Translations under genes and position numbers: made by a program
From: Thioclava sp. GXIMD2076
Lineage (GTDB): Bacteria > Pseudomonadota > Alphaproteobacteria > Rhodobacterales > Rhodobacteraceae
Assembly: GCF_037949795.1 (NCBI RefSeq)
Contig: NZ_CP149932.1
Location: 2,752,621 to 2,816,620, forward strand
Direction: 5' to 3'
Length of the DNA stretch: 64,000 nt
Part shown: piece after piece, positions 1 through 64,000 of the stretch
Layout: the number at the start of each line of letters is the position of its first letter
Position numbering within the stretch: the stretch's first letter is position 1
Notes under the pieces: generated by a model
What the model was told of the DNA's origin: nothing
Database searches by the model: none
The model's input: only the letters and a program-made list of their open reading frames with translations

Positions 1-106
1 CAAGAAACTGCACAAGAACATCCTCGCGCAGCCCCGTGGCCGTCCCCAGATCCTGATTGGTCAGATTGCGCCGTGCCAGCTCGTGTTTCAGATCTTGGCG
101 ATGCAT
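1..106 (-). CDS. N-terminal fragment of an unidentified protein (runs off window)
   Basis: The first 35 codons of a minus-strand gene lie here and the rest is outside the window. The ATG at 106 is preceded by GGAGGAG about 5 bases upstream. The visible peptide begins MHRQDLKHELARRN and is helical and charged, with no family motif I recognise. It lies 74 bases downstream of tatC on the same strand and may be the last gene of the tat transcript. The start is well supported by the Shine-Dalgarno sequence, but the function is unknown. Confidence 0.55.
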   Translation of the reverse strand, partial: MHRQDLKHELARRNLTNQDLGTATGLREDVLVQFL

Positions 107-180
107 CGGGCTCCTCCTTCGAAATCGACCCCGGACATGCAGAGCATCTCCGGGGCCTTGTCATTCATCGTGCCGGACGG

Positions 181-1044
181 TCAGGACGATCTGGTCTCGT
201 CGTCCCCATCGTCTTCCTCGTCTTCATCGACCCATGTGCCATCGGCCCGCATCCGCGCTTCGCGGTTCCGTTCGATCCGCCGCACTAGGAAGATCGACAC
301 CTCATAGAGCCCATAGACTACCACGAAAAGGATCACCTGCGAGATCACATCCGGCGGTGTGGCAATGGCAGCAACGATCAGGATCGCGACCACCGCATAT
401 TTGCGCACACTGGCAAGCCCTGCAGCCGAAACCAGCCCCGCCTTTCCCATCAGCGACAAAAGCACAGGCAGCTGGAAACAGATTCCGAAGGCCATGACGA
501 ATTTCACGGTCAGCGAGAGATATTCCTGCACCGAACCCTGGAAACCGATAGCCGCCATGTCATTGGCCGCCTTGCCCTCCGGCGTGAAGTTGCCCTGCTG
601 GAACCCCAGGAAGAACTGGAAGGCCAGCGGAAGAATGACGTAATAGGCAAAGGCCGCACCGAGGAAGAACATCACCGGCGAAGCGATCAGGAAGGGCAAA
701 AAGGCGTTCTTTTCGGTCTTGTAGAGGCCAGGCGCAACAAACCGCCACATCTGATAGGCGATCACCGGGAAAGACAGTGCGAAACCGCCCATGAAGGAGA
801 TCGTCACCGCAACAAAGAAACCTTCCTGCAGCTTGATGAGATACAGCCCGCATTCCTGCCCGCGATCGGCAAGCGCGCCGCAGATCGGGTGGGTCAGGAA
901 GTTGAAAATCGGGTTCCAGACCGTGTAGCAGGCCACCATCGCAACGATGAAAGCGGCCAGTGAATACAGGATACGGGTGCGCAGCTCGGCAAGATGCTCG
1001 ATCAGCGGCGCGGCGCTATCTTCAATATCATCCTCGGCGCTCAT
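181..1044 (-). CDS. tatC: Sec-independent protein translocase subunit TatC
   Basis: TatC (287 aa) is the polytopic inner-membrane subunit that, with TatB, recognises twin-arginine signal peptides. The N-terminal [10 protein letters not shown] segment is the family signature, and the cytoplasmic loop [14 protein letters not shown] near residue 100 carries the conserved Pro and Glu of the signal-peptide site. Six hydrophobic segments are visible. The C-terminal tail of about 25 residues is very acidic ([11 protein letters not shown]), a lineage-specific extension. The start overlaps the tatB stop by four bases, so the two are translationally coupled. The predicted Tat substrate OpgG-like protein (40656-42266) is in the same window. 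Confidence 0.97.
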
Positions 1045-1538
1045 GGCGTCTCTTTTCTTTTCTCGTCAGCGCTTGCCGCCCTGGTGACGGGCTCCGGAGC
1101 CTCGGCCTCGGAGACGGTGACCGGCAGATCCGGCTCGTCCTCGATCTCGTGGGGCGCGACATCACTTGCCGTGCTTGCGGGATCGGGGCTCTCGAGATTG
1201 GGATCGGGCTGGGCAACAGGGGCGCTGGTCTTTTCGACCTTCTCGGCCTTTTTGGGCATCGAAGGCTGCCACTTTTCGAACTTGTCCGTGGCACGTTCCA
1301 GAGCATCAAGGCCAAGCGCCTTTTTCGAGGTCATCCCCTTGAGCTCTTTTGTTGTCTCGGCGATGCCGGCCTGATCGGCCGCATCCTCCATCGCCCGCGA
1401 AAATTCGCGCGCCATGGCTTTGGCCTTACCCGTCAAACGGCCAAGGGTCCGAAACATTACAGGCAAATCCTTCGGCCCGACGACGATCAATGCGACCACG
1501 CCGATGACCAGAAGTTCGCTCCAACCGATATCAAACAT
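1041..1538 (-). CDS. tatB: Sec-independent protein translocase subunit TatB
   Basis: TatB (165 aa) pairs with TatC to bind twin-arginine substrates. It has the expected single N-terminal membrane helix [20 protein letters not shown], a GPKDLP hinge and an amphipathic helix. A long Ala/Pro/Glu-rich cytoplasmic tail of low complexity follows, as is common in alphaproteobacterial TatB. The gene lies between tatA and tatC. The tatA-tatB gap is 28 bases and the tatB-tatC junction overlaps, so one tatABC transcript is expected. Confidence 0.95.
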
Positions 1539-1566
1539 TCAGGGCCTCCAGCCGCTGGCTCGCAGC

Positions 1567-1794
1567 TCAGACCTTGTCTTTCTTGTCCTCGGGGGTCACG
1601 TCACGAGCGTCAGTTTTCGAGGGCTCGTTGCTGGCATCCTCGATCTCGTTCGAGCTGTCCTTCACGCCTTTCTTGAAGGCCGTGATCCCCTTGCCGACTT
1701 CGCCCATCAGCGACGAGATCTTGCCGCGTCCGAACAGGACGAGAACCACAACAGCGATCAGAAGAAGGCCCGGAAGGCCGATATTGTTCAGCAT
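1567..1794 (-). CDS. tatA: Sec-independent protein translocase subunit TatA
   Basis: TatA (75 aa) forms the size-variable translocation pore. It has a short membrane helix (residues about 5-21), the FGRGK hinge motif and an amphipathic helix [14 protein letters not shown], followed by a charged tail. It is the first gene of the tatABC operon, and GGAG lies 6 bases upstream of the ATG at 1794. The 244-base gap to the divergent plus-strand gene at 2039 must hold the tat promoter. Confidence 0.95.
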
Positions 1795-2038
1795 AGTCTA
1801 CTCCACACGCGCGGCCGGAGCACACAAGGCTTTGCGGCTCAGACCAAATCGGAGACAACGTTTATGGCCTCGGGCCCCGCAATCAAACCCCCAATCGTGC
1901 CAGTTGACATGAATTTTAAGCAACAGCTCCGGATTCGCCCAATATCTAGGCAACCATTTTTCGCTCCGACGGAATCGACACTGGCCCCAAAAGACCGGCT
2001 ATGGCACAAACAGTGTAAGTTGAATTTTCGGGGATCAG

Positions 2039-2677
2039 ATGCCAGCCACCGACTATCTTACCGCTTTCGTGACGCTTTTCGTCGTGATCGACCCGATCGG
2101 TCTGGCGCCCGTCTTCATCGCATTGACCAGCGGCGTGCCCGCGGCCAAGCGCCGGAGCATCGGGTTTCGGGCCGTAACCATCGGCGCGGGGTTGCTGACC
2201 CTATTCGGCCTGTTCGGACGGAATATTCTCGATGGAATCGGCATTTCCATGCCCGCTTTTCGCATTGCGGGCGGTGTCTTGCTGTTCCTGACCGCGCTCG
2301 ACATGCTGTTTGAACGCCGCACCAAACGCCGCGAGGGACAGGGCGAGGAGCATGTGCAGGACCCCGATCATGATGACCCCTCGGTCTTCCCGCTTGCCAC
2401 ACCGCTAATCGCCGGACCCGGCGCTATGGCGTCGATGATCCTGCTGATGGGGCAAGGCGATGGTAGCACGTTGCACATCCTCGCCATTCTGGGCGTGATG
2501 CTGGCCGTGCTGGCCTGTGTAATGGCGCTTTTCGCCATCGCCGCGCCGGTGGAGCGGCTTCTTGGCCGGACGGGCGTGATGGTGGTCACGCGGCTTCTGG
2601 GCATGCTGCTTGCCGCGCTTGCCATCCAGTTCATCCTCGACGGCCTGCACCGTGCAGGCGTCACCGGCGTGCTCTAG
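2039..2677 (+). CDS. MarC family (UPF0056) integral membrane protein
   Basis: A 212-residue protein with about six membrane helices. FVVIDPIGLAPVFIALT near the N terminus and FPLATPLIAGPGAMASMILL in the middle are the two conserved repeats of the MarC/UPF0056 family. The family has no settled biochemical function, and the original link to multiple antibiotic resistance was not upheld. It is divergent from tatA and is followed 36 bases later by the retropepsin-like gene, so the pair could be cotranscribed. Family assignment is firm, function open. Confidence 0.9.
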   Translation: MPATDYLTAFVTLFVVIDPIGLAPVFIALTSGVPAAKRRSIGFRAVTIGAGLLTLFGLFGRNILDGIGISMPAFRIAGGVLLFLTALDMLFERRTKRREGQGEEHVQDPDHDDPSVFPLATPLIAGPGAMASMILLMGQGDGSTLHILAILGVMLAVLACVMALFAIAAPVERLLGRTGVMVVTRLLGMLLAALAIQFILDGLHRAGVTGVL

Positions 2678-2712
2678 CGCATTGTTTCCGATTTCTGGAT
2701 AGCGGACATACG

Positions 2713-3291
2713 ATGACAGGCGACGATATCGGTCAATTTGTCTATCTGATCCTTCTGCTGACGGTGGTTGGCGGCTATGTCATGTTCGATTTCCGCCGCA
2801 ACCTCTCGCGCAGGCTCCAGCAACTGGCGGTCTGGGCCCTGCTCCTGCTGGGGCTTCTTGCCGCGATGGGACTGTGGAGCGACATCCGCAAAACGGTACT
2901 TCCCGCACAGGAGATCGTGGGCGAGAACCGGATCGAGGTCCCCAAATCCGCTGACGGCCATTTCTACCTCGTCGCCAAAATCAACGGCACGCCGGTGCGC
3001 TTCGTCGTGGATACGGGGGCCACCAATATCGTGCTGTCGCTCGCGGATGCCCGCAAGGTCGGCATCGACCCCGACCGGCTTGCCTTCATCGGCCGTGCCA
3101 GCACTGCCAATGGAGTGATTCGAACCGCTTCCGTCCGGCTCGACAGCATCGAAGTGGGGCCGATCCATGACACCGACGTCCCAGCCAGCATTAATGGGGG
3201 CGAAATGGACGGATCATTGCTCGGAATGACCTATTTGAGCAAATTCGCGCGCATCGAGTTCAATCGTGATAAGCTTATCCTTGAGCGCTAA
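2713..3291 (+). CDS. Membrane-anchored retropepsin-like aspartic protease (TIGR02281 type)
   Basis: The protein (192 aa) has two N-terminal hydrophobic segments (about residues 8-24 and 38-55) followed by a single retropepsin-like domain. The catalytic motif FVVDTGATNIVLS sits near residue 97 with DTGA intact, and GSLLGMTYLSKFARIEF near the C terminus is the conserved second motif. Proteins of this type work as homodimers, each supplying one Asp, probably with the catalytic domain in the periplasm. The substrate is unknown. Confidence 0.85.
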   Translation: MTGDDIGQFVYLILLLTVVGGYVMFDFRRNLSRRLQQLAVWALLLLGLLAAMGLWSDIRKTVLPAQEIVGENRIEVPKSADGHFYLVAKINGTPVRFVVDTGATNIVLSLADARKVGIDPDRLAFIGRASTANGVIRTASVRLDSIEVGPIHDTDVPASINGGEMDGSLLGMTYLSKFARIEFNRDKLILER

Positions 3292-3300
3292 GGCTTTATT

Positions 3301-3425
3301 TGCGATCAAACGAAATAAACATTATATTAAAACATATTATCTGATGAATCTTCTTCCGGCCATGTATTTGTGCAGCGGCCCGATCTGGCAGGATGCCAGC
3401 CACCAAACACGAAAGGATCGCTACA
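3301..3425 (+). promoter_or_regulatory. AT-rich promoter region of the ArsR-family gene
   Basis: About 35 bases at 3308-3342 are strikingly AT-rich in an otherwise GC-rich window. They contain near-repeats of AACATTATATT and AACATATTAT and possible -10 hexamers such as TATATT. It lies directly upstream of a possibly self-regulating ArsR repressor and is the natural place for its promoter and operator. Exact sites are inferred, not proven. Confidence 0.4.
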
Positions 3426-3764
3426 ATGGTTCCGGCCTCGGATGTGGCGCAAAATGATGAAGTGACAACACTGTCGCCCGAGGAGATGACCCATCGCGCG
3501 CGCGAGGCTGCATGTCTTCTCAAGGCGCTGTCCCATGAGGGGCGCCTGATGATCCTGTGCCACCTGACCGCAGGCGAACGCTCGGTCAGCGACTTGGAGG
3601 TGCTATTGAATGCCCGTCAGGCCGCCGTTAGCCAGCAACTGGCGCGTCTGCGTCAGGACGGGCTGGTCTCGACCCGCCGCGATGGCAAGACCGTCTATTA
3701 TTCGATCCGCGACGAACGGGTAAAACGTCTTCTGACCACCATGTACGAGTTGTTCTGCGTCTGA
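3426..3764 (+). CDS. ArsR-family transcriptional repressor, SqrR/BigR-like (persulfide-sensor type)
   Basis: A 112-residue winged-helix repressor with the DNA-recognition helix QAAVSQQLARLRQDGLV and the wing RRDGKTVYYSI. The start at 3426 is chosen over the in-frame ATG at 3393 because an AAGGA Shine-Dalgarno sequence lies about 8 bases upstream. Three cysteines are present: C30, C45 and C111. The C45-C111 spacing of 66 residues equals that of the redox-active pair of Rhodobacter SqrR (C41/C107, from memory), and no CVC metal motif is seen, so persulfide sensing is more likely than metal sensing. No sulfide-oxidation gene adjoins it. Confidence 0.85.
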   Translation: MVPASDVAQNDEVTTLSPEEMTHRAREAACLLKALSHEGRLMILCHLTAGERSVSDLEVLLNARQAAVSQQLARLRQDGLVSTRRDGKTVYYSIRDERVKRLLTTMYELFCV

Positions 3765-3799
3765 CGGGGCGTGTTTTCCGGTCACGCACCTGCATTGAG

Positions 3800-3834
3800 C
3801 ACGATCGTGATCTTTTCCCTATGACCAAATAGGG
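3800..3834. promoter_or_regulatory. Two short inverted repeats upstream of serS
   Basis: CACGATCGTG (3800-3809) is a perfect 10-base palindrome. It is followed by CCCTAT (3817-3822) and ATAGGG (3829-3834), a 6-base inverted repeat with a 6-base spacer. They lie between the ArsR gene and serS. They could be operators or a weak terminator, and no T-tract follows on the plus strand. Confidence 0.3.
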
Positions 3835-3875
3835 ATAAAGCCTGTGACGCAATCACAGCGATTTAGAGGACCGTC

Positions 3876-5165
3876 ATGCACGATATTCGCGCGATCCGTG
3901 AAAACCCCGAAACCTTCGATGCCGCTCTGGCACGCCGCGGGCTGGAGCCGATGTCGGCCACGATCCTCTCGATCGATGAAGCCCGCCGCCGTGCAATCCA
4001 GACCGCCGAGGAAGCCAAAGCCGAGCAGAACGCCGCCTCCAAGAAGGTCGGCGCCGCCAAAGCCGCTGGTGATGACGCAGAATTCGAGCGTCTGCGCGGG
4101 CTTGTGGCCGAGAAAAAGGCCGAAGTGGCCGCCATGCAGACCGAAGCCGGTGCAAAAGATGCCGAGCTGCGCGATCTGCTGCTGACCATCCCCAATCTCG
4201 TGCTTGACGAGGTGCCTGAAGGCGCGGATGAGGATGATAACGTCGAGATCCATAAGTGGGGCGAGGTTCCGAGCTTCAGCTTCAAGCCGAAAGAGCATTT
4301 CGAGCTGGCGGGCGTTGGCACCAATATGGACTTTGAAACCGCGGCCAAACTCTCCGGCTCGCGCTTTGTGGCGCTGCGTGGCGGTGTGGCCCGTGTGCAC
4401 CGCGCCTTGGCGCAATATATGCTCGACCTGCATGTCGACAGCCATGATCTTGTCGAAAACATCACCCCCGTTCTGGTGCGTGATGAGGCGATGCTGGGCA
4501 CCGGCCAGCTACCGAAATTCTCGGAAGACAGCTACCAGACGACCAATGGCTGGTGGCTGATCCCCACCGCCGAGGTCACGCTGACCAATTTCGCCAGCGG
4601 TGAGGTCTGGGACGAATCCACCCTGCCGCGCCGCTATGTGGCCCATACCAACTGCTTCCGTTCCGAGGCAGGCTCGGCTGGTAAGGACACCTCGGGCATG
4701 CTGCGCCAGCACCAGTTCGAGAAGGTCGAGATGGTGACCATATGCCATCCCGAAAAAGCCATCGAAGAACACGAGCGTATGGTGAAATGTGCCGAGGCCG
4801 TGCTCGAAGGGCTGAACCTGCCCTACCGCCGCATCATCCTGTGCACCGGCGATATCGGCTTTGGTGCGCAGAAGACCTATGACCTCGAGGTCTGGCTGCC
4901 CGGTCAGGACACCTATCGAGAGATCTCCTCTGTTTCCACCTGCGGCCAGTTCCAGGCCCGCCGGATGAATGGCCGCTTCAAGCCCGCAGATGGCGGCAAG
5001 CCGGAATTCATGGCCACGCTGAACGGATCGGGTCTGGCGGTGGGCCGGTGCCTGATTGCCGTGCTGGAAAACGGCCAGCGCGAGGATGGCTCGGTGGTTC
5101 TCCCCGAGGTCTTGCATCCCTATCTGGGTGGCAAAACGATGCTTGTCGACGGGCGTCTCGTTTAA
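3876..5165 (+). CDS. serS: Serine--tRNA ligase
   Basis: Cytosolic class II aminoacyl-tRNA synthetase (429 aa) that charges tRNA-Ser and tRNA-Sec with serine. Residues 1 to about 105 form the Ala/Lys/Glu-rich antiparallel coiled coil that binds the tRNA long arm. Motif 2 is [20 protein letters not shown] and motif 3 is [17 protein letters not shown]. Length is typical of the family. The gene has its own terminator hairpin at 5205-5232. Confidence 0.98.
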
Positions 5166-5204
5166 GCGTCACGACATCCGCATGACAGTTATATGAAATC
5201 TCTG

Positions 5205-5232
5205 CGCTCCCATGACATGGATCATGGGAGCG
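5205..5232 (+). terminator. Terminator hairpin after serS
   Basis: An 11-base perfect stem (CGCTCCCATGA, 5205-5215, pairing with 5222-5232) with a 6-base loop, 40 bases after the serS stop. The following bases TTCTGCATTTTG are only moderately T-rich. Confidence 0.65.
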
Positions 5233-5284
5233 TTCTGCATTTTGTGTTAATCTCGGGGCCAGGCAAAGCCAAGGGAGTGCCCTG

Positions 5285-5479
5285 ATGGACCGGACGTTTC
5301 TCGACATCCAAGCCACCGCGCGCAAGATTTGCGCGCTCGACAATCAGGCGGTGGCCGAATTCATCTGGCAGCTGCGGCAGGACCGCAAGCTGACGAAACT
5401 GGTGCATGCGCTGAACGAGGCCGCTTCCGAAAGCCGCCCAGACGCCCGCGCGGCGCTCGATCATCTCGGTTTCGTCTGA
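5285..5479 (+). CDS. Small conserved-looking protein of unknown function (64 aa)
   Basis: The 64-residue product begins MDRTFLDIQATARKICALD and is predicted largely helical, amphipathic and without a membrane segment or signal peptide. A good ribosome site (AAGGGAG, about 7 bases before the ATG) and codon use matching its neighbours support it as a real gene. It lies between the serS terminator and a TspO-like gene 66 bases downstream. I do not recognise the family. Confidence 0.6.
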   Translation: MDRTFLDIQATARKICALDNQAVAEFIWQLRQDRKLTKLVHALNEAASESRPDARAALDHLGFV

Positions 5480-5545
5480 GGAGCGGGAACCCGTCGCGGA
5501 TCGGGCGCGTTAAGCCCTGTTAGAAGCCGTTTAGGACAACCGCAC

Positions 5546-6292
5546 ATGGTCCGCCCCTCCTCCCCGCCGTCATTCCGTCTGAAAGCCGTTCTGGTTCTCG
5601 TGGCGGTTGTGGCCTTTGTCGTCTCTCCGATCTGGTCGCCCTCGTTCAAAGGGTATGACCCGACACAATTCCCCAATCCGGTCGACGCTCCCGCGATCCA
5701 GCCCGCCGGATGGGCTTTCTCCATCTGGTCGCTGATCTATCTCTGGCTCGTGGCCCATGCCCTTTGGGGGCTTTTGCGCCATAACGATGATGCGGGGTGG
5801 GACCGCACGCGGCTTCCGCTCCTGCTCTCCACCGGATTAGGTGCCAGCTGGCTGGTCGTTGCGACATCCATGCCGTGGCTGGCAACTCTGCAGATCTGGC
5901 TTATGTGGGCGCTCGCGCTCTGGGCGATGATGCGCGCACGCGATGCCGGCCAACCCGCCCTCTGTGCTGGACCCATCGGTCTCTATACGGGCTGGCTCAC
6001 CGCCGCCTCCGCCGTGGGCACCGGCGTTGTGCTGATCGGCTATAATATCGGCTCCGAGATTACGGTGACGCTGCTGATGCTTTGCGTTATTGCCGCAATC
6101 AGCCTTGCCATCGTGCTGCTTGCCCGCCCTCCGCGCACATTCGCGGTCGCCGTAATCTGGGCCTTGATTGGTGTGATCGCGGCAAACTGGGGCGATGGCG
6201 TGGTCATGCTGCCGGCATCGATCTTCGCGCTGGCACTCGCCGCGGTGGCTTGGCGCGACCTGCTGCCCAAAGCCCAAGCGGTCGGGCGGTAG
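5546..6292 (+). CDS. TspO/MBR-related tryptophan-rich membrane protein
   Basis: A 248-residue integral membrane protein with about seven hydrophobic segments and many tryptophans. AIQPAGWAFSIWSLIYLWL near residue 50 resembles the first-loop and helix-2 signature of TspO/translocator proteins. It is longer than classical TspO (about 160 aa) and matches the extended form often called tryptophan-rich sensory protein in Rhodobacterales. TspO proteins bind tetrapyrroles, but a ligand for this long form is not established. The family call rests on motif resemblance only. Confidence 0.6.
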   Translation: MVRPSSPPSFRLKAVLVLVAVVAFVVSPIWSPSFKGYDPTQFPNPVDAPAIQPAGWAFSIWSLIYLWLVAHALWGLLRHNDDAGWDRTRLPLLLSTGLGASWLVVATSMPWLATLQIWLMWALALWAMMRARDAGQPALCAGPIGLYTGWLTAASAVGTGVVLIGYNIGSEITVTLLMLCVIAAISLAIVLLARPPRTFAVAVIWALIGVIAANWGDGVVMLPASIFALALAAVAWRDLLPKAQAVGR

Positions 6293-6336
6293 AGGGGGCC
6301 GCGACCCGACGCGAGGCAGCCCCTTCCATGTCTGCG

Positions 6337-7908
6337 TCAGGCGGCGGCCATCGCGGGACCACTGCGCCGGCGTCGCGCAAGCCCCAGAAGCGCCAGAGCC
6401 GAGCCGAAGAGCCACATCGCGGCAGGAACCGGCACGGCCGAGAGGTTGGTCGTCGCGCCTGTCAGCGGGTCCATGGCATAGCTGTCGCCCGCCGCGGTCT
6501 CGGTGGTCGTAACGCCGAACAAGATACTCTCGAAACCCGAGAACATGATCGAGAACCCGTCCTCGAAGACATAGGTCATGATGAGGCTCACGGTATCGAA
6601 TGTCGAAGTGAAGGCGTCATCGGCATAGCCTTCGAACCAGAGTGTATCGGTATCATCGGCGCTATCGCCACCGTAGAAGATGCTATCGAGCCACCCTGTC
6701 GCACTGGTGCCGGTGATCGTTAGCGTATCGGCCCCGTCACCGAGGTAAAAATCCCCGACAAGCGTCGCGCCCGCCCCAATCGTCACCTCATCATCACCAC
6801 CGAACAGTTCGACAGCCGTGCCGGACAGGCCAGTAATAGACACATCGCTCGTGAAGTTGAGGCTGTCCATGCCGGAGGCCCCGCCCGAAATCGCAACCTG
6901 ACCAGTGATACTTCCCGAGAAACCTGCGGAATTATAGTAACTGTCATCAACCGTGACCGCGCCGGTGCTGGTAGATGTCGCCTTAATCGCTGTGCCATTG
7001 GCGCTGGAAATATCCAGATTGTCGCCACGCACAGCGACCGCATTACCGACGACCGCATCGCCGGAACTCTCCATGCTTGAATCATAGCCATAGACATAGG
7101 CTGTGCCATCCGTGTCGACGATCCCGCCATTGGTGGCACTCACACCGGAGTTATAAAGCGTCAGAGTTGCGTAACTATTGGTGTCGATGACATCTCCCGA
7201 GGTTACGGAGACATCCGTGCTCCGGCTAATCGTAAGACTACCGTTTCCTCCCCCCGTGAGCAGCGGCGCCGAATAGCTCGATCCACCCATATTTGCGAGG
7301 TAAAGCGAAAGATACCCCCCTGTCTCGACAACACCGAGCGACTGGTTTGAAGATGCCGTGAAATCGGTAAACACGGCGGAAAGGCTGTCTCCCTCCTCTG
7401 CTACGGCGAGATGATCGGAGACGGTTACCGGACCGTAAAAGTCGGCATAGCCGGAACCGGTTACTGCAACATCCGCAGAGACATCGCCATAGCTATACAC
7501 TTCCCCGCCATAGCTATTTCCGCCGCCAAGATCGAATGCGTAGATGCCGCCGGAAATCGTGCCGTAGCTGTGCATGATGCCGCGCGCCATTGTCACGGCG
7601 GTATCGCCCGCAATCTCGCTTCCGTCGCGCGTGAAGACGTAGCTATACCCCTCTGTCGTCAGGCCGCCATCCACCGTGCCATTCACGACCACGATGGCGT
7701 CCTCGCCCGCGTCAATCGCCCCCGTCGTCGCGGCTGCGGATACCAGCACCGACGTGTCGCTATAGCCGCTCAGATCGAAACCCGAAAAGACACCGCTCCC
7801 GCAATAGGCGGAGGTGTTCGTGCCGTAAATGAAACTGCATGTTGCCGCTTGGGCGAAACTCGGCGCAACCAGAAGTGCGGCGCCGACAGGTAGAAATAGT
7901 CTGATCAT
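6337..7908 (-). CDS. Secreted VPLPA-CTERM surface protein, beta-rich repeats
   Basis: The product (523 aa) starts with a signal peptide (MIRLFLPVGAALLVAPSFAQA) and ends with VPVPAAMWLFGSALALLGLARRRR, a VPLPA-CTERM sorting signal: short motif, membrane helix, basic tail. Such proteins are handled by an exosortase-type transpeptidase and displayed on the surface or in the matrix. The body is rich in Gly, Ser, Thr and Asp, nearly free of Lys, and made of short beta-strand-like repeats such as GGDDEVTIGAGATLVGDF, consistent with a beta-helix adhesin. Two Cys near the mature N terminus may pair. ATG 7908 is preferred over an in-frame TTG at 7920 because GGGGG precedes it. Confidence 0.8.
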   Translation of the reverse strand: MIRLFLPVGAALLVAPSFAQAATCSFIYGTNTSAYCGSGVFSGFDLSGYSDTSVLVSAAATTGAIDAGEDAIVVVNGTVDGGLTTEGYSYVFTRDGSEIAGDTAVTMARGIMHSYGTISGGIYAFDLGGGNSYGGEVYSYGDVSADVAVTGSGYADFYGPVTVSDHLAVAEEGDSLSAVFTDFTASSNQSLGVVETGGYLSLYLANMGGSSYSAPLLTGGGNGSLTISRSTDVSVTSGDVIDTNSYATLTLYNSGVSATNGGIVDTDGTAYVYGYDSSMESSGDAVVGNAVAVRGDNLDISSANGTAIKATSTSTGAVTVDDSYYNSAGFSGSITGQVAISGGASGMDSLNFTSDVSITGLSGTAVELFGGDDEVTIGAGATLVGDFYLGDGADTLTITGTSATGWLDSIFYGGDSADDTDTLWFEGYADDAFTSTFDTVSLIMTYVFEDGFSIMFSGFESILFGVTTTETAAGDSYAMDPLTGATTNLSAVPVPAAMWLFGSALALLGLARRRRSGPAMAAA

Positions 7909-7997
7909 GGGGTCCCCCAAAAAGAAAATCTACTTCCTTGGGTGTATCTCTGATCCTCATATGTCGCGCGCAGGTTGTGCCAAATTCGTGTAAAGAA

Positions 7998-8025
7998 TTG
8001 ACGCAACGTCACGCGTGACTATAGA
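7998..8025 (+). promoter_or_regulatory. Sigma-70-like promoter with palindromic operator in the spacer
   Basis: TTGACG (7998-8003) and TATAGA (8020-8025) are separated by 16 bases and form a good -35/-10 pair on the plus strand. The 12-base perfect palindrome GTCACGCGTGAC (8008-8019) fills most of the spacer, where a bound regulator would block polymerase. A transcript would start near 8032 and meet the hairpin at 8060-8081. No plus-strand gene follows, since der is antisense. Confidence 0.4.
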
Positions 8026-8059
8026 TTAAGCATGATTGACGCTGCGTTAGGCATAAACA

Positions 8060-8081
8060 AAACCCCGCTTTCGCGGGGTTT
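8060..8081 (-). terminator. Terminator of der, usable in both directions
   Basis: AAACCCCGC (8060-8068) and GCGGGGTTT (8073-8081) form a 9-base stem with a TTTC loop. On the minus strand it is followed by a T-rich run, so it ends der transcription. It would also stop plus-strand transcription from the promoter at 7998. Confidence 0.85.
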
Positions 8082-8085
8082 GCTA

Positions 8086-9600
8086 TCAGTCTTCCGATTT
8101 GCTGGCGCGCTTTGCAGCGGCATTGGCTTTGTGGGTAGCCTTTTTCTTGGCGTCCACGTGCTTCTTAAGCCGCGAGGGAATGGACTTCTTTCTGTCCTTA
8201 TAGGGGTTTTCCTTGCCCTGATCGCGGAAATAGATCCGGATCGGCGTGCCGCCCATATCAAAGGTCTCGCGCAGGCCGTTGACCAGATACCGGCCATAGG
8301 CTTCGGGGATCTTGTCGGTATGGGTTGCCTTTACCACAAATCCCGGCGGACGGGTCTTGGCCTGGGTCATGTAGCGCAGCTTGATACGGCGACCGCCCGG
8401 AGCGGGTGGCGGGTGCGCCTCGGTCATGGCCGAGAGCCAGTTGTTCAGCTTGGCGGTCGGCACACGACGGTTCCAGACCTCATGCGCCTTCAGGATCGCC
8501 GCATGCAGGCGGTCGAGCCCTTTGCCGGTCTTGGCCGAGACGGTCACCAGCGGCGCGCCTTTCAGCTGCGGCAGCAGGCGCTCGAAGGCCTCGCGCAGCT
8601 CCAGAAGCTTCGCGGGCTTGTCATCCTCGAGGTCCCACTTGTTCGCGGCGACCACAACAGCACGGCCTTCGGTTTCCGCGAAATCTGCGATGCGCAGATC
8701 CTGCGTCTCGAAGGGGATATTCACATCCAGAAGAACAACCACGACCTCGGCAAAGCGCACGGCGCGCAGGCCATCGGCAACCGAGAGCTTCTCGAGCTTC
8801 TCGTTCACACGCGCCTTCTTGCGCATACCTGCCGTGTCCCAGATGCGCATGGGCGTGCCCATATAGTCGGTCTTCACCGAGATCGCATCGCGGGTAATGC
8901 CCGCCTCGGGGCCGGTCAGCAGGCGGTCCTCGTTGAGGATCTTGTTGATCAGCGTCGATTTACCGGCATTCGGACGGCCGATAACGGCCAGCTGCAGGGG
9001 CTTGGCGGCAGAGGGCGGGATATAGGCGGGAATATCATCCTCACCGAGTTCCTCGTCGATCACCACATCGGTTTCGGGGATCGCGGCCACGTTGCGCGCG
9101 GCGAACTCGTCGGCCATCGGACGCAGGACGTGATAGAGCTCGTCCATGCCCAGACCATGTTCTGCGGAAATCTGCATGGGCTCGCCCAGACCGAGGCTCC
9201 ATGCCTCAAGCGCACCGGCCTCACCCGCCGAGCCTTCGGCCTTGTTGGCCGCCAGAATCACATTAGCATTCTTGCGGCGCAGGATATCGGCAAAGATCTC
9301 GTCGGCAGGGGTCACCCCTACACGCGCATCCACGACGAAGAGGCAGATATCGGCCTCCTCGACGGCGCGTTCGGTCAGGCGGCGCATACGTCCCTGGAGG
9401 CTATCATCCTCGGCCAGTTCCAGACCGGCGCTGTCGATCACGATGAACCGCAGGTCGCCAAGGCGCGCATCGCCCTCGCGCAGGTCACGGGTCACGCCGG
9501 GTGTGTCATCGACAAGCGCCAGACGCTTGCCGACCAGACGGTTGAACAGGGTCGACTTGCCGACATTGGGGCGACCGACGATCGCGAGGGTAAAGCTCAT
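8086..9600 (-). CDS. der: Ribosome biogenesis GTPase Der (EngA)
   Basis: A 504-residue tandem GTPase required for 50S subunit maturation. The first G domain starts at the N terminus with GRPNVGKST and DDTPGVTRD. The second has GRPNAGKST near residue 210, [11 protein letters not shown] (switch II) and NKWD. A KH-like domain follows and the tail is Lys/Ala-rich. AAGGAGG lies just upstream of the ATG at 9600. The neighbours upstream are BamB-like and YfgM-like genes, the same order as yfgM-bamB-der in Escherichia coli. Confidence 0.97.
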
Positions 9601-9716
9601 AAGGCCCTCCTTGGGCGGCGCAGCCCCGGGCGGGATACGCAGATTCGAACGCGTCTCCTACACGGGACGCGGGCGCGGGTCAAATCCTCATACAGGAAAA
9701 CCGCGGCGGGGAAAAG

Positions 9717-9739
9717 AAAACCGGGCATTTGCCCGGCTT
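9717..9739 (-). terminator. Terminator hairpin after the BamB-like gene
   Basis: CCGGGC (9721-9726) and GCCCGG (9731-9736) pair around an ATTT loop, with flanking A/T extending the stem. On the minus strand the hairpin is followed by TTTTCTTTTCC, just after the stop of the gene ending at 9750. Confidence 0.75.
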
Positions 9740-9749
9740 TCCTTTTGAC

Positions 9750-11060
9750 TTAGCGATAGGCCAGAAGCTTGCCGTCGCGGGAGACGACATAGAGCGTGCC
9801 GCCCGCCACCACCGGCGCCGAGGCCGCGCCCCCCGGAAGCGGCGCTTCCGAGATCAGCTTGCCCGTTGCCGGATCGAAAACCCGCAGACGCTCGTCCGAG
9901 GACGCCACGAACAACTTGTTGCCCGCCAGAACCGGCCCGTAATGGACATAGATCGCCTGCTGCTTCTTGGCTTTTTCCTTGATGTAATAGGGCATCGGCA
10001 CCGAATAGATCTCGGCGCCCGTGGCAGCATCGAGCCGCGTGAGCTTGGCCTCGTCGGACACGAGGAAGACCGAACCGCCGGCCACGACCAGCGGCGAGTT
10101 CGCCCCCGTCTTGGCGACCCATTTCTGCTTGCCCGACGCCAGATCGAAGGCTGCGGACCGGCCAGCCGAGGTGCCGGCATAAACCACATCGCCCGCGATG
10201 ACCGGATCGCCCGTCAGGTCGACGACCGATCCGAAAGCGCGGCCCAAACGACGGCCCGGCACACGCGCCTGCCACATATCGAAGCCACCTTTGGGCAGCG
10301 TGGCCATCAGATCGCCCGAGGGGAACGGGAAGACGACCGTGTTACCGCCCACTGCGGGGGCCGAGACTCCGGTCATCGCCGAGGGCGAGGCGCCCCCCTG
10401 CATCTGCCATTCGACCTTGCCGTCGCTCTCGCGAATGGCCCAGGCGGAGCCGTCACGCGCCACGACATAGACGAGACCGCCCGAAACGGTCGGTGCGCCG
10501 CCAAGGGAGACGCCGAAATCCTGCCGCCAGCGGATAGTGCCCGAGGCCGCATCCACGGCCACCAGTTCGCCATAGCCCGTGGTGACAAACAGCGTATTGC
10601 CATCAGCCGCCAGACCGCCGCCCGAGGCCGAGCCTGCGGTCTCGTTGGCGGGGAGCAGATTGGCGCGCCAGAGGGTCTGGCCGGAGGTCGAGGTCGCTGT
10701 TACATCGGTATGGCTGTCGAGAGTAAAGATCCGTCCGCCCGAGACCACCGGATCGGCGGTGATGCGGTAGCGTTTCGCATCGCCCTGACCGATACCGGCC
10801 TGCCACAGAAGCGTGGTGCCCTGCCCGATCGCCGCATTGGGTGCATGATGCGAAGCATTGCCCGCCCGCTGGGCCCAGTCGGCATTGGAGGTCACGGCAG
10901 GCAGGTTGAGCGCGGTCGAGGTTACGGGCGCGGGGCCCGACGCGCTATCGGAAAGCACATCCCGCGGATCGAGCCTGTCACCCTGCAGGATCACTTCCTT
11001 TTCGCAGGCGGATACCGCCAGCATCATGCCAAGGGCCGCCATTTTGTGAATAAGCTTCAC
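9750..11060 (-). CDS. bamB: PQQ-like beta-propeller lipoprotein, BamB-like
   Basis: The protein (436 aa) begins MKLIHKMAALGMMLAVSAC, a lipoprotein signal with its lipidation Cys at residue 19. The rest is a WD40/PQQ-like propeller with repeated blades of the type GGxVYVxxxDGxxxAxxxxxG-xxxW. BamB is the outer-membrane lipoprotein scaffold of the Bam complex that folds beta-barrel proteins. The GTG start at 11060 is chosen because AGGAG precedes it by 7 bases and it gives a clean signal peptide. Adjacency to YfgM-like and der genes supports BamB over an unrelated PQQ enzyme. Confidence 0.8.
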   Translation of the reverse strand: MKLIHKMAALGMMLAVSACEKEVILQGDRLDPRDVLSDSASGPAPVTSTALNLPAVTSNADWAQRAGNASHHAPNAAIGQGTTLLWQAGIGQGDAKRYRITADPVVSGGRIFTLDSHTDVTATSTSGQTLWRANLLPANETAGSASGGGLAADGNTLFVTTGYGELVAVDAASGTIRWRQDFGVSLGGAPTVSGGLVYVVARDGSAWAIRESDGKVEWQMQGGASPSAMTGVSAPAVGGNTVVFPFPSGDLMATLPKGGFDMWQARVPGRRLGRAFGSVVDLTGDPVIAGDVVYAGTSAGRSAAFDLASGKQKWVAKTGANSPLVVAGGSVFLVSDEAKLTRLDAATGAEIYSVPMPYYIKEKAKKQQAIYVHYGPVLAGNKLFVASSDERLRVFDPATGKLISEAPLPGGAASAPVVAGGTLYVVSRDGKLLAYR

Positions 11061-11095
11061 CGCGCTACTCCTGCCGTCAATGTTACATCGCAATG

Positions 11096-11116
11096 GCGCG
11101 GGCAACCTGCCCGCGC
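11096..11116 (-). promoter_or_regulatory. GC-rich hairpin between YfgM-like and BamB-like genes
   Basis: GCGCGGGC (11096-11103) and GCCCGCGC (11109-11116) form an 8-base stem with a 5-base loop in the 63-base gap between the two genes. There is no T-tract, so it is more likely an mRNA processing or stability element than a terminator. Confidence 0.35.
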
Positions 11117-11123
11117 GAGGGGT

Positions 11124-11768
11124 TTACCCCTGCTTCGTCTCACCACCTAGGGCGGTAATCAGCTGTGTCAGGCGCTGTTGCACGCCAGAGGTCAGACCGG
11201 CCTCCTGCAGCATCTCCTGCGCGCGCTTGATCGCCTCGTCGGTCTTGCCGGCCTCGACCAGCACCAGAACCTGCTGTTCCTGTGCCAGTTCCGAATAGGG
11301 CGCGCCGGGCTTGGCCAGATCGGCCAGCATCGCATCGCGCTCGGAAGCGGGCATGTCTGCCCCCTGCGCAAGGATCAGCTTGAGCCGCGCCATATCGCGC
11401 AGGCTTGCAGGCAATGCCTGATTGTCGGCGGCTGCCTGAAAATGGGTCACGGCCGCGTCGCGCTTGCCGTCATCGATAGCCTGCGAGCCTGCCATCAGAT
11501 CCAGCACGCCGGCGCGCGCGCCATCGGCTTCGATCCCCTTGAGCGCCGCCAGCGGCTCCTTGCCCTGCACGGCGGCCATCACGCTATCGCCAAAGCTCTC
11601 GGCTGCGGCATCATGCTTGCTGGTCTGGATCTCGTTCCATGCCGCCCCGCCCACGATGGCGATCACGGCAACCACGCCCAGCCAGCCCCAGCGCTTGAGC
11701 ACGCGGTAAAGACGGTCGCGACGCACCTCTTCGGTGACTTCGTCGATAAAGCTGTCGGTCTCGCTCAC
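11124..11768 (-). CDS. YfgM-like tetratricopeptide membrane protein
   Basis: The product (214 aa) has a charged cytoplasmic N terminus, one membrane helix (about residues 24-42, WGWLGVVAVIAIVGGAAW) and a periplasmic helical TPR-like domain. This matches YfgM/ancillary SecYEG translocon proteins, which in E. coli associate with PpiD and periplasmic chaperone networks. The GTG at 11768 is taken as the start because GGAGG stands 7 bases upstream; the longer in-frame extension to 11861 has no ribosome site. It lies upstream of the BamB-like gene and der. Confidence 0.75.
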   Translation of the reverse strand: MSETDSFIDEVTEEVRRDRLYRVLKRWGWLGVVAVIAIVGGAAWNEIQTSKHDAAAESFGDSVMAAVQGKEPLAALKGIEADGARAGVLDLMAGSQAIDDGKRDAAVTHFQAAADNQALPASLRDMARLKLILAQGADMPASERDAMLADLAKPGAPYSELAQEQQVLVLVEAGKTDEAIKRAQEMLQEAGLTSGVQQRLTQLITALGGETKQG

Positions 11769-11896
11769 AGGCGGGCCTCCTTCGTCTTTGTCTGCGGAAA
11801 TGCAAGATTCCCGCCGCTCGGGCATCGCTGCCCGCATCTGTCCGGCACTACTTATACGCAAGCCGGAGGTCGCGGCAAGGGCAGCTGCTCACGCGC

Positions 11897-13738
11897 TCAG
11901 GCCTGCGGCCCCTCTTCGTGATCGATTTCCGCCGATTGGCGCGCCCACATCTGGGCATAGCGCCCGCCCTGCGCCAGAAGCGCCTCGTGGCGGCCCTGCT
12001 CGACGATGCGTCCCGCCTCCATCACGACAATCTGATCCGCATCGACGATAGTCGACAGGCGGTGGGCGATGGTGATCACCGTGCGCCCCTGCCCCGCCTC
12101 TGCCAGCGAGGCCTGAATATCGCGCTCGGTCTGGGTGTCGAGCGCCGAGGTCGCCTCGTCCAGAAGCAGGATCGGCGGGTTCTTCAGGATGGTGCGGGCA
12201 ATCCCCACGCGCTGCTTCTCGCCGCCCGAGAGTTTGAGCCCGCGCTCGCCCACCTGCGTGTCATAGCCTTCGGGCAGGCTCTCGATGAAGTCATGGATGC
12301 GGGCGGCCTTGGCGGCGGCAATGACCTCCTCGCGCGTGGCCTGCGGGCGCGCATAGGCAATGTTGTAACCCACCGTGTCGTTGAACAGCACCGTATCCTG
12401 CGGAACGACCCCGATCGCATCATGGACCGATCCCTGCGTCACATCGCGCAGATCCTGCCCGTCGATGGTGATCGCCCCGCCCGTCACATCGTAGAACCGG
12501 AACATCAACCGCCCGATGGTGGATTTTCCAGACCCCGACGGCCCGACCAGCGCCACAGTCTGCCCTGCGGCGATATCAAGGCTAATCCCCTTCAGAATGG
12601 GGCGTTCGGGGCTATAGTGGAAGTGCACATCGTGGAAGGAGATCCGCCCGCCCTGCACCTGCAAGGCGGTGGCCCCTGCCTTGTCCTGCACCTCGGGCTG
12701 CTGTTCCAGAAGATCATGCATCTCGCCCATATCGGTCAGGCCCTGCCGGATATTGCGATATACCGAGCCCAGGAAGTTCAGCGGTGTGGTGATCTGGATC
12801 ATGTAGGCCTGCACCATCACGAAATCCCCCACGCTGAGGGTGCCGCGCATGGTTTCAATCGCCGCCATCACCATCACTGCACAGAGCCCCGCCGAGATGA
12901 TCAGCGCCTGACCGGCATTGAGAAAGGCCAGCGAGCGGTCAGTGCGGATCGCGGCCCTCGCATACTGATCCATCGAGACGTCATAGCGGTCGGTTTCCCA
13001 ACGGTCGGCATTGAAATATTTCACCGTCTCGAAATTCAGCAGGCTGTCGATGGCCTTCTGGTTGGCCTCCTGATCGGCGGCATTCATCTCGCGGCGCACC
13101 TGCACCCGCCATTCGGTGATTTTCAGCGTGAAGCTCACATAGGCGGCGATCGTAACCAACAGCACCAGCGCATAGCGCCAGTCGAAGGCCAGCGCGAAGA
13201 TTACCAGAACAAAAACCAGCTCGATAATCAGCGGCACGATGTTGAACAAAAGGAACGAGAGCACGAACTCGATGGCCTTCACCCCGCGCTCGATAATGCG
13301 CGAGAGCGCCCCTGTGCGCCGCCCGATATGGAAGCGCAGCGACATCGCATGCATATGGCGGAAGGTCTGGATCGCCATCCCCTGCAGCGCGCGCATCCTG
13401 ACCGGCGCGAAGATGGCATTGCGCAGCTCGTTCACCCCCGAGGAGAGAAACCGCGCCACGCCATAGGCCACGGTCAGCGATACCGCTCCCAGAGGCAGCA
13501 GAAGCGCCGGATCGCGGGCATCGCCGGACAGCGCATCAACCGCCAGCTTGTAAAGATAGGGCGTGCCCAGCGTCACCGCCTTGGCCGCCACCAGCAAAAG
13601 CATCGCCCAGACCACAGTGCGCTTCACCCATGCCGCATCCGAGGGCCAGAGATAGGGCAGGATGAAGCGGATCAGCTTCATCCCACGCTTGCGGTCGGCT
13701 CTGGCGGCATCGGAAGGCAGGGAGGTATCGGGCGGCAT
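11897..13738 (-). CDS. Atm1/ABCB7-type ABC exporter (fused permease-ATPase)
   Basis: A half-transporter of 613 aa with six membrane helices (about residues 40-320) and a C-terminal ATPase. NFETVKYFNADRWE near residue 235 is the glutathione-binding signature region of mitochondrial Atm1 and its alphaproteobacterial homologues, which export glutathione-linked sulfur species or metal-glutathione conjugates. Walker A is GPSGSGKST (about 399), the ABC signature LSGGEKQR and Walker B ILLLDEATSALD follow. It acts as an inner-membrane homodimer. The upstream leader carries a 15-base tandem repeat (13753-13797). Confidence 0.92.
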   Translation of the reverse strand: MPPDTSLPSDAARADRKRGMKLIRFILPYLWPSDAAWVKRTVVWAMLLLVAAKAVTLGTPYLYKLAVDALSGDARDPALLLPLGAVSLTVAYGVARFLSSGVNELRNAIFAPVRMRALQGMAIQTFRHMHAMSLRFHIGRRTGALSRIIERGVKAIEFVLSFLLFNIVPLIIELVFVLVIFALAFDWRYALVLLVTIAAYVSFTLKITEWRVQVRREMNAADQEANQKAIDSLLNFETVKYFNADRWETDRYDVSMDQYARAAIRTDRSLAFLNAGQALIISAGLCAVMVMAAIETMRGTLSVGDFVMVQAYMIQITTPLNFLGSVYRNIRQGLTDMGEMHDLLEQQPEVQDKAGATALQVQGGRISFHDVHFHYSPERPILKGISLDIAAGQTVALVGPSGSGKSTIGRLMFRFYDVTGGAITIDGQDLRDVTQGSVHDAIGVVPQDTVLFNDTVGYNIAYARPQATREEVIAAAKAARIHDFIESLPEGYDTQVGERGLKLSGGEKQRVGIARTILKNPPILLLDEATSALDTQTERDIQASLAEAGQGRTVITIAHRLSTIVDADQIVVMEAGRIVEQGRHEALLAQGGRYAQMWARQSAEIDHEEGPQA

Positions 13739-13752
13739 ATCTGGCGTCTTTC

Positions 13753-13797
13753 GGCTGGATTGCGGGCGGCTGGATTACAGGCAGCTGGATTGCGAGG
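13753..13797. repeat. 15-base tandem repeat, three copies
   Basis: Units GGCTGGATTGCGGGC (13753-13767), GGCTGGATTACAGGC (13768-13782) and AGCTGGATTGCGAGG (13783-13797) lie head to tail. They sit immediately upstream of the Atm1-type gene start and downstream of the LysM gene start-to-stop on the same strand, so they fall in the Atm1 leader. Confidence 0.85.
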
Positions 13798-13849
13798 CGC
13801 GACCCTAATGAAAGCCATGCGCAATGCCAAGCATGCCTTGTTGCCGATA

Positions 13850-14992
13850 TCAGCGCGGAAGATTGAAGACCTGTCCGGGATAGATCAGATCGGGATTGCG
13901 GATCTGGTCACGATTGGCGTCGAACACCCGCACATAGAGAAAGCCGTCACCATAGGTCTCGCGCGCGATGGCCCAGAGCGTATTACCGGGCTGCACGGTC
14001 AGGATCTTGGCCCCCTCGCCATCGACCGCCGTATCGGCCACCGCATTGGCAAGGCTTTCGGGCGTCTCGCGCAGGAAGGGGGTCTCGGCGCGCGAGACGA
14101 CCTTGCCATCCGCATCCACCGCATCGACGCGCAGCCGATAGGTGCCGGGCGCGATATCGGGCAGGCTCAGCTGCCAGCCCGCATTGTTGCGCGCAGCAGG
14201 GGTCGAGAGCGCCACCTGTTTGTTATCGAGATAGATGACGAGCTGGGCATCCTCGGCCAGACCGCGCCCCGCGATCACCACCTCGCCCTGTGGATCATAG
14301 GAGAGCGTATCGATTGCCAGATGGTCGAGCGCCGGACCAAGCACGCGGGCACTGGTCGCGTCGGTCACGATGGAGCGCGGCGGCTCGGTGACCGCGCTTA
14401 CCGGCGCGGCGGCCATATCCGCCTCCGGAGCGGATGCCACGGAGGATGCGGGCTGGGCGATGTTCGCAGGCATCGTGGCATCGGATGTCGCTGACGCAAG
14501 CGCCTGCGGTTCCAAGGGCGCGATCTGCAGACTCTCGGGGCTCTCCACCGGCGCCTGTCCTGCCGGCGTTATCCGCAGGCCCACCGATTGTGGCTCGCCG
14601 GAGGGCACCACATCGAACTGGGTGGCAAAGGCTCCATCGGCATCGCTCTGGGCTTCGGCCATGACCTCGCCATCGACCAGAATCTCGACCCTCGCATCGG
14701 GGGCGGCCCGACCGGCCAGCGTCACTGCACCGTCAGAGGCGACATGGAGATTGTCGAACCGGCCCATATCGGGGTCCTCCGACATTTCGGGGGTCTGCGG
14801 TGCGGGCATATCCTGCGAAGAGGCGGCCTGTGTCACCCCATCCGCCGCCCGGACCTCTTTGGCGGGCTCGGGGCTCGCTCCGCTCTCCTGCACCGGAACG
14901 ACGGAACGCTGCGTCCCCAGCAGCACCAGAAGAACGGCCACAGCGGCAACGCCTGCGCCGATAACGGTCCGTGTCGTGGAAATGTTACTCAT
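13850..14992 (-). CDS. LysM-domain protein with N-terminal membrane anchor
   Basis: The protein (380 aa) has one N-terminal membrane helix (about residues 9-26), an Ala/Pro/Glu-rich linker, Ig-like beta segments (for example AAPDARVEILVDGEVMAEAQ) and a C-terminal LysM motif, VQPGNTLWAIARETYGDGF to NPDLIYPGQVFNLP. LysM binds peptidoglycan, so a periplasmic cell-wall role is likely. Start ATG 14992 has GAGGAG about 10 bases upstream; an in-frame GTG at 15019 is less likely. No catalytic domain is seen. Confidence 0.85.
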   Translation of the reverse strand: MSNISTTRTVIGAGVAAVAVLLVLLGTQRSVVPVQESGASPEPAKEVRAADGVTQAASSQDMPAPQTPEMSEDPDMGRFDNLHVASDGAVTLAGRAAPDARVEILVDGEVMAEAQSDADGAFATQFDVVPSGEPQSVGLRITPAGQAPVESPESLQIAPLEPQALASATSDATMPANIAQPASSVASAPEADMAAAPVSAVTEPPRSIVTDATSARVLGPALDHLAIDTLSYDPQGEVVIAGRGLAEDAQLVIYLDNKQVALSTPAARNNAGWQLSLPDIAPGTYRLRVDAVDADGKVVSRAETPFLRETPESLANAVADTAVDGEGAKILTVQPGNTLWAIARETYGDGFLYVRVFDANRDQIRNPDLIYPGQVFNLPR

Positions 14993-15134
14993 GGCATGCG
15001 AACTCCTCGGGACCCGCACCCCGCGCTCTTCCCTTGCGAGAGCCTAGCGGCGCGCGTATGACCATACAACACGTTATTACGGGCAATTTACGCTCAAAGA
15101 CGCTGATATTCCGTGAAAAAAGGAAAGAGACCCC

Positions 15135-15695
15135 ATGACCCAGCCCCAAATCTCCGTCTGCGTCTTCTGTGGATCGCGTCTTGGCGCGAAGGAAAGCTAT
15201 GCGGAGGCGGCCACCAAGACAGGCGAGATGCTGGCCAAGCGCGGCTGGCGACTGGTCTATGGCGCGGGTGATGTGGGGTTGATGGGCACGGTGGCGCGCG
15301 CGGCCCAAGAGGCTGGCGGTGCCACCTTCGGCGTGATCCCCGAGCATCTCTTCTCGCGCGAGGTCGGAAAGCGGGATCTGACCACCTATATCGTCACCGA
15401 GACCATGCACGAGCGCAAAAAGGTGATGTTCATGAACTCGGATGCGATCGTGCTCCTGCCGGGGGGGGCGGGGTCGCTCGACGAGATCTTCGAGGTGCTC
15501 ACATGGCGCCAGATCGGGCTGCATGGTAAGCCGATCCTGATCCTCAATACCGACGGCTACTGGGAGCCCCTGCGCGCCCTGATTGATCAGTTCATCAACG
15601 AGGGGTTTGCCGATCCGAGCATCGGCGAGTTCCTGATCTGGGCCGATACCGTGCCCGAGCTGGAAACGGCATTGGCCGGAACATTCGACGCCTGA
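15135..15695 (+). CDS. LOG family nucleotide phosphoribohydrolase (TIGR00730)
   Basis: The 186-residue product has a Rossmann-like fold. The signature is LLPGGAGSLDEIFE (consensus PGGxGTxxE), here with Ser for Thr, and the first strand ends VCVFCGSRLG. LOG proteins release free base from cytokinin ribotides or act as AMP/ribonucleotide monophosphate nucleosidases, and the bacterial substrate often remains unproven. It is divergent from the LysM gene, and GAAAGAGA precedes the ATG. It ends 9 bases from the convergent RarD-like gene. Confidence 0.9.
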   Translation: MTQPQISVCVFCGSRLGAKESYAEAATKTGEMLAKRGWRLVYGAGDVGLMGTVARAAQEAGGATFGVIPEHLFSREVGKRDLTTYIVTETMHERKKVMFMNSDAIVLLPGGAGSLDEIFEVLTWRQIGLHGKPILILNTDGYWEPLRALIDQFINEGFADPSIGEFLIWADTVPELETALAGTFDA

Positions 15696-15704
15696 TCGCG
15701 GATC

Positions 15705-16610
15705 TCAGGGCGCGGGCGCGGCTTTGCGTGCCCCTGCCCTGAACCCTGCCACCGAATAGAGCGCCAGCGCCACCCAGATCAGAGGCAGCACCACCATCTG
15801 CACCTGCGAGAGCGGGTCCTGTAGCACCAGCACCGCAACGAAAAGCTGCAGACTGGGGTTGAGATATTGCATCAGCCCGACCGTCGCCAGCCGCAGGCGT
15901 TGGGCGGCGTAGGAAAACAGCATCAGCGGCACGGCGGTCATGCCCGCAGACAGGAGCAAAAACGCCGTCTCGGTCGCATCGCGCCCGAAATGGCCCGAAT
16001 GGGCGGGTCCGAACCAGCCCAGTTCCAGCCCCAGCAGATAGACTGCTGAAATGGGTGCCAGCACCAGCACCTCGACCGTCACCGTAACCAGAGGCTCGGT
16101 GCGAAGTTGCTTCTTTATCAGCCCGTAAAGCCCGAATGTCACCGCGATCACCAGCGGGATCACCGGCGCATGACCCTCGGCAATGCCCATATAGAGCACC
16201 GCCAGCGTGACCAGCGCGATCGCGGCCAGCTGCAACCGCCCTAGCCTCTCGCGCAACACGAGCACCCCCAGAAGCACGGACAGGAGCGGAAAGATATAAT
16301 AGCCGAAGCTGGCCTCTACCGCGTGATTATGCTGGATCGCCCAGACATAGGTGAACCAGTTGCCGCTGATAAAGATCGCGGCCAGGGCGATAATCATCAA
16401 AGAGCGCGGACGCAGCGCCTCGCGCAGCGCCGCCAGCCGTCCCGTCAGGGCGAGGATAATCAGGAACAGGATCGCCGACCAGAGCGTGCGATGCGCCAGA
16501 ACCTCGATCACCGGCACCTCGCGCAGCACGGCAAAAAAGAGCCCCGACAGGCCCCACATCGTGCAGCAGACGACCATCGCGATCACACCTTTTCCTGCCT
16601 CGCTCATCAT
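15705..16610 (-). CDS. RarD-like EamA-family permease
   Basis: A 301-residue transporter of the drug/metabolite superfamily with about ten membrane helices. The N-terminal region MVVCCTMWGLSGLFFAVLRE followed by EVLAHRTLWS is characteristic of RarD proteins; the substrate is unknown, with drug and amino-acid efflux both suggested for relatives. ATG 16610 (MMSEAGKG) is preferred over the upstream in-frame start at 16718 because GGAG precedes it by 6 bases. Confidence 0.88.
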   Translation of the reverse strand: MMSEAGKGVIAMVVCCTMWGLSGLFFAVLREVPVIEVLAHRTLWSAILFLIILALTGRLAALREALRPRSLMIIALAAIFISGNWFTYVWAIQHNHAVEASFGYYIFPLLSVLLGVLVLRERLGRLQLAAIALVTLAVLYMGIAEGHAPVIPLVIAVTFGLYGLIKKQLRTEPLVTVTVEVLVLAPISAVYLLGLELGWFGPAHSGHFGRDATETAFLLLSAGMTAVPLMLFSYAAQRLRLATVGLMQYLNPSLQLFVAVLVLQDPLSQVQMVVLPLIWVALALYSVAGFRAGARKAAPAP

Positions 16611-16716
16611 TTCCCGCTCCACTATCACTCGCGTTCCTAGGACCGGCTCTTGCGCTTTTCGCCCGTCATTGACAACCCATGATGATAAGCCTGCTTGATA
16701 CCGGACGCCAATGAAC

Positions 16717-16742
16717 AACGCCGCCCCTCAAGGGACGGCGTT
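16717..16742 (-). terminator. Hairpin after the host-attachment gene
   Basis: AACGCCG (16717-16723) pairs with CGGCGTT (16736-16742), and CCCT/AGGG extends the stem across one mismatch. It follows the stop at 16768 on the minus strand, with TTGTTCATT after it. Confidence 0.55.
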
Positions 16743-16767
16743 AGGTCAACCAGTGGATAGGCCGCGC

Positions 16768-17235
16768 TCAGGCCGCAAGATCGGCGCAAAGCCAGCGTTC
16801 GATCTGGTCGCGCGGAGCGTTGGTATAGGTTTTGGGGATCTCGGCCACCAGCTTGTCGGTGACCTCCTTATGCAGCGCAGGCCTCAATACACCCAGCACC
16901 TTGGGGCTGGCGGCGATCACGAGGCGCTTGAAGGCGCCTTTATGGGCGAGCTTGTAGAGTTGCTCGGCCAGATCCTCGGCGAAACGGTCCTTGGCAAGCT
17001 GGTGCCAGTCGGTCTCGTCAAAGGCGGATTTCTGGCCCGGCCCGTTATCGGCCATCCGCCCCGGTCGGTCGGTGCCTTGTACACTGTCGGGCGGGTTGTC
17101 CTGCGTCTTTACCTCTCGGACCTCGAGATTGGGGTCTTTGGAATCGGTGATGTTCTCCAGAAACAGCGCCTTCTCGCCATCGGCGATCACCACCCATGTT
17201 CCGGTCTCGAGTTTCTTGGTGTCAAACTTGGCCAT
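16768..17235 (-). CDS. Host attachment protein family (baeRF/eRF1-like fold, Host_attach)
   Basis: The protein (155 aa) begins MAKFDTKKLETGTWVVIADG and includes RLVIAASPKVLGVLRPALH, the typical pattern of the family named for the Agrobacterium protein needed for attachment to plant cells. The true function is unknown, and the fold is related to the archaeal/eukaryotic release factor domain 2. Start 17235 is chosen because AGGAGG is correctly placed upstream. A hydrophilic, Asp/Pro-rich middle section suggests a cytosolic protein. Confidence 0.8.
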   Translation of the reverse strand: MAKFDTKKLETGTWVVIADGEKALFLENITDSKDPNLEVREVKTQDNPPDSVQGTDRPGRMADNGPGQKSAFDETDWHQLAKDRFAEDLAEQLYKLAHKGAFKRLVIAASPKVLGVLRPALHKEVTDKLVAEIPKTYTNAPRDQIERWLCADLAA

Positions 17236-17333
17236 GAGGGGCCTCCTTCTCTCCATATTCGGTGAGAGGAAAACGCGCGCAGTGGCGGGCCGTTCCGACA
17301 CGCGCGTTCACGGCTGAGTGGGAACCCGTGCCG

Positions 17334-17364
17334 CAAAAGAAAAGGCGCCCCGAAGGCCGCCTTT
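17334..17364 (-). terminator. Terminator after sodB
   Basis: AAAGGCG (17341-17347) and CGCCTTT (17358-17364) form the stem, and on the minus strand it is followed by TTCTTTTGC. It lies 23 bases after the sodB stop. Confidence 0.7.
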
Positions 17365-17386
17365 CCCGAAAACCTGCCGCTCGCGA

Positions 17387-17986
17387 TTACAGGCGCGAGG
17401 CAACGTTTTCCCAGTTGACCAGCTTGTCGAGGAAGTTCGACAGATAGGCCGGACGCTTGTTGCGGAAATCGATGTAGTAGGAATGTTCCCACACGTCGCA
17501 GCCTAGAAGTGCGGTCTGGCCGAAGCAGAGCGGGTTGACGCCATTCTCGGTCTTGGTCACCTTCAGCGCGCCATCGGTGTCTTTCACGAGCCACGCCCAG
17601 CCCGAACCGAACTGGCCTGCGCCAGCGGCTGCGAACTCTTCCTTGAACTTGTCGACCGACCCGAAAGACTCGGTGATCGCTTTTTCCAGCTCGGAAGGCA
17701 TGGATTTGCCGGTCGGGCCCATCATTTCCCAGAACTGGGTGTGGTTCCAGTGCTGCGAGGCGTTGTTGAAGATACCGTTCTGCGCGACAGCCGACGCGTT
17801 ATAGGTGCCCTTGATGATCTCTTCGACCGATTTGCCTTCCCATTCGGTGCCAGCGATTAGCTTGTTGCCGTTATCGACATAAGCTTTGTGGTGGATATCA
17901 TGATGATATTCCATCGTCTCCTTCGACATACCCAGATCGGCAAGTGCGTCATGAGCATAGGGAAGTGCGGGAAGTTCGAAAGCCAT
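17387..17986 (-). CDS. sodB: Superoxide dismutase, Fe type
   Basis: This 199-residue cytosolic enzyme disproportionates superoxide to oxygen and peroxide. Metal-site motifs are present: YHHDIHHKAYVD near residue 27, NHTQFWE near 80, and the family signature DVWEHSYYIDF near 164 with the Asp and His ligands. The sequence AGAGQFGSGWAWL and the overall pattern fit Fe-SOD (SodB), although Fe/Mn preference cannot be fixed from sequence. The gene is monocistronic with its own terminator. Confidence 0.96.
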   Translation of the reverse strand: MAFELPALPYAHDALADLGMSKETMEYHHDIHHKAYVDNGNKLIAGTEWEGKSVEEIIKGTYNASAVAQNGIFNNASQHWNHTQFWEMMGPTGKSMPSELEKAITESFGSVDKFKEEFAAAGAGQFGSGWAWLVKDTDGALKVTKTENGVNPLCFGQTALLGCDVWEHSYYIDFRNKRPAYLSNFLDKLVNWENVASRL

Positions 17987-18255
17987 GGGTAAACCCCTTC
18001 TTGACAGATAGTGAATGTCTTCGCGCTCAATAGAAGCCCGCTAACCGAGGAGGTCAAGGGGGGTCATCCGGCGATCAGGGGCTTATTGCAGTGTTTCCCT
18101 CAACTATTTCAGGGCATTGCGCATCAGTTTGAAAGGTTTGCCTGCCGTGGTGCAACCCTGCACAGTTTCTGTCCCGAAATGGAAGATTGCCGGAAGATGG
18201 GCACAGGCCTAGCTTTGGATCAAACGGGCCTGATGCCCGACAACTGGAGATCGAG
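17987..18255. other. Divergent intergenic region between sodB and flavin reductase
   Basis: These 269 bases must carry both promoters. I looked for Irr/RirA-type iron boxes and other strong palindromes and saw none that I would call. No small gene with a credible ribosome site is apparent. Confidence 0.4.
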
Positions 18256-18807
18256 ATGTCTAAGAAAATTGCTATTCTTGTCGGGTCTTTGCGCAAAGGC
18301 TCTTTCAACCGGATGATCGCGCAGACGCTGGTGGAGCAGGCCCCCGAGGGCTACGAGTTCGCCTTTGTCGAACTGGGCGATCTGCCGCTCTATAACCCCG
18401 ATCTGGACGAGGGCGATGTGCCCGCCGCATGGACCCGCCTGCGCGGCGACATCAAATCCGCCGATGCCGTGATGTTCGTGACGCCCGAATATAACCGCTC
18501 GGTTCCGGCCTCGATCAAGAACGCGCTCGATGTGGGCTCGCGCCCCTATGGCGAGAGCGTCTGGGCCGGCAAACCGGCGCTTGTGGTCTCGGGCTCGATG
18601 GGCGGCATCGCGGGATTCGGCGCCAACCACCATCTGCGCCAGTCGCTCGTCTTCCTCGATATGCCGGTGCTGCAACAGCCCGAAGCCTATATCGGCGGCA
18701 TCCATACGCTGTTCGACGAGACGGGGAACATGACCAATGACGGCACGAAAGACTTCATGGGGACGATCATGAAAGCCTTCGATGCCTGGATCAAAAAGCT
18801 GGCCTGA
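18256..18807 (+). CDS. NADPH-dependent FMN/quinone reductase (ChrR-like flavodoxin fold)
   Basis: A 183-residue flavodoxin-like reductase. The phosphate-binding loop is GSLRKGSFNR near residue 10 and the flavin-site motif is TPEYNRSVPASIKNALD near 78, followed by GSMGGIAGFGA. Relatives reduce quinones, chromate or FMN with NAD(P)H and protect against oxidative stress, which fits its position divergent to sodB. ATG 18256 is used, with GGAG upstream. The end is embedded in a 14-base tandem duplication (18798-18825). Confidence 0.88.
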   Translation: MSKKIAILVGSLRKGSFNRMIAQTLVEQAPEGYEFAFVELGDLPLYNPDLDEGDVPAAWTRLRGDIKSADAVMFVTPEYNRSVPASIKNALDVGSRPYGESVWAGKPALVVSGSMGGIAGFGANHHLRQSLVFLDMPVLQQPEAYIGGIHTLFDETGNMTNDGTKDFMGTIMKAFDAWIKKLA

Positions 18808-18825
18808 TCGCGCTGGCCTGATCGC
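18798..18825. repeat. 14-base tandem duplication across a stop codon
   Basis: GCTGGCCTGATCGC occurs twice in direct succession (18798-18811 and 18812-18825). The first copy encodes the last residues and the TGA stop of the flavin reductase; the second is in its 3' untranslated region. Confidence 0.85.
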
Positions 18826-18841
18826 GTTGGCAAGACAGAAA

Positions 18842-18865
18842 AAGGGCGCCCCGCGGGGCGCCCTT
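18842..18865. terminator. Bidirectional terminator between flavin reductase and cytochrome b561
   Basis: A 24-base perfect palindrome (AAGGGCGCCCCG and its complement) lies between two convergent genes ending at 18807 and 18885. T-rich bases follow on the minus strand. Confidence 0.8.
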
Positions 18866-18884
18866 CCTGTTTGCGTGTGGTGGC

Positions 18885-19370
18885 TCAGCTCTCGGGCCGC
18901 ATCATCCGCGCCATGAGACCGTCCTTCAGGACATAGTGATGGAAAAGCCCCATCGCGGCATGCGCCCCCGCAAGGATCAGCAGACCGTCGGCGCAGAGCT
19001 TGTGGATATCGCCCGCCGCATCGATCCCCGCAAACCACATGGCCATCCCCAGAAGCGGCACGGCAAAGAGCAGGACATACAGAAGGCGATGCCCCCAGAC
19101 GCCTGCCACATGCAAAAGCCCCTGACCCGGAACGTCAGGAACCCCGCGGGCCTTGCGCAGACCAAAACGCACCACGACCAGCACCAGAACGGCGACGCCC
19201 ACCCAGACATGGATCTGCGGGTTGAGCTCGAGCGGGCCCGTGCTGCCGTCGAGGCGGTTATCGACCGCACGTCCCATACCCTCGCTATAGAACCAGTTGA
19301 ACACCACCAACACCGCCACAGCCCAATGCAGCAGGATCTGGATCCCTGAATATCCCGTTCTTCGTGCCAT
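18885..19370 (-). CDS. Cytochrome b561 family protein
   Basis: The protein (161 aa) has four membrane helices. It keeps haem-ligand histidines in each of four expected places: LLHWAVAVLV near residue 14, IHVWVGVAV near 53, HKLCADGLLILAGAHAAMGLFHH near 125-145. B561 proteins of this type shuttle electrons from quinol to acceptors such as superoxide. ATG 19370 is preferred over the in-frame GTG one codon earlier. Downstream is the shared terminator at 18842. Confidence 0.88.
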   Translation of the reverse strand: MARRTGYSGIQILLHWAVAVLVVFNWFYSEGMGRAVDNRLDGSTGPLELNPQIHVWVGVAVLVLVVVRFGLRKARGVPDVPGQGLLHVAGVWGHRLLYVLLFAVPLLGMAMWFAGIDAAGDIHKLCADGLLILAGAHAAMGLFHHYVLKDGLMARMMRPES

Positions 19371-19469
19371 CACAGCCTTTTCCCTTCGACAGACGCGGAG
19401 CGATCTTCCGCAACCACCGCAGACTGCAACCCGAGGCTTACAGGAGGCTTACGGTAGAACCGGAAACGC

Positions 19470-19502
19470 AAAACGCGCCGGGAAGGCCCCCCGGCGCGTT
19501 TT
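19470..19502 (-). terminator. Terminator of the soxBDAG operon
   Basis: AAAACGCGCCGG (19470-19481) and CCGGCGCGTTTT (19491-19502) form a 12-base stem around a 9-base loop, 21 bases after the soxG stop. Poly-T lies at the outer edge of both arms, so it may work in both directions. Confidence 0.85.
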
Positions 19503-19523
19503 CTTCCGTCATCGGAACGGATT

Positions 19524-20084
19524 TCAGAAAAGTTCGCCACCCTTGCGCGCGCTGACTTCCAGCAAGCCCATCAGATAGGTGGCGTAGGAGCGGAAGCAGA
19601 CGAGCGAGAGCTGCTCCTCGCCCGACCACCAGACCGCCGCCGCCGTCTGGGCAGTGCGGGTGCGGCGCACCTCGTCCTTTGCCATCATCGCGAAATCGAT
19701 GGGCGAGATCTTCATCACCACCTGAGCGGCCAGCGGCCCCGTGACGGTAAAGATCGAGCGCGCCTCGGAGACATTGGCCACGAGGAAATGCTCGCCCTTG
19801 AGCGCGGTCTCCATCGCCTGCGCCACAGAGACGGCATCGGCGTAGGGCACGAGGATCAGAAGCTCGTCGGGGCTCATCCACAGCACCGATTTCGCGCCCT
19901 TCGAGATCACCTTGCGCGGCTCGGGCAGCGACAGCCCCAGCCATTCCAGCGCATCGGCAAGTGCTTTTGACCCGAAATCGGCGCGCAGGGTGATCATCCC
20001 CTGCAGGCCCCCTTCCGCCACGGTGCAGAAACCGGACACCGTCTTGCCATTCAGCGCACTTACAGCGGTCATTGCCTCAGACAT
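19524..20084 (-). CDS. soxG: Sarcosine oxidase gamma subunit
   Basis: The 186-residue gamma subunit of heterotetrameric sarcosine oxidase contacts the alpha subunit's tetrahydrofolate-binding domain. The protein shows the expected FCTVAEGGLQGMITLRADFG start region and RSIFTVTGPLAAQVVMKISP, the piece resembling GcvT. It is the last gene of the operon. GGAG precedes ATG 20084, and its start overlaps the soxA end by 8 bases. Confidence 0.92.
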   Translation of the reverse strand: MSEAMTAVSALNGKTVSGFCTVAEGGLQGMITLRADFGSKALADALEWLGLSLPEPRKVISKGAKSVLWMSPDELLILVPYADAVSVAQAMETALKGEHFLVANVSEARSIFTVTGPLAAQVVMKISPIDFAMMAKDEVRRTRTAQTAAAVWWSGEEQLSLVCFRSYATYLMGLLEVSARKGGELF

Positions 20085-23028
20085 CCTGTTTTGCTCCTTC
20101 TTTGTCGAAGAATACCGGATCGACGATCCGACATTTCACGAGACCGGTTTCGTTCTGGAACTCGATCTCCTCGCCCATCCGCTCGGGACCACGATGGACA
20201 AGCGCCATCGCGATGCCCTTCTTGAGGGTCGGCGAGTAATAGGTCGAGGTCACGCGGCCTTGGGTATTGCGCTGGCCCATATCGTTATTGCCGGGCGCGG
20301 GTGCATAGACGCCATCAGGCAGTACCGAGCCGTCCAGCGTCTCGAGCCCCACCAGACGCCAGCGATCGGGGCTGGCCATGGCCTTACGGGCATGGGCGCG
20401 TTTGCCGAGGAAGTCGTCCTTCTTCTTGGAGATCGCCCAATGCAGACCCAGATCCTGCGGGATCACGGTGCCATCGGTCTCGTCGCCGATCATGATGAAG
20501 CCCTTCTCGGCGCGCATGACGTGCAGCGCCTCGGTGCCATAGGGCATCACGCCGAATTCCTGACCGGCTTCATAGAGCTTCTCCCAAAGCGCCAGACCCA
20601 TATTGGCAGGGGCCGCGATCTCGTAGGACAACTCGCCCGAGAAGGAGATACGGAAGATGCGCACCGGAATACCGCCCAGCTCGCCCTCTTTCCATTCCAT
20701 GAAGGGCAGCGTCTCTTTGGACACATCCATGCCGCCGAGTTTCTCCAGAAGCTTGCGGGCTTTGGGCCCGACCACGGCGATCTGGGCGTAGTTCTCGGTC
20801 ACGTTGGCGGTATAGACCTTCCAGTCCCACCACTCGCATTGCAGCCAGTCTTCCATCCAGTCGTGGATATGCGCCACACCGCCCGAGGTAGTGTGCACGA
20901 GGAAGGTGTCCTCCGACAGGCGCGCCACCACACCGTCATCCATCAGGAAGCCGTTCTCGTTACACATCAGGCCATAGCGGCATTTGCCGACCTTCAGCGT
21001 GGACATCATGTTGGTGTAGAGCATATCGAGGAATTTCCCCGCATCCGGCCCTTTGACCAAGATCTTGCCCAGCGTCGAGGCATCGAGCATCCCCACATTC
21101 TCGCGGGTATTCAGGATCTCGCGGTTGACCGACTGGCGGTGAGTCTCGCCCGCTTTGGCATAGGTATAGGGGCGGCGCCACTGGCCTACGGGTTCCCAAT
21201 GCGCCCCCATCTTCTCGTGCCAGTCCTGAATGGGCGTGCGGCGCAGCGGCTGGAACAGATCGCCGCGGGCCTCTGCCGTGACCACACCGAAGGAGATCGG
21301 CGTATAGGGCGGACGGAAGGTGGTGGTGCCGGTGGCGGGGATCGCCTGACCCAGCGCATCCGACAGAACTGCCAGACCGTTGATATTGGAGAGTTTGCCC
21401 TGATCGGTGGCCATGCCGAGCGTGGTATAGCGCTTGGTATGTTCGACCGATTCATAGCCCTCACGCGCGGCCAGCTGCACGTCCGAGACCTTCACATCGT
21501 TCTGGAAATCGAGGAAGGACTTGAACTTGAGTGCCTCGGGCGCGCCCGCAGGCATCTGCCAGACCGCCATCATCGGTGCCTCGGGTTCGCATTGCATATC
21601 AACGCCCGCCTCGGTGCCGATCTCCGCCAGCGACAGCTTGCCATTGGCCGCACCGACCGGCTCGCAGAGCGCCGCGCCATCATGGGTGAGCGGCGGCGCC
21701 GCGAGGTTCGGCACGAACATGGCCTGCGCCTCGTCCCAGTTCAGCTTGCCCCCCACATGCGACCACAGGTGCACAACCGGCGACCAGCCGCCCGACATGG
21801 CGACACAGTCACAGGCGATGGTCTCGATAACGCCACCCTCGCCGTTCTGGGCGCAGATCTCGACGCCGGTCACGGCTTTCGAGCCCAGCACCTTGGTGAT
21901 GCCACGGCCCTCGAGGATACGCACGCCGCGCGCCTTCAGCTCCGCCGCCAATGCGCCGGTTGCCGCAGGGCGGGCATCCACGATCGCAGGCACCGAAAGG
22001 CCCGCATCCAGAAGCACCTTGGCGGTGCGGTAGGCATCGTCGTTATTAGTGACCACAACGGTGCGGTCGCCCGGGCTTACGGCCCAGTTCACGACATAGT
22101 CGCGCACCGCGGAGGCCAGCATCACGCCCGGCACATCGTTGCAGGCAAAGGACAGCGGGCGCTCGATCGCGCCGGTCGCGGTCACGACCTTGCCCACGCG
22201 CATCCGCCACAACCGGTGACGCGGCTTGCCGGAGCCCGGCTCGCTATCGCCCGCGGTATCATAGCCCAGAGCGTAACCGTGGTTATAGAGCCCCGAAATC
22301 ATGAAGCGGGTGCGCAGGGTGACATTGTCCATCGCTTCCAGCTTGGCGATGGAGGCATCGATCCAGGCCTGCGGCTCCATGCCCTCGATCAGGCCGCCAT
22401 CGACCGGCGCACGACCGCCCCAGGCGGCGGTCTGTTCGACCAGCCAGACGCGCTTGCCCTCGCCCGCAGCCTTCAGCGCCGCCGCGATACCGGCCACGCC
22501 ACCGCCCGCAACCAGCACGTCGCAATAGGCATAGATCTGTTCGTAGCGGTCGACATCGGCCTCTTTGGGCGCATCGCCCAGACCCGCCGCACGGCGGATG
22601 ATCGGCTCGTAGAGATGCTTCCATGCGGCTTTCGGACCCATGAAGGTCTTGTAGTAGAAGCCTGCGGGGAAGAATTTGTAGAGCTTGTCGTTGATGATGC
22701 CCACATCCGTCTCGAGGCTCGGCCAGTGGTTCTGGGTCTTCACCTCCGCCTGATCGAAGAGGAGCGTCGTGGTGGTGCGCTGGTCGGGCTCGAAACGGGC
22801 ATTGCGGCCCAGACCCACGAGTGCGTTGGGCTCCTCGGCACCGGAGCCCACGAGGCCGCGGGGACGGTGATATTTGAACGAGCGGCCGAGCAGCGTCTGG
22901 CCATTACCGAGAATGGCCGAGGCCAGCGTATCGCCCGCATAGCCGCGCATCGGACGGCCGTTGAAGGTGAAGGTCAGGGATTTCGCGCGGTCGATCAGGC
23001 GACCGCCTTTGGACAGACGGGTGCTCAT
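20077..23028 (-). CDS. soxA: Sarcosine oxidase alpha subunit
   Basis: The alpha subunit (983 aa) binds NAD+ and tetrahydrofolate. The N-terminal ferredoxin-like part includes RGYAGDTLASAILGNG; the dinucleotide fold has VLVAGGGVAGIAAALKAAGE near residue 165; the C-terminal third is an aminomethyltransferase (GcvT)-like domain that passes the methylene group to folate. With SoxBDG it oxidises sarcosine to glycine, formaldehyde equivalent and peroxide. The ATG at 23028 overlaps the soxD stop by four bases. The in-frame upstream extension to 23337 is excluded because it runs inside soxD. Confidence 0.96.
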   Translation of the reverse strand: MSTRLSKGGRLIDRAKSLTFTFNGRPMRGYAGDTLASAILGNGQTLLGRSFKYHRPRGLVGSGAEEPNALVGLGRNARFEPDQRTTTTLLFDQAEVKTQNHWPSLETDVGIINDKLYKFFPAGFYYKTFMGPKAAWKHLYEPIIRRAAGLGDAPKEADVDRYEQIYAYCDVLVAGGGVAGIAAALKAAGEGKRVWLVEQTAAWGGRAPVDGGLIEGMEPQAWIDASIAKLEAMDNVTLRTRFMISGLYNHGYALGYDTAGDSEPGSGKPRHRLWRMRVGKVVTATGAIERPLSFACNDVPGVMLASAVRDYVVNWAVSPGDRTVVVTNNDDAYRTAKVLLDAGLSVPAIVDARPAATGALAAELKARGVRILEGRGITKVLGSKAVTGVEICAQNGEGGVIETIACDCVAMSGGWSPVVHLWSHVGGKLNWDEAQAMFVPNLAAPPLTHDGAALCEPVGAANGKLSLAEIGTEAGVDMQCEPEAPMMAVWQMPAGAPEALKFKSFLDFQNDVKVSDVQLAAREGYESVEHTKRYTTLGMATDQGKLSNINGLAVLSDALGQAIPATGTTTFRPPYTPISFGVVTAEARGDLFQPLRRTPIQDWHEKMGAHWEPVGQWRRPYTYAKAGETHRQSVNREILNTRENVGMLDASTLGKILVKGPDAGKFLDMLYTNMMSTLKVGKCRYGLMCNENGFLMDDGVVARLSEDTFLVHTTSGGVAHIHDWMEDWLQCEWWDWKVYTANVTENYAQIAVVGPKARKLLEKLGGMDVSKETLPFMEWKEGELGGIPVRIFRISFSGELSYEIAAPANMGLALWEKLYEAGQEFGVMPYGTEALHVMRAEKGFIMIGDETDGTVIPQDLGLHWAISKKKDDFLGKRAHARKAMASPDRWRLVGLETLDGSVLPDGVYAPAPGNNDMGQRNTQGRVTSTYYSPTLKKGIAMALVHRGPERMGEEIEFQNETGLVKCRIVDPVFFDKEGAKQDV

Positions 23029-23351
23029 TTGCTGTAACCTTCGAAGTCGGGGCGTTTGGCGCGGATGGCGTCGATGACGTCTTGCGGCGGCTCTTTGGTC
23101 TGGGCCGAATAGGTCGCAAAGACTTCCAGCGTCACGGTGCAGCGCGCCGCCAAAAACCACTTGCCGCAGCCTGCGGAATGGCGCCAGCGTTCGAAATGGA
23201 CGCCCTTGGGGTTCTTGCGCGTGAAGAGATAGTTCTCGAACTCGGCATCGCTGGAGCCCGGCCCGAAGCGCGTCAGATGCGCCTCGCCGCCATAATGCAG
23301 TTCGGTTTCCTCGGCTTTGATGCCACAGCAGGGGCATTGAAGGATCAGCAT
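23025..23351 (-). CDS. soxD: Sarcosine oxidase delta subunit
   Basis: The delta subunit (108 aa) binds a structural zinc. The zinc site is CPCCG at the N terminus with HYGGEAHLTRF and a later Cys in SAGCGKWF. It tightly contacts the beta subunit in the heterotetramer. The stop overlaps the soxA start (ATGA), so the two are translationally coupled. Confidence 0.95.
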   Translation of the reverse strand: MLILQCPCCGIKAEETELHYGGEAHLTRFGPGSSDAEFENYLFTRKNPKGVHFERWRHSAGCGKWFLAARCTVTLEVFATYSAQTKEPPQDVIDAIRAKRPDFEGYSK

Positions 23352-23396
23352 ATGCGCGCTCCCTGAAGACGGGGGCGCGCCTGGGTGCTGCGCCCG

Positions 23397-23558
23397 TTAG
23401 TTGTTGTTGTCACCCGGCAGATCGATCTGGATCTCGGGCTCATCCTTTTGCGGGACATCGCCGCCCGACCAGATATACCAGCCAAGGCCCGCGACGATGA
23501 CGATGAGCGCCCCGATGAGGAAGCTCTTGGTGTTGCCGCTACCGTTACCTTCGGACAT
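23397..23558 (-). CDS. Small single-pass membrane protein within the sox operon (53 aa)
   Basis: The ATG at 23558 (MSEGNGSGNTKSF) has AAGGA about 9 bases upstream. The 53-residue product has a short Gly/Ser N terminus, one membrane helix (about residues 13-31, FLIGALIVIVAGLGWYIW) and an acidic tail rich in Asp/Asn ending DLPGDNNN. It lies between soxB and soxD on the same strand. I do not recognise a named family; a membrane tether or accessory role for the oxidase is conjecture. Confidence 0.7.
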   Translation of the reverse strand: MSEGNGSGNTKSFLIGALIVIVAGLGWYIWSGGDVPQKDEPEIQIDLPGDNNN

Positions 23559-23682
23559 GTGTCGTATTCCTTCTGAAGCATGTTCAGAGGCGTAACAGAG
23601 CCGTGAGCGGAATGGTTCCGCCCGCAAATATCTTTTTCTGCCGTGGCAGGCAGATGCCCTGCCCAGACCGACACCGTGCCCA

Positions 23683-24930
23683 TCAGTGTGCCACCCCTGC
23701 GGCCACGGATTCGTCCACGAAACGGCCTTCGGTGAAGCGGTCGAGGCCAAAGCCCTTGGCCAGCGGTCCCGGCTCACCCTTGGCGATCAGCTCGGCCATC
23801 GCCCAGCCCGACCCCGGAATGGCCTTGAAGCCACCCGTGCCCCAGCCGCAATTGACGAAGATGTTCTTGACCGGCGTTTTCGACAGGATCGGCGAGTGGT
23901 CACCCGTAATATCCACGATCCCGCCCCATTGGCGCAGCATTTTTAGCCGCGAGACAATCGGATAGGTCTCGACGAGCGAGCGCACGGTTTCCTCGATGGT
24001 ATACCACGAGCCGCGCTGCGAATAGTTGTTGGGGTGATCGATGCCACCGCCCAGAACCAACTCGCCCTTGTCGGATTGGCTGATATAGCAATGCACGAGG
24101 TTCGCCATCACGACAACGTCGATACAGGGTTTGATCGGTTCAGACACCCAAGCCTGCAGCGCCACCGATTCGAGCGGCAGACGGAAGCCCGCCATATTGG
24201 CCACGGTGCCCGCATGCCCTGCGGTCACAATCGACAGCTTCTCGCAGTCAATCGCGCCCTTGGTGGTGTCGACGCCGCGCACCTCGCCATTTTCGGTGCG
24301 GATGCCGGTGACTTCGCATTTCTGGATGATATCCATGCCCATATTCGAGCAGGCCCGTGCCAGACCCCATGCGACCGCATCGTGGCGCGCGGTGCCGCCG
24401 CGCTCCTGATAGAGCGCGCCCAGCACCGGATAGCGCGGCCCGTCGATATTGAGAATCGGCACGAGGCTCTTGACCTCTTCGCGCCCGATCCACTTGGTCT
24501 CGATGCCCTGCAGCTGGTTGGCATAGACGGTGCGCTTGTAGCCGCGCATCTCGTGCTCGGATTGCGCCAGCATCAGAAGGCCGCGCGGCGAGAACATGAT
24601 ATTGTAGTTGAGGTCCTGGCTCAGGCCCTCGTAGAGCTGGAGCGCCTTGTCGAAGATGCCGGCCGAAGGGTCCTGCAGGTAGTTCGAGCGGATGATCGTG
24701 GTGTTACGGCCCGTATTGCCGCCGCCGAGCCAGCCTTTCTCGATGATCGCGACATCCTTGATGCCATGGACCTTGCCCAGGTAATAGGCGGTCGCCAGAC
24801 CATGTCCGCCCGCGCCGATCACGATGACCTTGTATTTGCGCTTGGGCTCTGGGCTGCGCCAGGCTTTTTCCCATCCGGCGTGATAGCGCATCGCCTCGCG
24901 CGCAACGGCAAAGATGGAATATTTCCGCAT
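23683..24930 (-). CDS. soxB: Sarcosine oxidase beta subunit
   Basis: The beta subunit (415 aa) holds noncovalent FAD and covalently bound FMN and carries the sarcosine oxidation site. The FAD fold is VIVIGAGGHGLATAYYLGK near residue 30. The segment GGTARHDAVAWGLARA near 170 contains the His that bonds to FMN in the characterised enzymes. Start 24930 has GGAGAG upstream and gives the family's usual length. It is the first gene of soxB-(small gene)-D-A-G. Confidence 0.96.
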   Translation of the reverse strand: MRKYSIFAVAREAMRYHAGWEKAWRSPEPKRKYKVIVIGAGGHGLATAYYLGKVHGIKDVAIIEKGWLGGGNTGRNTTIIRSNYLQDPSAGIFDKALQLYEGLSQDLNYNIMFSPRGLLMLAQSEHEMRGYKRTVYANQLQGIETKWIGREEVKSLVPILNIDGPRYPVLGALYQERGGTARHDAVAWGLARACSNMGMDIIQKCEVTGIRTENGEVRGVDTTKGAIDCEKLSIVTAGHAGTVANMAGFRLPLESVALQAWVSEPIKPCIDVVVMANLVHCYISQSDKGELVLGGGIDHPNNYSQRGSWYTIEETVRSLVETYPIVSRLKMLRQWGGIVDITGDHSPILSKTPVKNIFVNCGWGTGGFKAIPGSGWAMAELIAKGEPGPLAKGFGLDRFTEGRFVDESVAAGVAH

Positions 24931-25230
24931 GCCCCGGCTCTCCTGTCCTGAAATCATCCAACACGGGTCACCGCCCGTCTTCTCCTTTTTGATGGACCCG
25001 AGCGCCCGAGGAAACCCCGCCAGTCGCGGCATTTTTCGTCTAAATGCGACACGCGTTTAAAATGACGCGATTTCGCGACACATAACAGGCATTCGCCATG
25101 CGAATACCGGTGCCGCAGACCCGCTCCGGAAGGGCCGCGGATCACGGTCTCGTTCCCGCCACGCGCTCTATAAGGCTTCCGTCCCTCCACGAATTTCCCT
25201 AAGGGAGACAGGAATGAAGGGGATTGGGTT
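24931..25230. promoter_or_regulatory. Divergent promoter region of soxB and ccmI
   Basis: These 300 bases between divergent operons hold no credible gene. Two inverted repeats stand out: CGCGA-TT-TCGCG at 25066-25077 and ATTCGC-CAT-GCGAAT at 25091-25105. A TATAAG hexamer at 25169-25174 could be a -10 for ccmI. The repeats may be operators for a one-carbon or sarcosine-responsive regulator, which is inference. Confidence 0.4.
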
Positions 25231-26754
25231 ATGCTGTTCTGGATTGTAGTCGCGATTGTCTTGCTGCTCGTGGCGTTGGTCTTTCTGTCGGCGCTCTGGC
25301 GCCTGCGCATGGAAGGGGATGAAAACGACATCACCGAGAGCGCGGATATGCGCGTCTATCGCGATCAGCTGAGCGAGGTCGATCGCGACCGCGCCCGTGG
25401 CACCCTCTCCGAAGATGATGCCGGGCGCGCGCGGATCGAAATCTCGCGCAAGCTCCTCGAGGCCGATCGCGCAGCCCGCGCTGCCGCCCGTCCGCCGCGC
25501 TCCCCGAAAACGGCGCGGATCGCGGCGAGCGTGGTGATTCTGGCCTGTCTGGGCGGGGCCGTCGCGCTTTATGCCTATCTGGGCGATGACGGTTATGCCG
25601 ACCAGCCCATCGGCACCCGCCTGGCTCTGGCCGATGAGAGCTATCTGGGCCGCCCCCATCAGGATCAGGCCGAGGCCGATTTTGCCAAAACCTTCCAAAA
25701 GCCCAAGGTCGATGCACAATTCGCAGCCCTTATGGACAAGCTGCGTCAGGCCGTGAAGGACCGCCCCGATGACCCGCAGGGTCTGCGTCTTCTGGCGCGC
25801 AACGAGATCACGATGGGCAATTTCGCCGATGGTGTCGCGGCGCAACAACAGCTGATCAAGGTGCTGGGCGACAAGGCCACAGCCGATGATCAGGCCGACC
25901 TCGGAGAGTATATGGTGATTGCGGCGGGTGGTCTGGTGACCCCCGAGGCCGAGGCCGCCTTCGGTCAGGCCGTGCAGCTAGATAAGACCAACGGGCGGGC
26001 GCGATATTATATCGGGCTGATGATGGCCCAGAACGGCCGCCCCGACCGGACCTTCCGCATCTGGGATGCGCTTCTGACCGATAGCAAGGCCTCGGATGAC
26101 TGGGTGAAACCGATGCTCGCCAATATGCCTACCATCGCGTGGCTCGCAGGCCAGCCCGATTACCAGCCGCCCGAATTAGGCCGCGACGGCCCGAGCCTGA
26201 GCGATCTGGTCGCCGCCCAGAAACTGCCGCAGGCCCAACGCGCCGGCGCGATTGGCGACAAGGTGGATGCGCTTCAGGCCCGCATGGCCAATCAGGGCGG
26301 TAGCGCCGAGGATTGGGCGACGCTGCTGGCGGGGCTGCGGCTTCTGGGGCGCGATGATCAGGTCACCGCGATCCTCTCGGAGGCGCGTGGCACCTTCGCC
26401 AAGGCCCCCGAGGCGCTAAAGCTCCTGGATCAGGCGGCCAAGGGCACATGGCCTGCCGATGTCACCGCCGATCTGCCCGGTCCATCAGCAGAGGATATGA
26501 AAAATGCCGAGAGCCTGTCGGCGCAGGATCGCCAGCAGATGATTCAGGGCATGGTCGACGGGCTGGTCTCGCGGCTGGAAACCGATGGCGGCTCGGCCGC
26601 CGAATGGACCCGCGCCCTGCGCGCCCTGATGACCCTCAAGCAGAAAGACCGTGCGCACGATCTTCTGGCCAAGGCACAAACCGCTTTGGCCGCGGATCAA
26701 TCCGCGCTAGAGGAGGTGACCGCCACCGCCAAGGAGCTCGGGCTCGACCAATGA
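25231..26754 (+). CDS. ccmI: c-type cytochrome biogenesis protein CcmI
   Basis: CcmI (507 aa) chaperones apocytochrome c for the haem ligation complex CcmFH. It has two membrane helices (about residues 2-22 and 95-113) separated by a leucine-zipper-like cytoplasmic loop ([18 protein letters not shown]), then a long periplasmic TPR region that binds apocytochrome tails. CcmI is split or fused differently elsewhere; this is the alphaproteobacterial form. The stop overlaps the ruvX start by four bases. Confidence 0.93.
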
Positions 26755-27221
26755 TCCACGAAGATATCGCCGAATTCGCAGCAGCCCTCCCCCGTATGGG
26801 GTCGATCCTCGGGCTCGATCTGGGCACCAAGACCATCGGGGTTGCGGGCTCCGATATGCTGCGCTCGGTCGCAAGCCCGATCCTGACGATCAAGCGCACC
26901 AAGTTCACCGCCGATGCCGAGGCGCTGTTCAAGATCGTGGCCGAGCGCGAGACCTGCGCCATCATCCTCGGCCTGCCGCGCAATATGGACGGCTCCGAAG
27001 GCCCGCGCGCGCAATCGACGCGCGCCTTTGCCCGCAATATCGCCCGCATGTGCGAACTGCCCATCGGCTATTGGGACGAACGCCTGTCTACCGTGGCCGC
27101 CGAACGCGCCATGCTGGAGGCAGATCTCTCGCGCGCCAAACGCGCCGAGCGGATCGACAATGTGGCGGCGAGTTTCATCCTGCAGGGCGCGCTCGACCGG
27201 CTGGCCAATCTGCGGGGCTGA
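26751..27221 (+). CDS. ruvX: Holliday junction resolvase-like protein RuvX (YqgF)
   Basis: The protein (156 aa) has the RNase H-like fold with [19 protein letters not shown] near residue 17 as the first catalytic strand, [16 protein letters not shown] in the middle and [14 protein letters not shown] near 115. YqgF acts in 16S rRNA processing in E. coli, while a resolvase role is proposed from structure. Start ATG 26751 is inside ATGA, coupling it to ccmI. Confidence 0.93.
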
Positions 27222-27222
27222 T

Positions 27223-27402
27223 ATGGCGCGCATCAAGAGCCCCTGCCGCAATATCTGCAGCTTCGACCAGCCGAGCCAGACCTGCCTCGACTGTCACCGC
27301 AAGATCGACGAGATCGCGCGCTGGGGAACCATGTCGCATATGGAACGCCAGAAGATCCTCAAGGACCTGCCGCGCCGCCGCAAGGAAGCGGCCCGTAACT
27401 AG
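27223..27402 (+). CDS. DUF1289 small cysteine-rich protein
   Basis: The ATG at 27223 immediately follows the ruvX stop. The 59-residue product begins MARIKSPCRNICSFDQPSQT and has the family's cysteine pattern C-x3-C...C-x2-C (CRNIC, CLDC), which may bind a metal or iron-sulfur cluster. A conserved W is followed by a basic tail. DUF1289 has no assigned function. It completes the ccmI-ruvX-DUF1289 operon. Confidence 0.85.
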   Translation: MARIKSPCRNICSFDQPSQTCLDCHRKIDEIARWGTMSHMERQKILKDLPRRRKEAARN

Positions 27403-27412
27403 GGCTCCGCGA

Positions 27413-28519
27413 TCAACCGACCGGATAGACGAAACAGCGGTCGCGGCGGATCATCAGCCACATCGGCGTGCCCGCTTTGGGCAGGAAGACATTGGGCACG
27501 GTGGCCTTGAGCACCGAGCCGTCATAGTCCATCCGGAATTCCACAAGGCTCTCGCGCCCCATGAAACGGGCGCGCTCCACCACGCCGCGCGCGGCGGTGC
27601 CGTCCTGCGGCGTGGGCAGTGGCCCCTGACCGGCACGGTCGAAATCGATCTTCAGATGCTGCGGGCGGATCACGATGTCCACCTCGGACCCGTCGGCCCG
27701 ACCGGGGGCCAGAAACTCGCCAAAGGCGGTGCGGGTCAGCGCGCCCTGCACACGGGCGCGGATCACATTGATATCCGAGAAGAACGCCGCCGCCGCCCGA
27801 TCCACCGGCGCATTATAAAGGTTATAGGGCGCCCCGCCCTGCACGATCCGCCCGCCGCGCATCAGAAGGATCTCGTCGGCCATGCGCATGGCCTCCTGCG
27901 GCTCGTGGGTGACCAGCAGAACGGCGGTGCCTTCCTCCTTCAGAAGCGAGAGCGTCTCGTCGCGGATATCGTCGCGCAGCCGTTCGTCGAGCCCCGAGAA
28001 AGGCTCGTCCATCAACAGGATACGCGGACGCGGCGCCAGCGCACGGGCCAGTGCCACACGCTGCTGCTCGCCCCCCGACAGCTCGTGCGGGAAATGGTCG
28101 ATATGATGGGCCAGATGGACGCGCGCCAAAAGATCCTCGACCCGTGCCCGTTTCTCGCGCGCAGGGTCGGAGAGCCCGAAGGCCACGTTATCGGCCACCG
28201 ACAGATGCGGGAACAGCGCGAAATCCTGAAACATCAACCCGATGGCGCGGCGCTCCGGCGGCACGCGGAACACGGTATCGCAGATCAGCTGGCCATCGAC
28301 AAAGATCTTGCCGCGATCTTGCATATCAACGCCCGCGATCATCCGCAGCGTCGTGGATTTGCCACAGCCTGACGGACCCAGCAGGCAGGTCACCTGCCCG
28401 GCCTGAATGGAGAAGGACACATCGCGCACCACCTCCCGCCCTTCGAACGAACGGAAAAGCCCCTGCACTTCGAGGCGCGGGGTCACGTCGAGGCGCGGGG
28501 TCGGGGCGGTTGCAGTCAT
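27413..28519 (-). CDS. ABC transporter ATPase of the Fe3+/polyamine (FbpC/PotA) type, orphan
   Basis: The ATPase (368 aa) has Walker A GPSGCGKST near residue 45, signature LSGGEQQR, Walker B ILLMDEPFSGLDE and a C-terminal TOBE-like domain (VDIVIRPQHLKIDF onwards). Subunits of this type energise iron(III), thiamine, spermidine or sulfate uptake. No permease or binding protein gene is adjacent, so partners must lie elsewhere. The N terminus carries a duplicated hexapeptide (TPRLDVTPRLEV) encoded by an 18-base tandem repeat. ATG 28519 has AGGA upstream. Confidence 0.88.
   Translation of the reverse strand: MTATAPTPRLDVTPRLEVQGLFRSFEGREVVRDVSFSIQAGQVTCLLGPSGCGKSTTLRMIAGVDMQDRGKIFVDGQLICDTVFRVPPERRAIGLMFQDFALFPHLSVADNVAFGLSDPAREKRARVEDLLARVHLAHHIDHFPHELSGGEQQRVALARALAPRPRILLMDEPFSGLDERLRDDIRDETLSLLKEEGTAVLLVTHEPQEAMRMADEILLMRGGRIVQGGAPYNLYNAPVDRAAAAFFSDINVIRARVQGALTRTAFGEFLAPGRADGSEVDIVIRPQHLKIDFDRAGQGPLPTPQDGTAARGVVERARFMGRESLVEFRMDYDGSVLKATVPNVFLPKAGTPMWLMIRRDRCFVYPVG
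28466..28501. repeat. 18-base tandem repeat in the ABC ATPase 5' coding region
   Basis: Two adjacent 18-base units (28466-28483 and 28484-28501) differ at one base and encode TPRLEV and TPRLDV near the N terminus of the ATPase on the minus strand. Confidence 0.85.
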
Positions 28520-28622
28520 CTCGGTCCTGTCGCGTGGCACATCGTGAGGCAATCCATAGAGAAAAGCTCAAGCTTTGCCAATATTGCGATCGGGGCAAGG
28601 CGACCGCCCCGCCCCGACGCGA

Positions 28623-29402
28623 TCACACCGAGATATTGGCCGCCCCGCCATCGAGCGAGATATTCTGGCCCACGATGAAGCCCGCATGCTGCGAGCACAG
28701 GAACGCGCACATCGAACCAAACTCGGTCGAGGTGCCGTAGCGCCCTGCCGGAATGGTCTTGGCACGGCGCGCCTGTGCCTCCTCCATGCTAATGCCCTCG
28801 GCCTTCATCACGCCGCTATCGAGCGAGATCGCGCGGTCGGTCGCGTGGATACCGGGCAGCATGTTGTTGATCGTGACGCCATAGCCTGCCACCTGCCGCG
28901 AGGTTCCCGCCACAAAACCCGTCAGCCCCGAACGCGCCGAATTCGACAGGCCCAGCTGCGCGATGGGCGCCTTAACCGATTGCGAGGTGATGTTCACGAT
29001 CCGGCCCCAGCCGCGATCGATCATGGTCGGCAGAACCGCCTGCATCATCGCGATCGGCGCCAGCATATTGGCATCGAGCGCCTTGATGAAATCGTCGCGG
29101 TTCCAGTCCGACCAGAGGCCGGGGGGCGGGCCGCCCGCGTTATTGACAAGGATATCGGCCCCCTCGCCGGCCGCCAGAACCGCCTTGCGGCCATCTTCGG
29201 TCGTGATATCGGCCGCAACCGGCGTGACCTTCACGCCATATTTTCCGGCGATCTCGCGCGCCGTCGCCTCGAGCACATCCGCTGATCGCGCATTCAGCAC
29301 GATCTCGACGCCCGCCTCCGCCAGCGCCTCGGCACAGCCGCGCCCGAGCCCCTTGGAGCCTGCACATACGATTGCCTTTTTATCCCGAATTCCCAGATCC
29401 AT
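28623..29402 (-). CDS. Short-chain dehydrogenase/reductase-like protein lacking YxxxK
   Basis: The 259-residue product has an SDR fold: nucleotide loop AGSKGLGRG near residue 14, NNAGGP near 87 and INNMLPG near 178. The classical catalytic Tyr and Lys are replaced: the stretch LSNSARSGL puts Ser153 and Arg157 at the Tyr-x3-Lys positions. This matches an SDR subgroup (beta-ketoacyl reductase-like) known for imperfect active sites. The substrate is unknown, and classical reductase activity should not be assumed. Confidence 0.85.
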   Translation of the reverse strand: MDLGIRDKKAIVCAGSKGLGRGCAEALAEAGVEIVLNARSADVLEATAREIAGKYGVKVTPVAADITTEDGRKAVLAAGEGADILVNNAGGPPPGLWSDWNRDDFIKALDANMLAPIAMMQAVLPTMIDRGWGRIVNITSQSVKAPIAQLGLSNSARSGLTGFVAGTSRQVAGYGVTINNMLPGIHATDRAISLDSGVMKAEGISMEEAQARRAKTIPAGRYGTSTEFGSMCAFLCSQHAGFIVGQNISLDGGAANISV

Positions 29403-29548
29403 CGGCCCCTCCTGTCATCAAATCCTCCAACAGCTATCACCTGCAGTCCCCGCCGCAAGCCCAGGATTGACACAGTCACGCCTTTCTTAAGTCATCGTCA
29501 GGGAATATAGGTTAACATCAAGGCCCAAAGCCAAGATACTGCCATTCC

Positions 29549-30544
29549 ATGAGCCAAGCGACATTGCAAACGACCCAAACCGTTCACGTCTTCGATGCCA
29601 GCCTTTTCTGGGTGACAGCCGGTGCCAATCAGGGCGACGGGCTGGATCTGGCCGAATATTGTGTGCCGGGCGATATCTACCAGCTCGACCGCGAGGCCGT
29701 GCCGATGAAACTGATGGTCGAGATCGAGGGTGACGCGCAACTGATCGCCTCGGGCTCCGAGGTCGGGCAAGAAGGCGACGCGCTCGAACTGGTCTCGCGC
29801 CATGTGATGATGGCCCCCGAGGGGGATAGCGTGGATATCCTGCTTCTGGCCAACCGCGCGGATGATGCGCTTTACGCCCTGCCGATGTCGCCCATTGCCG
29901 CGCGGGTCGATTATACGCTGCTGGAGGCACATGAGGATGCCGGCTCGGCGCGGCTGACCGATCTGATCTGCGTGGCCTTTACCGCAGGCACCATGATTAC
30001 CATCGCGGGCGGCGCGCAGCGTCCGATCGAGGCGCTGAAAACCGGTGACCGCATCCTGACCCGCGACAACGGCCCGCAGCCCCTGCGCCTTGTGACCAAA
30101 TCCACCATGCGTGCCTTTGGCAGCTTCGCCCCCGTCGTGATCTCGCGCGGGACGCTGGGCAACGAGGGCGATCTGGTGGTCAGTCCGCATCACCGGCTGT
30201 TTCTCTATCGCCGTGGCCAGGCCCGCATCGGCACGACCGCCGAACTACTGGTGCAGGCCAAACACCTCGTCGATGACGAGCATGTCTGGCGGCGCGAGGG
30301 CGGTTATGTCGATTACTACGCGCTGATTTTCGACCGGCACGAGATCATTTATGCCGAAGGAATTCCGATCGAGAGCCTGATGGTGACCAAGGCAAGCCTC
30401 TCGCAGATGCCCGACCAGCTGACCGCCGATATCCGCGCGCGCCTGCCCGATCTGGCGCATAAGCCGCATTTCGGCACGGAGGCGGGGCGCGATCTCCTTG
30501 AGAAGGTCGGGCGCGACAAGCTGTTCAGCCGCAAGAAGAGCTGA
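29549..30544 (+). CDS. Hint-domain (Hint_2) protein
   Basis: The product (331 aa) has an N-terminal beta-rich region, about residues 1-135, and a Hedgehog/intein (Hint) domain: FTAGTMITIAGGAQRPIEAL at 144-163, GDRILTRDNG, and SPHHRLFL near 212. Hint domains of this type are abundant in Rhodobacteraceae, often on secreted repeat proteins. Position 143, before the Phe where the Cys or Ser nucleophile normally stands, is Ala, so self-splicing or cleavage is doubtful. Function unknown. Confidence 0.82.
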   Translation: MSQATLQTTQTVHVFDASLFWVTAGANQGDGLDLAEYCVPGDIYQLDREAVPMKLMVEIEGDAQLIASGSEVGQEGDALELVSRHVMMAPEGDSVDILLLANRADDALYALPMSPIAARVDYTLLEAHEDAGSARLTDLICVAFTAGTMITIAGGAQRPIEALKTGDRILTRDNGPQPLRLVTKSTMRAFGSFAPVVISRGTLGNEGDLVVSPHHRLFLYRRGQARIGTTAELLVQAKHLVDDEHVWRREGGYVDYYALIFDRHEIIYAEGIPIESLMVTKASLSQMPDQLTADIRARLPDLAHKPHFGTEAGRDLLEKVGRDKLFSRKKS

Positions 30545-30556
30545 GATGTGGCGCCC

Positions 30557-30811
30557 CTAATGGGTGCGCAGCGCGTCGATCAGCTCCGGTTTCGACATTT
30601 TCGAGCGACCATCGATGCCGATCTCCTGCGCACGGGCGTAGAGGTCGGCTTTGGTCCAGTCCTCATAGGGCGGGGCTTTGCCACCTTTTTGCGACGGGTG
30701 CATGTCCGGGTTGGCCTTCGCATTCGAGATACGCGCCGCCTTTTCCTTCGACATTCCCTCCTCGCGCAGGGTCTTGTAGAGATCTTCGTCCTTCAGACTG
30801 GGATTGGCCAT
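30557..30811 (-). CDS. Small basic protein with Rho-N/SAP-like C-terminal helices (84 aa)
   Basis: The protein (84 aa) starts at ATG 30811 after a strong AAAGGAGG site. MANPSLKDEDLYKTLREEGM and SKEKAARISNAKAN make up a charged first half. The second half, WTKADLYARAQEIGIDGRSKMSKPELIDALR, matches the helix-extended loop-helix pattern of Rho termination factor N-terminal or SAP domains. Such small proteins are often induced by stress and may bind nucleic acid. It is convergent with the Hint gene. Confidence 0.75.
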   Translation of the reverse strand: MANPSLKDEDLYKTLREEGMSKEKAARISNAKANPDMHPSQKGGKAPPYEDWTKADLYARAQEIGIDGRSKMSKPELIDALRTH

Positions 30812-30943
30812 GATGTCCTCCTTTGGGGACAAAACCGTCATAGGGCCCCTCCGGTTCCCGCTGCGGATGAGGGCCCTCATACCCTGCCCCGACCCTGCGC
30901 TTCACAATTGCCATAGGTGCCGCGCCATTGTATGAGGCGCATC

Positions 30944-32539
30944 ATGAGCAACCGTCCCGCACTCCCGCCCGAAATCGCCCGCCGCCGGACCTTCGCGATC
31001 ATCTCGCACCCCGACGCTGGCAAGACCACACTCACCGAAAAGTTCCTGCTTTTCGGCGGCGCCATCCAGATGGCCGGACAGGTCCGCGCCAAGGGCGAGG
31101 CACGCCGGACGCGCTCGGACTTCATGCAGATGGAAAAAGACCGCGGCATCTCGGTCTCGGCATCGGCAATGTCCTTCGATTACAAGAACTTCCGTTATAA
31201 TCTGGTCGATACTCCCGGCCACTCGGATTTCTCGGAAGATACCTACCGGACCCTGACGGCGGTGGATGCGGCGATCATGGTGATCGACGGGGCCAAAGGC
31301 GTGGAGAGCCAGACCCAGAAGCTCTTCGAGGTCTGCCGCCTGCGCGACCTGCCCATTCTGACCTTCTGTAACAAGATGGACCGCGAATCCCGCGAGGTCT
31401 TCGAGATCATCGACGAGATCCAGGAAAACCTCGCCATCGATGTGGCACCGGCCTCCTGGCCGATCGGTGTTGGCCGCGATTTCCTCGGCGCCTACGATAT
31501 GCTCAATGACCGTCTCGAGCTGATGGACCGCGCCGACCGGAACAAGGTGGCGGAATCCATCAAGCTGGACGGGCTCGACGACCCGAAACTGGCCGACCAT
31601 ATTCCCACAGATCTGCTGGCCAAGCTGCGTGAGGAGATCGAGATGGCGCGCGAGCTGCTGCCGGCCTTCGACCGCCAGTCCTTTCTCGAGGGCCATATGA
31701 CCCCGATCTGGTTCGGCTCGGCCATCAACAGCTTCGGCGTGAAGGAACTGATGGACGGGATCGGCAATTACGGCCCCGAGCCGCAATTCGCCAATGCCGC
31801 CGAACGCCAGATCGCGCCCGACGAGAAGAAGGTGCAGGGCTTCGTGTTCAAGGTGCAGGCCAATATGGACCCCAAGCACCGCGACCGCGTGGCCTTCGTG
31901 CGGCTGATCTCGGGGCATTTCGAACGCGGCATGAAACTGACCCATGTACGCTCGAAAAAGCCGATGGCGATCTCGAACCCCGTGCTCTTCCTCGCCGCCG
32001 ACCGCGAACTGGCCGAGGAGGCCTGGGGTGGCGATATCATCGGCATCCCCAACCACGGCCAGCTGCGCATCGGCGATGCGTTGACCGAGGGCGAGATGCT
32101 GCATATCACCGGCATCCCCTCCTTTGCGCCGGAACTTCTGCAATCGGTGCGGGCGACCGACCCGATGAAGGGCAAGCATCTGGAAAAAGCACTGATGCAG
32201 TTTGCCGAGGAAGGCGCCGCCAAGGTCTTCAAGCCGATGATCGGCTCGGGCTTTATCGTGGGCGTCGTGGGCGCGCTGCAATTCGAGGTTCTGGCAAGCC
32301 GGATCGAGCTGGAATACGGCATTCCGGTGCGGTTCGAGCCCTCGCAATTCACCTCGGCCCGCTGGGTCTTGGGCAAGGAAGAGGCGACAGAGAAGCTGGT
32401 GAATGCCAACAAGCAGCATATGGCCACCGATAATGACGGCGATCCGGTCTTCCTGACCCGCCTGCAATGGGACATCGACCGCGTTGTGCGCGACTATCCC
32501 GATGTCACGCTTTCGGCGACCAAAGAGCTGATGCAATAA
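30944..32539 (+). CDS. prfC: Peptide chain release factor 3
   Basis: A 531-residue translational GTPase that recycles RF1/RF2 after termination. The G domain is near the N terminus: SHPDAGKTTLTEKFLLFGG, switch region DRGISVSASAM, DTPGHSDFSEDTYRTL and NKMDRESRE. Downstream are the EF-Tu-like domain II and an RF3 C-terminal domain. Start ATG 30944 has GAGG upstream; the in-frame 30917 alternative lacks a site. The terminator is at 32546. Confidence 0.97.
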   Translation: MSNRPALPPEIARRRTFAIISHPDAGKTTLTEKFLLFGGAIQMAGQVRAKGEARRTRSDFMQMEKDRGISVSASAMSFDYKNFRYNLVDTPGHSDFSEDTYRTLTAVDAAIMVIDGAKGVESQTQKLFEVCRLRDLPILTFCNKMDRESREVFEIIDEIQENLAIDVAPASWPIGVGRDFLGAYDMLNDRLELMDRADRNKVAESIKLDGLDDPKLADHIPTDLLAKLREEIEMARELLPAFDRQSFLEGHMTPIWFGSAINSFGVKELMDGIGNYGPEPQFANAAERQIAPDEKKVQGFVFKVQANMDPKHRDRVAFVRLISGHFERGMKLTHVRSKKPMAISNPVLFLAADRELAEEAWGGDIIGIPNHGQLRIGDALTEGEMLHITGIPSFAPELLQSVRATDPMKGKHLEKALMQFAEEGAAKVFKPMIGSGFIVGVVGALQFEVLASRIELEYGIPVRFEPSQFTSARWVLGKEEATEKLVNANKQHMATDNDGDPVFLTRLQWDIDRVVRDYPDVTLSATKELMQ

Positions 32540-32545
32540 CGCGCC

Positions 32546-32566
32546 CGCCCCCGTTCAGCGGGGGCG
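32546..32566 (+). terminator. Terminator of prfC
   Basis: CGCCCCCG (32546-32553) and CGGGGGCG (32559-32566) pair around TTCAG, followed by TTTGCGTT, a few bases after the prfC stop. Confidence 0.8.
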
Positions 32567-32654
32567 TTTGCGTTATCTTGCCCCTCCCCCGACGGTCGGC
32601 CCGAATATGGCGCTCCACCGCGCCAATGGCCGTTCCCGAAAGAAAGAACCGCGA

Positions 32655-33149
32655 ATGACGACGCCTCTCCCCCCCGATCTGGTCACTCGCCTCTGCGAGG
32701 CCGCAACCGCGCCGGACGATATCGTGACACTCGAGGCGCTGCTGGCCTGCTGGCTCGAGGATCTGCGCAAGCCTCTGGCGGAGACCGAGGAGGCCAGCTG
32801 GGCCGAACTGTGTGTCTTCGAGCTGACCGATTACCCCGAGCATATCCTGCAGTTCATCGAGCTGGCCCTGCCCCGCCTGTCGGCCCCTGCCGAGGCAGTG
32901 ATGCTGGCTGCAGGGCCGTTGGAGGATGTGATCAACGCCCATGGCCTTTTGGTGATCGAGCGGCTTGAGGCGCTGGCCGTGCAGTCCCCTCGTCTATGCT
33001 TCGTTCTCACGGGGGTCGAGTTTGCCGAAACGGCAGATGCCGCCCAGAGCCATGTGATCGAGCGGATCGCCAGCCTACGGGCAGAGGCGATGGCGCAGGG
33101 GCTGACAAAGGGCGGGCCGTTGCCGCCGCCGGATCCGCGCCCCGTTTGA
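32655..33149 (+). CDS. DUF6869-like hypothetical protein
   Basis: The product (164 aa) is acidic and mostly helical. AGPLEDVINAHGLLVIERLE near residue 86 resembles the AGPLEdLL pattern of the DUF6869 family, often linked to toxin-immunity or SMI1-like proteins; the match is from memory and moderate. ATG 32655 is used because the region upstream to 32568 lacks a ribosome site. It lies alone between the prfC terminator and a terminator shared with the OsmC gene. Confidence 0.6.
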   Translation: MTTPLPPDLVTRLCEAATAPDDIVTLEALLACWLEDLRKPLAETEEASWAELCVFELTDYPEHILQFIELALPRLSAPAEAVMLAAGPLEDVINAHGLLVIERLEALAVQSPRLCFVLTGVEFAETADAAQSHVIERIASLRAEAMAQGLTKGGPLPPPDPRPV

Positions 33150-33162
33150 TCCCCGCATAATA

Positions 33163-33191
33163 AAACGCCCGCCAAGATAGCGGGCGTTTTG
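33163..33191. terminator. Bidirectional terminator between DUF6869-like and OsmC genes
   Basis: AAAACGCCCGC (33163-33173) and GCGGGCGTTTT (33181-33191) form an 11-base stem, with A/T tails on both sides, between two convergent genes. Confidence 0.85.
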
Positions 33192-33211
33192 CAGGACATG
33201 CCTGACGCGGA

Positions 33212-33634
33212 TCAGTTAACCGTCAGATCCAGCGAGATCTCGCAATTGAGAAGCTTCGAGATCGGGCAACCGGCCTTGGCCGCCTCTGCCGCCGCGCGGA
33301 TCTTCTCGGCATCGCCCGCCGAGGTGACCTTGCAGGTCAGCTCCGAGGATTTCACGGCAAAGCTGTCACCTTCCTTATCCATCGAGATTTTCGAGGTGGT
33401 CTCGATGACCGCATCGGTGATCTCCGCACCGGTCAGCTGGCCGGAAAGCGCCATCGAGAAACAGGCCGCATGGGCCGCACCGATCAGCTCTTCGGGATTG
33501 GTGCCGGGCTTGTCCTCGAAACGGGTGTTGAAGCCGTAGGGCTGGGCATCGAGGGCTTTCGACTGCGTCGAAACGGTGCCTTTGCCCTCTTTGATGGTGC
33601 CTTCCCAATGGGCGGAGCCGCGTTTGACGATCAT
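33212..33634 (-). CDS. OsmC/Ohr family peroxiredoxin-like protein
   Basis: A 140-residue thiol-dependent hydroperoxide reductase of the OsmC type. AAHAACFSMALSGQ near residue 52 carries the first Cys and AAKAGCPISKLLN near 120 carries the second, the catalytic pair. It defends against organic peroxides. ATG 33634 follows AGGAGACAG; an extension to 33667 is unneeded. Confidence 0.9.
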   Translation of the reverse strand: MIVKRGSAHWEGTIKEGKGTVSTQSKALDAQPYGFNTRFEDKPGTNPEELIGAAHAACFSMALSGQLTGAEITDAVIETTSKISMDKEGDSFAVKSSELTCKVTSAGDAEKIRAAAEAAKAGCPISKLLNCEISLDLTVN

Positions 33635-33705
33635 ATCTGTCTCCTTCAGAACTTGTGTAACTTGCATGGATAACGCCGCCGCCTGCCCTCCTGTTCCATC
33701 CCCGG

Positions 33706-34977
33706 CTAAAGGATAAGGATTGCCCTGAAGTCATTTACATTGGTCAGCGTCGGGCCCGGCACGACCTGCTGCCCAAGAGCGGCGAAGAACCCGTGGCTGT
33801 CATGCACGGCCATCGCCTCCGGGGCGCTCACACCCAGCCTATGGGCAAGGGTCAGCGTGCCGGGGCCCACCCATGCGCCCGCCACCTCCGCCGAGCCATC
33901 CACCCCATCGGTATCGCAGGCCATCGCCCAGATCCGCGGTGCGCCCGCAAGCGTCAGCGCCAGCCCCAGCATATATTCGGCATTCGGCCCGCCACTGGCC
34001 GTGGCCGATTTGCCTCTCTGGGTCACGGTGCATTCGCCGCCAGACAGTAACAGAAGCGGCTTGGTGCCCTTGGCCGAGAGATCCATCGCCAGACGGGCCT
34101 GTTTCGCGGCCAGATCGCGGGCCTCGCCTTCGAGCGCATCGCCCAGGATCTCGACACCGATCCCTTCGGCTTGCGCAAGCTCGGCCGCGGCCTCGAGCGA
34201 AACGCTAGGTGCGGCGATAATCTCGGTCGTGGCGCGCGCAAGGCGCGGATCGTCCGGAGCCACCACACCGGTGGGCCCGTCCAGCACCGCCCGCACAGAT
34301 GCGGGCAGATCCAGCTTGAACATATCGGCAATCGCGCGTGCATCGGCGGAGGTCGTGGCATCGCCCACGGTCGGCCCCGAGGCGATGAAGGCCGGATCAT
34401 CTCCGGGCACATCCGAGATCATCAGCGTGCGCATCCGGGCCGGATAGGCCGCAGCCGCCAGCTGCCCGCCCTTCACGCGGCTCAGGTGTTTGCGCAGCAC
34501 ATTCATCCGGTCGATCGTGGCACCCGATTCCAGCAAGGCCCGGTTCACGGCCTGTTTCTCGGCCAGAGTAATCTCCCCCGCAGGCGCACATAAAAGCGCC
34601 GACCCACCGCCCGAGATGAGCGCGATGACCGTATCATCCTCGCCCAGCCCCTCCAGCAGATCCAGCATCCGGCGCGTGGCCTCGACGCCCGCCTGATCGG
34701 GAACCGGATGCGCAGCCTCGACGATCTCGATCCCCTTGGTCGGGCGGCCATAGCCGTAACGGGTGATCACCAGCCCCTCACAGGGCCCCCAGACCGATTC
34801 CACCGCTTCGGCCATCCGCGCCGAGGCCTTCCCCGCCCCCACGATCACCACGCGGCCGTCGGGTTTGGGGCCCAGCGCTTCGGGCACGCAGATCATCGGA
34901 TCGGCGGCGGCGACGGCGGCGTTGAACAGTCTGTGCAACAGGGCGACGGGTTCGGGCATCGGTATTTTCGGAACCAA
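33706..34977 (-). CDS. Glycerate 2-kinase (DUF4147/TtuD-GckA type)
   Basis: The protein (423 aa) has the MOFRL-type architecture: VIVGAGKASARMAEAVE near residue 43, SGGGSALLCAP near 121, and LLLSGGECTVTQRG in the C-terminal half. It phosphorylates D-glycerate, and older annotations call it hydroxypyruvate reductase TtuD. The TTG at 34977 is favoured because GGAGG lies 5 bases upstream; the ATG at 34959 is the alternative. It is downstream of the 5'-nucleotidase but separated by a terminator. Confidence 0.92.
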   Translation of the reverse strand: MVPKIPMPEPVALLHRLFNAAVAAADPMICVPEALGPKPDGRVVIVGAGKASARMAEAVESVWGPCEGLVITRYGYGRPTKGIEIVEAAHPVPDQAGVEATRRMLDLLEGLGEDDTVIALISGGGSALLCAPAGEITLAEKQAVNRALLESGATIDRMNVLRKHLSRVKGGQLAAAAYPARMRTLMISDVPGDDPAFIASGPTVGDATTSADARAIADMFKLDLPASVRAVLDGPTGVVAPDDPRLARATTEIIAAPSVSLEAAAELAQAEGIGVEILGDALEGEARDLAAKQARLAMDLSAKGTKPLLLLSGGECTVTQRGKSATASGGPNAEYMLGLALTLAGAPRIWAMACDTDGVDGSAEVAGAWVGPGTLTLAHRLGVSAPEAMAVHDSHGFFAALGQQVVPGPTLTNVNDFRAILIL

Positions 34978-34995
34978 GGAAACCTCCTGCAATAT

Positions 34996-35019
34996 AAAAG
35001 GGGGCAGTCACCTGCCCCC
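34996..35019 (-). terminator. Terminator after the 5'-nucleotidase gene
   Basis: GGGGGCAG (35000-35007) and CTGCCCCC (35012-35019) form an 8-base stem with a TCAC loop. On the minus strand the run TTTTATAT follows. Confidence 0.85.
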
Positions 35020-35026
35020 CGTTATG

Positions 35027-36619
35027 TCACTCGGCAACCGTGATACGGCCATCGGTATAGGGTTTCACCGGCCCGTTTGCAGCCATGTATTCGGCCAGCA
35101 CATCTGCCAGATCGGGGCCATAGTCGTAGACATTGGTCGCATCGGTCCCGAACATGGCATAGCCATCACCGCCCGCGCGGACATAGTTGTTGGTCACTAC
35201 GCCATAGGTGGCCTCGGGGTCGATCGGCGCCCAGTCTCCATCCTTCATGACCATCACATCCGAGATACGCGATCCGGCCTCGGCCGACGGCGTCACGGTA
35301 TATTTCAGCCCGCCCACCTGCGAGAAGCGCCCTGCGACCTCCTCCATCTGGCTCGCGCCATTTTCCAGCGCGGCCACGATGACCGAGCCTTTCGCGTCAA
35401 ATGTGGCAAGCGTATTCTGGAACGGCAATACCGTCAGCACATCGCCCATCGTTACATCCCCCGCCGGCAACGAGGCCCGGAGCCCCCCCCCATTGGTGAT
35501 CGCGATGGTGATGCCCTGATCCTTCACACGGTCAATCATCGCATCGGTCATCAGATCGCCCATCGGGCATTCCTTCAGGCGGCAGACATCGCGCGAGCCG
35601 TCAATGGCATCGGTGGATTGCGCCACCACCTTCTGGCGGATCTCCTCGAGCGGTTTGGCAAGCTCGGTCAGACGCGCCTTGGCCTCAGGGTCTTCGGCGA
35701 CCGAGGCATCGAGCAGGATCGGCTGACCTTCGGTCGATTTGACCACACCGGCATCATCGAAGGTGACCGTAAGATCGCCCAGATATTTGCTATGCGCCGA
35801 GGCCGTGACAATCGCCGTCTTGCCAACCATGGTCGGATAGGGCCCCTCTGCCCCCTCCATATCGCCCAGAAGCGTATGGGTATGGCCGCCCACGATCACA
35901 TCCAAATCCGGCACCGCCTTGGCGGTTTCCTGATCCACATAATAGCCCGAATGCGACAGCAGGATGATCTTGTCCACGCCTTCGGCCTTGAGCTTTTCCA
36001 CCTCTTCCTTGATGACAGGCACCGGCTCCGAGAAGGTGATGTTCTTGCCTGGGCTCGACAGGATCGCGTTATCCTGCGCGGTAGTCCCGATCAGGCCGAT
36101 CTTCTGCCCGCCCACCTCAAGCACCACCGATTTCTTGATCTTGCCATCGAGCGCGGGCTCTTTCGACACATCGCCATTGGCCATCAGCATCGGAAAATCG
36201 AGCGCGTCGATATATTTGCCCAGCACCTCCGGCCCGTCATCGAACTCGTGATTGCCCACGACCATCGCCTGATAGCCCATCATATCCATGAACTCGGCCG
36301 ACGCCTTGCCCTTGTAATAGGTATAGAACAGCGTGCCCTGGAACTGGTCGCCCGCATCCACGAGGATCGAGTTCTCGGCCTTGGCACGCGCCTCCCTGAT
36401 CGCCGTCACCTGACGCGCGGTGCCGCCAAAGCACTCCCCCGCGTCATTATCCTCGGTGGAACAGGTCGAATCATATTTGTTGATCGGTTCGAAGCGTGCA
36501 TGGAAATCATTCGTGTGCAGAATGGTCAGCGTATAATCGGCATGGGCAGCACCTGCGGCCGTAAGCCCCGCCATCAGCGCAATTCCCGCCACGCGCGTTT
36601 TCAGAAATCCTGTAGACAT
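35027..36619 (-). CDS. Periplasmic 5'-nucleotidase / UDP-sugar hydrolase
   Basis: The product (530 aa) has a signal peptide (MSTGFLKTRVAGIALMAGLT onwards, cleaved near AHA-DY) and a two-domain 5'-nucleotidase body. Metal motifs are ILHTNDFHARFEP near residue 34, DAGDQFQGT near 88, VGNHEFDDG near 119 and GGHTHT near 240. The C-terminal substrate domain includes NGGGLRASLPAGDVTMGDV. It releases phosphate from extracellular nucleotides. ATG 36619 is preferred over TTG 36622. Confidence 0.93.
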   Translation of the reverse strand: MSTGFLKTRVAGIALMAGLTAAGAAHADYTLTILHTNDFHARFEPINKYDSTCSTEDNDAGECFGGTARQVTAIREARAKAENSILVDAGDQFQGTLFYTYYKGKASAEFMDMMGYQAMVVGNHEFDDGPEVLGKYIDALDFPMLMANGDVSKEPALDGKIKKSVVLEVGGQKIGLIGTTAQDNAILSSPGKNITFSEPVPVIKEEVEKLKAEGVDKIILLSHSGYYVDQETAKAVPDLDVIVGGHTHTLLGDMEGAEGPYPTMVGKTAIVTASAHSKYLGDLTVTFDDAGVVKSTEGQPILLDASVAEDPEAKARLTELAKPLEEIRQKVVAQSTDAIDGSRDVCRLKECPMGDLMTDAMIDRVKDQGITIAITNGGGLRASLPAGDVTMGDVLTVLPFQNTLATFDAKGSVIVAALENGASQMEEVAGRFSQVGGLKYTVTPSAEAGSRISDVMVMKDGDWAPIDPEATYGVVTNNYVRAGGDGYAMFGTDATNVYDYGPDLADVLAEYMAANGPVKPYTDGRITVAE

Positions 36620-36766
36620 CAAAATCCTCCACTCAGGTCATCGCCAGTCTCGCAAATTTGACCGGACTGTCAAAACTCTGTGTGACATTGCCCCGAGGTG
36701 AAGCCGATTTTCGCCGCTTTCGTGAAAGAGATTGATTATTTCCGCGCCATTGGGCATGTGAAACCC

Positions 36767-37102
36767 ATGCTTATATACAAGATCTTCCGCCCCGCCGAAT
36801 GGCAGGCCCTCCAATCGCAGGGATCGACCTCGGGCGCGCCCATCGATCTCGCCGATGGCTATATCCATATCTCGACCGCCGAGCAGGTACGCGAGACCGC
36901 TGCCAAGCATTTCGCCCAAGCCGGTGATCTGGTGCTGGTCAGCCTTGAGGCCGACACTCTCGGTCACGCCCTCCGATGGGAGGTCTCGCGTGGCGGGGCG
37001 CTCTTCCCGCATCTTTACCGCGATATGACCATGGCGGATGTGATCGCCCATATGCCCCTGCCCCAAGGCCCCGAGGGCCATATCTTTCCGGAGACCCTGT
37101 AA
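36767..37102 (+). CDS. DUF952 family protein
   Basis: The protein (111 aa) has the DUF952 pattern: IYKIFRPAEWQALQ at the N terminus, DGYIHISTAEQV near 32, and RDMTMADVIA near 89. The family fold resembles ADP-ribosyl-transferase-related domains but no activity is established. ATG 36767 is chosen over the upstream GTG at 36698. Its stop abuts pyrD directly, so DUF952-pyrD-arsC looks like one operon. Confidence 0.85.
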   Translation: MLIYKIFRPAEWQALQSQGSTSGAPIDLADGYIHISTAEQVRETAAKHFAQAGDLVLVSLEADTLGHALRWEVSRGGALFPHLYRDMTMADVIAHMPLPQGPEGHIFPETL

Positions 37103-38161
37103 ATGCCCTTGATCGAGAGCCTCGGCCTGCGCGCGCTGCACCAGTTGAACCCCGAAACCGCCCATGGCCTCTCGATCAAGGCCCTCGCCGCCGGCCTCGT
37201 GCCGATGAAAGGCGTCTGGACCAGTCCGCGCGTTGCCACGCAGGTGGCGGGTCTCGATCTTCCCAATCCGGTGGGGCTTGCCGCAGGTTTCGACAAGAAT
37301 GCCGAGGCCGTGGCCCCCCTCATGCGGGCGGGCTTCGGCTTCATCGAGGTGGGCGCTGCCACGCCCCGCGCCCAGCCCGGAAACCCCAAGCCCCGCCTCT
37401 TCCGCCTGACCGAGGACCGCGCGGTCATCAACCGTTTCGGCTTCAACAACGAAGGCATGGAACCCATCTCGCACCGCCTTGCCGCCCGCCCCACGGGCAT
37501 TCCGGTGGGCCTCAATCTGGGCGCCAACAAGGATAGCGAGGACCGCGCCGCCGATTTCGCCAAGGTGCTGGCCCATGCAGGCCCCTGGCTCGATTTCGCC
37601 ACCGTCAATGTCTCCTCGCCCAATACCGAGAAGCTGCGCGACCTGCAGGGCGCCGAGGCCCTGACGGCGCTCCTTTCGGGGGTGATCGCGACCCGCAACA
37701 CGCTGACCCGCCCGATCCCCGTCTTCCTCAAGATCGCCCCCGATCTGACGGATGCCGAGATTGACGATATCGCACAGGTCGCCAGAACCACCGGTATCGA
37801 CGCGATCATCGCCACCAATACCACCCTCTCGCGTGAGGGGCTGCAAAGCCCCTATGCACCGGAAAAGGGCGGCATGTCCGGTGCGCCTCTCTTCGAGACA
37901 TCCACCCGCGTGCTGGCGAAACTCTCGCAGGCGACCGATGGGCAGATCCCGCTGATCGGCGTGGGCGGCATTTCCTCCGCCGAGGACGCCTATCAGAAGA
38001 TCCTCGCAGGTGCCTCCGCGGTGCAGCTCTACTCGGCGCTCGTCTATCACGGGCTCTCGCTCGCGGACCGGATCGCCCGCGGTCTCGACACACTTCTCGA
38101 ACGCGACGGCTATGCCAATATCGCGGACGCCACCGGCAAGGGGCGCGACGCATGGCTCTGA
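37103..38161 (+). CDS. pyrD: Dihydroorotate dehydrogenase (quinone), class 2
   Basis: This 352-residue membrane-associated flavoenzyme oxidises dihydroorotate to orotate in pyrimidine synthesis and reduces quinone. The N-terminal amphipathic helix region (FETAHGLS-like: [16 protein letters not shown]) is typical of class 2. FMN and substrate motifs are [32 protein letters not shown] (catalytic Ser), NTTLSR and [15 protein letters not shown]. It overlaps arsC by 10 bases. Confidence 0.97.
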
Positions 38162-38487
38162 CACTCTGGCACAATCCGCGCTGCTCCAAATCCCGCGAGA
38201 CCCTCGCGCTGCTGCAGGCGCGGGGCCATAGCCCCGAGATCCGTCTCTACCTGACAGATGCTCCCAGCCGCACCGAATTGGAGGCCGTCATCTCCAAGCT
38301 CGGCCAGAGCGCAGACACCCTTGTCCGCTGGAAAGACGCGAAGGGCCTGATCGAACGCGACGCGGATCACGACACGATCCTCGCCACGCTTGCCGAAAAC
38401 CCGAAACTCATCGAGCGCCCGATCCTGATCACCGGTCAATCCGCGCGCCTCGGCCGCCCGCCCGAACAGGTGCTGGAAATCCTCTGA
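38152..38487 (+). CDS. arsC: ArsC-family reductase (YfgD-like)
   Basis: The thioredoxin-fold product (111 aa) has the active-site motif [14 protein letters not shown], with the catalytic Cys at residue 11, and a C-terminal [20 protein letters not shown] region. The CSKS context is closer to YfgD than to true glutaredoxin-dependent ArsC (CGTS), so arsenate reduction is not certain. It overlaps the pyrD end, consistent with cotranscription. Confidence 0.85.
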
Positions 38488-38520
38488 TCTTCCAGCGTCC
38501 CTAAATATCCCGGGGTGAAT

Positions 38521-38552
38521 GGCCCGGAACGGGCCAGAGGGGCAGCGCCCCT
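38521..38552. repeat. Tandem-hairpin intergenic element
   Basis: Two adjacent hairpins, GGCCCG-GAA-CGGGCC (38521-38535) and AGGGGC-AGC-GCCCCT (38538-38552), follow CTAAATATCCCGGGG in the gap after arsC. I recall similar paired hairpins after TAAATAT-like leaders as recurrent intergenic elements in Rhodobacteraceae. No T-tract follows. Confidence 0.55.
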
Positions 38553-38646
38553 GTTCGACCCGATCGAACAAAACATCCGGATCATTCAATTGGACCGATA
38601 AGCCAGTCTCCCCCATGATCAGGGCATCCCAGACGGAGGATGCCCC

Positions 38647-39642
38647 ATGATCGCGCAGAACCGCCCCACCCTTATACCGGGCCTTGCCCTCTGTGTCGCT
38701 GTTGCCGCAGTGGCGTTCGGGCTCCACACGCTGCCCGCCCTCTCGGCCTTCTCGCCCCTGATCCTTGCCATCATGCTGGGCATGGCCTTCAATACGCTGC
38801 GCCCGCTCTCTCCCTCCTGCGCGGAAGGCATCGCGTTCAGCCTACGCTATATCCTTCGCGCGGGCATCGTGCTTCTGGGCCTGCAGCTGACCTTCGGACA
38901 GGTGGCCGAGATAGGGGCCGGCGGGCTCGCAACCATCCTCCTCACATTGCTTGCGACCTTTTTCTTCACACGCTGGCTCGGGCGAGTGATGGGTGTCCCG
39001 CGCGGGCTCACCGATCTTATCGCAGCCGGCACGTCGATCTGCGGGGCTTCGGCGGTGATTGCCGTCAATACTGTCACCCGCGCGCGCGAGGAGGATGTGG
39101 CCTATGCCATCGCCTGCGTGACGGTCTTCGGCTCGGCCTCGATGCTGCTCATGCCGCTGCTCGCCCCGCTTACACCCCTCGGACCCAAAGCCTTCGGCAT
39201 GTGGACAGGCGCCTCCATCCATGAGGTCGCGCAGGTCGTGGCGGCAAGCTTTCAGGGGGGCGATACAGCAGGGCATTTCGGGACTATTTCCAAGCTGACC
39301 CGCGTCATGATGCTGGCGCCGATGGTGCTTCTCCTCGGGATCGGCACGAGAAACAGAAATACCGGGCAGACAACCACCCCCGCAGGCGCTCCGGTGCCGT
39401 GGTTCGTTATGGGCTTTGTAGCGATGGTCGCCATTTCTTCCACTGGCTGGCTGCCCCCGCCCGTTGTCGAAGCCAGCAAAACGATCGACCAGATTCTGCT
39501 GACCATCGCCCTGGCAGGAATGGGACTTTCGACCGATCTGCGTAAACTGGCGGCAGCCGGTCCCCGCCCCGCGCTGCTGGGGGGCGCCGCATGGCTCTTC
39601 ATCTCGGGCGTCAGCCTGTTATTGATAACGCTCATCCAGTGA
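38647..39642 (+). CDS. YeiH family (UPF0324) putative sulfate exporter
   Basis: A 331-residue integral membrane protein with about ten helices. FSPLILAIMLGMAFNTLRPL near residue 32, YILRAGIVLLGLQLTF near 68, GTSICGASAVIAVNTVT near 125 and GASIHEVAQVVAAS near 182 are the conserved motifs of the YeiH/TauZ family. A sulfate or sulfite export role is proposed for relatives near taurine or LysR genes. It is followed 17 bases later by a LysR gene, its likely regulator. Confidence 0.9.
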   Translation: MIAQNRPTLIPGLALCVAVAAVAFGLHTLPALSAFSPLILAIMLGMAFNTLRPLSPSCAEGIAFSLRYILRAGIVLLGLQLTFGQVAEIGAGGLATILLTLLATFFFTRWLGRVMGVPRGLTDLIAAGTSICGASAVIAVNTVTRAREEDVAYAIACVTVFGSASMLLMPLLAPLTPLGPKAFGMWTGASIHEVAQVVAASFQGGDTAGHFGTISKLTRVMMLAPMVLLLGIGTRNRNTGQTTTPAGAPVPWFVMGFVAMVAISSTGWLPPPVVEASKTIDQILLTIALAGMGLSTDLRKLAAAGPRPALLGGAAWLFISGVSLLLITLIQ

Positions 39643-39658
39643 CAGAAAGGCATGCGCC

Positions 39659-40549
39659 ATGACCCTCGACCAGCTTCGGATCTTTCTGGCGGTGGCCGAA
39701 CGCGAGCATATCACCCGTGCGGCAGAGGCGCTCAACTTGACCCCGAGCGCCACCAGTTCGGCGATCTCGGCGCTCGAAACCCGCCATGCGGTGAGGCTCT
39801 TCGACAGGATTGGGCGGCGCATTGTGCTCAGCGATGCCGGACGCCATTTCCTGCCCGAGGCCCGCAGGCTACTGGCTCATGCCGCCCGGACCGAGCGGGT
39901 GCTGGAGGATCTGGCGGGGCTTGCGCAAGGCCATCTGCGGCTCATCGCCAGCCAGACAGCGGGCACATACTGGCTGCCGCCGCTGCTGGCACGCTACCGG
40001 CAGGCCTATCCGGGGATCACGCTCGATATCCGGCTGAGCAATTCCGTGACCGCGGCGCGGGCCGTGCGCGATCTCGAGGCGGATCTGGCGGTGATCGAGG
40101 ACGCGTGCCATGACGATCTGCTTCTCATCGAGCCGCTGGTGCGCGACCGGATGATGCTTGTGCGCGCCAAGGCGCAAGCGGGCCAACCTCTGGACCCGCG
40201 GACGCAGGACTGGGTGCTGCGCGAGCACGGCTCCGGCACACGCGCCATTTTCGACCGCTGGCTCGAGAGCCAGAACATCGCCCCCGCCGATCTGAGCCCC
40301 TCGCTGGAGCTGCCCTCCAACGAGGCCGTGCGGGCAGCGGTCGAGGCGGATGCTGGCGCGAGTATCCTCTCCGAGATGGTGGTAGCCTCTTCGGTGGCGG
40401 CAGGACGGCTTGACTGCGTGGCGCTCGATCTGGCCCCACGCCCCTTTTCGCTCCTGCGTCACCGCGAACGTCCCTTTACCCGCGCCGAGGCCGCGCTTGC
40501 TGCCATTCTGCGCGGCAAAACAGGTGGTGGAACAGCAACGCGGAGCTAG
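39659..40549 (+). CDS. LysR-type transcriptional regulator
   Basis: This 296-residue regulator has the N-terminal helix-turn-helix MTLDQLRIFLAVAEREHITR then AAEALNLTPSATSSAISALE and a periplasmic-binding-like effector domain (residues about 90-290). LysR proteins usually activate an adjacent gene in response to a small molecule. Here it is encoded downstream of the YeiH exporter in the same direction, not divergent as is common, so an operon and autoregulation are possible. The effector is unknown. Confidence 0.92.
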   Translation: MTLDQLRIFLAVAEREHITRAAEALNLTPSATSSAISALETRHAVRLFDRIGRRIVLSDAGRHFLPEARRLLAHAARTERVLEDLAGLAQGHLRLIASQTAGTYWLPPLLARYRQAYPGITLDIRLSNSVTAARAVRDLEADLAVIEDACHDDLLLIEPLVRDRMMLVRAKAQAGQPLDPRTQDWVLREHGSGTRAIFDRWLESQNIAPADLSPSLELPSNEAVRAAVEADAGASILSEMVVASSVAAGRLDCVALDLAPRPFSLLRHRERPFTRAEAALAAILRGKTGGGTATRS

Positions 40550-40655
40550 AATCCCCGTGAAATCCAGCATGTTCCTGCCCATTCACAGGATCTTCTGTTG
40601 CGCTTTGCCGAAATCGCCGCACTTATCGGGCTGAGCACGATATCCGGAGCATTTG

Positions 40656-42266
40656 ATGACAGATTCTCACCCCTCCCGCCGTCAGGTCCTCGCCTCCGCC
40701 CTCGGGACCGGCGCCTTTTTCCTTCTGCCCGAGCTGGCGCGCGCCCAGAGCGACGAAATTGCCCACGGCATGGCGCTCGGTCAAGCCGAGCCCTTCTCCT
40801 ATGACATGCTGCGCGACATGGCCCGCGACCTCTCCAAAGGTCCCTATAACGCGATGAAGGTGGCCGACCCCGAGATCATCCAAGCCATCGATTATGACGC
40901 GCATGGCAAGATCAAGTTCCGCAAGGATCATGCGCTCTGGGGCAATGGCGATGATTACCCCGTGCATTTCTTCTTCCCCGGCAAGTATTTCCCCGATCCG
41001 GTGCACATCTATTCGGTGAACGGCAACATGGCAAGCGAGGTGCCGTTCTCCAAAGACTACTTCACCATTCCCCAAGACAGCCCTGCGCAGAACCTGCATA
41101 ACACCGAAGGCTTTGCGGGCTTCTCGGTGCAGGACCGCAAACATAATGCCGACTGGATGGCCTTCCTTGGGGCCTCCTACTGGCGCACGGCGGGCTACTC
41201 GGGACAGTTCGGCCTGTCCGTGCGAGGCCTTGCGCTCGATACGGCGGTGGCCCAGGGCCCCGAGGAATTCCCCCGTTTCACCCGGTTCTGGCTCGAAGAG
41301 CCGGAAGATGGCAGCTTTGTCACCTATGCGCTTCTCGAAAGCCCGCGTGCGACCGGTGCCTACCGGATCGTCTCGCGTCTGGGCGGCGGGGTCGTGCAGG
41401 ATGTCTCGGCCGATATCTTCCTGCGCGGCGATGTGAACCGGCTCGGGATCGCGCCGCTGACCTCGATGTACTGGTTTGGCAAACATGACCGTCAGGTGTC
41501 CCCCGACTGGCGCCCCGAGGTGCATGACAGCGACGGGCTGGAAATCCATACCGGCAGCGGCGAGAAGATCTGGCGACCGCTGAACAACCCGCCGCGCGTG
41601 ATGGCCAACAGCTTCCATTCGCCCAATGTCAAAGGCTTCGGCCTTGCACAGCGCGAACGCGATTTTGCGCAATATCAGGATGATGGTGTTTTCTACGAGA
41701 AACGGGCCACCGCATGGATCGAGCCGAAAGAGGGTTGGGGCGAAGGGGCTGTGACCCTCATCGAGATCCCGACAGATGACGAGACCATGGATAATATCGT
41801 GGCCTTCTGGACCCCCTCGGACGCAGCCACCACCGGCACCGAGTTCAACGTGAATTACACGCTGAGCTGGGTGAAGGATGTGCCGGTGCCGCGCGAGAAG
41901 GCGCAGTTCACTGCGATCCGGATCGGCACTGGTGGTGTGCCCGGACAGGACCGCCCCGCCAACACGGTGAAGATCGTCTGCGATCTGGACAGCACCGGCC
42001 TGCAGGGGCTGAGCCGCGCCGACGGGCTGGAACCCAATGTCACCACCTCGGCGGGCGAGATCTCGATGCAGACCGCCTTCCCCGTGGTGGGTGCCGATTA
42101 TTGGCGCGCGATCTTCGATCTCGATTTCTCGGCTATCGCGGCGGATAATAACGATCCGATCGACCTGCGCGTCTATGTGGACAACAAAGGCGAGGCGATG
42201 ACCGAGACGCTGATTTTGCAGCTCTTCCCCTCGCAGCTGCGCGAATTGCTGGCCAGCCACGGCTGA
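40656..42266 (+). CDS. Periplasmic glucan biosynthesis protein, OpgG/OpgD (MdoG) family
   Basis: The product (536 aa) begins MTDSHPSRRQVLASALGTGA, a twin-arginine signal peptide followed by an AxA-like cleavage region ARA-QSD. The body is the MdoG/OpgG fold (residues about 35-530), with motifs PVHFFFPGKYFPDPVHIY and SMYWFGKHDRQVSPDWRPEV. The family builds branched osmoregulated periplasmic glucans; Tat export is more typical of OpgD than OpgG. CGGAG stands 7 bases before the ATG at 40656. No opgH neighbour is present. Confidence 0.9.
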   Translation: MTDSHPSRRQVLASALGTGAFFLLPELARAQSDEIAHGMALGQAEPFSYDMLRDMARDLSKGPYNAMKVADPEIIQAIDYDAHGKIKFRKDHALWGNGDDYPVHFFFPGKYFPDPVHIYSVNGNMASEVPFSKDYFTIPQDSPAQNLHNTEGFAGFSVQDRKHNADWMAFLGASYWRTAGYSGQFGLSVRGLALDTAVAQGPEEFPRFTRFWLEEPEDGSFVTYALLESPRATGAYRIVSRLGGGVVQDVSADIFLRGDVNRLGIAPLTSMYWFGKHDRQVSPDWRPEVHDSDGLEIHTGSGEKIWRPLNNPPRVMANSFHSPNVKGFGLAQRERDFAQYQDDGVFYEKRATAWIEPKEGWGEGAVTLIEIPTDDETMDNIVAFWTPSDAATTGTEFNVNYTLSWVKDVPVPREKAQFTAIRIGTGGVPGQDRPANTVKIVCDLDSTGLQGLSRADGLEPNVTTSAGEISMQTAFPVVGADYWRAIFDLDFSAIAADNNDPIDLRVYVDNKGEAMTETLILQLFPSQLRELLASHG

Positions 42267-42295
42267 GCCACGCCGATCAGGACACACCACCACAT

Positions 42296-42319
42296 AAAGG
42301 GAGGCGAAGGCCTCCCTTT
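42296..42319. terminator. Terminator between opgG-like and DUF1203 genes
   Basis: AAAGGGAGGC (42296-42305) and GCCTCCCTTT (42310-42319) pair around GAAG and run into TTTC, between convergent genes ending at 42266 and 42336. Confidence 0.85.
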
Positions 42320-42335
42320 TTCTATGCCCGACATG

Positions 42336-42806
42336 TCAGACGGGGCGGGCCTGCGCCGCAAAACACCCCGCCTTGGCATAATGCAAATGGACATAGGCGA
42401 CAGCCTCATTACCCGCGAAGATCCCTGCAAGCGCCGTATGAAGATCCGCACCTGAAACGAGATCGGGCTCGAGCATCATATCACCATGATCGAAGGGCCG
42501 GATGGAAATCAGCCGGTGGCGCAGCGCCTGTGGCACCTCCCCCACCTGCGGCTGGGCACGCGCCACGCCCTCACGCACGAAGATCGCGTGAGAAGCGCGA
42601 TAAGGGGTCTGGGCCGGTTGATGTTCGTAATTGAGCAAAAGGACCGTCTCGCCTGCCCGCGCATCCTCAAGGCTGACACGGCACGGGAGGGCGTCGCGCT
42701 CGGTCACCCGCATCCGGCAGATCCGGCGCGTGGCAAGCGCCTCGTCAGTTATCTGGAACAGTTCGACAAAGGGTTCGACGGGAAGGGCATGGATCTGGAA
42801 AGGCAT
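42336..42806 (-). CDS. DUF1203 family protein
   Basis: The protein (156 aa) shows the DUF1203 pattern: PCRVSLEDARAGETVLLLNY near residue 41, TPYRASHAIFVREGV near 67, and LISIRPFDHGDMM near 99. The family has no known activity. Start ATG 42806 (MPFQIHALPVEP) is standard for the family. It lies between two terminator-like hairpins, so it is probably monocistronic. Confidence 0.87.
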   Translation of the reverse strand: MPFQIHALPVEPFVELFQITDEALATRRICRMRVTERDALPCRVSLEDARAGETVLLLNYEHQPAQTPYRASHAIFVREGVARAQPQVGEVPQALRHRLISIRPFDHGDMMLEPDLVSGADLHTALAGIFAGNEAVAYVHLHYAKAGCFAAQARPV

Positions 42807-42879
42807 CGGGGTCTCCGTGGATATGACACGGAGACCTTAGCCCCTACGCCCGCAGCTGGCCGACCCGAAACCTGTGCAA

Positions 42880-42902
42880 AGACCTCATCTATCAAGAGGT
42901 CT
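42880..42902 (-). terminator. Hairpin at the end of the VOC gene
   Basis: AGACCTC (42880-42886) and GAGGTCT (42896-42902) pair across a 9-base loop that includes the VOC stop codon. TTTGC follows on the minus strand. Confidence 0.55.
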
Positions 42903-43284
42903 CGTAAAGTTCCAAGGGCAGCCCGTCGGGGTCCTGGAAGAAGGTAAAACGCGCATTGGTGAACTCGTCTACACGGACGGGTTCGACCTCGACCCCGTGC
43001 TCCTGAAGGCGGGCACACCACGCATCCAGATCATCCACGGCAAAGGCCAGATGGCGCAGACCCTGCGCCTCGGGGCGCGTGGGACGCGCAGGAGCATTCG
43101 GGAAGGTAAACAGCTCGATCTGCACGCCCCCCTCCATGCCGAGATCCAGCTTCCAGCTTTGGCGCGCCTCGCGATAGGTCTCGGCGATGACGGACATTCC
43201 AAGCACTTCCGTATAGAAGTGCTTGGAACGCGGATAGTCCGAGGCGATCACCGCCACATGGTGCGGACGCAGCCGGTCGCTCAT
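42892..43284 (-). CDS. VOC family (glyoxalase-like) protein
   Basis: The protein (130 aa) is one vicinal-oxygen-chelate unit: HHVAVIASDYPRSKHFYTEV at the N terminus, IELFTFP, LRHLAFAVDDLDAWC near 82 and FFQDPDGLPLELYE at the C terminus. The His/Glu metal ligands are in expected places. The SMU1112c/GloA2-like subtype may be a dioxygenase or isomerase; methylglyoxal activity is not implied. Its start overlaps the DUF808 stop by four bases. Confidence 0.88.
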   Translation of the reverse strand: MSDRLRPHHVAVIASDYPRSKHFYTEVLGMSVIAETYREARQSWKLDLGMEGGVQIELFTFPNAPARPTRPEAQGLRHLAFAVDDLDAWCARLQEHGVEVEPVRVDEFTNARFTFFQDPDGLPLELYETS

Positions 43285-44258
43285 GCGGCACCCTTCTTCG
43301 AGAAGAGGCCAAAGACCGGCTTGATGACGAAGGTCGCCAACGGGATCATCAGCACCAGCCCGAAGACCAGACCGAAGATACCGTCGAAGAAGGCGGTCAC
43401 CGCCCAGGACACCAGGCCCTTCAGGCTCTCGCCCACATGTTCAGACACCGTCTCGGCCTGATGGTGGATCCAGTCATAGGGGGCCGGGAAGCCCAGCTCG
43501 GCGATCCCGTGCAACAGGATATTGCCGCCGACCCAGATCATCGCCGCCGTGCCCACGATGAGCAATGCCTTCATGAACACCGGCATGAAATGCAGGATAC
43601 CGCGGCCAAAGGCACGGGTACCCGAGAGTTTCGCGTTTTCGGCAAGCCAGAGCCCCACATCATCGGCCTTCACGATGATCGCGACGCCGCCATAGACAAG
43701 CGCCGTGATCCCCACCGCCACAAGCGCCAGCGTGATCGCCTCCATCCAGATCGGATCGCCCTCAGGCAGCGCCGAAAGCGCGATGGTCATAATCTCGGCG
43801 GAGAGGATGAAATCGGTTTTCACCGCGCCTTTCACCTTTTTCTCCTCGAGATGGGCGCTGTTCTGTTTGCCGCCTGCTGTCTCCTCGGAGCCGTGATCCT
43901 CGGAGGGGTGGAACAGATGCCAGATCTTTTCCGCACCCTCGAAGCACAGATAGGCCCCCCCCAGCATCAGAAGCGGCGTGATCGCCCAGGGCGCGAAGCT
44001 CGACAGGATCAGCGCCAGAGGCAGCAGGATCAGAAGCTTGTTGCGGATCGACCCGAGCGCGATTTTGCCCACGATCGGTAATTCCCGCGCGGGCGCGAAG
44101 CCATGGACATATTTCGGCGTCACCGCCGCATCATCGATCAGCGCGCCTGCGGCTTTCGCACCCGCCTTGGTTGCCTGAGCGGCCACGTCATCGACGGAGG
44201 CCGCCGCCACCTTGGCGATACCCGCCACATCATCCAGAAGCGCCAGAAGGCCGCTCAT
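43281..44258 (-). CDS. DUF808 family inner-membrane protein (YedI-like)
   Basis: This 325-residue membrane protein begins [20 protein letters not shown], the DUF808 hallmark, and continues with several helices and the conserved [19 protein letters not shown]. YedI-like proteins have no known activity. ATG 44258 is chosen over the upstream in-frame start at 44318 because GGAGAG precedes it. It is translationally coupled to the VOC gene downstream. Confidence 0.9.
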
Positions 44259-44467
44259 ATGTCTCTCCACTCTCATTATCCGCCATGCGGGCCTCAAACC
44301 ATCAGAGTATGGTCTCACCCGCGCAGGCGCAACGCGCTAAACCCGTATGCGGGTCCACAATTCATCCTTGCCCTTGCAGCGCCCCGCGATATGTTCCACA
44401 ACTCGATCTGACATGCTGTGCGCCGCAAAGCAGCAAGACAGCGGCGACCAAAAGAAAGGTGCCCGAA

Positions 44468-45439
44468 ATGCTCGATATGAATGCAAAACCCACCGAAGAG
44501 ATCGATGTCCGCGAGGTCTTCGGAATTGACAGCGATATGAAGGTCAAGGGATTTGCCGAGCGCACCGACCGCGTGCCGGAAATCGACCCGACCTACAAAT
44601 TCGACCGCGATACCACGCTGGCCGTGTTGGCAGGCTTTGCCTATAACCGCCGCGTCATGATTCAAGGCTATCACGGCACGGGAAAATCCACCCATATCGA
44701 GCAGATCGCCGCGCGGCTGAACTGGCCCTGTGTGCGCGTCAACCTCGACAGCCATGTCAGCCGGATCGACCTGATCGGGAAAGATGCGATCAAGCTGGTG
44801 GATGGCAAGCAGGTTACCGTGTTCCACGAGGGCATCCTGCCGTGGTCGCTGCGCAATCCGACCGCGATCATTTTCGACGAATATGATGCAGGCCGCGCCG
44901 ATGTGATGTTCGTGATCCAACGTATTCTGGAAGCAGAGGGCAAGCTGACTCTGCTGGACCAGAACGAGGTAATCACGCCGAATCCCTATTTCCGCCTCTT
45001 CGCCACCGCGAATACCGTGGGTCTGGGCGACACGACCGGCCTCTATCACGGCACCCAGCAGATCAACCAGGGCCAGATGGACCGCTGGTCGCTGGTGGCC
45101 ACGCTGAACTATCTCAGCCACGATGCCGAGGCCGCGATCGTCCTGTCGAAGAACCCCAATTACAACAACGAGGCAGGCCGCAAGACCATCAGCCAGATGG
45201 TGCATGTGGCCGACCTCACCCGCACGGCCTTCATGAATGGCGACCTGTCCACCGTCATGAGCCCGCGGACCGTCATCGCATGGGCGCAGAACGCGCGCAT
45301 CTTCAACGACGTGGGCTATGCGTTCCGCCTGACCTTCCTCAATAAATGCGACGAACTCGAGCGCCAGACCGTGGCCGAGTTCTACCAGCGCCTGTTCGAT
45401 GAGGAACTGCCCGAGAGCGCGGCCTCGATCGCGATCTGA
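44468..45439 (+). CDS. cobS: Aerobic cobaltochelatase subunit CobS
   Basis: CobS (323 aa) is the AAA+ ATPase that, with CobT and CobN, inserts Co2+ into hydrogenobyrinate a,c-diamide in aerobic cobalamin synthesis. The Walker A is GYHGTGKST near residue 75 and Walker B is IIFDEYDAG near 138, and sensor motifs follow. The N terminus [20 protein letters not shown] is family-typical. It ends just before a terminator (45479) and is split from cobT by two genes. Confidence 0.95.
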
Positions 45440-45478
45440 TCGCCTTGAGCGCGGCCCTCACAGGGCCTGAAAATCTGG

Positions 45479-45510
45479 AAAGCCGGGGCCTCTGCTCCGG
45501 CTTTTTTTAC
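45479..45510 (+). terminator. Terminator of cobS
   Basis: AAAGCCGG (45479-45486) and CCGGCTTT (45497-45504) form the stem, followed by an uninterrupted run of T (45502-45508), 40 bases after the cobS stop. Confidence 0.9.
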
Positions 45511-45543
45511 GGTTTGGAAAGCAAAACCGGCGAAGCTCTGCGC

Positions 45544-45831
45544 ATGATGATTTACATGCGCCTTGCCCTCAGTCTCTCTATCGCCGGTCTTCTGGCCGCC
45601 TGCGAGCCACAATATGCGGCCCGCGATGTTCTGCGCGAATGCCAGACACTCTATCTCGAAAACGATCGGTTTACCGATGCCAATCTGGCCTCCGAAGCCA
45701 TGAATGGCTATCGCGGTCCGCATGTGCCCTCGATGCATGCGATGCTGATCCCGCAGAAAAGCTACAAGCCCCGCAAGGTCGAGCAATGTGACGAGATCCT
45801 TGTGCTGGAACGTCGCCTGCCCGGACGCTAA
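45544..45831 (+). CDS. Small hypothetical lipoprotein
   Basis: The 95-residue product has the signal MMIYMRLALSLSIAGLLAAC, with LAAC a lipobox and Cys20 the lipidation site. The mature part (about 75 aa) is charged, has two more Cys and no recognisable domain. Three in-frame ATGs (45544, 45547, 45556) are possible and no clear ribosome site separates them. It sits between cobS and the convergent flavin reductase. Confidence 0.65.
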   Translation: MMIYMRLALSLSIAGLLAACEPQYAARDVLRECQTLYLENDRFTDANLASEAMNGYRGPHVPSMHAMLIPQKSYKPRKVEQCDEILVLERRLPGR

Positions 45832-45843
45832 CGCGCATCGAAA

Positions 45844-45868
45844 AAGGGTCCGGAAGCACCGGACCCTT
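45844..45868. terminator. Terminator between lipoprotein and flavin reductase
   Basis: AAGGGTCCGG (45844-45853) pairs with CCGGACCCTT (45859-45868) around AAGCA. An A-run precedes it, so on the minus strand TTTTT follows and it ends the reductase gene. Confidence 0.85.
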
Positions 45869-45892
45869 GCTCGTTGACTGCGGCGCTCGGCC

Positions 45893-46471
45893 TCAGCCCT
45901 GAAGCGCGGGCTTCGTCAGGTTGCCCCAGAACTCCATATCGCCCAGCAGCTCGTCCAGCGTGGGGTCGATATGATCGGGGAAGGCTTTGGCGTCCCGCTC
46001 GGTCATATTGGCAAAGAAATCCGCCCCCGCGATATGGACCGCGCCGCGCACCGGCACCATGCCGAAATTGATCGCGATCACACGCAGATGCTCGGCGGCG
46101 CGCATCGCCCCCGACGGACCGTAGCCCACGATCCCCAGCGGCTTGCGACGCCAGCCAGTATAGGCGTAATCGAAGGCGTTTTTCAGAACACCCGGGATCG
46201 AGTGGTTATATTCGGGCGTGACCACGATGAACCCGTCATAGCCCTTCAGAAGATCGTTCCATTTACCCTTCGCGCCCCCTTCGGGCTCGGAATAGGCCGG
46301 TGCCATCGATTCCTCGAAATGCGGCAGCAGATGGTCACGCAGGTCGATCAGATCGAACTGGAACGCCTGACGGTTGGCGGTTTTTTCCATGAACCATTCG
46401 GTCACGACATCGGCAAAGCGGCCTTCGCGGGTAGTGCCGACGATGACGCCGATCTTGAGCGGGTCTGCCAT
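45893..46471 (-). CDS. NADPH-dependent FMN reductase family protein
   Basis: A 192-residue flavodoxin-fold reductase. The loop VIVGTTREGRFAD near residue 10 and TPEYNHSIPGVLKNAFDYAY near 85 are the flavin-binding motifs, and GYGPSGAMRAAEHLR follows. Strong ribosome site AAAAGGAG before ATG 46471. It lies between cobS and cobT on the opposite strand. A longer reading frame on this strand continues through cobT, but that extension is antisense to cobT and is rejected. Confidence 0.88.
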   Translation of the reverse strand: MADPLKIGVIVGTTREGRFADVVTEWFMEKTANRQAFQFDLIDLRDHLLPHFEESMAPAYSEPEGGAKGKWNDLLKGYDGFIVVTPEYNHSIPGVLKNAFDYAYTGWRRKPLGIVGYGPSGAMRAAEHLRVIAINFGMVPVRGAVHIAGADFFANMTERDAKAFPDHIDPTLDELLGDMEFWGNLTKPALQG

Positions 46472-46696
46472 GGGGATCTCCTTTTCGGTTTCTTTCCGGC
46501 TTCGGGGCACATCCTGCCCTGTTGCTGGCGGCCCTGTTAGCGCACAAGTTAACGTGCAGAAATGTGGCGGCAAGCCCCAGTTCGGTGCAAGGCTGCACGA
46601 AGCCTGCGCAGCTCCGGCACCTGCCCGTCCGGCCCGTAAGGCAAAGGCCGCGCTTCTCCTCTTGCGAAGGGCCAGACGTGGTGCTTTATCTTGGGC

Positions 46697-48571
46697 ATGA
46701 GCAAGCCAATCGACAACCCCGCCGATCCGTTCAAGAAAGCCCTCGCCGAGGCGACCAAAACCATGGCCGACCGCCCTGAGTTGACGGTCAGCTACACGGT
46801 CGACCCTTCCGGCTCGACGGGCGATACGATGCGCCTGCCGCAGGTCTCGCGCAGGATGACGCGCGACGAGGTCCTGCTGGCCCGCGGCACCGCCGACCAG
46901 CTGGCGCTGCGTCTGCGCCATCACGATGCGGGCACCCACGGGCGCTACCGCCCCTCGGGCGATATGGCCGCGGCGCTGTATGAAGAGATGGAATTTGCCC
47001 GCTGCGAGGCCTTGGGCGCGCGCGACATGCCGGGCACGCTCTCCAATATCGACGTCAAGATCTCGCATGAGGCGCTGCGCAAGGGCTATAACCAGATTCG
47101 CAACCAGTCCGAAGCGCCCTTGCATGTGGCCGCGGGCTATATGATCCGCGAGATGGCCACGGGACGCCCCCTTCCCCCCGGCGCCTCGAATATCCTCGAC
47201 CTGTGGAAACCCTTCATGGAGCAACAGGGGATCAATCTCGACAAGCTGCAGGATGTGCTGGCCGACCAGACGGCATTCGCCAAATTCTCGCGTCAACTGA
47301 TCTCGGATCTGGGCTATGGCGACCAGCTGGGCGATGACCCGGATGACGAGATGGGCGATGACGGGGATGATGCCGAGGAGGCCGCCCCCGAGAATGATCG
47401 CGGCGAGATGGAAGAACAGGAGCAGCAGGATCAGGAAGATGCTGACGCCTCTCCCGAGCGTGCGCAGGAAGAAACGCAGGACCAGCAGCAGGCCGCAACC
47501 TCGACCGAGGAACTGGCCGACCCTGCCGATGGCGAAGAGGTCGAGATGCCCGACCCCGACGCCGCCCTTGAGCCTCCACCACCCCCTGCCGCCTCTGATG
47601 CTGACCCGAATTATACGGTCTTCCGCACCGAGTTCGACGAAGAGATCATGGCCGAGGATCTGGCAGAAGTGGCCGAACTGGAACGCCTGCGTGCTTATCT
47701 GGACCAGCAGCTGGAGCCGCTCAAAGGTGCCGTCTCGCGGCTGGCCAACAAGCTGCAGCGCCGTCTGCAGGCCCAGCAGAACCGCTCGTGGGAATTCGAC
47801 CGCGAGGAAGGCATGCTCGATGCGGGCCGTCTTGCGCGCGTCGTGGCCAACCCGACCACGCCTTTGTCCTTCAAGATCGAGCATGACACCGAATTCCGCG
47901 ACACGGTGGTGACGCTCCTGCTGGATAATTCGGGCTCCATGCGCGGGCGCCCGATCTCGATTGCCGCGATCTGTGCCGATGTTCTGGCGCGCACGCTGGA
48001 GCGCTGCAATGTGAAGGTGGAGATCTTGGGCTTTACCACGCGGGCGTGGAAAGGCGGCCAGAGCCGCGAGGAGTGGCTCAATGCGGGCCGTCCGCAGCAA
48101 CCGGGCCGTCTGAACGACCTGCGCCATATCATCTACAAACGCGCCGACACGCCGTGGCGCCGTGCGCGGCCCAATCTGGGTCTGATGATGAAAGAGGGTC
48201 TGCTGAAGGAGAATATCGATGGCGAGGCGCTCGAATGGGCGCATAAGCGCATCGCCAAGCGCTCCGAGGCGCGCAAGATCCTGATGGTGATTTCGGATGG
48301 GGCGCCAGTGGATGATTCCACGCTCTCGGTGAACCCTGCCAATTTCCTCGACAAGCATCTGCATGATGTGATCGCCATGATCGAGAAACGCCGCGCGGTC
48401 GAGCTGCTGGCCATCGGGATCGGCCATGACGTGACCAAATATTACAACCGCGCCGTCAAGATCTCGGATGCCGAGGAACTGGCCGGCGCCATGACCGAAC
48501 AGCTGGCGGGCCTCTTTGACGCCGATCCGCGCAAGCGCGCGCGTATTCTGGGCATGCGGAAGGTCGGCTGA
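46697..48571 (+). CDS. cobT: Aerobic cobaltochelatase subunit CobT
   Basis: CobT (624 aa) forms the second ring of the chelatase with CobS. It has an N-terminal helical domain, an acidic low-complexity linker at about residues 215-300 (Asp/Glu/Gln-rich) and a C-terminal von Willebrand A domain with the metal motif DNSGSM near 411 and ISDGAP near 536. ATG 46697 is used; a TTG two codons earlier is possible, and no clear ribosome site exists. It overlaps the aminopeptidase start by one base. Confidence 0.95.
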
Positions 48572-50376
48572 TGTTTCAGGATTTCACGGTCAAGACGAAC
48601 CCCGAAACAGGGGCGCCCCGTCTGGCGGCCCTGCGCGATGTGCTGGCCTCACGCGGACTTGCGGGCTTCATCGTTCCGCGCGCCGATATCCATCAGGGCG
48701 AATATGTGGCCGATCGCGATGCACGGCTGGGATGGCTGACGGGCTTTACCGGCTCGGCGGGCTTCTGTGTGGTGCTGCCCGAGATTGCGGGCGTGTTTAT
48801 CGACGGGCGCTACCGTGTCCAGGTGCGTTCCGAGGTGGATCTGGCCGTTTATACGCCGGTCAACTGGCCACAGACACAGGCAGGCGCGTGGATTGCCGAG
48901 CATCTGGCCGAGGGCCAGATCGGCTTTGATCCGTGGCTGCATACCCATAGCGAGATCGAGGCGATCCGTAAGGCGCTGGCCAAGACGCGCGTGACGCTGG
49001 TGCCTGTGGATAACCCTATCGACGAGATCTGGACGGACCGCCCTGCCCCGCCGCAGGCCCCTGCCCGTCAGCATCCGCCGGAATTTGCGGGCGAATCTTC
49101 GGCCGACAAGCGCACCCGCCTTGGCGCCGCGCTGCGCGAGGCGGGCGACAGTGCCGCCGTTCTGACTCAACCCGATTCCATCTGCTGGCTCCTCAATATC
49201 CGCGGTGATGACATCGCCCGCAATCCGCTGGTGCAGTGCCTTGCGATCCTACAGGCGGATGGCAGGGTGGATCTCTTTGCCGAGCCTGCCAAATTCTCGC
49301 CCGAGCTGCTGGCCGGACTGGGCCGGGATGTAACGCTCTGCCCACCCGATCAATTCGGCGCGGCGCTTTGCGCGCAATCGGGATCGGTGCTGGTTGATCC
49401 GGCCACCGCGCCCTATGCGGTCGGACCGATCCTGTCGGAAGCCGGCGCCACGCCGCATTATGCTTCCGATCCCTGCGTTCTGCCCAAAGCGCGCAAGAAT
49501 GCCGCCGAGATTGCGGGCATGAAAGCCGCCCATCACCGCGATGCCTGCGCGATGGCCGAGTTTCTGGCATGGCTCGATGCGGAGGCCCCCAAGGGCAATC
49601 TGACCGAGATCGACGTGGTGACCGCGCTGGAAAACTGCCGCCGCGCCACCAATGCCCTGACCGAGATCAGTTTCGATACGATCTGTGGCGCGGGACCCGA
49701 CGGGGCCATCGTCCATTACCGTGTGACCGAAAAGACGGACCGTCCCGTGAATACGGGCGAGTTGCTGCTGGTGGATTCGGGCGGGCAATATGTGGATGGC
49801 ACCACCGATATCACACGCACCATTGCCGTGGGTCCGGTCCCCGAGGAGGCCCGCGCACCCTATACACGCGTGCTCAAAGGCATGATTGCGCTCTCGATGG
49901 CGCAATGGCCCGAGGGCGTGGCCGGCAGCCATCTGGATGCGCTGGCGCGGATGCCGCTCTGGCAGGCCGGTCAGGATTATGACCACGGCACCGGCCATGG
50001 TGTGGGCGCGGCGCTGTGTGTGCATGAGGGGCCGGTGCGGATTTCGCGCGCCTCGACCCTGCCCATTGAAACGGGCATGATTCTTTCAAACGAGCCGGGC
50101 TATTACCGCGATGGCGCGTTCGGCATCCGGATCGAGAATCTGGTTCTGGCCACTCAGGCCGCAAAATCCCCCGAGGCCGACGAGAGCCGCCGGATGCTGG
50201 CCTTCGAGACCCTCACATGGGTGCCGATCGACACCCGTCCCGTGCTGGTCGATCTGCTGGACCCGCCCGAGCGCGACTGGCTCAACGCCTATCACGCGGA
50301 CTGTCTGGAGAGGATCGGGCCGCATGTCTCGCCCGCGACGCGGGATTGGATGGAGAAGGCCTGCGCGCCGATCTGA
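48571..50376 (+). CDS. M24 family Xaa-Pro aminopeptidase (aminopeptidase P)
   Basis: The enzyme (601 aa) has two creatinase-like N-terminal domains and a C-terminal pita-bread peptidase domain. Dinuclear metal ligands are visible: VDSGGQYVDGTTDITRT (two Asp), GTGHGVGAALCVHEGP (His), NEPGYYRDGAFGIRIENL (two Glu). Length matches the long, eukaryote-like XPNPEP1 type. It releases N-terminal residues before Pro. The start overlaps cobT by one base, and a strong terminator follows at 50387. Confidence 0.94.
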   Translation: MFQDFTVKTNPETGAPRLAALRDVLASRGLAGFIVPRADIHQGEYVADRDARLGWLTGFTGSAGFCVVLPEIAGVFIDGRYRVQVRSEVDLAVYTPVNWPQTQAGAWIAEHLAEGQIGFDPWLHTHSEIEAIRKALAKTRVTLVPVDNPIDEIWTDRPAPPQAPARQHPPEFAGESSADKRTRLGAALREAGDSAAVLTQPDSICWLLNIRGDDIARNPLVQCLAILQADGRVDLFAEPAKFSPELLAGLGRDVTLCPPDQFGAALCAQSGSVLVDPATAPYAVGPILSEAGATPHYASDPCVLPKARKNAAEIAGMKAAHHRDACAMAEFLAWLDAEAPKGNLTEIDVVTALENCRRATNALTEISFDTICGAGPDGAIVHYRVTEKTDRPVNTGELLLVDSGGQYVDGTTDITRTIAVGPVPEEARAPYTRVLKGMIALSMAQWPEGVAGSHLDALARMPLWQAGQDYDHGTGHGVGAALCVHEGPVRISRASTLPIETGMILSNEPGYYRDGAFGIRIENLVLATQAAKSPEADESRRMLAFETLTWVPIDTRPVLVDLLDPPERDWLNAYHADCLERIGPHVSPATRDWMEKACAPI

Positions 50377-50386
50377 CCCTATATCA

Positions 50387-50409
50387 CGCGGCCTTCGGGC
50401 CGCGTTTTT
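50387..50409 (+). terminator. Terminator after aminopeptidase P
   Basis: CGCGGCC (50387-50393), a TTCG tetraloop and GGCCGCG (50398-50404) form a perfect hairpin with TTTTT after it, just past the stop. Confidence 0.95.
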
Positions 50410-50461
50410 CTTGGCCGCCTCACAGCCTGTCCGGACAGGAAAACAGGACACCAGAAAAGCA

Positions 50462-50484
50462 AAAAGCCCCACGAAGGGGCTTTT
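50462..50484 (-). terminator. Terminator downstream of tRNA-Leu
   Basis: AAAAGCCCC (50462-50470) and GGGGCTTTT (50476-50484) pair around ACGAA; on the minus strand the stem ends in TTTTTGCTTTT, 20 bases past the tRNA 3' end. Confidence 0.85.
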
Positions 50485-50502
50485 GCTTCTCCATCCGGAG
50501 AA

Positions 50503-50589
50503 TGGTGCGGTCGAGAAGACTCGAACTTCCACGGGAGTTACCCCACAGCGACCTCAACGCTGCGCGTCTACCAATTCCGCCACGACCGC
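50503..50589 (-). tRNA. tRNA-Leu (anticodon GAG)
   Basis: The minus strand folds into a class II tRNA of 87 nt with CCA encoded. The acceptor stem is GCGGTCG/CGACCGC, the anticodon arm CAGCG-TTGAGGT-CGCTG gives anticodon GAG, the variable arm is long as for leucine, and the T arm is GAAG-TTCGAGT-CTTC. It reads leucine codons CUU and CUC, the latter common in this GC-rich genome. Confidence 0.97.
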
Positions 50590-50765
50590 ACTGTCTCTGG
50601 CTTGGTGAGGGCTATCTAGCGGGTGGCGCGGGCGTTGAAAAGAGGAAAAATGCACTTTGGCGATTTTTTCTTTGATCTCCGCCCGTTCCCCCTTTTTTAT
50701 AAGGGTTTGCGGGCTTGCATCCTTGCCCCGAAAGCGCGACATCAGGGGAAATTCCGGAGGATGCC

Positions 50766-51434
50766 ATGGTAGAGTGGATACATTCAGACAGGCCCGTCGC
50801 TTATGAGGAGGCCTTGGCCTTCATGGAAGCCCGTGTGGCCGCGATTCATGCCGGCGAGGCCGAGGAAGCCATCTGGCTTCTCGAACATCCGCCCCTCTAT
50901 ACGGCGGGCACCTCGGCACAGCGCGAGGATCTGGTCGATCCCGACCGCTTCCCCGTCTATGAGGCCGGTCGGGGCGGGCAATATACCTATCACGGGCCGG
51001 GCCAGCGCATCGCCTATGTGATGCTCGATCTCAACCGCCGTGGCCGCGATGTGCGCGGCTTCGTGCAGAAGCTCGAGAACTGGGTCATCGCGGCGCTTGC
51101 CGATTTCAACGTGAAGGGCGAGATCCGCGAGGGCCGTGTGGGGGTCTGGGTCGAGCGCCCCGACCGTCCACGCGGTATCGACGGATCACTGGCCGAGGAC
51201 AAGATCGCCGCGATCGGGGTGAAGCTGCGCAAATGGGTCAGCTTCCACGGCATCTCGATCAATGTCGAACCGGATCTGGAGCATTTCACGGGAATCGTGC
51301 CCTGCGGGATCAAGGATCACGGGGTCACCAGCCTTGTCGATCTGGGCCTGCCGGTGGAACTTGGCGATATCGACGCCGCCCTTATGGCGCATTTCCCCGA
51401 GATCTTCGACCCTAGCGAAATTGATGCCCGCTAA
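50766..51434 (+). CDS. lipB: Octanoyl-ACP:protein N-octanoyltransferase
   Basis: LipB (222 aa) transfers octanoate from acyl carrier protein to lipoyl domains, the first step of lipoate attachment. Motifs [20 protein letters not shown] near residue 77, [20 protein letters not shown] near 143 with the catalytic Lys, and [14 protein letters not shown] with the catalytic Cys are all present. ATG 50766 has GGAGG upstream; the out-of-frame ATG at 50761 is not used. Confidence 0.96.
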
Positions 51435-51527
51435 GTGAATACCTATATCGGGACTGATTGTGTTATCATACCGACCATGTCCGGTGGCCCGCCTACCGGC
51501 CAGAGGACTGACCTGAGGACCCTTGCG

Positions 51528-51950
51528 ATGAAGATCAGCCGTTATGCCACACTCGCCGCCATCGGTACAACTCTGGCCTGCGCCACCCCCGTTTTCGCGC
51601 AGGATGCCGCGAAGGGCGAGAGTGATTTCCGCACCTGCCGCTCCTGCCATGCGATCACCGCCCCCGACGGATCGGCGATCGTCAAAGGCGGAAAGGTCGG
51701 CCCCAACCTCTATGGCGTGATCGGGCGCAAGGTCGGCAGCCTCGCAGGGTTCCGCTACAAGGACGGGCTGAAATCTCTGGGTGATCAGGGTCTGGTCTGG
51801 ACCAAGGCCGAGCTTGAAGCCTATATCACCGACCCGACCGGCTGGCTGCGCGAGAAAACCGGCGACAGCTCGGCGCGCTCGGGAATGACCTACAAAGCCA
51901 AAAGCGGTCAGGCCGATATCGCCGCCTATCTGGAATCGGTCGCGAAATAA
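51528..51950 (+). CDS. Periplasmic class I cytochrome c (c-type, single haem)
   Basis: The 140-residue product has a Sec signal peptide (cleaved near PVFA-QDA, residue 24) and one haem site, CRSCH at 37-41, with Met120 in SGMTYK as the likely sixth ligand. Length and layout fit the short c550/c2-like group that carries electrons to oxidases. GAGGA precedes ATG 51528. A terminator hairpin (51974) separates it from the oxidase-like gene downstream. Confidence 0.9.
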   Translation: MKISRYATLAAIGTTLACATPVFAQDAAKGESDFRTCRSCHAITAPDGSAIVKGGKVGPNLYGVIGRKVGSLAGFRYKDGLKSLGDQGLVWTKAELEAYITDPTGWLREKTGDSSARSGMTYKAKSGQADIAAYLESVAK

Positions 51951-51973
51951 GCGCGACCCGAACCCGCCTTCCG

Positions 51974-51997
51974 ATGCCCGCCCCGTCCGGCGGGCAT
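51974..51997 (+). terminator. Terminator hairpin after the cytochrome c gene
   Basis: ATGCCCGCC (51974-51982) and GGCGGGCAT (51989-51997) form a 9-base stem around CCGTCC, followed by TTCCTTT. It lies 24 bases past the stop and 60 bases before the next gene. Confidence 0.75.
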
Positions 51998-52056
51998 TTC
52001 CTTTCGAGCGGTTTGACTGTATTGCGGGCTCGATTCCGCCCTTCAGGAGACCCGAC

Positions 52057-53586
52057 ATGCCGCAAGAGACCGCCAGCCCACAGCCCGCGACCATCGGCTC
52101 GGCGCGGTTTTCCGACCACAAGACGCTCGGCATCCTGTATCTCCTGACGGCGCTGGTGGTCGGGCTGATCTCGGTGCTGTTCACGGTCTATATGCGGCTC
52201 GAGCTGATGGAGCCGGGGGTGCAGTATCTGTGCTCGGAAGGCACACGGCTCTGGCCCGGCACGGCGCCCTGTTCGCCCAATACCGCTTTGTGGGAAATGC
52301 TGGCCGCCTCGCACGGGGTGCTGATGATGTTTTTCGTGGCGATCCCCGGACTTTTTGCGGGCTTCGGCTCCTATATCCTGCCACTTCATCTGCGCGCACC
52401 CGAGCTGGCCTTCCCGCGGATGAACCGCAGCGCCTACCAGCTCTATGTGCTGGCCTGCCTGATGGGCGTGGGCGCGCTCTTCTCGGCCCATACTGCTCCT
52501 ATCGCCATTGCGGCCCTCTTCGTCATGGGACTTTCGACGATTCTGACCGCGATCAATATGGTCACGAGCGTGCTGAACATGCGCGGCGCGGGCATCACCT
52601 TGCACAACGCCTCGCCCTTCGCATGGTCGATCCTTGTGACGGGGGCAATGGTGCTCTGCGCGCTACCGGTGCTGGCGGGTGCGATCACCATGATGCTCGA
52701 CCCAGCCTACCGCCGGATCATCCATAGTGACGACCCCGAACTTTACCGCCAGATCCTGTGGTTCTTCAGCCATCCGCAAATCTATATCATCATCCTGCCG
52801 GGCTTCGGGATCATCTCGCAGATCGTCACCACCTGCGCAGGGCGCCCCCTGTTTGCCCAGAAAGCGGTGATCTATGCGATGCTGGCGATCGGCCTTCTGG
52901 GCTTTGCCACATGGGCGCATTACATGTTCACCCGCGGGCTGATGGCGGGATCCGAAAGCGGCTTCACGCTGGCGGCCACGATCGTGGGGCTTCCCACGCT
53001 GGTGATCCTGTTCTCCTGGGTGATGACACTGGTGCAGGCGCGGCCCCTGTGGCGCACGCCGTTGCTATGGGCTCTCGGTTTCATCTTCCTCTTTGTCGTG
53101 GGCGGGCTGAGCGGGTTGCTGCTAAGCGGCGCGCCGCTCGATATCGACCATGCCAGCACCTATTTCGTGGTGGCACATTCGCATTATGTCATGAGCCTCG
53201 GTGCGATCTTCGCCCTCTTTGCGGGGATCTATTTCTGGATCGGCAAGATGACGGGGCGCGCCTATCCCGAATGGATGGGACAGCTGCATTTCTGGCTGAT
53301 GTTCCTTGGCACCAACCTGACCTTCTTCCCGCAGCAGATTCTCGGGCAGGAAGGCATGCCGCGCCGGATACTGGACTATCCGCAGCAATTCGCTCTGCTC
53401 AACCAGCTTTCCTCTCTAGGCACCTTCCTGTCCTTCGCGTCTTTCCTGCTGTTCATCGCAACGATCCTCTGGACCCTTCTGGCAGGCCGCAGGGAGGCGA
53501 TGCCCGTCTGGGTTCACGCGCAGATGAGCCCCGAATGGACGCTGCCCTCACCGCCGCCTCCGGATTGTTTCGAGACGCGGCTCTAG
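52057..53586 (+). CDS. Cytochrome c oxidase subunit I (CtaD) paralogue with altered active-site residues
   Basis: The product (509 aa) is a polytopic haem-copper oxidase subunit I resembling aa3-type CtaD. Haem ligands His86, His374 and His376 are kept, as are CuB ligand His239 and the cross-link Tyr243 (SHPQIYIIILPGFG). But the His-His pair is His288-Tyr289 (WAHYMFT), the proton-pump Glu is Gln241 (HPQ, not HPE), the K-channel Lys is Arg333 (WRTPLLW), and Asp of the D channel is Glu116. The TM3-TM4 segment is about 30 residues shorter and lacks the WTLYPPL loop. No subunit II or III gene is adjacent. Ordinary oxidase activity is therefore doubtful. Confidence 0.85.
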   Translation: MPQETASPQPATIGSARFSDHKTLGILYLLTALVVGLISVLFTVYMRLELMEPGVQYLCSEGTRLWPGTAPCSPNTALWEMLAASHGVLMMFFVAIPGLFAGFGSYILPLHLRAPELAFPRMNRSAYQLYVLACLMGVGALFSAHTAPIAIAALFVMGLSTILTAINMVTSVLNMRGAGITLHNASPFAWSILVTGAMVLCALPVLAGAITMMLDPAYRRIIHSDDPELYRQILWFFSHPQIYIIILPGFGIISQIVTTCAGRPLFAQKAVIYAMLAIGLLGFATWAHYMFTRGLMAGSESGFTLAATIVGLPTLVILFSWVMTLVQARPLWRTPLLWALGFIFLFVVGGLSGLLLSGAPLDIDHASTYFVVAHSHYVMSLGAIFALFAGIYFWIGKMTGRAYPEWMGQLHFWLMFLGTNLTFFPQQILGQEGMPRRILDYPQQFALLNQLSSLGTFLSFASFLLFIATILWTLLAGRREAMPVWVHAQMSPEWTLPSPPPPDCFETRL

Positions 53587-53593
53587 CCTCCAC

Positions 53594-53995
53594 TCAGGCA
53601 GGGCCAATTGGCAGACAGCGGTATTGGCGCTCGACTGTCAGCGCCGCAGAGCGTGCCCATTCGTCGGATTTGCGGTTCACGCTGGCTTCGAGCGATCCAC
53701 CGCTCGATACACCTGCCTTGAGCACTGAGATCAGCGTCTTGGCAAAGACCGGACCATAGGAAGCGATCTCGTGTTCATAGGCCTGATGGGCCTTCTGTGC
53801 ACGGGCACGTGTCTCCCGCTCGTCCGCTCCCTTGCTGCAGGCATAGGCAAGTTTGCCACCGCTCTGGCTCGAGAAGGACAGGATCTCGCGATCCGGCATG
53901 GCCGACTGCACCTGCCCCGTCGGATTGGTGCAGGCTGCCACTGCGCCAAGCATCATAACCCCCACAATCGGCTTCCACTGTATCATGCCAGACAT
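53594..53995 (-). CDS. Hypothetical lipoprotein
   Basis: The 133-residue product has a lipoprotein signal MSGMIQWKPIVGVMMLGAVA ending AVAAC, lipidation at Cys22, and a mature part with two further Cys. A GGAAGGGG site precedes ATG 53995; a second ATG at 53986 is possible. It is convergent with the oxidase-like gene. No family recognised. Confidence 0.7.
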   Translation of the reverse strand: MSGMIQWKPIVGVMMLGAVAACTNPTGQVQSAMPDREILSFSSQSGGKLAYACSKGADERETRARAQKAHQAYEHEIASYGPVFAKTLISVLKAGVSSGGSLEASVNRKSDEWARSAALTVERQYRCLPIGPA

Positions 53996-54093
53996 ACGAC
54001 CCCTTCCGCTGAGTTAACGGGGAAGGGGTGTGAAGATCATGGGCTTCAAATGCAAGTCACGGCTTCGCAAGGTGGCGGGGATCGGCCTGCCGC

Positions 54094-54273
54094 TCAATGT
54101 CCGCCGAGCATATGCGGGAGCACGGAATGCGCGAGCTCTTCCAGTTCGCCAATCGTCAACTGGTCAAACATATCGCGCGACATGCCCCGCAGGTCGCGTT
54201 CTTTACGCAGGCCCTTGCGGGCCGCCAGAGCCACCTGCGCTGCGCGGGCATTTAAAACCGAAATCATATCCAT
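54094..54273 (-). CDS. Small protein of unknown function (59 aa)
   Basis: A minus-strand frame from ATG 54273 or, more likely, ATG 54267 (AAGGA, 5 bases upstream) runs to TGA at 54094. The product begins MDMISVLNARAAQVALAARK and contains a basic helix (GLRKERDLRG) and an acidic segment (IGELEELAHSV), suggesting an amphipathic helical hairpin. It is followed by the lipoprotein gene on the same strand. Codon use fits the genome; no family recognised. Confidence 0.55.
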   Translation of the reverse strand: MDMISVLNARAAQVALAARKGLRKERDLRGMSRDMFDQLTIGELEELAHSVLPHMLGGH

Positions 54274-54384
54274 CCTTCAACCCTTTCTTACACGTCACTA
54301 AAGAATGCCAATGAAGGGATTAAAGATGGGTTCCGACACAACCTGAAGATTAGGCAGATTTGTGCCGGATACGGCGTGATACGC

Positions 54385-54411
54385 ATAAAAAATGGCGGCA
54401 AAAGCCGCCAT
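54385..54411 (-). terminator. Terminator after the yqeY-like gene
   Basis: ATGGCGGC (54392-54399), loop AAAA, and GCCGCCAT (54404-54411) form an 8-base stem. On the minus strand it is followed by TTTTTTATG. Confidence 0.85.
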
Positions 54412-54433
54412 CTCCATCCGCCCCATGCGCCTG

Positions 54434-54895
54434 TCAGGCCGAGAGCCGGTCCTTCACGCGCGGACCGACAGACGCGAAATCCATCTGGCCGGTATATTTG
54501 CCCTTCAGCACGCCCATGACACGGCCCATATCACGGATCGAGCTGGCCTCGATCTCGGCGATTGCCGCATCGATGGCCGCCTTGACCTCGTCATCATTGA
54601 GCTGGCGCGGCAGGAAGGTCTCGAGAATCTTGATCTCGGAAAGCTCTTGCTCCGCCAGCTCCAGCCGCCCGCCCTCTTCATAGGCCCGCGCGCTTTCATG
54701 GCGCTGCTTCACCATCTTGCCCAGAATCTGCATCACGTCGGCATCGGTGATCTCGTGTTCCTCACTGGTGCCGCGCATCGCGATCTCGCGATCCTTGATG
54801 GCCGCATTCACCAGACGGAGCGTCGACAGACGCGCCTGATCCTTGTCGCGCATCGCCTCTTTCAAGGCGGCGTTAATTTTTGCGCGCATGTCCAC
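54434..54895 (-). CDS. GatB/YqeY domain protein
   Basis: The helical protein (153 aa) matches the GatB/YqeY tail domain: RAKINAALKEAMRDKDQARL near the N terminus and RDMGRVMGVLKGKYTGQMD near the end. Stand-alone YqeY proteins may bind tRNA, but their role is unclear. The GTG at 54895 is taken as start because GAGGGG precedes it by about 7 bases; longer starts at 54913 and 54919 lack a site. Confidence 0.88.
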   Translation of the reverse strand: MDMRAKINAALKEAMRDKDQARLSTLRLVNAAIKDREIAMRGTSEEHEITDADVMQILGKMVKQRHESARAYEEGGRLELAEQELSEIKILETFLPRQLNDDEVKAAIDAAIAEIEASSIRDMGRVMGVLKGKYTGQMDFASVGPRVKDRLSA

Positions 54896-55063
54896 GGCAA
54901 AACCCCTCTTCATGTTCAAGCGGGCAGGATACTCCGATCGTCACAAAGGCACAATACAGCTAAGCCATTGTATTTAATGCATATCATGTTTTCTCTTTGA
55001 GGTCTTGACCATTGGGGCCTACGCTCGTAGGTTCCGGCAGATTTTGCCCCGGGGAGTCGCGCC

Positions 55064-56215
55064 ATGTCTGCAAACCACCAGTCATCCGAAAAACCCACCG
55101 CGCTGATCGCGCTGGCGGACGGACAATTGTTCTACGGGAAAGGCTTCGGTGCCACCGGTGAAACCGTCGCGGAACTCGTGTTCAACACCGCCATGACGGG
55201 TTATCAGGAGATCATGACCGATCCGTCCTATGCAGGTCAGGTCGTTACCTTCACCTTCCCGCATATCGGCAATGTCGGTGTGAACGCGGAAGATGACGAG
55301 ACCCAGGATCCGGTTGCCGCCGGCATGGTCGTCAAATGGGACCCGACGGAGCCGTCAAGCTGGCGCGCGACCTCGAACCTCGTCGACTGGCTCGAGAAGC
55401 GTAACCGGATCGGTGTGGGCGGCATCGATACCCGCCGCCTGACCCGCGCGATTCGCCAGCTGGGCGCGCCGAATGTGGCCATTGCCCATAATCCCGACGG
55501 TGTTTTCGACATCGAGGCGCTGGTCAAGAAGGCCCGTGACTGGTCCGGTCTGGTCGGCCTCGACCTCGCCAAGGACGTGACTTGTGCACAATCCTACCGC
55601 TGGAACGAAATGCGTTGGGCATGGCCGGATGGCTACAAGCCGCGCACCGAGGAAGGCAAGAAGGTCGTCGCCATCGATTTCGGTGCCAAGCGCAACATTC
55701 TGCGCTGCCTCGCCTCTGCCGGTGCCGATGTAACAGTGCTTCCCGCAACCGCGACCGCCGAGGAGATCCTCGCGCTCAACCCCGATGGGGTGTTCCTGTC
55801 GAACGGTCCGGGCGACCCTGCCGCGACCGGTGAATATGCCGTGCCGATGATCAAGGACATCCTTAAGACTGACCTACCGGTCTTCGGGATTTGCCTTGGA
55901 CACCAGATGCTTGCGCTGGCTCTGGGTGCCAAGACCATCAAGATGAACCACGGCCATCACGGCGCGAACCACCCCGTGAAGGATCTCACCACCAACAAGG
56001 TGGAGATCACCTCGATGAACCACGGTTTCGCCGTGGACAGCCAGACGCTGCCTGAAGGTGTGACCGAAACCCATGTGTCGCTGTTTGATGGCTCGAACTG
56101 CGGGATCGCTATGGAAAGCCGGCCGGTCTTCTCCGTGCAATACCACCCCGAAGCCAGCCCGGGCCCGATGGACAGCTACTATCTGTTCGACCGTTTCATC
56201 GCCGCGATGAAATAA
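55064..56215 (+). CDS. carA: Carbamoyl-phosphate synthase small (glutaminase) subunit
   Basis: CarA (383 aa) hydrolyses glutamine and passes ammonia to CarB for carbamoyl phosphate, feeding arginine and pyrimidine synthesis. The N-terminal domain has TAMTGYQEIMTDPSYAGQ; the class I amidotransferase domain has the nucleophile motif GICLGHQ near residue 268 and YHPEASPGP near 354. The partner carB is not within the window. A strong terminator follows. Confidence 0.97.
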   Translation: MSANHQSSEKPTALIALADGQLFYGKGFGATGETVAELVFNTAMTGYQEIMTDPSYAGQVVTFTFPHIGNVGVNAEDDETQDPVAAGMVVKWDPTEPSSWRATSNLVDWLEKRNRIGVGGIDTRRLTRAIRQLGAPNVAIAHNPDGVFDIEALVKKARDWSGLVGLDLAKDVTCAQSYRWNEMRWAWPDGYKPRTEEGKKVVAIDFGAKRNILRCLASAGADVTVLPATATAEEILALNPDGVFLSNGPGDPAATGEYAVPMIKDILKTDLPVFGICLGHQMLALALGAKTIKMNHGHHGANHPVKDLTTNKVEITSMNHGFAVDSQTLPEGVTETHVSLFDGSNCGIAMESRPVFSVQYHPEASPGPMDSYYLFDRFIAAMK

Positions 56216-56226
56216 TCCCCACAGAG

Positions 56227-56235
56227 TTATCCACA
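56227..56235 (+). other. Single DnaA-box-like 9-mer
   Basis: TTATCCACA, a perfect match to the strong DnaA box, lies in the carA 3' untranslated region. No AT-rich unwinding region or further boxes are nearby, so it is probably not an origin. Confidence 0.4.
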
Positions 56236-56241
56236 GCCTCG

Positions 56242-56274
56242 AGGGCGTTTTCCCGCAACGGAAAACGCCCTTTT
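56242..56274 (+). terminator. Terminator of carA
   Basis: AGGGCGTTTTCC (56242-56253) and GGAAAACGCCCT (56260-56271) form a perfect 12-base stem with a 6-base loop, ending in TTTC. Confidence 0.92.
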
Positions 56275-56345
56275 CATTTGTAGTTAACGTTTGATTCAAC
56301 TTTTAGGCGAAATCTTGTCCTCAGTTTTAGCCTGGGGGCGAACGC

Positions 56346-58346
56346 ATGAAAACGACTCTCTACGGTCAGAAGGCCGTATCCTCGGACAATCTGTCCGACC
56401 TGACCGCGCGGCTGGCCAAGCCCAAGCGGCGCGTGCCACCGCCGAGGCGGGCACAGATCGGCCGCACGCCACTTGGCCAGATCCTTGTCGATATGGGCTA
56501 TCTCAGCCCGGGGGATCTACTGAAAGCGGTATCGCTGCGCGGGCGCGAGGAGGCGCGGCTCGGCGATATCCTGATCGCCCATGGCTGGATCACCGAGACC
56601 CAGCTGATGGACGCCTTGGCCCAGCAATGGAACGCCAGCCCCTATGATCTGGCGCAGGACCCGCCCGATCCACGGCTGATCGACGCAATCGGGGCCGAGC
56701 TGTGCTGCACCAAGGTCATCGCGCCGGTCAAACGGGTGGGTGGCGTGACGCTCGTGGCCTCCGCCCATCCCGATCTCTTTGACGAGATCCGCAAGGAACT
56801 GCCCGAAGCCTATGGCCCCTATCGGATGGTGATCTCGACCGAGCGCGCCATCACCGACAGTCTTCTGGCGCGCAGACAGACCCATATGATCCGCCGCGCC
56901 GAATCGCGCGTCGCCTCGGAAATGAGCTGCCGCCTGCGCGACGAGCGCCGCGCCGCGGTTTTCCTCTTCGGCCTCCTGTTCAGCACGGCATTGGGGCTGA
57001 TCGCGATGCCGCTGGTGGTGTTTTCCATCATCACCGCCTGGGCGATCCTTACCCTTCTCCTGACCACGGGGCTCAAACTCTGGGCCGGCATCACCCAGAT
57101 CCGCCACAAGGACAGCCGGCCCACGACGGGAGTGGCAGCCCCCGACCGCTTACCGGTGATCTCCATCATGGTGCCGATGTTCCGCGAGCCCGATATCGCG
57201 CCGCGGCTGGTGGCACGGATGTCGCGCCTGCATTATCCGCGCGAGCTCCTTGATCTGGTGCTGGTCGTCGAGGAGGATGACCATATGACACGCGATGCGC
57301 TGGCCCGCGCCGATCTACCGCGCTGGATGCGCGTCCTTCCGGTGCCCGACGGGCCGATCAGGACCAAACCGCGTGCGCTGAACTATGCACTCAATTTCTG
57401 CCGCGGGAGCATCATCGGCGTCTATGATGCCGAGGACGCCCCCCATCCCGACCAGCTGCACACCATCGCGCGGCGCTTTGCCCATGCACCCGCCGATGTC
57501 GCCTGCCTGCAGGGCGTGCTCGATTATTACAATCCCTCGACGAACTGGCTCTCGCGCTGTTTCACTATCGAATATGCGACATGGTTCCGGATGATCCTGC
57601 CCGGTGTGGCAAAAGCCGGATTCGTGGTGCCGCTGGGCGGCACGACACTGTTTTTCCGCCGTAAGGTGCTGGAGGATCTGGGCTGCTGGGATGCGCATAA
57701 CGTGACCGAGGATGCCGATCTGGGAGTCCGGCTGGCCCGCAAGGGCTATCGCACCGAACTGGTGTCAACGGTTACACAGGAAGAGGCCAATTGCCGGATG
57801 CTGCCATGGATCAAGCAGCGCTCACGCTGGCTCAAAGGCTATGCCATCACATGGGCCGTGCATATGCGCGACCCCAAGCGCCTGATGCGCGATCTCGGGC
57901 CCCGTCGGTTCTGGGCGTTTCAGGTGATGTTTCTGGGATCACTCTCGCAATATGTGCTGGCGCCGCTTCTGTGGAGTTTCTGGCTGATGGTCTTCGGGCT
58001 GCCGCATCCGATCGAGATGTTGCTGAGCCCGTTCCAGATCAAACTACTGGTGGCGGGGTTCATCACCGCCGAGCTGGTCAATATATGCCTCGCGGTCTGG
58101 GCGGTCCGCGGCGAAAGCCACCGGTTTCTGATCCCATGGGTGCCTACGATGCAGCTCTATTTTCCGCTCGGCGCGCTTGCGGCATGGAAGGCGATCTACG
58201 AACTCATCGAGAAGCCGTTCTACTGGGACAAGACGACCCACGGGATTTTCGATCTCCATATCACGCTTCCGGGCACCACCAACGAGCAGGCTCCGGCCAT
58301 GCAGGCCAGCCCTCCGCGTCCGAAACGCGCGCCGTGGATCAACTGA
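56346..58346 (+). CDS. GspE_N/MshEN-linked family 2 glycosyltransferase (NfrB-like)
   Basis: The 666-residue fusion has an N-terminal T2SSE-N/MshEN domain (residues about 38-170), a pair of membrane helices near 205-240, a GT2 domain (about 270-500) and further C-terminal helices. Two tandem MshEN-type motifs, LG-x6-G-x6-L, occur at 43-58 and 72-87. GT2 residues are D-A-E-D near 360, ED near 455 and QRSRW at 491-495, the processive-synthase type. E. coli NfrB has this layout and is c-di-GMP-dependent. Polysaccharide synthesis and export is likely; the sugar is unknown. Confidence 0.85.
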   Translation: MKTTLYGQKAVSSDNLSDLTARLAKPKRRVPPPRRAQIGRTPLGQILVDMGYLSPGDLLKAVSLRGREEARLGDILIAHGWITETQLMDALAQQWNASPYDLAQDPPDPRLIDAIGAELCCTKVIAPVKRVGGVTLVASAHPDLFDEIRKELPEAYGPYRMVISTERAITDSLLARRQTHMIRRAESRVASEMSCRLRDERRAAVFLFGLLFSTALGLIAMPLVVFSIITAWAILTLLLTTGLKLWAGITQIRHKDSRPTTGVAAPDRLPVISIMVPMFREPDIAPRLVARMSRLHYPRELLDLVLVVEEDDHMTRDALARADLPRWMRVLPVPDGPIRTKPRALNYALNFCRGSIIGVYDAEDAPHPDQLHTIARRFAHAPADVACLQGVLDYYNPSTNWLSRCFTIEYATWFRMILPGVAKAGFVVPLGGTTLFFRRKVLEDLGCWDAHNVTEDADLGVRLARKGYRTELVSTVTQEEANCRMLPWIKQRSRWLKGYAITWAVHMRDPKRLMRDLGPRRFWAFQVMFLGSLSQYVLAPLLWSFWLMVFGLPHPIEMLLSPFQIKLLVAGFITAELVNICLAVWAVRGESHRFLIPWVPTMQLYFPLGALAAWKAIYELIEKPFYWDKTTHGIFDLHITLPGTTNEQAPAMQASPPRPKRAPWIN

Positions 58347-58352
58347 GTGCGA

Positions 58353-58991
58353 TCAGGAGGGTTGACCACCGTGAGCGCGGGCATCGCTCTGGAGCCGGGT
58401 GACGAAAGCCTCCGAGATATGGGCCCGCAATGCGGCCCCCGCCTCGTCCTCGTCGCCTGCCGCTATCGCATCGACGATTCGCTGATGCTCGGCCAGAGCG
58501 ACCTCGCCACGGCCCTCCGCCGCCAGCGACGTGGTCGCCAGAAGCGCCATGGACCGGTGCACGAGATCGAGCTGCTGCACCAGATAGCGGTTATGCGAGG
58601 CCAGATGGATCTGCCGGTGGAACCGCTTGTTGGCACGGCTCAGCGCGATCGGATCGCCCAGCTTCTGATGATCTTCCTCGATCATCGACTGCATCACCCG
58701 CACTTCTTCGGGCGCGGCATGGCGGGCGGCCAGACGGGCGGCCAGTGCCTCCAGCTCGGCGCGCACGGTATAGAGCTCGGCCAGCTGGTTGTGATCGAGC
58801 GAGGCCACGATCAGCGAGCGCCCGTCGCGCGCCAGCATGGATTGCGTCTCGAGCCGTTGCAGCGCCTCGCGCACCGGCGTACGCGATACGCCCAGCCGCT
58901 CGGCGAGCTCCGATTCCACCAGCCGGTCGCCCGGCTTATAGGTTCCGGCGTCGATCGCTTCGAGGATCAGCGTGTAGGCGTCTTTTTGCAT
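58353..58991 (-). CDS. GntR-family (FadR/FCD) transcriptional regulator
   Basis: This 212-residue regulator has an N-terminal winged helix (YKPGDRLVESELAERLGVSR, TPVREALQRLE) and a C-terminal FCD domain with metal-site residues (ANKRFHRQIHLASHN, AAGDEDEAGAALRAHI). FCD regulators usually bind organic acids or sugars and repress a nearby catabolic operon; here no such operon adjoins. It is divergent from the HAD gene by 109 bases and convergent with the glycosyltransferase. Confidence 0.9.
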   Translation of the reverse strand: MQKDAYTLILEAIDAGTYKPGDRLVESELAERLGVSRTPVREALQRLETQSMLARDGRSLIVASLDHNQLAELYTVRAELEALAARLAARHAAPEEVRVMQSMIEEDHQKLGDPIALSRANKRFHRQIHLASHNRYLVQQLDLVHRSMALLATTSLAAEGRGEVALAEHQRIVDAIAAGDEDEAGAALRAHISEAFVTRLQSDARAHGGQPS

Positions 58992-59100
58992 TATCTGGCT
59001 CGCATATCTGGTCGGGAGACCTTAGGAGCCAGCGCCCGCTGTGACAAGCACAAGAAGTGCGACATTTACACTCCGTCCCGAACCGCGCTAAGCATCGGCT

Positions 59101-59796
59101 ATGAGCCACGCATCCCCCCTCCCCGCCGCCATCGACACCAGTGCCTTCGGCCATGTCACCGACTGGGTCTTCGATCTCGACAACACGCTTTACCCGCCCG
59201 AAGCTGCGCTCTTCGCGCAGATCGAGGTGAAGATGGCGGATTATGTGATGCGCACCCTGAAGGTCGATGCGGCCCGCGCCAATCATCTGCGCAGCCATTA
59301 CTGGGCCCTTTACGGAACCACGCTGGCGGGGCTGATGCATGAACACGGTATCGATCCGGTGCCCTTCCTGCACGAGGTCCACGACATCTCTTTCGATGCG
59401 CTCCTACCCGATCCCGCGCTTGCCGCGGGCATCCGCGCGCTGCCCGGTCGCAAGATCATCTATACCAACGGCTCGGCACCCTATGCCGAACAGGTGCTGG
59501 CCGCACGCGGATTGAGTGGATTGTTCGACGGGATCTATGGTGTCGAACATGCTGATTTCCATCCCAAACCCCGCGCCGAGGCCTTCGAGATGGTCTTTGC
59601 CAAGGCCGGCATCACCCCCGCGAAAGGCGCGATGTTCGAGGATGATGCCCGCAATCTCGAGGTGCCGCATGGTCTGGGAATGCAGACGGTCCATGTCGCT
59701 CCCGAGGCGCTTGAGGCAGATCATATCGGCCATCACACAAATGACCTAAGCGGCTTCCTGACGGCGCTTGCAAAGGCCGGCGGATCTGGCCTTTGA
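59101..59796 (+). CDS. HAD-superfamily pyrimidine 5'-nucleotidase
   Basis: The hydrolase (231 aa) has HAD motifs: WVFDLDNTLYPPEAALF near residue 22 (nucleophile Asp), IIYTNGS near 119 (motif II), KPRAEAFEMVF near 157 (motif III Lys) and MFEDDARNLEVPHGLGM near 178 (motif IV). It belongs to the Sdt1/PHM8-like group that dephosphorylates pyrimidine mononucleotides. A pyridoxal or UMP role is unproven. Confidence 0.9.
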   Translation: MSHASPLPAAIDTSAFGHVTDWVFDLDNTLYPPEAALFAQIEVKMADYVMRTLKVDAARANHLRSHYWALYGTTLAGLMHEHGIDPVPFLHEVHDISFDALLPDPALAAGIRALPGRKIIYTNGSAPYAEQVLAARGLSGLFDGIYGVEHADFHPKPRAEAFEMVFAKAGITPAKGAMFEDDARNLEVPHGLGMQTVHVAPEALEADHIGHHTNDLSGFLTALAKAGGSGL

Positions 59797-59848
59797 CGAC
59801 CGCCGCGCTATAATTGCGCCAAGACCGCTTCACAGAAAGATCCTTGCC

Positions 59849-61054
59849 ATGACCGCAGAACCGACCCAGACCGACATCCTGATTTCGGGTGGTGGCGTGG
59901 CGGGCCTGACCGCCGCCTGCGCTTTCGGGTCGGCGGGCTTTCGCGTCATCTGCGTCGATCCTGCCCCGCCCGTAACCGATGGCGAGGCGGCAGGCGCCGA
60001 TATGCGCTCCACCGCGTTTTTGCAGCCCGCCGTCGAGGTCCTTGAGGAGGCGGGTCTATGGGCACGGCTCGCGCCCCATGCCGCGGCGCTCCAGATCATG
60101 CGCATTGTCGATGCCGGTGGCGACACCCCCGTGGCGCGGCTTACGCGTGATTTCGATGCCGCCGACATCTCGGATCAGCCCTTCGGCTGGAACCTGCCCA
60201 ACTGGCTCTTGCGCCGCGAGATGGTCGCCCGTCTCGAAGAGCTGCCCAATGTCGATTTCCGCGCGGGCGTGGCCACCACCGGCCTCGTGACTCGCCGCAA
60301 CGAGGCGCGCGTCACGCTATCGGATGGCACCCATGTTCAGGCGAAGCTGGTGATCGGCGCTGACGGGCGTGACAGCTTCATCCGGCAGGCGGCGGGCATT
60401 CCGGCCAAGATCCACCGCTATGGTCAGAAGGCACTGGCCTTTGCCGTGACCCATCCCATCCCGCATGAGAATGTCTCGACCGAAGTGCACCGCTCGGGCG
60501 GGCCGTTCACGCTGGTGCCGCTCCCCGACCGCGACGGGCAGCACTGCTCGGCAATCGTCTGGATGGAACGTGGTGCGGAGGCCGACCGTCTGGCCACGCT
60601 CGAGAAAGACGCGTTCGAGGCGGAGATGTTCGAGCGTTCGACCGGTATCCTCGGCCCGCTGACGCTGGTGACACGCCGCGCGGTCTGGCCGATGCGGATG
60701 CAGCATGCCGAGCGGCTGGCTGGCGAGCGCGTGGCGCTGATTGCCGAAGCCGCCCATGTTATGCCGCCCATCGGTGCGCAGGGGCTGAATATGAGCCTCG
60801 CCGATATCCGCTGCCTTCTGGATCTGTGCCGCAAATACGAGGCTGATCTGGGCAGTGCCGAGATGCTGACCGCCTATCACCGCGCCCGCTGGCCCGAAAT
60901 CCGGGCGCGGATCGCGGGGATCGACCTGTTGAACCGCGCCTCCATGCTGGCCCCGCGCCCGCTGCGCGATCTGCGGGCGGGCGCGCTCGGCGCGATTTAC
61001 GGGCTCAAACCCGTGCGCCGTCTGATGATGCGCGCGGGTCTGGGCCTGAAATGA
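59849..61054 (+). CDS. UbiH/UbiF-family FAD monooxygenase
   Basis: The flavoprotein (401 aa) resembles ubiquinone hydroxylases. FAD fold ILISGGGVAGLTAACAFG near residue 10, GADGRDSFIRQAAG near 170, and AEAAHVMPPIGAQGLNMSLA near 297 (usual GDAAH altered to AEAAH). It likely hydroxylates the ubiquinone ring. ATG 59849 is chosen over the in-frame start at 59768. It ends one base before the convergent ureG. Confidence 0.9.
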   Translation: MTAEPTQTDILISGGGVAGLTAACAFGSAGFRVICVDPAPPVTDGEAAGADMRSTAFLQPAVEVLEEAGLWARLAPHAAALQIMRIVDAGGDTPVARLTRDFDAADISDQPFGWNLPNWLLRREMVARLEELPNVDFRAGVATTGLVTRRNEARVTLSDGTHVQAKLVIGADGRDSFIRQAAGIPAKIHRYGQKALAFAVTHPIPHENVSTEVHRSGGPFTLVPLPDRDGQHCSAIVWMERGAEADRLATLEKDAFEAEMFERSTGILGPLTLVTRRAVWPMRMQHAERLAGERVALIAEAAHVMPPIGAQGLNMSLADIRCLLDLCRKYEADLGSAEMLTAYHRARWPEIRARIAGIDLLNRASMLAPRPLRDLRAGALGAIYGLKPVRRLMMRAGLGLK

Positions 61055-61678
61055 TCAGGCGGGTTCGCTGAGCGCGAGCCCCCCTTCCTCTTCGAGAAAC
61101 GCCACGATCTCGGGCACGCCCTTACCCGCCTTCAGCTGCGCCATCACATAGGGCCGCGCGCCGCGGGCCTTTTGCGTGTCGCTTTCCAGAAGCACCGGAT
61201 CGACACTCACATAGGGCGCGAGGTCGGTCTTGTTGACCACCAGCATATCCGAACGCGTCACCCCCGGCCCCCGCTTGCGCGGAATATCCTGCCCCGCCGC
61301 CGTGTCGATCACATAGATCGTCAGATCGGCCAGCTCGGGGCTGAAGGTCGCGGCCAGATTGTCCCCGCCCGATTCGATCAGCACCAGATCCAGATCGGGG
61401 AAGGCCTTGTTGAGATCGGCGATCGCGGCCAGATTGATCGAGGCATCCTCACGGATCGCCGTGTGCGGGCAGCCCCCCGTCTCGACGCCGCGGATACGCT
61501 CGGCGGGCAGAACCTGCGCCCGCATCAGCGCCTCGGCATCCTCGCGGGTATAGATGTCATTGGTCACCACCGCCATCGAGCAGCGCCCCGCCAGCGCGCG
61601 GCAGAGCTGTTCGGTCAGGGTCGTCTTGCCCACGCCCACTGGGCCGCCAATGCCGACGCGCAAAGGTCCGTTTGCCAT
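61055..61678 (-). CDS. ureG: Urease accessory GTPase UreG
   Basis: UreG (207 aa) delivers nickel to apo-urease using GTP. P-loop [14 protein letters not shown] near residue 12, [11 protein letters not shown] (CPH metal motif) near 69, [15 protein letters not shown] near 102 and NKTDLA near 149. It is the last gene of ureE-F-G and abuts the convergent monooxygenase. Confidence 0.97.
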
Positions 61679-61692
61679 GGTTCTCTCCTTTT

Positions 61693-62331
61693 TCAGGTCT
61701 TGAAGATGCGCACATCCAGCGTTTCGTGCAGCATCGATCCCAGATCGGCGCGGAACGCGGCTCCTGCCAGATCATCCAGACCGGCATGGGCCGCGCGGGC
61801 ACTGATCCGTGAAATATCGTCATGCAGGGCCGCAAGCACCCGCTGCCCCTGCGCCTGCCCGAGCGGCACGAAGCGAACCGCGCAGGACACAAGATTCGAG
61901 GCGAAGCCATGCAGGAAAACCGCGATGATCTCCTCGCGCGGCAGATCCAATGCGCGCGCCGCCTGCGCCACCGCCAGCGGCAGCGCGATCTCCTCCGGAT
62001 CCTCCCCGCCCGTCATCTGCGCCTGCGCACGGGCAAAGGCCGTGCCCTGATCGAGCGTCTCGCGCAGACGTTCGGCACTGGCCGCCAAAGCGCGCGCCGT
62101 GGCATCCAGCTCATCCGCATCCTGCCCCGCCAGCCCGCAGGCCAGCAGGACGGCATCATTCCACCCTGCCCCATGCCTCAGGATATCGGAAAGCCACAGG
62201 CGCAGCCCCGCCTCGTCGCCGACCTCGCCCGCAGAAATCGCCTGCTCGAGCCCGTGACTATAGGCGAAGGCACCGGTCGGAAAGGCCGGAGACATCCACT
62301 GGACGAGCGACAGAAGAGCGGAGGCGGTCAT
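61693..62331 (-). CDS. ureF: Urease accessory protein UreF
   Basis: UreF (212 aa) is an all-helical partner of UreG and UreD/H in nickel delivery. [20 protein letters not shown] at the N terminus is the family signature; GLEQAISAG follows. It lies 14 bases upstream of ureG and 6 bases downstream of ureE. Confidence 0.95.
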
Positions 62332-62337
62332 ACAGGC

Positions 62338-62895
62338 TTACCCGTGGCTGTGGTCGTGATGGTGGTGACCATGACTATGCCCGTGGTCATGGTCGTGGCC
62401 GTGCCCGTGATCGTGGTCATGGGAATGCCCATGGTCGTGGCTATGGCCATGCTCGTGCCCCATCGTCCGGCCCATACCATAGGCACCACTTTCGGGGGCA
62501 AAGGGAGCAACGGCCTGCACGACACCCGCCCCGAGTTGTTTCAGCATCGCCTCGAGCACATGATCCTGCCGGATCACCAGACGGTCTGCCTCGATCTGGC
62601 AGGGCGTGTGACGGTTACCGATATGCCATGCCAGCCGCGCCAGATCACCGGTCACCACCAGCACCGGCTCCTCGGCGCAGGTCACCTCGATCCGGCGACC
62701 ATCCGAGAGGACAAATGCCTCGCCACCGCGCAGATTGGTGACCTCGGGCAGATCGACCAGAAAGCCCTCGCCCGCCACCGTCACCAGTTTCTTGCGGCGC
62801 AGGAAGCGGCCCTCGTAATCGAGCGCCACCTGCCCATCGGCTTTGTCCCAGTGGCCTGCGGGCTCGATGGTGGAAGAGATGATTTTTTCGCTCAT
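62338..62895 (-). CDS. ureE: Urease accessory metallochaperone UreE with His-rich tail
   Basis: UreE (185 aa) carries nickel for urease assembly. The N-terminal beta domain is followed by a metal-binding domain with WHIGNRHTPCQ near residue 90. The C-terminal 41 residues contain 21 histidines, far more than needed for one Ni site, and probably store or buffer nickel. GAGGC precedes the ATG at 62895. It starts the ureEFG transcript on the minus strand. Confidence 0.95.
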   Translation of the reverse strand: MSEKIISSTIEPAGHWDKADGQVALDYEGRFLRRKKLVTVAGEGFLVDLPEVTNLRGGEAFVLSDGRRIEVTCAEEPVLVVTGDLARLAWHIGNRHTPCQIEADRLVIRQDHVLEAMLKQLGAGVVQAVAPFAPESGAYGMGRTMGHEHGHSHDHGHSHDHDHGHGHDHDHGHSHGHHHHDHSHG

Positions 62896-62971
62896 ATTTG
62901 CCTCGTTATTAGATAGGTCTTTACCATTATCGGGAGATGCTCGCCTTAAGGATGAAACAGAGAGAGCCATC

Positions 62972-63334
62972 ATGCCCGACCCCCGCGCCCCGATGTCGCC
63001 TGCAGACGAGCTTGCGCAGATCCGGATCCAGATCCAGCGGCTGCGCCAGCGCGAGGCCGAGCTGCGCGAGGCATGGCTGGCGCAGGCCGATATGCCGCGC
63101 ATCGGCCAATGGCACAAGGTCGAGCTGTTTACCTGCCGCGAGCGGATCTTCGATCCGCGGCTTCTGCCCGACGAGATCCGTAAGAACCCGTCCTATACAC
63201 GCGAGAAGATTACCCGCTCGATCCGCCTGCGCCGCAAATCCAAGGTGGATGTGCTCAGCCATCTGCCCGAACTCGCCAAGATAGAGCCGCCCGCACCCCA
63301 GAAAATCCTGTTCCGGCGCCATAACGCCAGTTGA
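62972..63334 (+). CDS. Small coiled-coil protein between ureC and ureE, opposite strand
   Basis: The 120-residue plus-strand product begins MPDPRAPMSPADELAQIRIQ and is strongly helical and charged (QRLRQREAELREAW), likely a coiled coil followed by a basic domain. ATG 62972 has GAGAG upstream. It is antisense to the ureC-ureE gap, which is unusual inside a urease cluster. No family recognised. Confidence 0.6.
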   Translation: MPDPRAPMSPADELAQIRIQIQRLRQREAELREAWLAQADMPRIGQWHKVELFTCRERIFDPRLLPDEIRKNPSYTREKITRSIRLRRKSKVDVLSHLPELAKIEPPAPQKILFRRHNAS

Positions 63335-63353
63335 GGGCCGCGGGCGGATCATC

Positions 63354-64000
63354 TCAATACAGGAAGTAGCGCTGTGCCAGCGGCAGCTCGGAGGCCGGCT
63401 CGCAGGTCAGCAACTCGCCATCCGCCCGCACCTCGTAGGTTTCGGGATGCACCTCGATCTTGGGACGTGCGGCATTGTGGATCATATCCGCCTTGCCGAT
63501 CCCGCGCGTGCCTTTTACCGCCAGAACCTGCTTCTGCAGCCCCAGCTTGGCCGCCACACCATTGGCCTCGGCCGCCTGAGAGACAAACGTCACAGCCGAC
63601 GCCCCAAGCGCGCCGCCATAGGCGCCGAACATGTTGCGGGTGTAGAAGGGCTGCGCGGGGATCGAGCCGTTCGGGTCGCCCATCTGCGCCGAAACGATCA
63701 TGCCGCCCATCAGCACCATCTCGGGTTTCGCCCCGAAGAAGGCGGGGTTCCACAGCACAAGATCGGCGCGTTTGCCGACCTCGATCGAGCCGATATGCTG
63801 CGAGATCCCGTGGCAGATCGCAGGGTTGATCGTGTATTTCGCAATGAAGCGTTTGACGCGGGCATTGTCGTTATCGCCGGTTTCCTCGGCCAGACGGCCG
63901 CGCTGTTTCTTCATCTTGTCGGCGGTCTGCCAGCAGCGGATGATCACCTCGCCCACGCGGCCCATCGCCTGGCTGTCCGAGCTGATGATCGACATCGCGC
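63354..64000 (-). CDS. ureC: Urease alpha subunit, C-terminal part (runs off window)
   Basis: The C-terminal 215 residues or so of the catalytic nickel subunit are present, ending [25 protein letters not shown] at the open end, [18 protein letters not shown] and [16 protein letters not shown] are urease alpha motifs in order. The start lies outside the window. With ureEFG it makes ammonia and carbamate from urea. Confidence 0.97.

Follow-up and report, generated by a model that had tools for sequence, protein, structure and literature searches.

What can a cytochrome c oxidase subunit I still do once a ligand of its copper centre has been replaced and its partner subunits are gone? The question is raised by a ctaD-like gene of Thioclava sp. 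GXIMD2076, which lies in a window of 64,000 nucleotides (contig NZ_CP149932.1, positions 2,752,621 to 2,816,620), the whole stretch of DNA analysed here. A preliminary description had reported a CuB His to Tyr change in a COX1 protein that retains its haem ligands, and this core observation is right and holds in relatives. The gene is real, and its product is a full 12-helix COX1 protein. The homology proposed earlier is borne out by the match to PF00115 (Table 1) and by an AF2 model (48 alignment rows) with 12 long helices, a mean pLDDT of 73.9 and a pTM of 0.82, whose best PDB match is 1qle_A (TMq 0.86). Among solved structures, the aa3 subunits I of Paracoccus and Rhodobacter are its closest relatives. 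Against the curated CtaD model TIGR02891 (NCBIfam), the protein scores 448.2 bits, below the cut-off of 670.75, and the orthologue from genome G013 reaches 524.2 bits. A promoter scan gave no sigma-70-like site, and terminator-like sites numbered 3, against 1.2 expected.

Table 1. Features of the altered ctaD gene and its surroundings, in window coordinates; Pd, P. denitrificans numbering.
Feature	Position	Strand	Basis or remark
tRNA-Leu (GAG)	50503-50589	-	only tRNA gene found in window; between M24 peptidase and lipB genes
lipB	50715..51434	+	PF21948; near ctaD in 73/80 other loci
cycA-like cytochrome c	51435..51950	+	weak NF043008 match, 59.5 bits, below cut-off; near ctaD in 65/80 other loci
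AGGAG, likely ribosome binding site, 7 bases before ATG	52045..52049	+	read from sequence
altered ctaD (orphan aa3-type COX1), 509 aa	52057..53586	+	PF00115, 341.8 bits; frame uninterrupted in each trio genome
His86 = Pd H94, haem a ligand, kept	52312..52314	+	site comparison
Glu116 = Pd D124 (D-path entry), altered; G006 Glu, G013 Asn	52402..52404	+	site comparison
codons 143-144, junction; 24 TM3-TM4 loop residues (Pd 152-175, including W164) missing	52483..52488	+	alignment
His239 = Pd H276, CuB ligand, kept	52771..52773	+	site comparison
Gln241 (CAA) = Pd E278; G006, T. litoralis (P0003) and G013 have Glu	52777..52779	+	site comparison
Tyr243 = Pd Y280, cross-link Tyr, kept	52783..52785	+	site comparison
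His288 = Pd H325 (CuB ligand), retained; G013 Tyr	52918..52920	+	site comparison, codons
Tyr289 (TAC) = Pd H326 (CuB ligand), replaced; G006 Tyr, G013 His	52921..52923	+	site comparison, codons
Ile317 (ATC) = Pd K354, K-path Lys replaced throughout the trio	53005..53007	+	site comparison
Ala366-Ser367 = Pd H403-D404, Mg site lost	53152..53157	+	site comparison
His374 = Pd H411, haem a3 ligand, kept	53176..53178	+	site comparison
His376 = Pd H413, haem a ligand, kept	53182..53184	+	site comparison
133-aa lipoprotein-like gene	53594-53995	-	without Pfam match
yqeY	54434..54919	-	PF09424; near ctaD in 58/80 other loci
carA	55064..56215	+	near ctaD in 56/80 other loci

Altered genes of this kind are found in a trio among the 16 Thioclava genomes, namely Thioclava sp. 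GXIMD2076 itself (G000), G006, whose CtaD protein is 99.6% identical to a T. litoralis protein, and G013. Their products were compared at sites invariant in all 92 canonical rows (two genomes occur twice, and G015 was left out, its gene being split), using Pd numbers; the functional labels of these sites (haem, CuB, K path, D path, Mg) are textbook assignments that we take to apply here. All three proteins keep R54, H94, N131, N199, W272, H276, Y280, S291, T351, H411, H413 and R473. Altered throughout, in the order G000/G006/G013, are K354 (I/I/I), N113 (S/S/T), D124 (E/E/N), W164 (gap/gap/G), S189 (M/M/V), S193 (T/T/A), D404 (S/G/A) and F412 (S/S/T), while H326 (Y/Y/H), H325 (H/H/Y), E278 (Q/E/E) and H403 (A/A/H) are altered in part of the trio. 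The haem ligands, the CuB ligand His239 and the cross-link Tyr243 are thus all present, as first described, and Tyr289 and Glu116 do align with the Paracoccus CuB ligand H326 and with D124. To the changes listed before, the comparison adds N113S, the loss of W164, H403A, D404S and F412S in the G000 protein.

Other details had to be corrected. The K-channel Lys had been equated with Arg333, but K354 aligns with Ile317 instead; Arg333 falls at Pd 370, which varies in canonical rows (K in 83, E in 7 and R in 2 of the 92). The TM3-TM4 loop is indeed shortened, by 24 residues and not by about 30, and another five or so residues are absent from the TM5-TM6 loop. Gln241 occupies the position of the pump Glu, as proposed, but is private to this species, as orthologues with 81-82% identity keep Glu; it is the only one of the reported substitutions that close homologues lack. 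Nor are these substitutions conserved jointly: besides the private Gln241, G013 has Asn at the site of Glu116, and the lineages differ in which CuB His is replaced. On a wider count, the three proteins all retain the canonical residue at 135 of the 265 canonically invariant sites and have all lost it at 44, and only 6 of the 14 invariant His are kept. Retention of the haem His is therefore weak evidence on its own; our own arithmetic puts the chance survival of the three haem ligands at about 1 in 8.

The His pair is encoded by CAC CAC in G011 and in the canonical G012, by CAT TAC in G000 and G006, and by TAC CAT in G013. That the two lineages carry Tyr at different positions of the pair is striking, yet both changes may have arisen by chance, since His to Tyr takes one base. 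One could also read the protein as an enzyme of altered chemistry, with a metal at the B site held by two His and a Tyr, that turns over peroxide or NO in reactions of one or two electrons. All three proteins do have H276, Y280, the new Tyr and the remaining His of the pair, and the takeover of a different His in each lineage would fit; against this, the chaperone CtaG has been lost (see below), the K path and the Mg site are gone, and there is no known electron entry without CuA. We regard such an enzyme as very doubtful. The retained Y280 presumably also speaks against membership of the nitric oxide reductases with their FeB site.

The preliminary description called the gene a paralogue. It is not one, because it is the sole ctaD of its genome and sits at the ancestral lipB-cycA-ctaD locus of the Rhodobacteraceae. 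A PF00115 search of the genome, in which a canonical CtaD was to be sought elsewhere, gave no second ctaD and three genes in all: the altered ctaD, a CyoB and a CcoN, the latter two passing the cut-offs of TIGR02843 and TIGR00780, respectively. The order lipB, cycA, ctaD, yqeY, carA, GT is found in 14 of the 16 Thioclava genomes; of the exceptions, the stretch taken from G011 shows no more of this order than lipB-cycA-ctaD, and the contig of G015 starts inside ctaD. Beyond the genus, the neighbours were counted at 80 other loci, some on short contigs (Table 1), and the P. denitrificans locus L026 is among those with cycA near ctaD. Since cycA is thus an ancestral neighbour, the upstream cytochrome c is, contrary to the earlier suggestion, no special partner of the altered protein, and the locus showed no new gene that could be a partner.

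Some features of this neighbourhood deserve mention in their own right. The cytochrome c gene evolves fast in the clade (71% identity and a dN/dS of 0.283 between G000 and G006), and likewise in one canonical pair, G001-G003 (0.353). The lipoprotein-like gene lies behind ctaD in 13 of the 16 genus genomes and at 1 of the 80 other loci, that of T. pacifica. In the canonical G012, the next gene after ctaD encodes a DUF2244 membrane protein (L116:7826-8362, - strand), with a relative in G007; at the ctaD locus, the only region examined for it, this gene is absent from G000 (window 53586-53594), G006 and G013, which points to a possible connection with the aa3 oxidase.

Strong COX2 matches (E < 1e-47), aa3-type COX3 (E < 1e-89) and CtaG are each present in 13 of the 16 genus genomes, and each is absent from G000, G006 and G013, while CtaA is present in all 16. 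The single weak COX2 match in each of G006 and G013 lies beside cyoB. In G000, a PF00116 search gave no subunit II match; because PF00116 also misses the CyoA of this genome, which TIGR01433 finds, the absence applies to the CtaC-type subunit II only. The earlier remark that no subunit II or III gene is near can therefore be extended to the whole genome for the CtaC-type subunit II and the aa3-type subunit III. The local absence itself weighs little, since ctaC lies about 480 kb from ctaD in the canonical G012 too. With subunit II missing genome-wide, normal oxidase activity is unlikely.

Could the protein serve instead as an alternative subunit I within the Cyo complex, working with quinol? 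The intact cyo genes could lend it subunits, but the CyoB of the same genome has RGFAD and HHYDQ blocks, which we take to form the quinol site, and the orphan has none of these residues there. We consider this reading barely credible.

The trio forms one clade in a tree of neighbouring genes (support 99/100), and its members have in common 12 identical derived residues, including K354I, at CtaD sites that are invariant in canonical proteins. A single ancestral loss of the partners, followed by change in place, would be the simplest history. The branches are long, with 0.28 for the stem, 0.47 for G013 and 0.60 for the stem of G000 and G006, against at most 0.045 for canonical Thioclava tips. 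FastTree placed G011 as sister of the trio; G011 has 15% of the columns, and we do not use this placement because IQ-TREE leaves it open.

Such long, fast branches are what one would expect of a relic, a ctaD slowly decaying after the loss of its complex and kept open for a time by the weak constraints on membrane proteins. The ease with which one base turns His into Tyr, at a different His in two lineages, fits this idea as well. The frame is nevertheless open in three species, and neutral simulation at 0.44 changes per site predicts stops, with a mean of 9.3 and at least one in each of 1000 runs, against 0 in the real frames. Between G000 and G006, dN is 0.118 and dS 0.881, so that dN/dS is 0.134, a low value that comes from one usable close pair and one method (NG86); at 0.13, it argues for purifying selection on the altered ctaD. 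Neither mark of a pseudogene, a broken frame or a dN/dS near 1, is seen in this gene, on the strength of the three open frames and that one pair. For the same pair, the ratio is 0.141 for the GT gene, 0.078 for lipB, 0.095 for yqeY, 0.051 for carA, 0.283 for cycA and 0.180 for the small gene behind ctaD. Pairs of ctaD with G013 give 0.277 (G000), 0.259 (G006) and 0.135 (G011), and six pairs of canonical ctaD give 0.012 to 0.089. As judged from these rates, the constraint on the altered gene is looser than that on a working oxidase, a point in favour of decay, and like that on an ordinary gene such as its GT neighbour, a point against it. Overall, we find a decaying relic unlikely.

We favour, at about an even chance, a different outcome: a membrane protein that stands alone, has two haems and probably no copper, and descends in place from an aa3 oxidase. 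Its open haem would bind a small ligand, and it would no longer be an oxygen-reducing pump. This agrees with the repurposed haem protein proposed at the outset, given the retained haem ligands, the changed CuB, K-path and Mg-site residues, the lost partners and chaperone, and the signs of purifying selection. In the ancestor of the three species, ctaD would have been retained when subunit II, CtaG (the CuB chaperone) and the aa3-type subunit III disappeared; the gene then probably changed fast and came under new constraint. In R. sphaeroides, CtaG is described as serving the assembly of CuB (PMC9145763). The loss of CtaG and the replacement of one CuB His make it most likely that CuB is missing, and a copper-free protein with two haems is the likely state that the residues point to. 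Because CtaA is kept, these could be haem A, although, with a SURF1 gene lying beside cyo, the Cyo oxidase by itself may account for the retention of CtaA. In the absence of subunit II there would be no CuA and no usual entry for electrons from cytochrome c, and with K354 lost the K path would be without its key residue, so the protein would neither reduce oxygen to water nor pump protons.

The present job of the orphan may be ligand binding or haem A handling. Our guess, one among several, is that the open haem, in a distal pocket with two His and two Tyr, binds O2, NO or peroxide and that the six-coordinate haem passes electrons or reports the redox state; the protein would then assist a respiratory chain whose oxidases are the intact Cyo quinol oxidase and cbb3. 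We could also speculate on a bolder form, a stand-alone haem protein on the oxidase fold with two haems and neither CuA nor CuB, in whose distal pocket one or the other CuB His has given way to Tyr twice, in separate lineages, giving ligand binding or one- or two-electron chemistry (NO, O2, peroxide), or a 2His-Tyr metal site; this we hold as a tentative minority view.

The kept CtaA also invites another role, that of a store of haem A, or an aid to assembly, for the Cyo (ba3-type) quinol oxidase, with haem supplied by CtaA and Surf1. The cyo operon of G000 (L118:5046-10072) has an adjoining SURF1 gene, which suggests that it encodes a haem A (ba3-type) quinol oxidase. In P. denitrificans, the ba3 quinol oxidase receives its haem a from Surf1q (PMC5249081). 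CtaA is encoded in every genome of the genus and the haem pockets are kept, both in line with such a helper; the 13 relatives with canonical CtaD, however, show no need of one, and nothing ties the ctaD locus to cyo. A role in haem A handling seems to us rather unlikely.

How widespread is this state? Among 192 relatives, four (P0001, P0002, P0003 and P0122) deviate at the CuB His pair or K354 in a motif match, and all belong to the clade. One canonical-looking CtaD in this set, P0066, did not match the expected HP-x-Y (E278) motif, and the string WFFGHP was not found in it. A search with the G013 protein returned, in the best 120 of 8000 matches, the protein itself (P0122) and then a canonical CtaD with 60% identity. 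In a sample of 385 genomes of the class, the DNA pattern for WAHYM occurs in one, G000 itself, and that for WAYH in three; the three WAYH loci gave no match to CtaD by tblastn (E up to 1), and one of them, L157, reads as an unrelated protein. This spread is a lower bound, as the sample holds five family genomes, G000 included, and exact patterns miss other spellings. CtaG is present in 385 of 395 family genomes (completeness at least 95%). Ten lack it, G000 among them; of the other nine, a ctaD-like gene is missing from five, while two carry an ordinary (WAHH) ctaD and two carry distant types only, and no altered ctaD of this kind was seen among the matches inspected, those of G137 and G403 being partly read. 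These two CtaG-less genomes, of one genus, carry several COX1 genes (L144-L155) about 38-41% identical to CtaD. The titles and abstract openings searched, in a literature set that leaves most subscription journals outside, contained no report of an orphan CtaD in Thioclava or of a CtaD lineage with a CuB His to Tyr change.

An oxidase subunit I is regarded as useless without its partners, and in a P. denitrificans ctaCBGE deletion strain subunit I is absent as well (PMC5249081). The orphan, which would stand alone in the membrane, must therefore have evolved independence. If it is under selection, a natural subunit I that has outlived subunits II and III and the CuB chaperone offers a test case for a haem pair without copper, and the sister species in which the other His of the pair was lost provides a natural comparison.

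Several known systems resemble it in part. The Cyo (bo3/ba3) subunit I belongs to the same COX1 family, and the orphan is 28% identical to the CyoB of its own genome (blastp); it differs in being shorter, in lacking the quinol-site residues in the alignment with that CyoB and in having no subunit II partner. The degenerate B-family oxidases of alphaproteobacteria are likewise heme-copper members that may have lost oxygen reduction or changed function, but they are described as lacking the catalytic Tyr (PMC6431628), whereas the orphan is derived from family A1 and keeps Y280. A haem-bearing subunit I without CuB, as we infer the orphan to be, is also known from the R. sphaeroides surf1 deletion (PMC9145763); those forms are laboratory defects of a complete enzyme, while the orphan represents a fixed, evolved state without subunits II and III. 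Finally, with the aa3 CtaD of family A1 (P. denitrificans 1ar1/1qle, R. sphaeroides 1m56) the orphan shares the fold, the haem ligands, H276, Y280, R54, R473 and the locus. It differs from that enzyme in lacking the third CuB His, K354, D124, N113, W164 and the Mg site, in a D path that carries Glu116 and Gln241 in G000 and retains Glu278 in G006 and G013, and in a genome that encodes neither subunit II, nor the aa3-type subunit III, nor CtaG.
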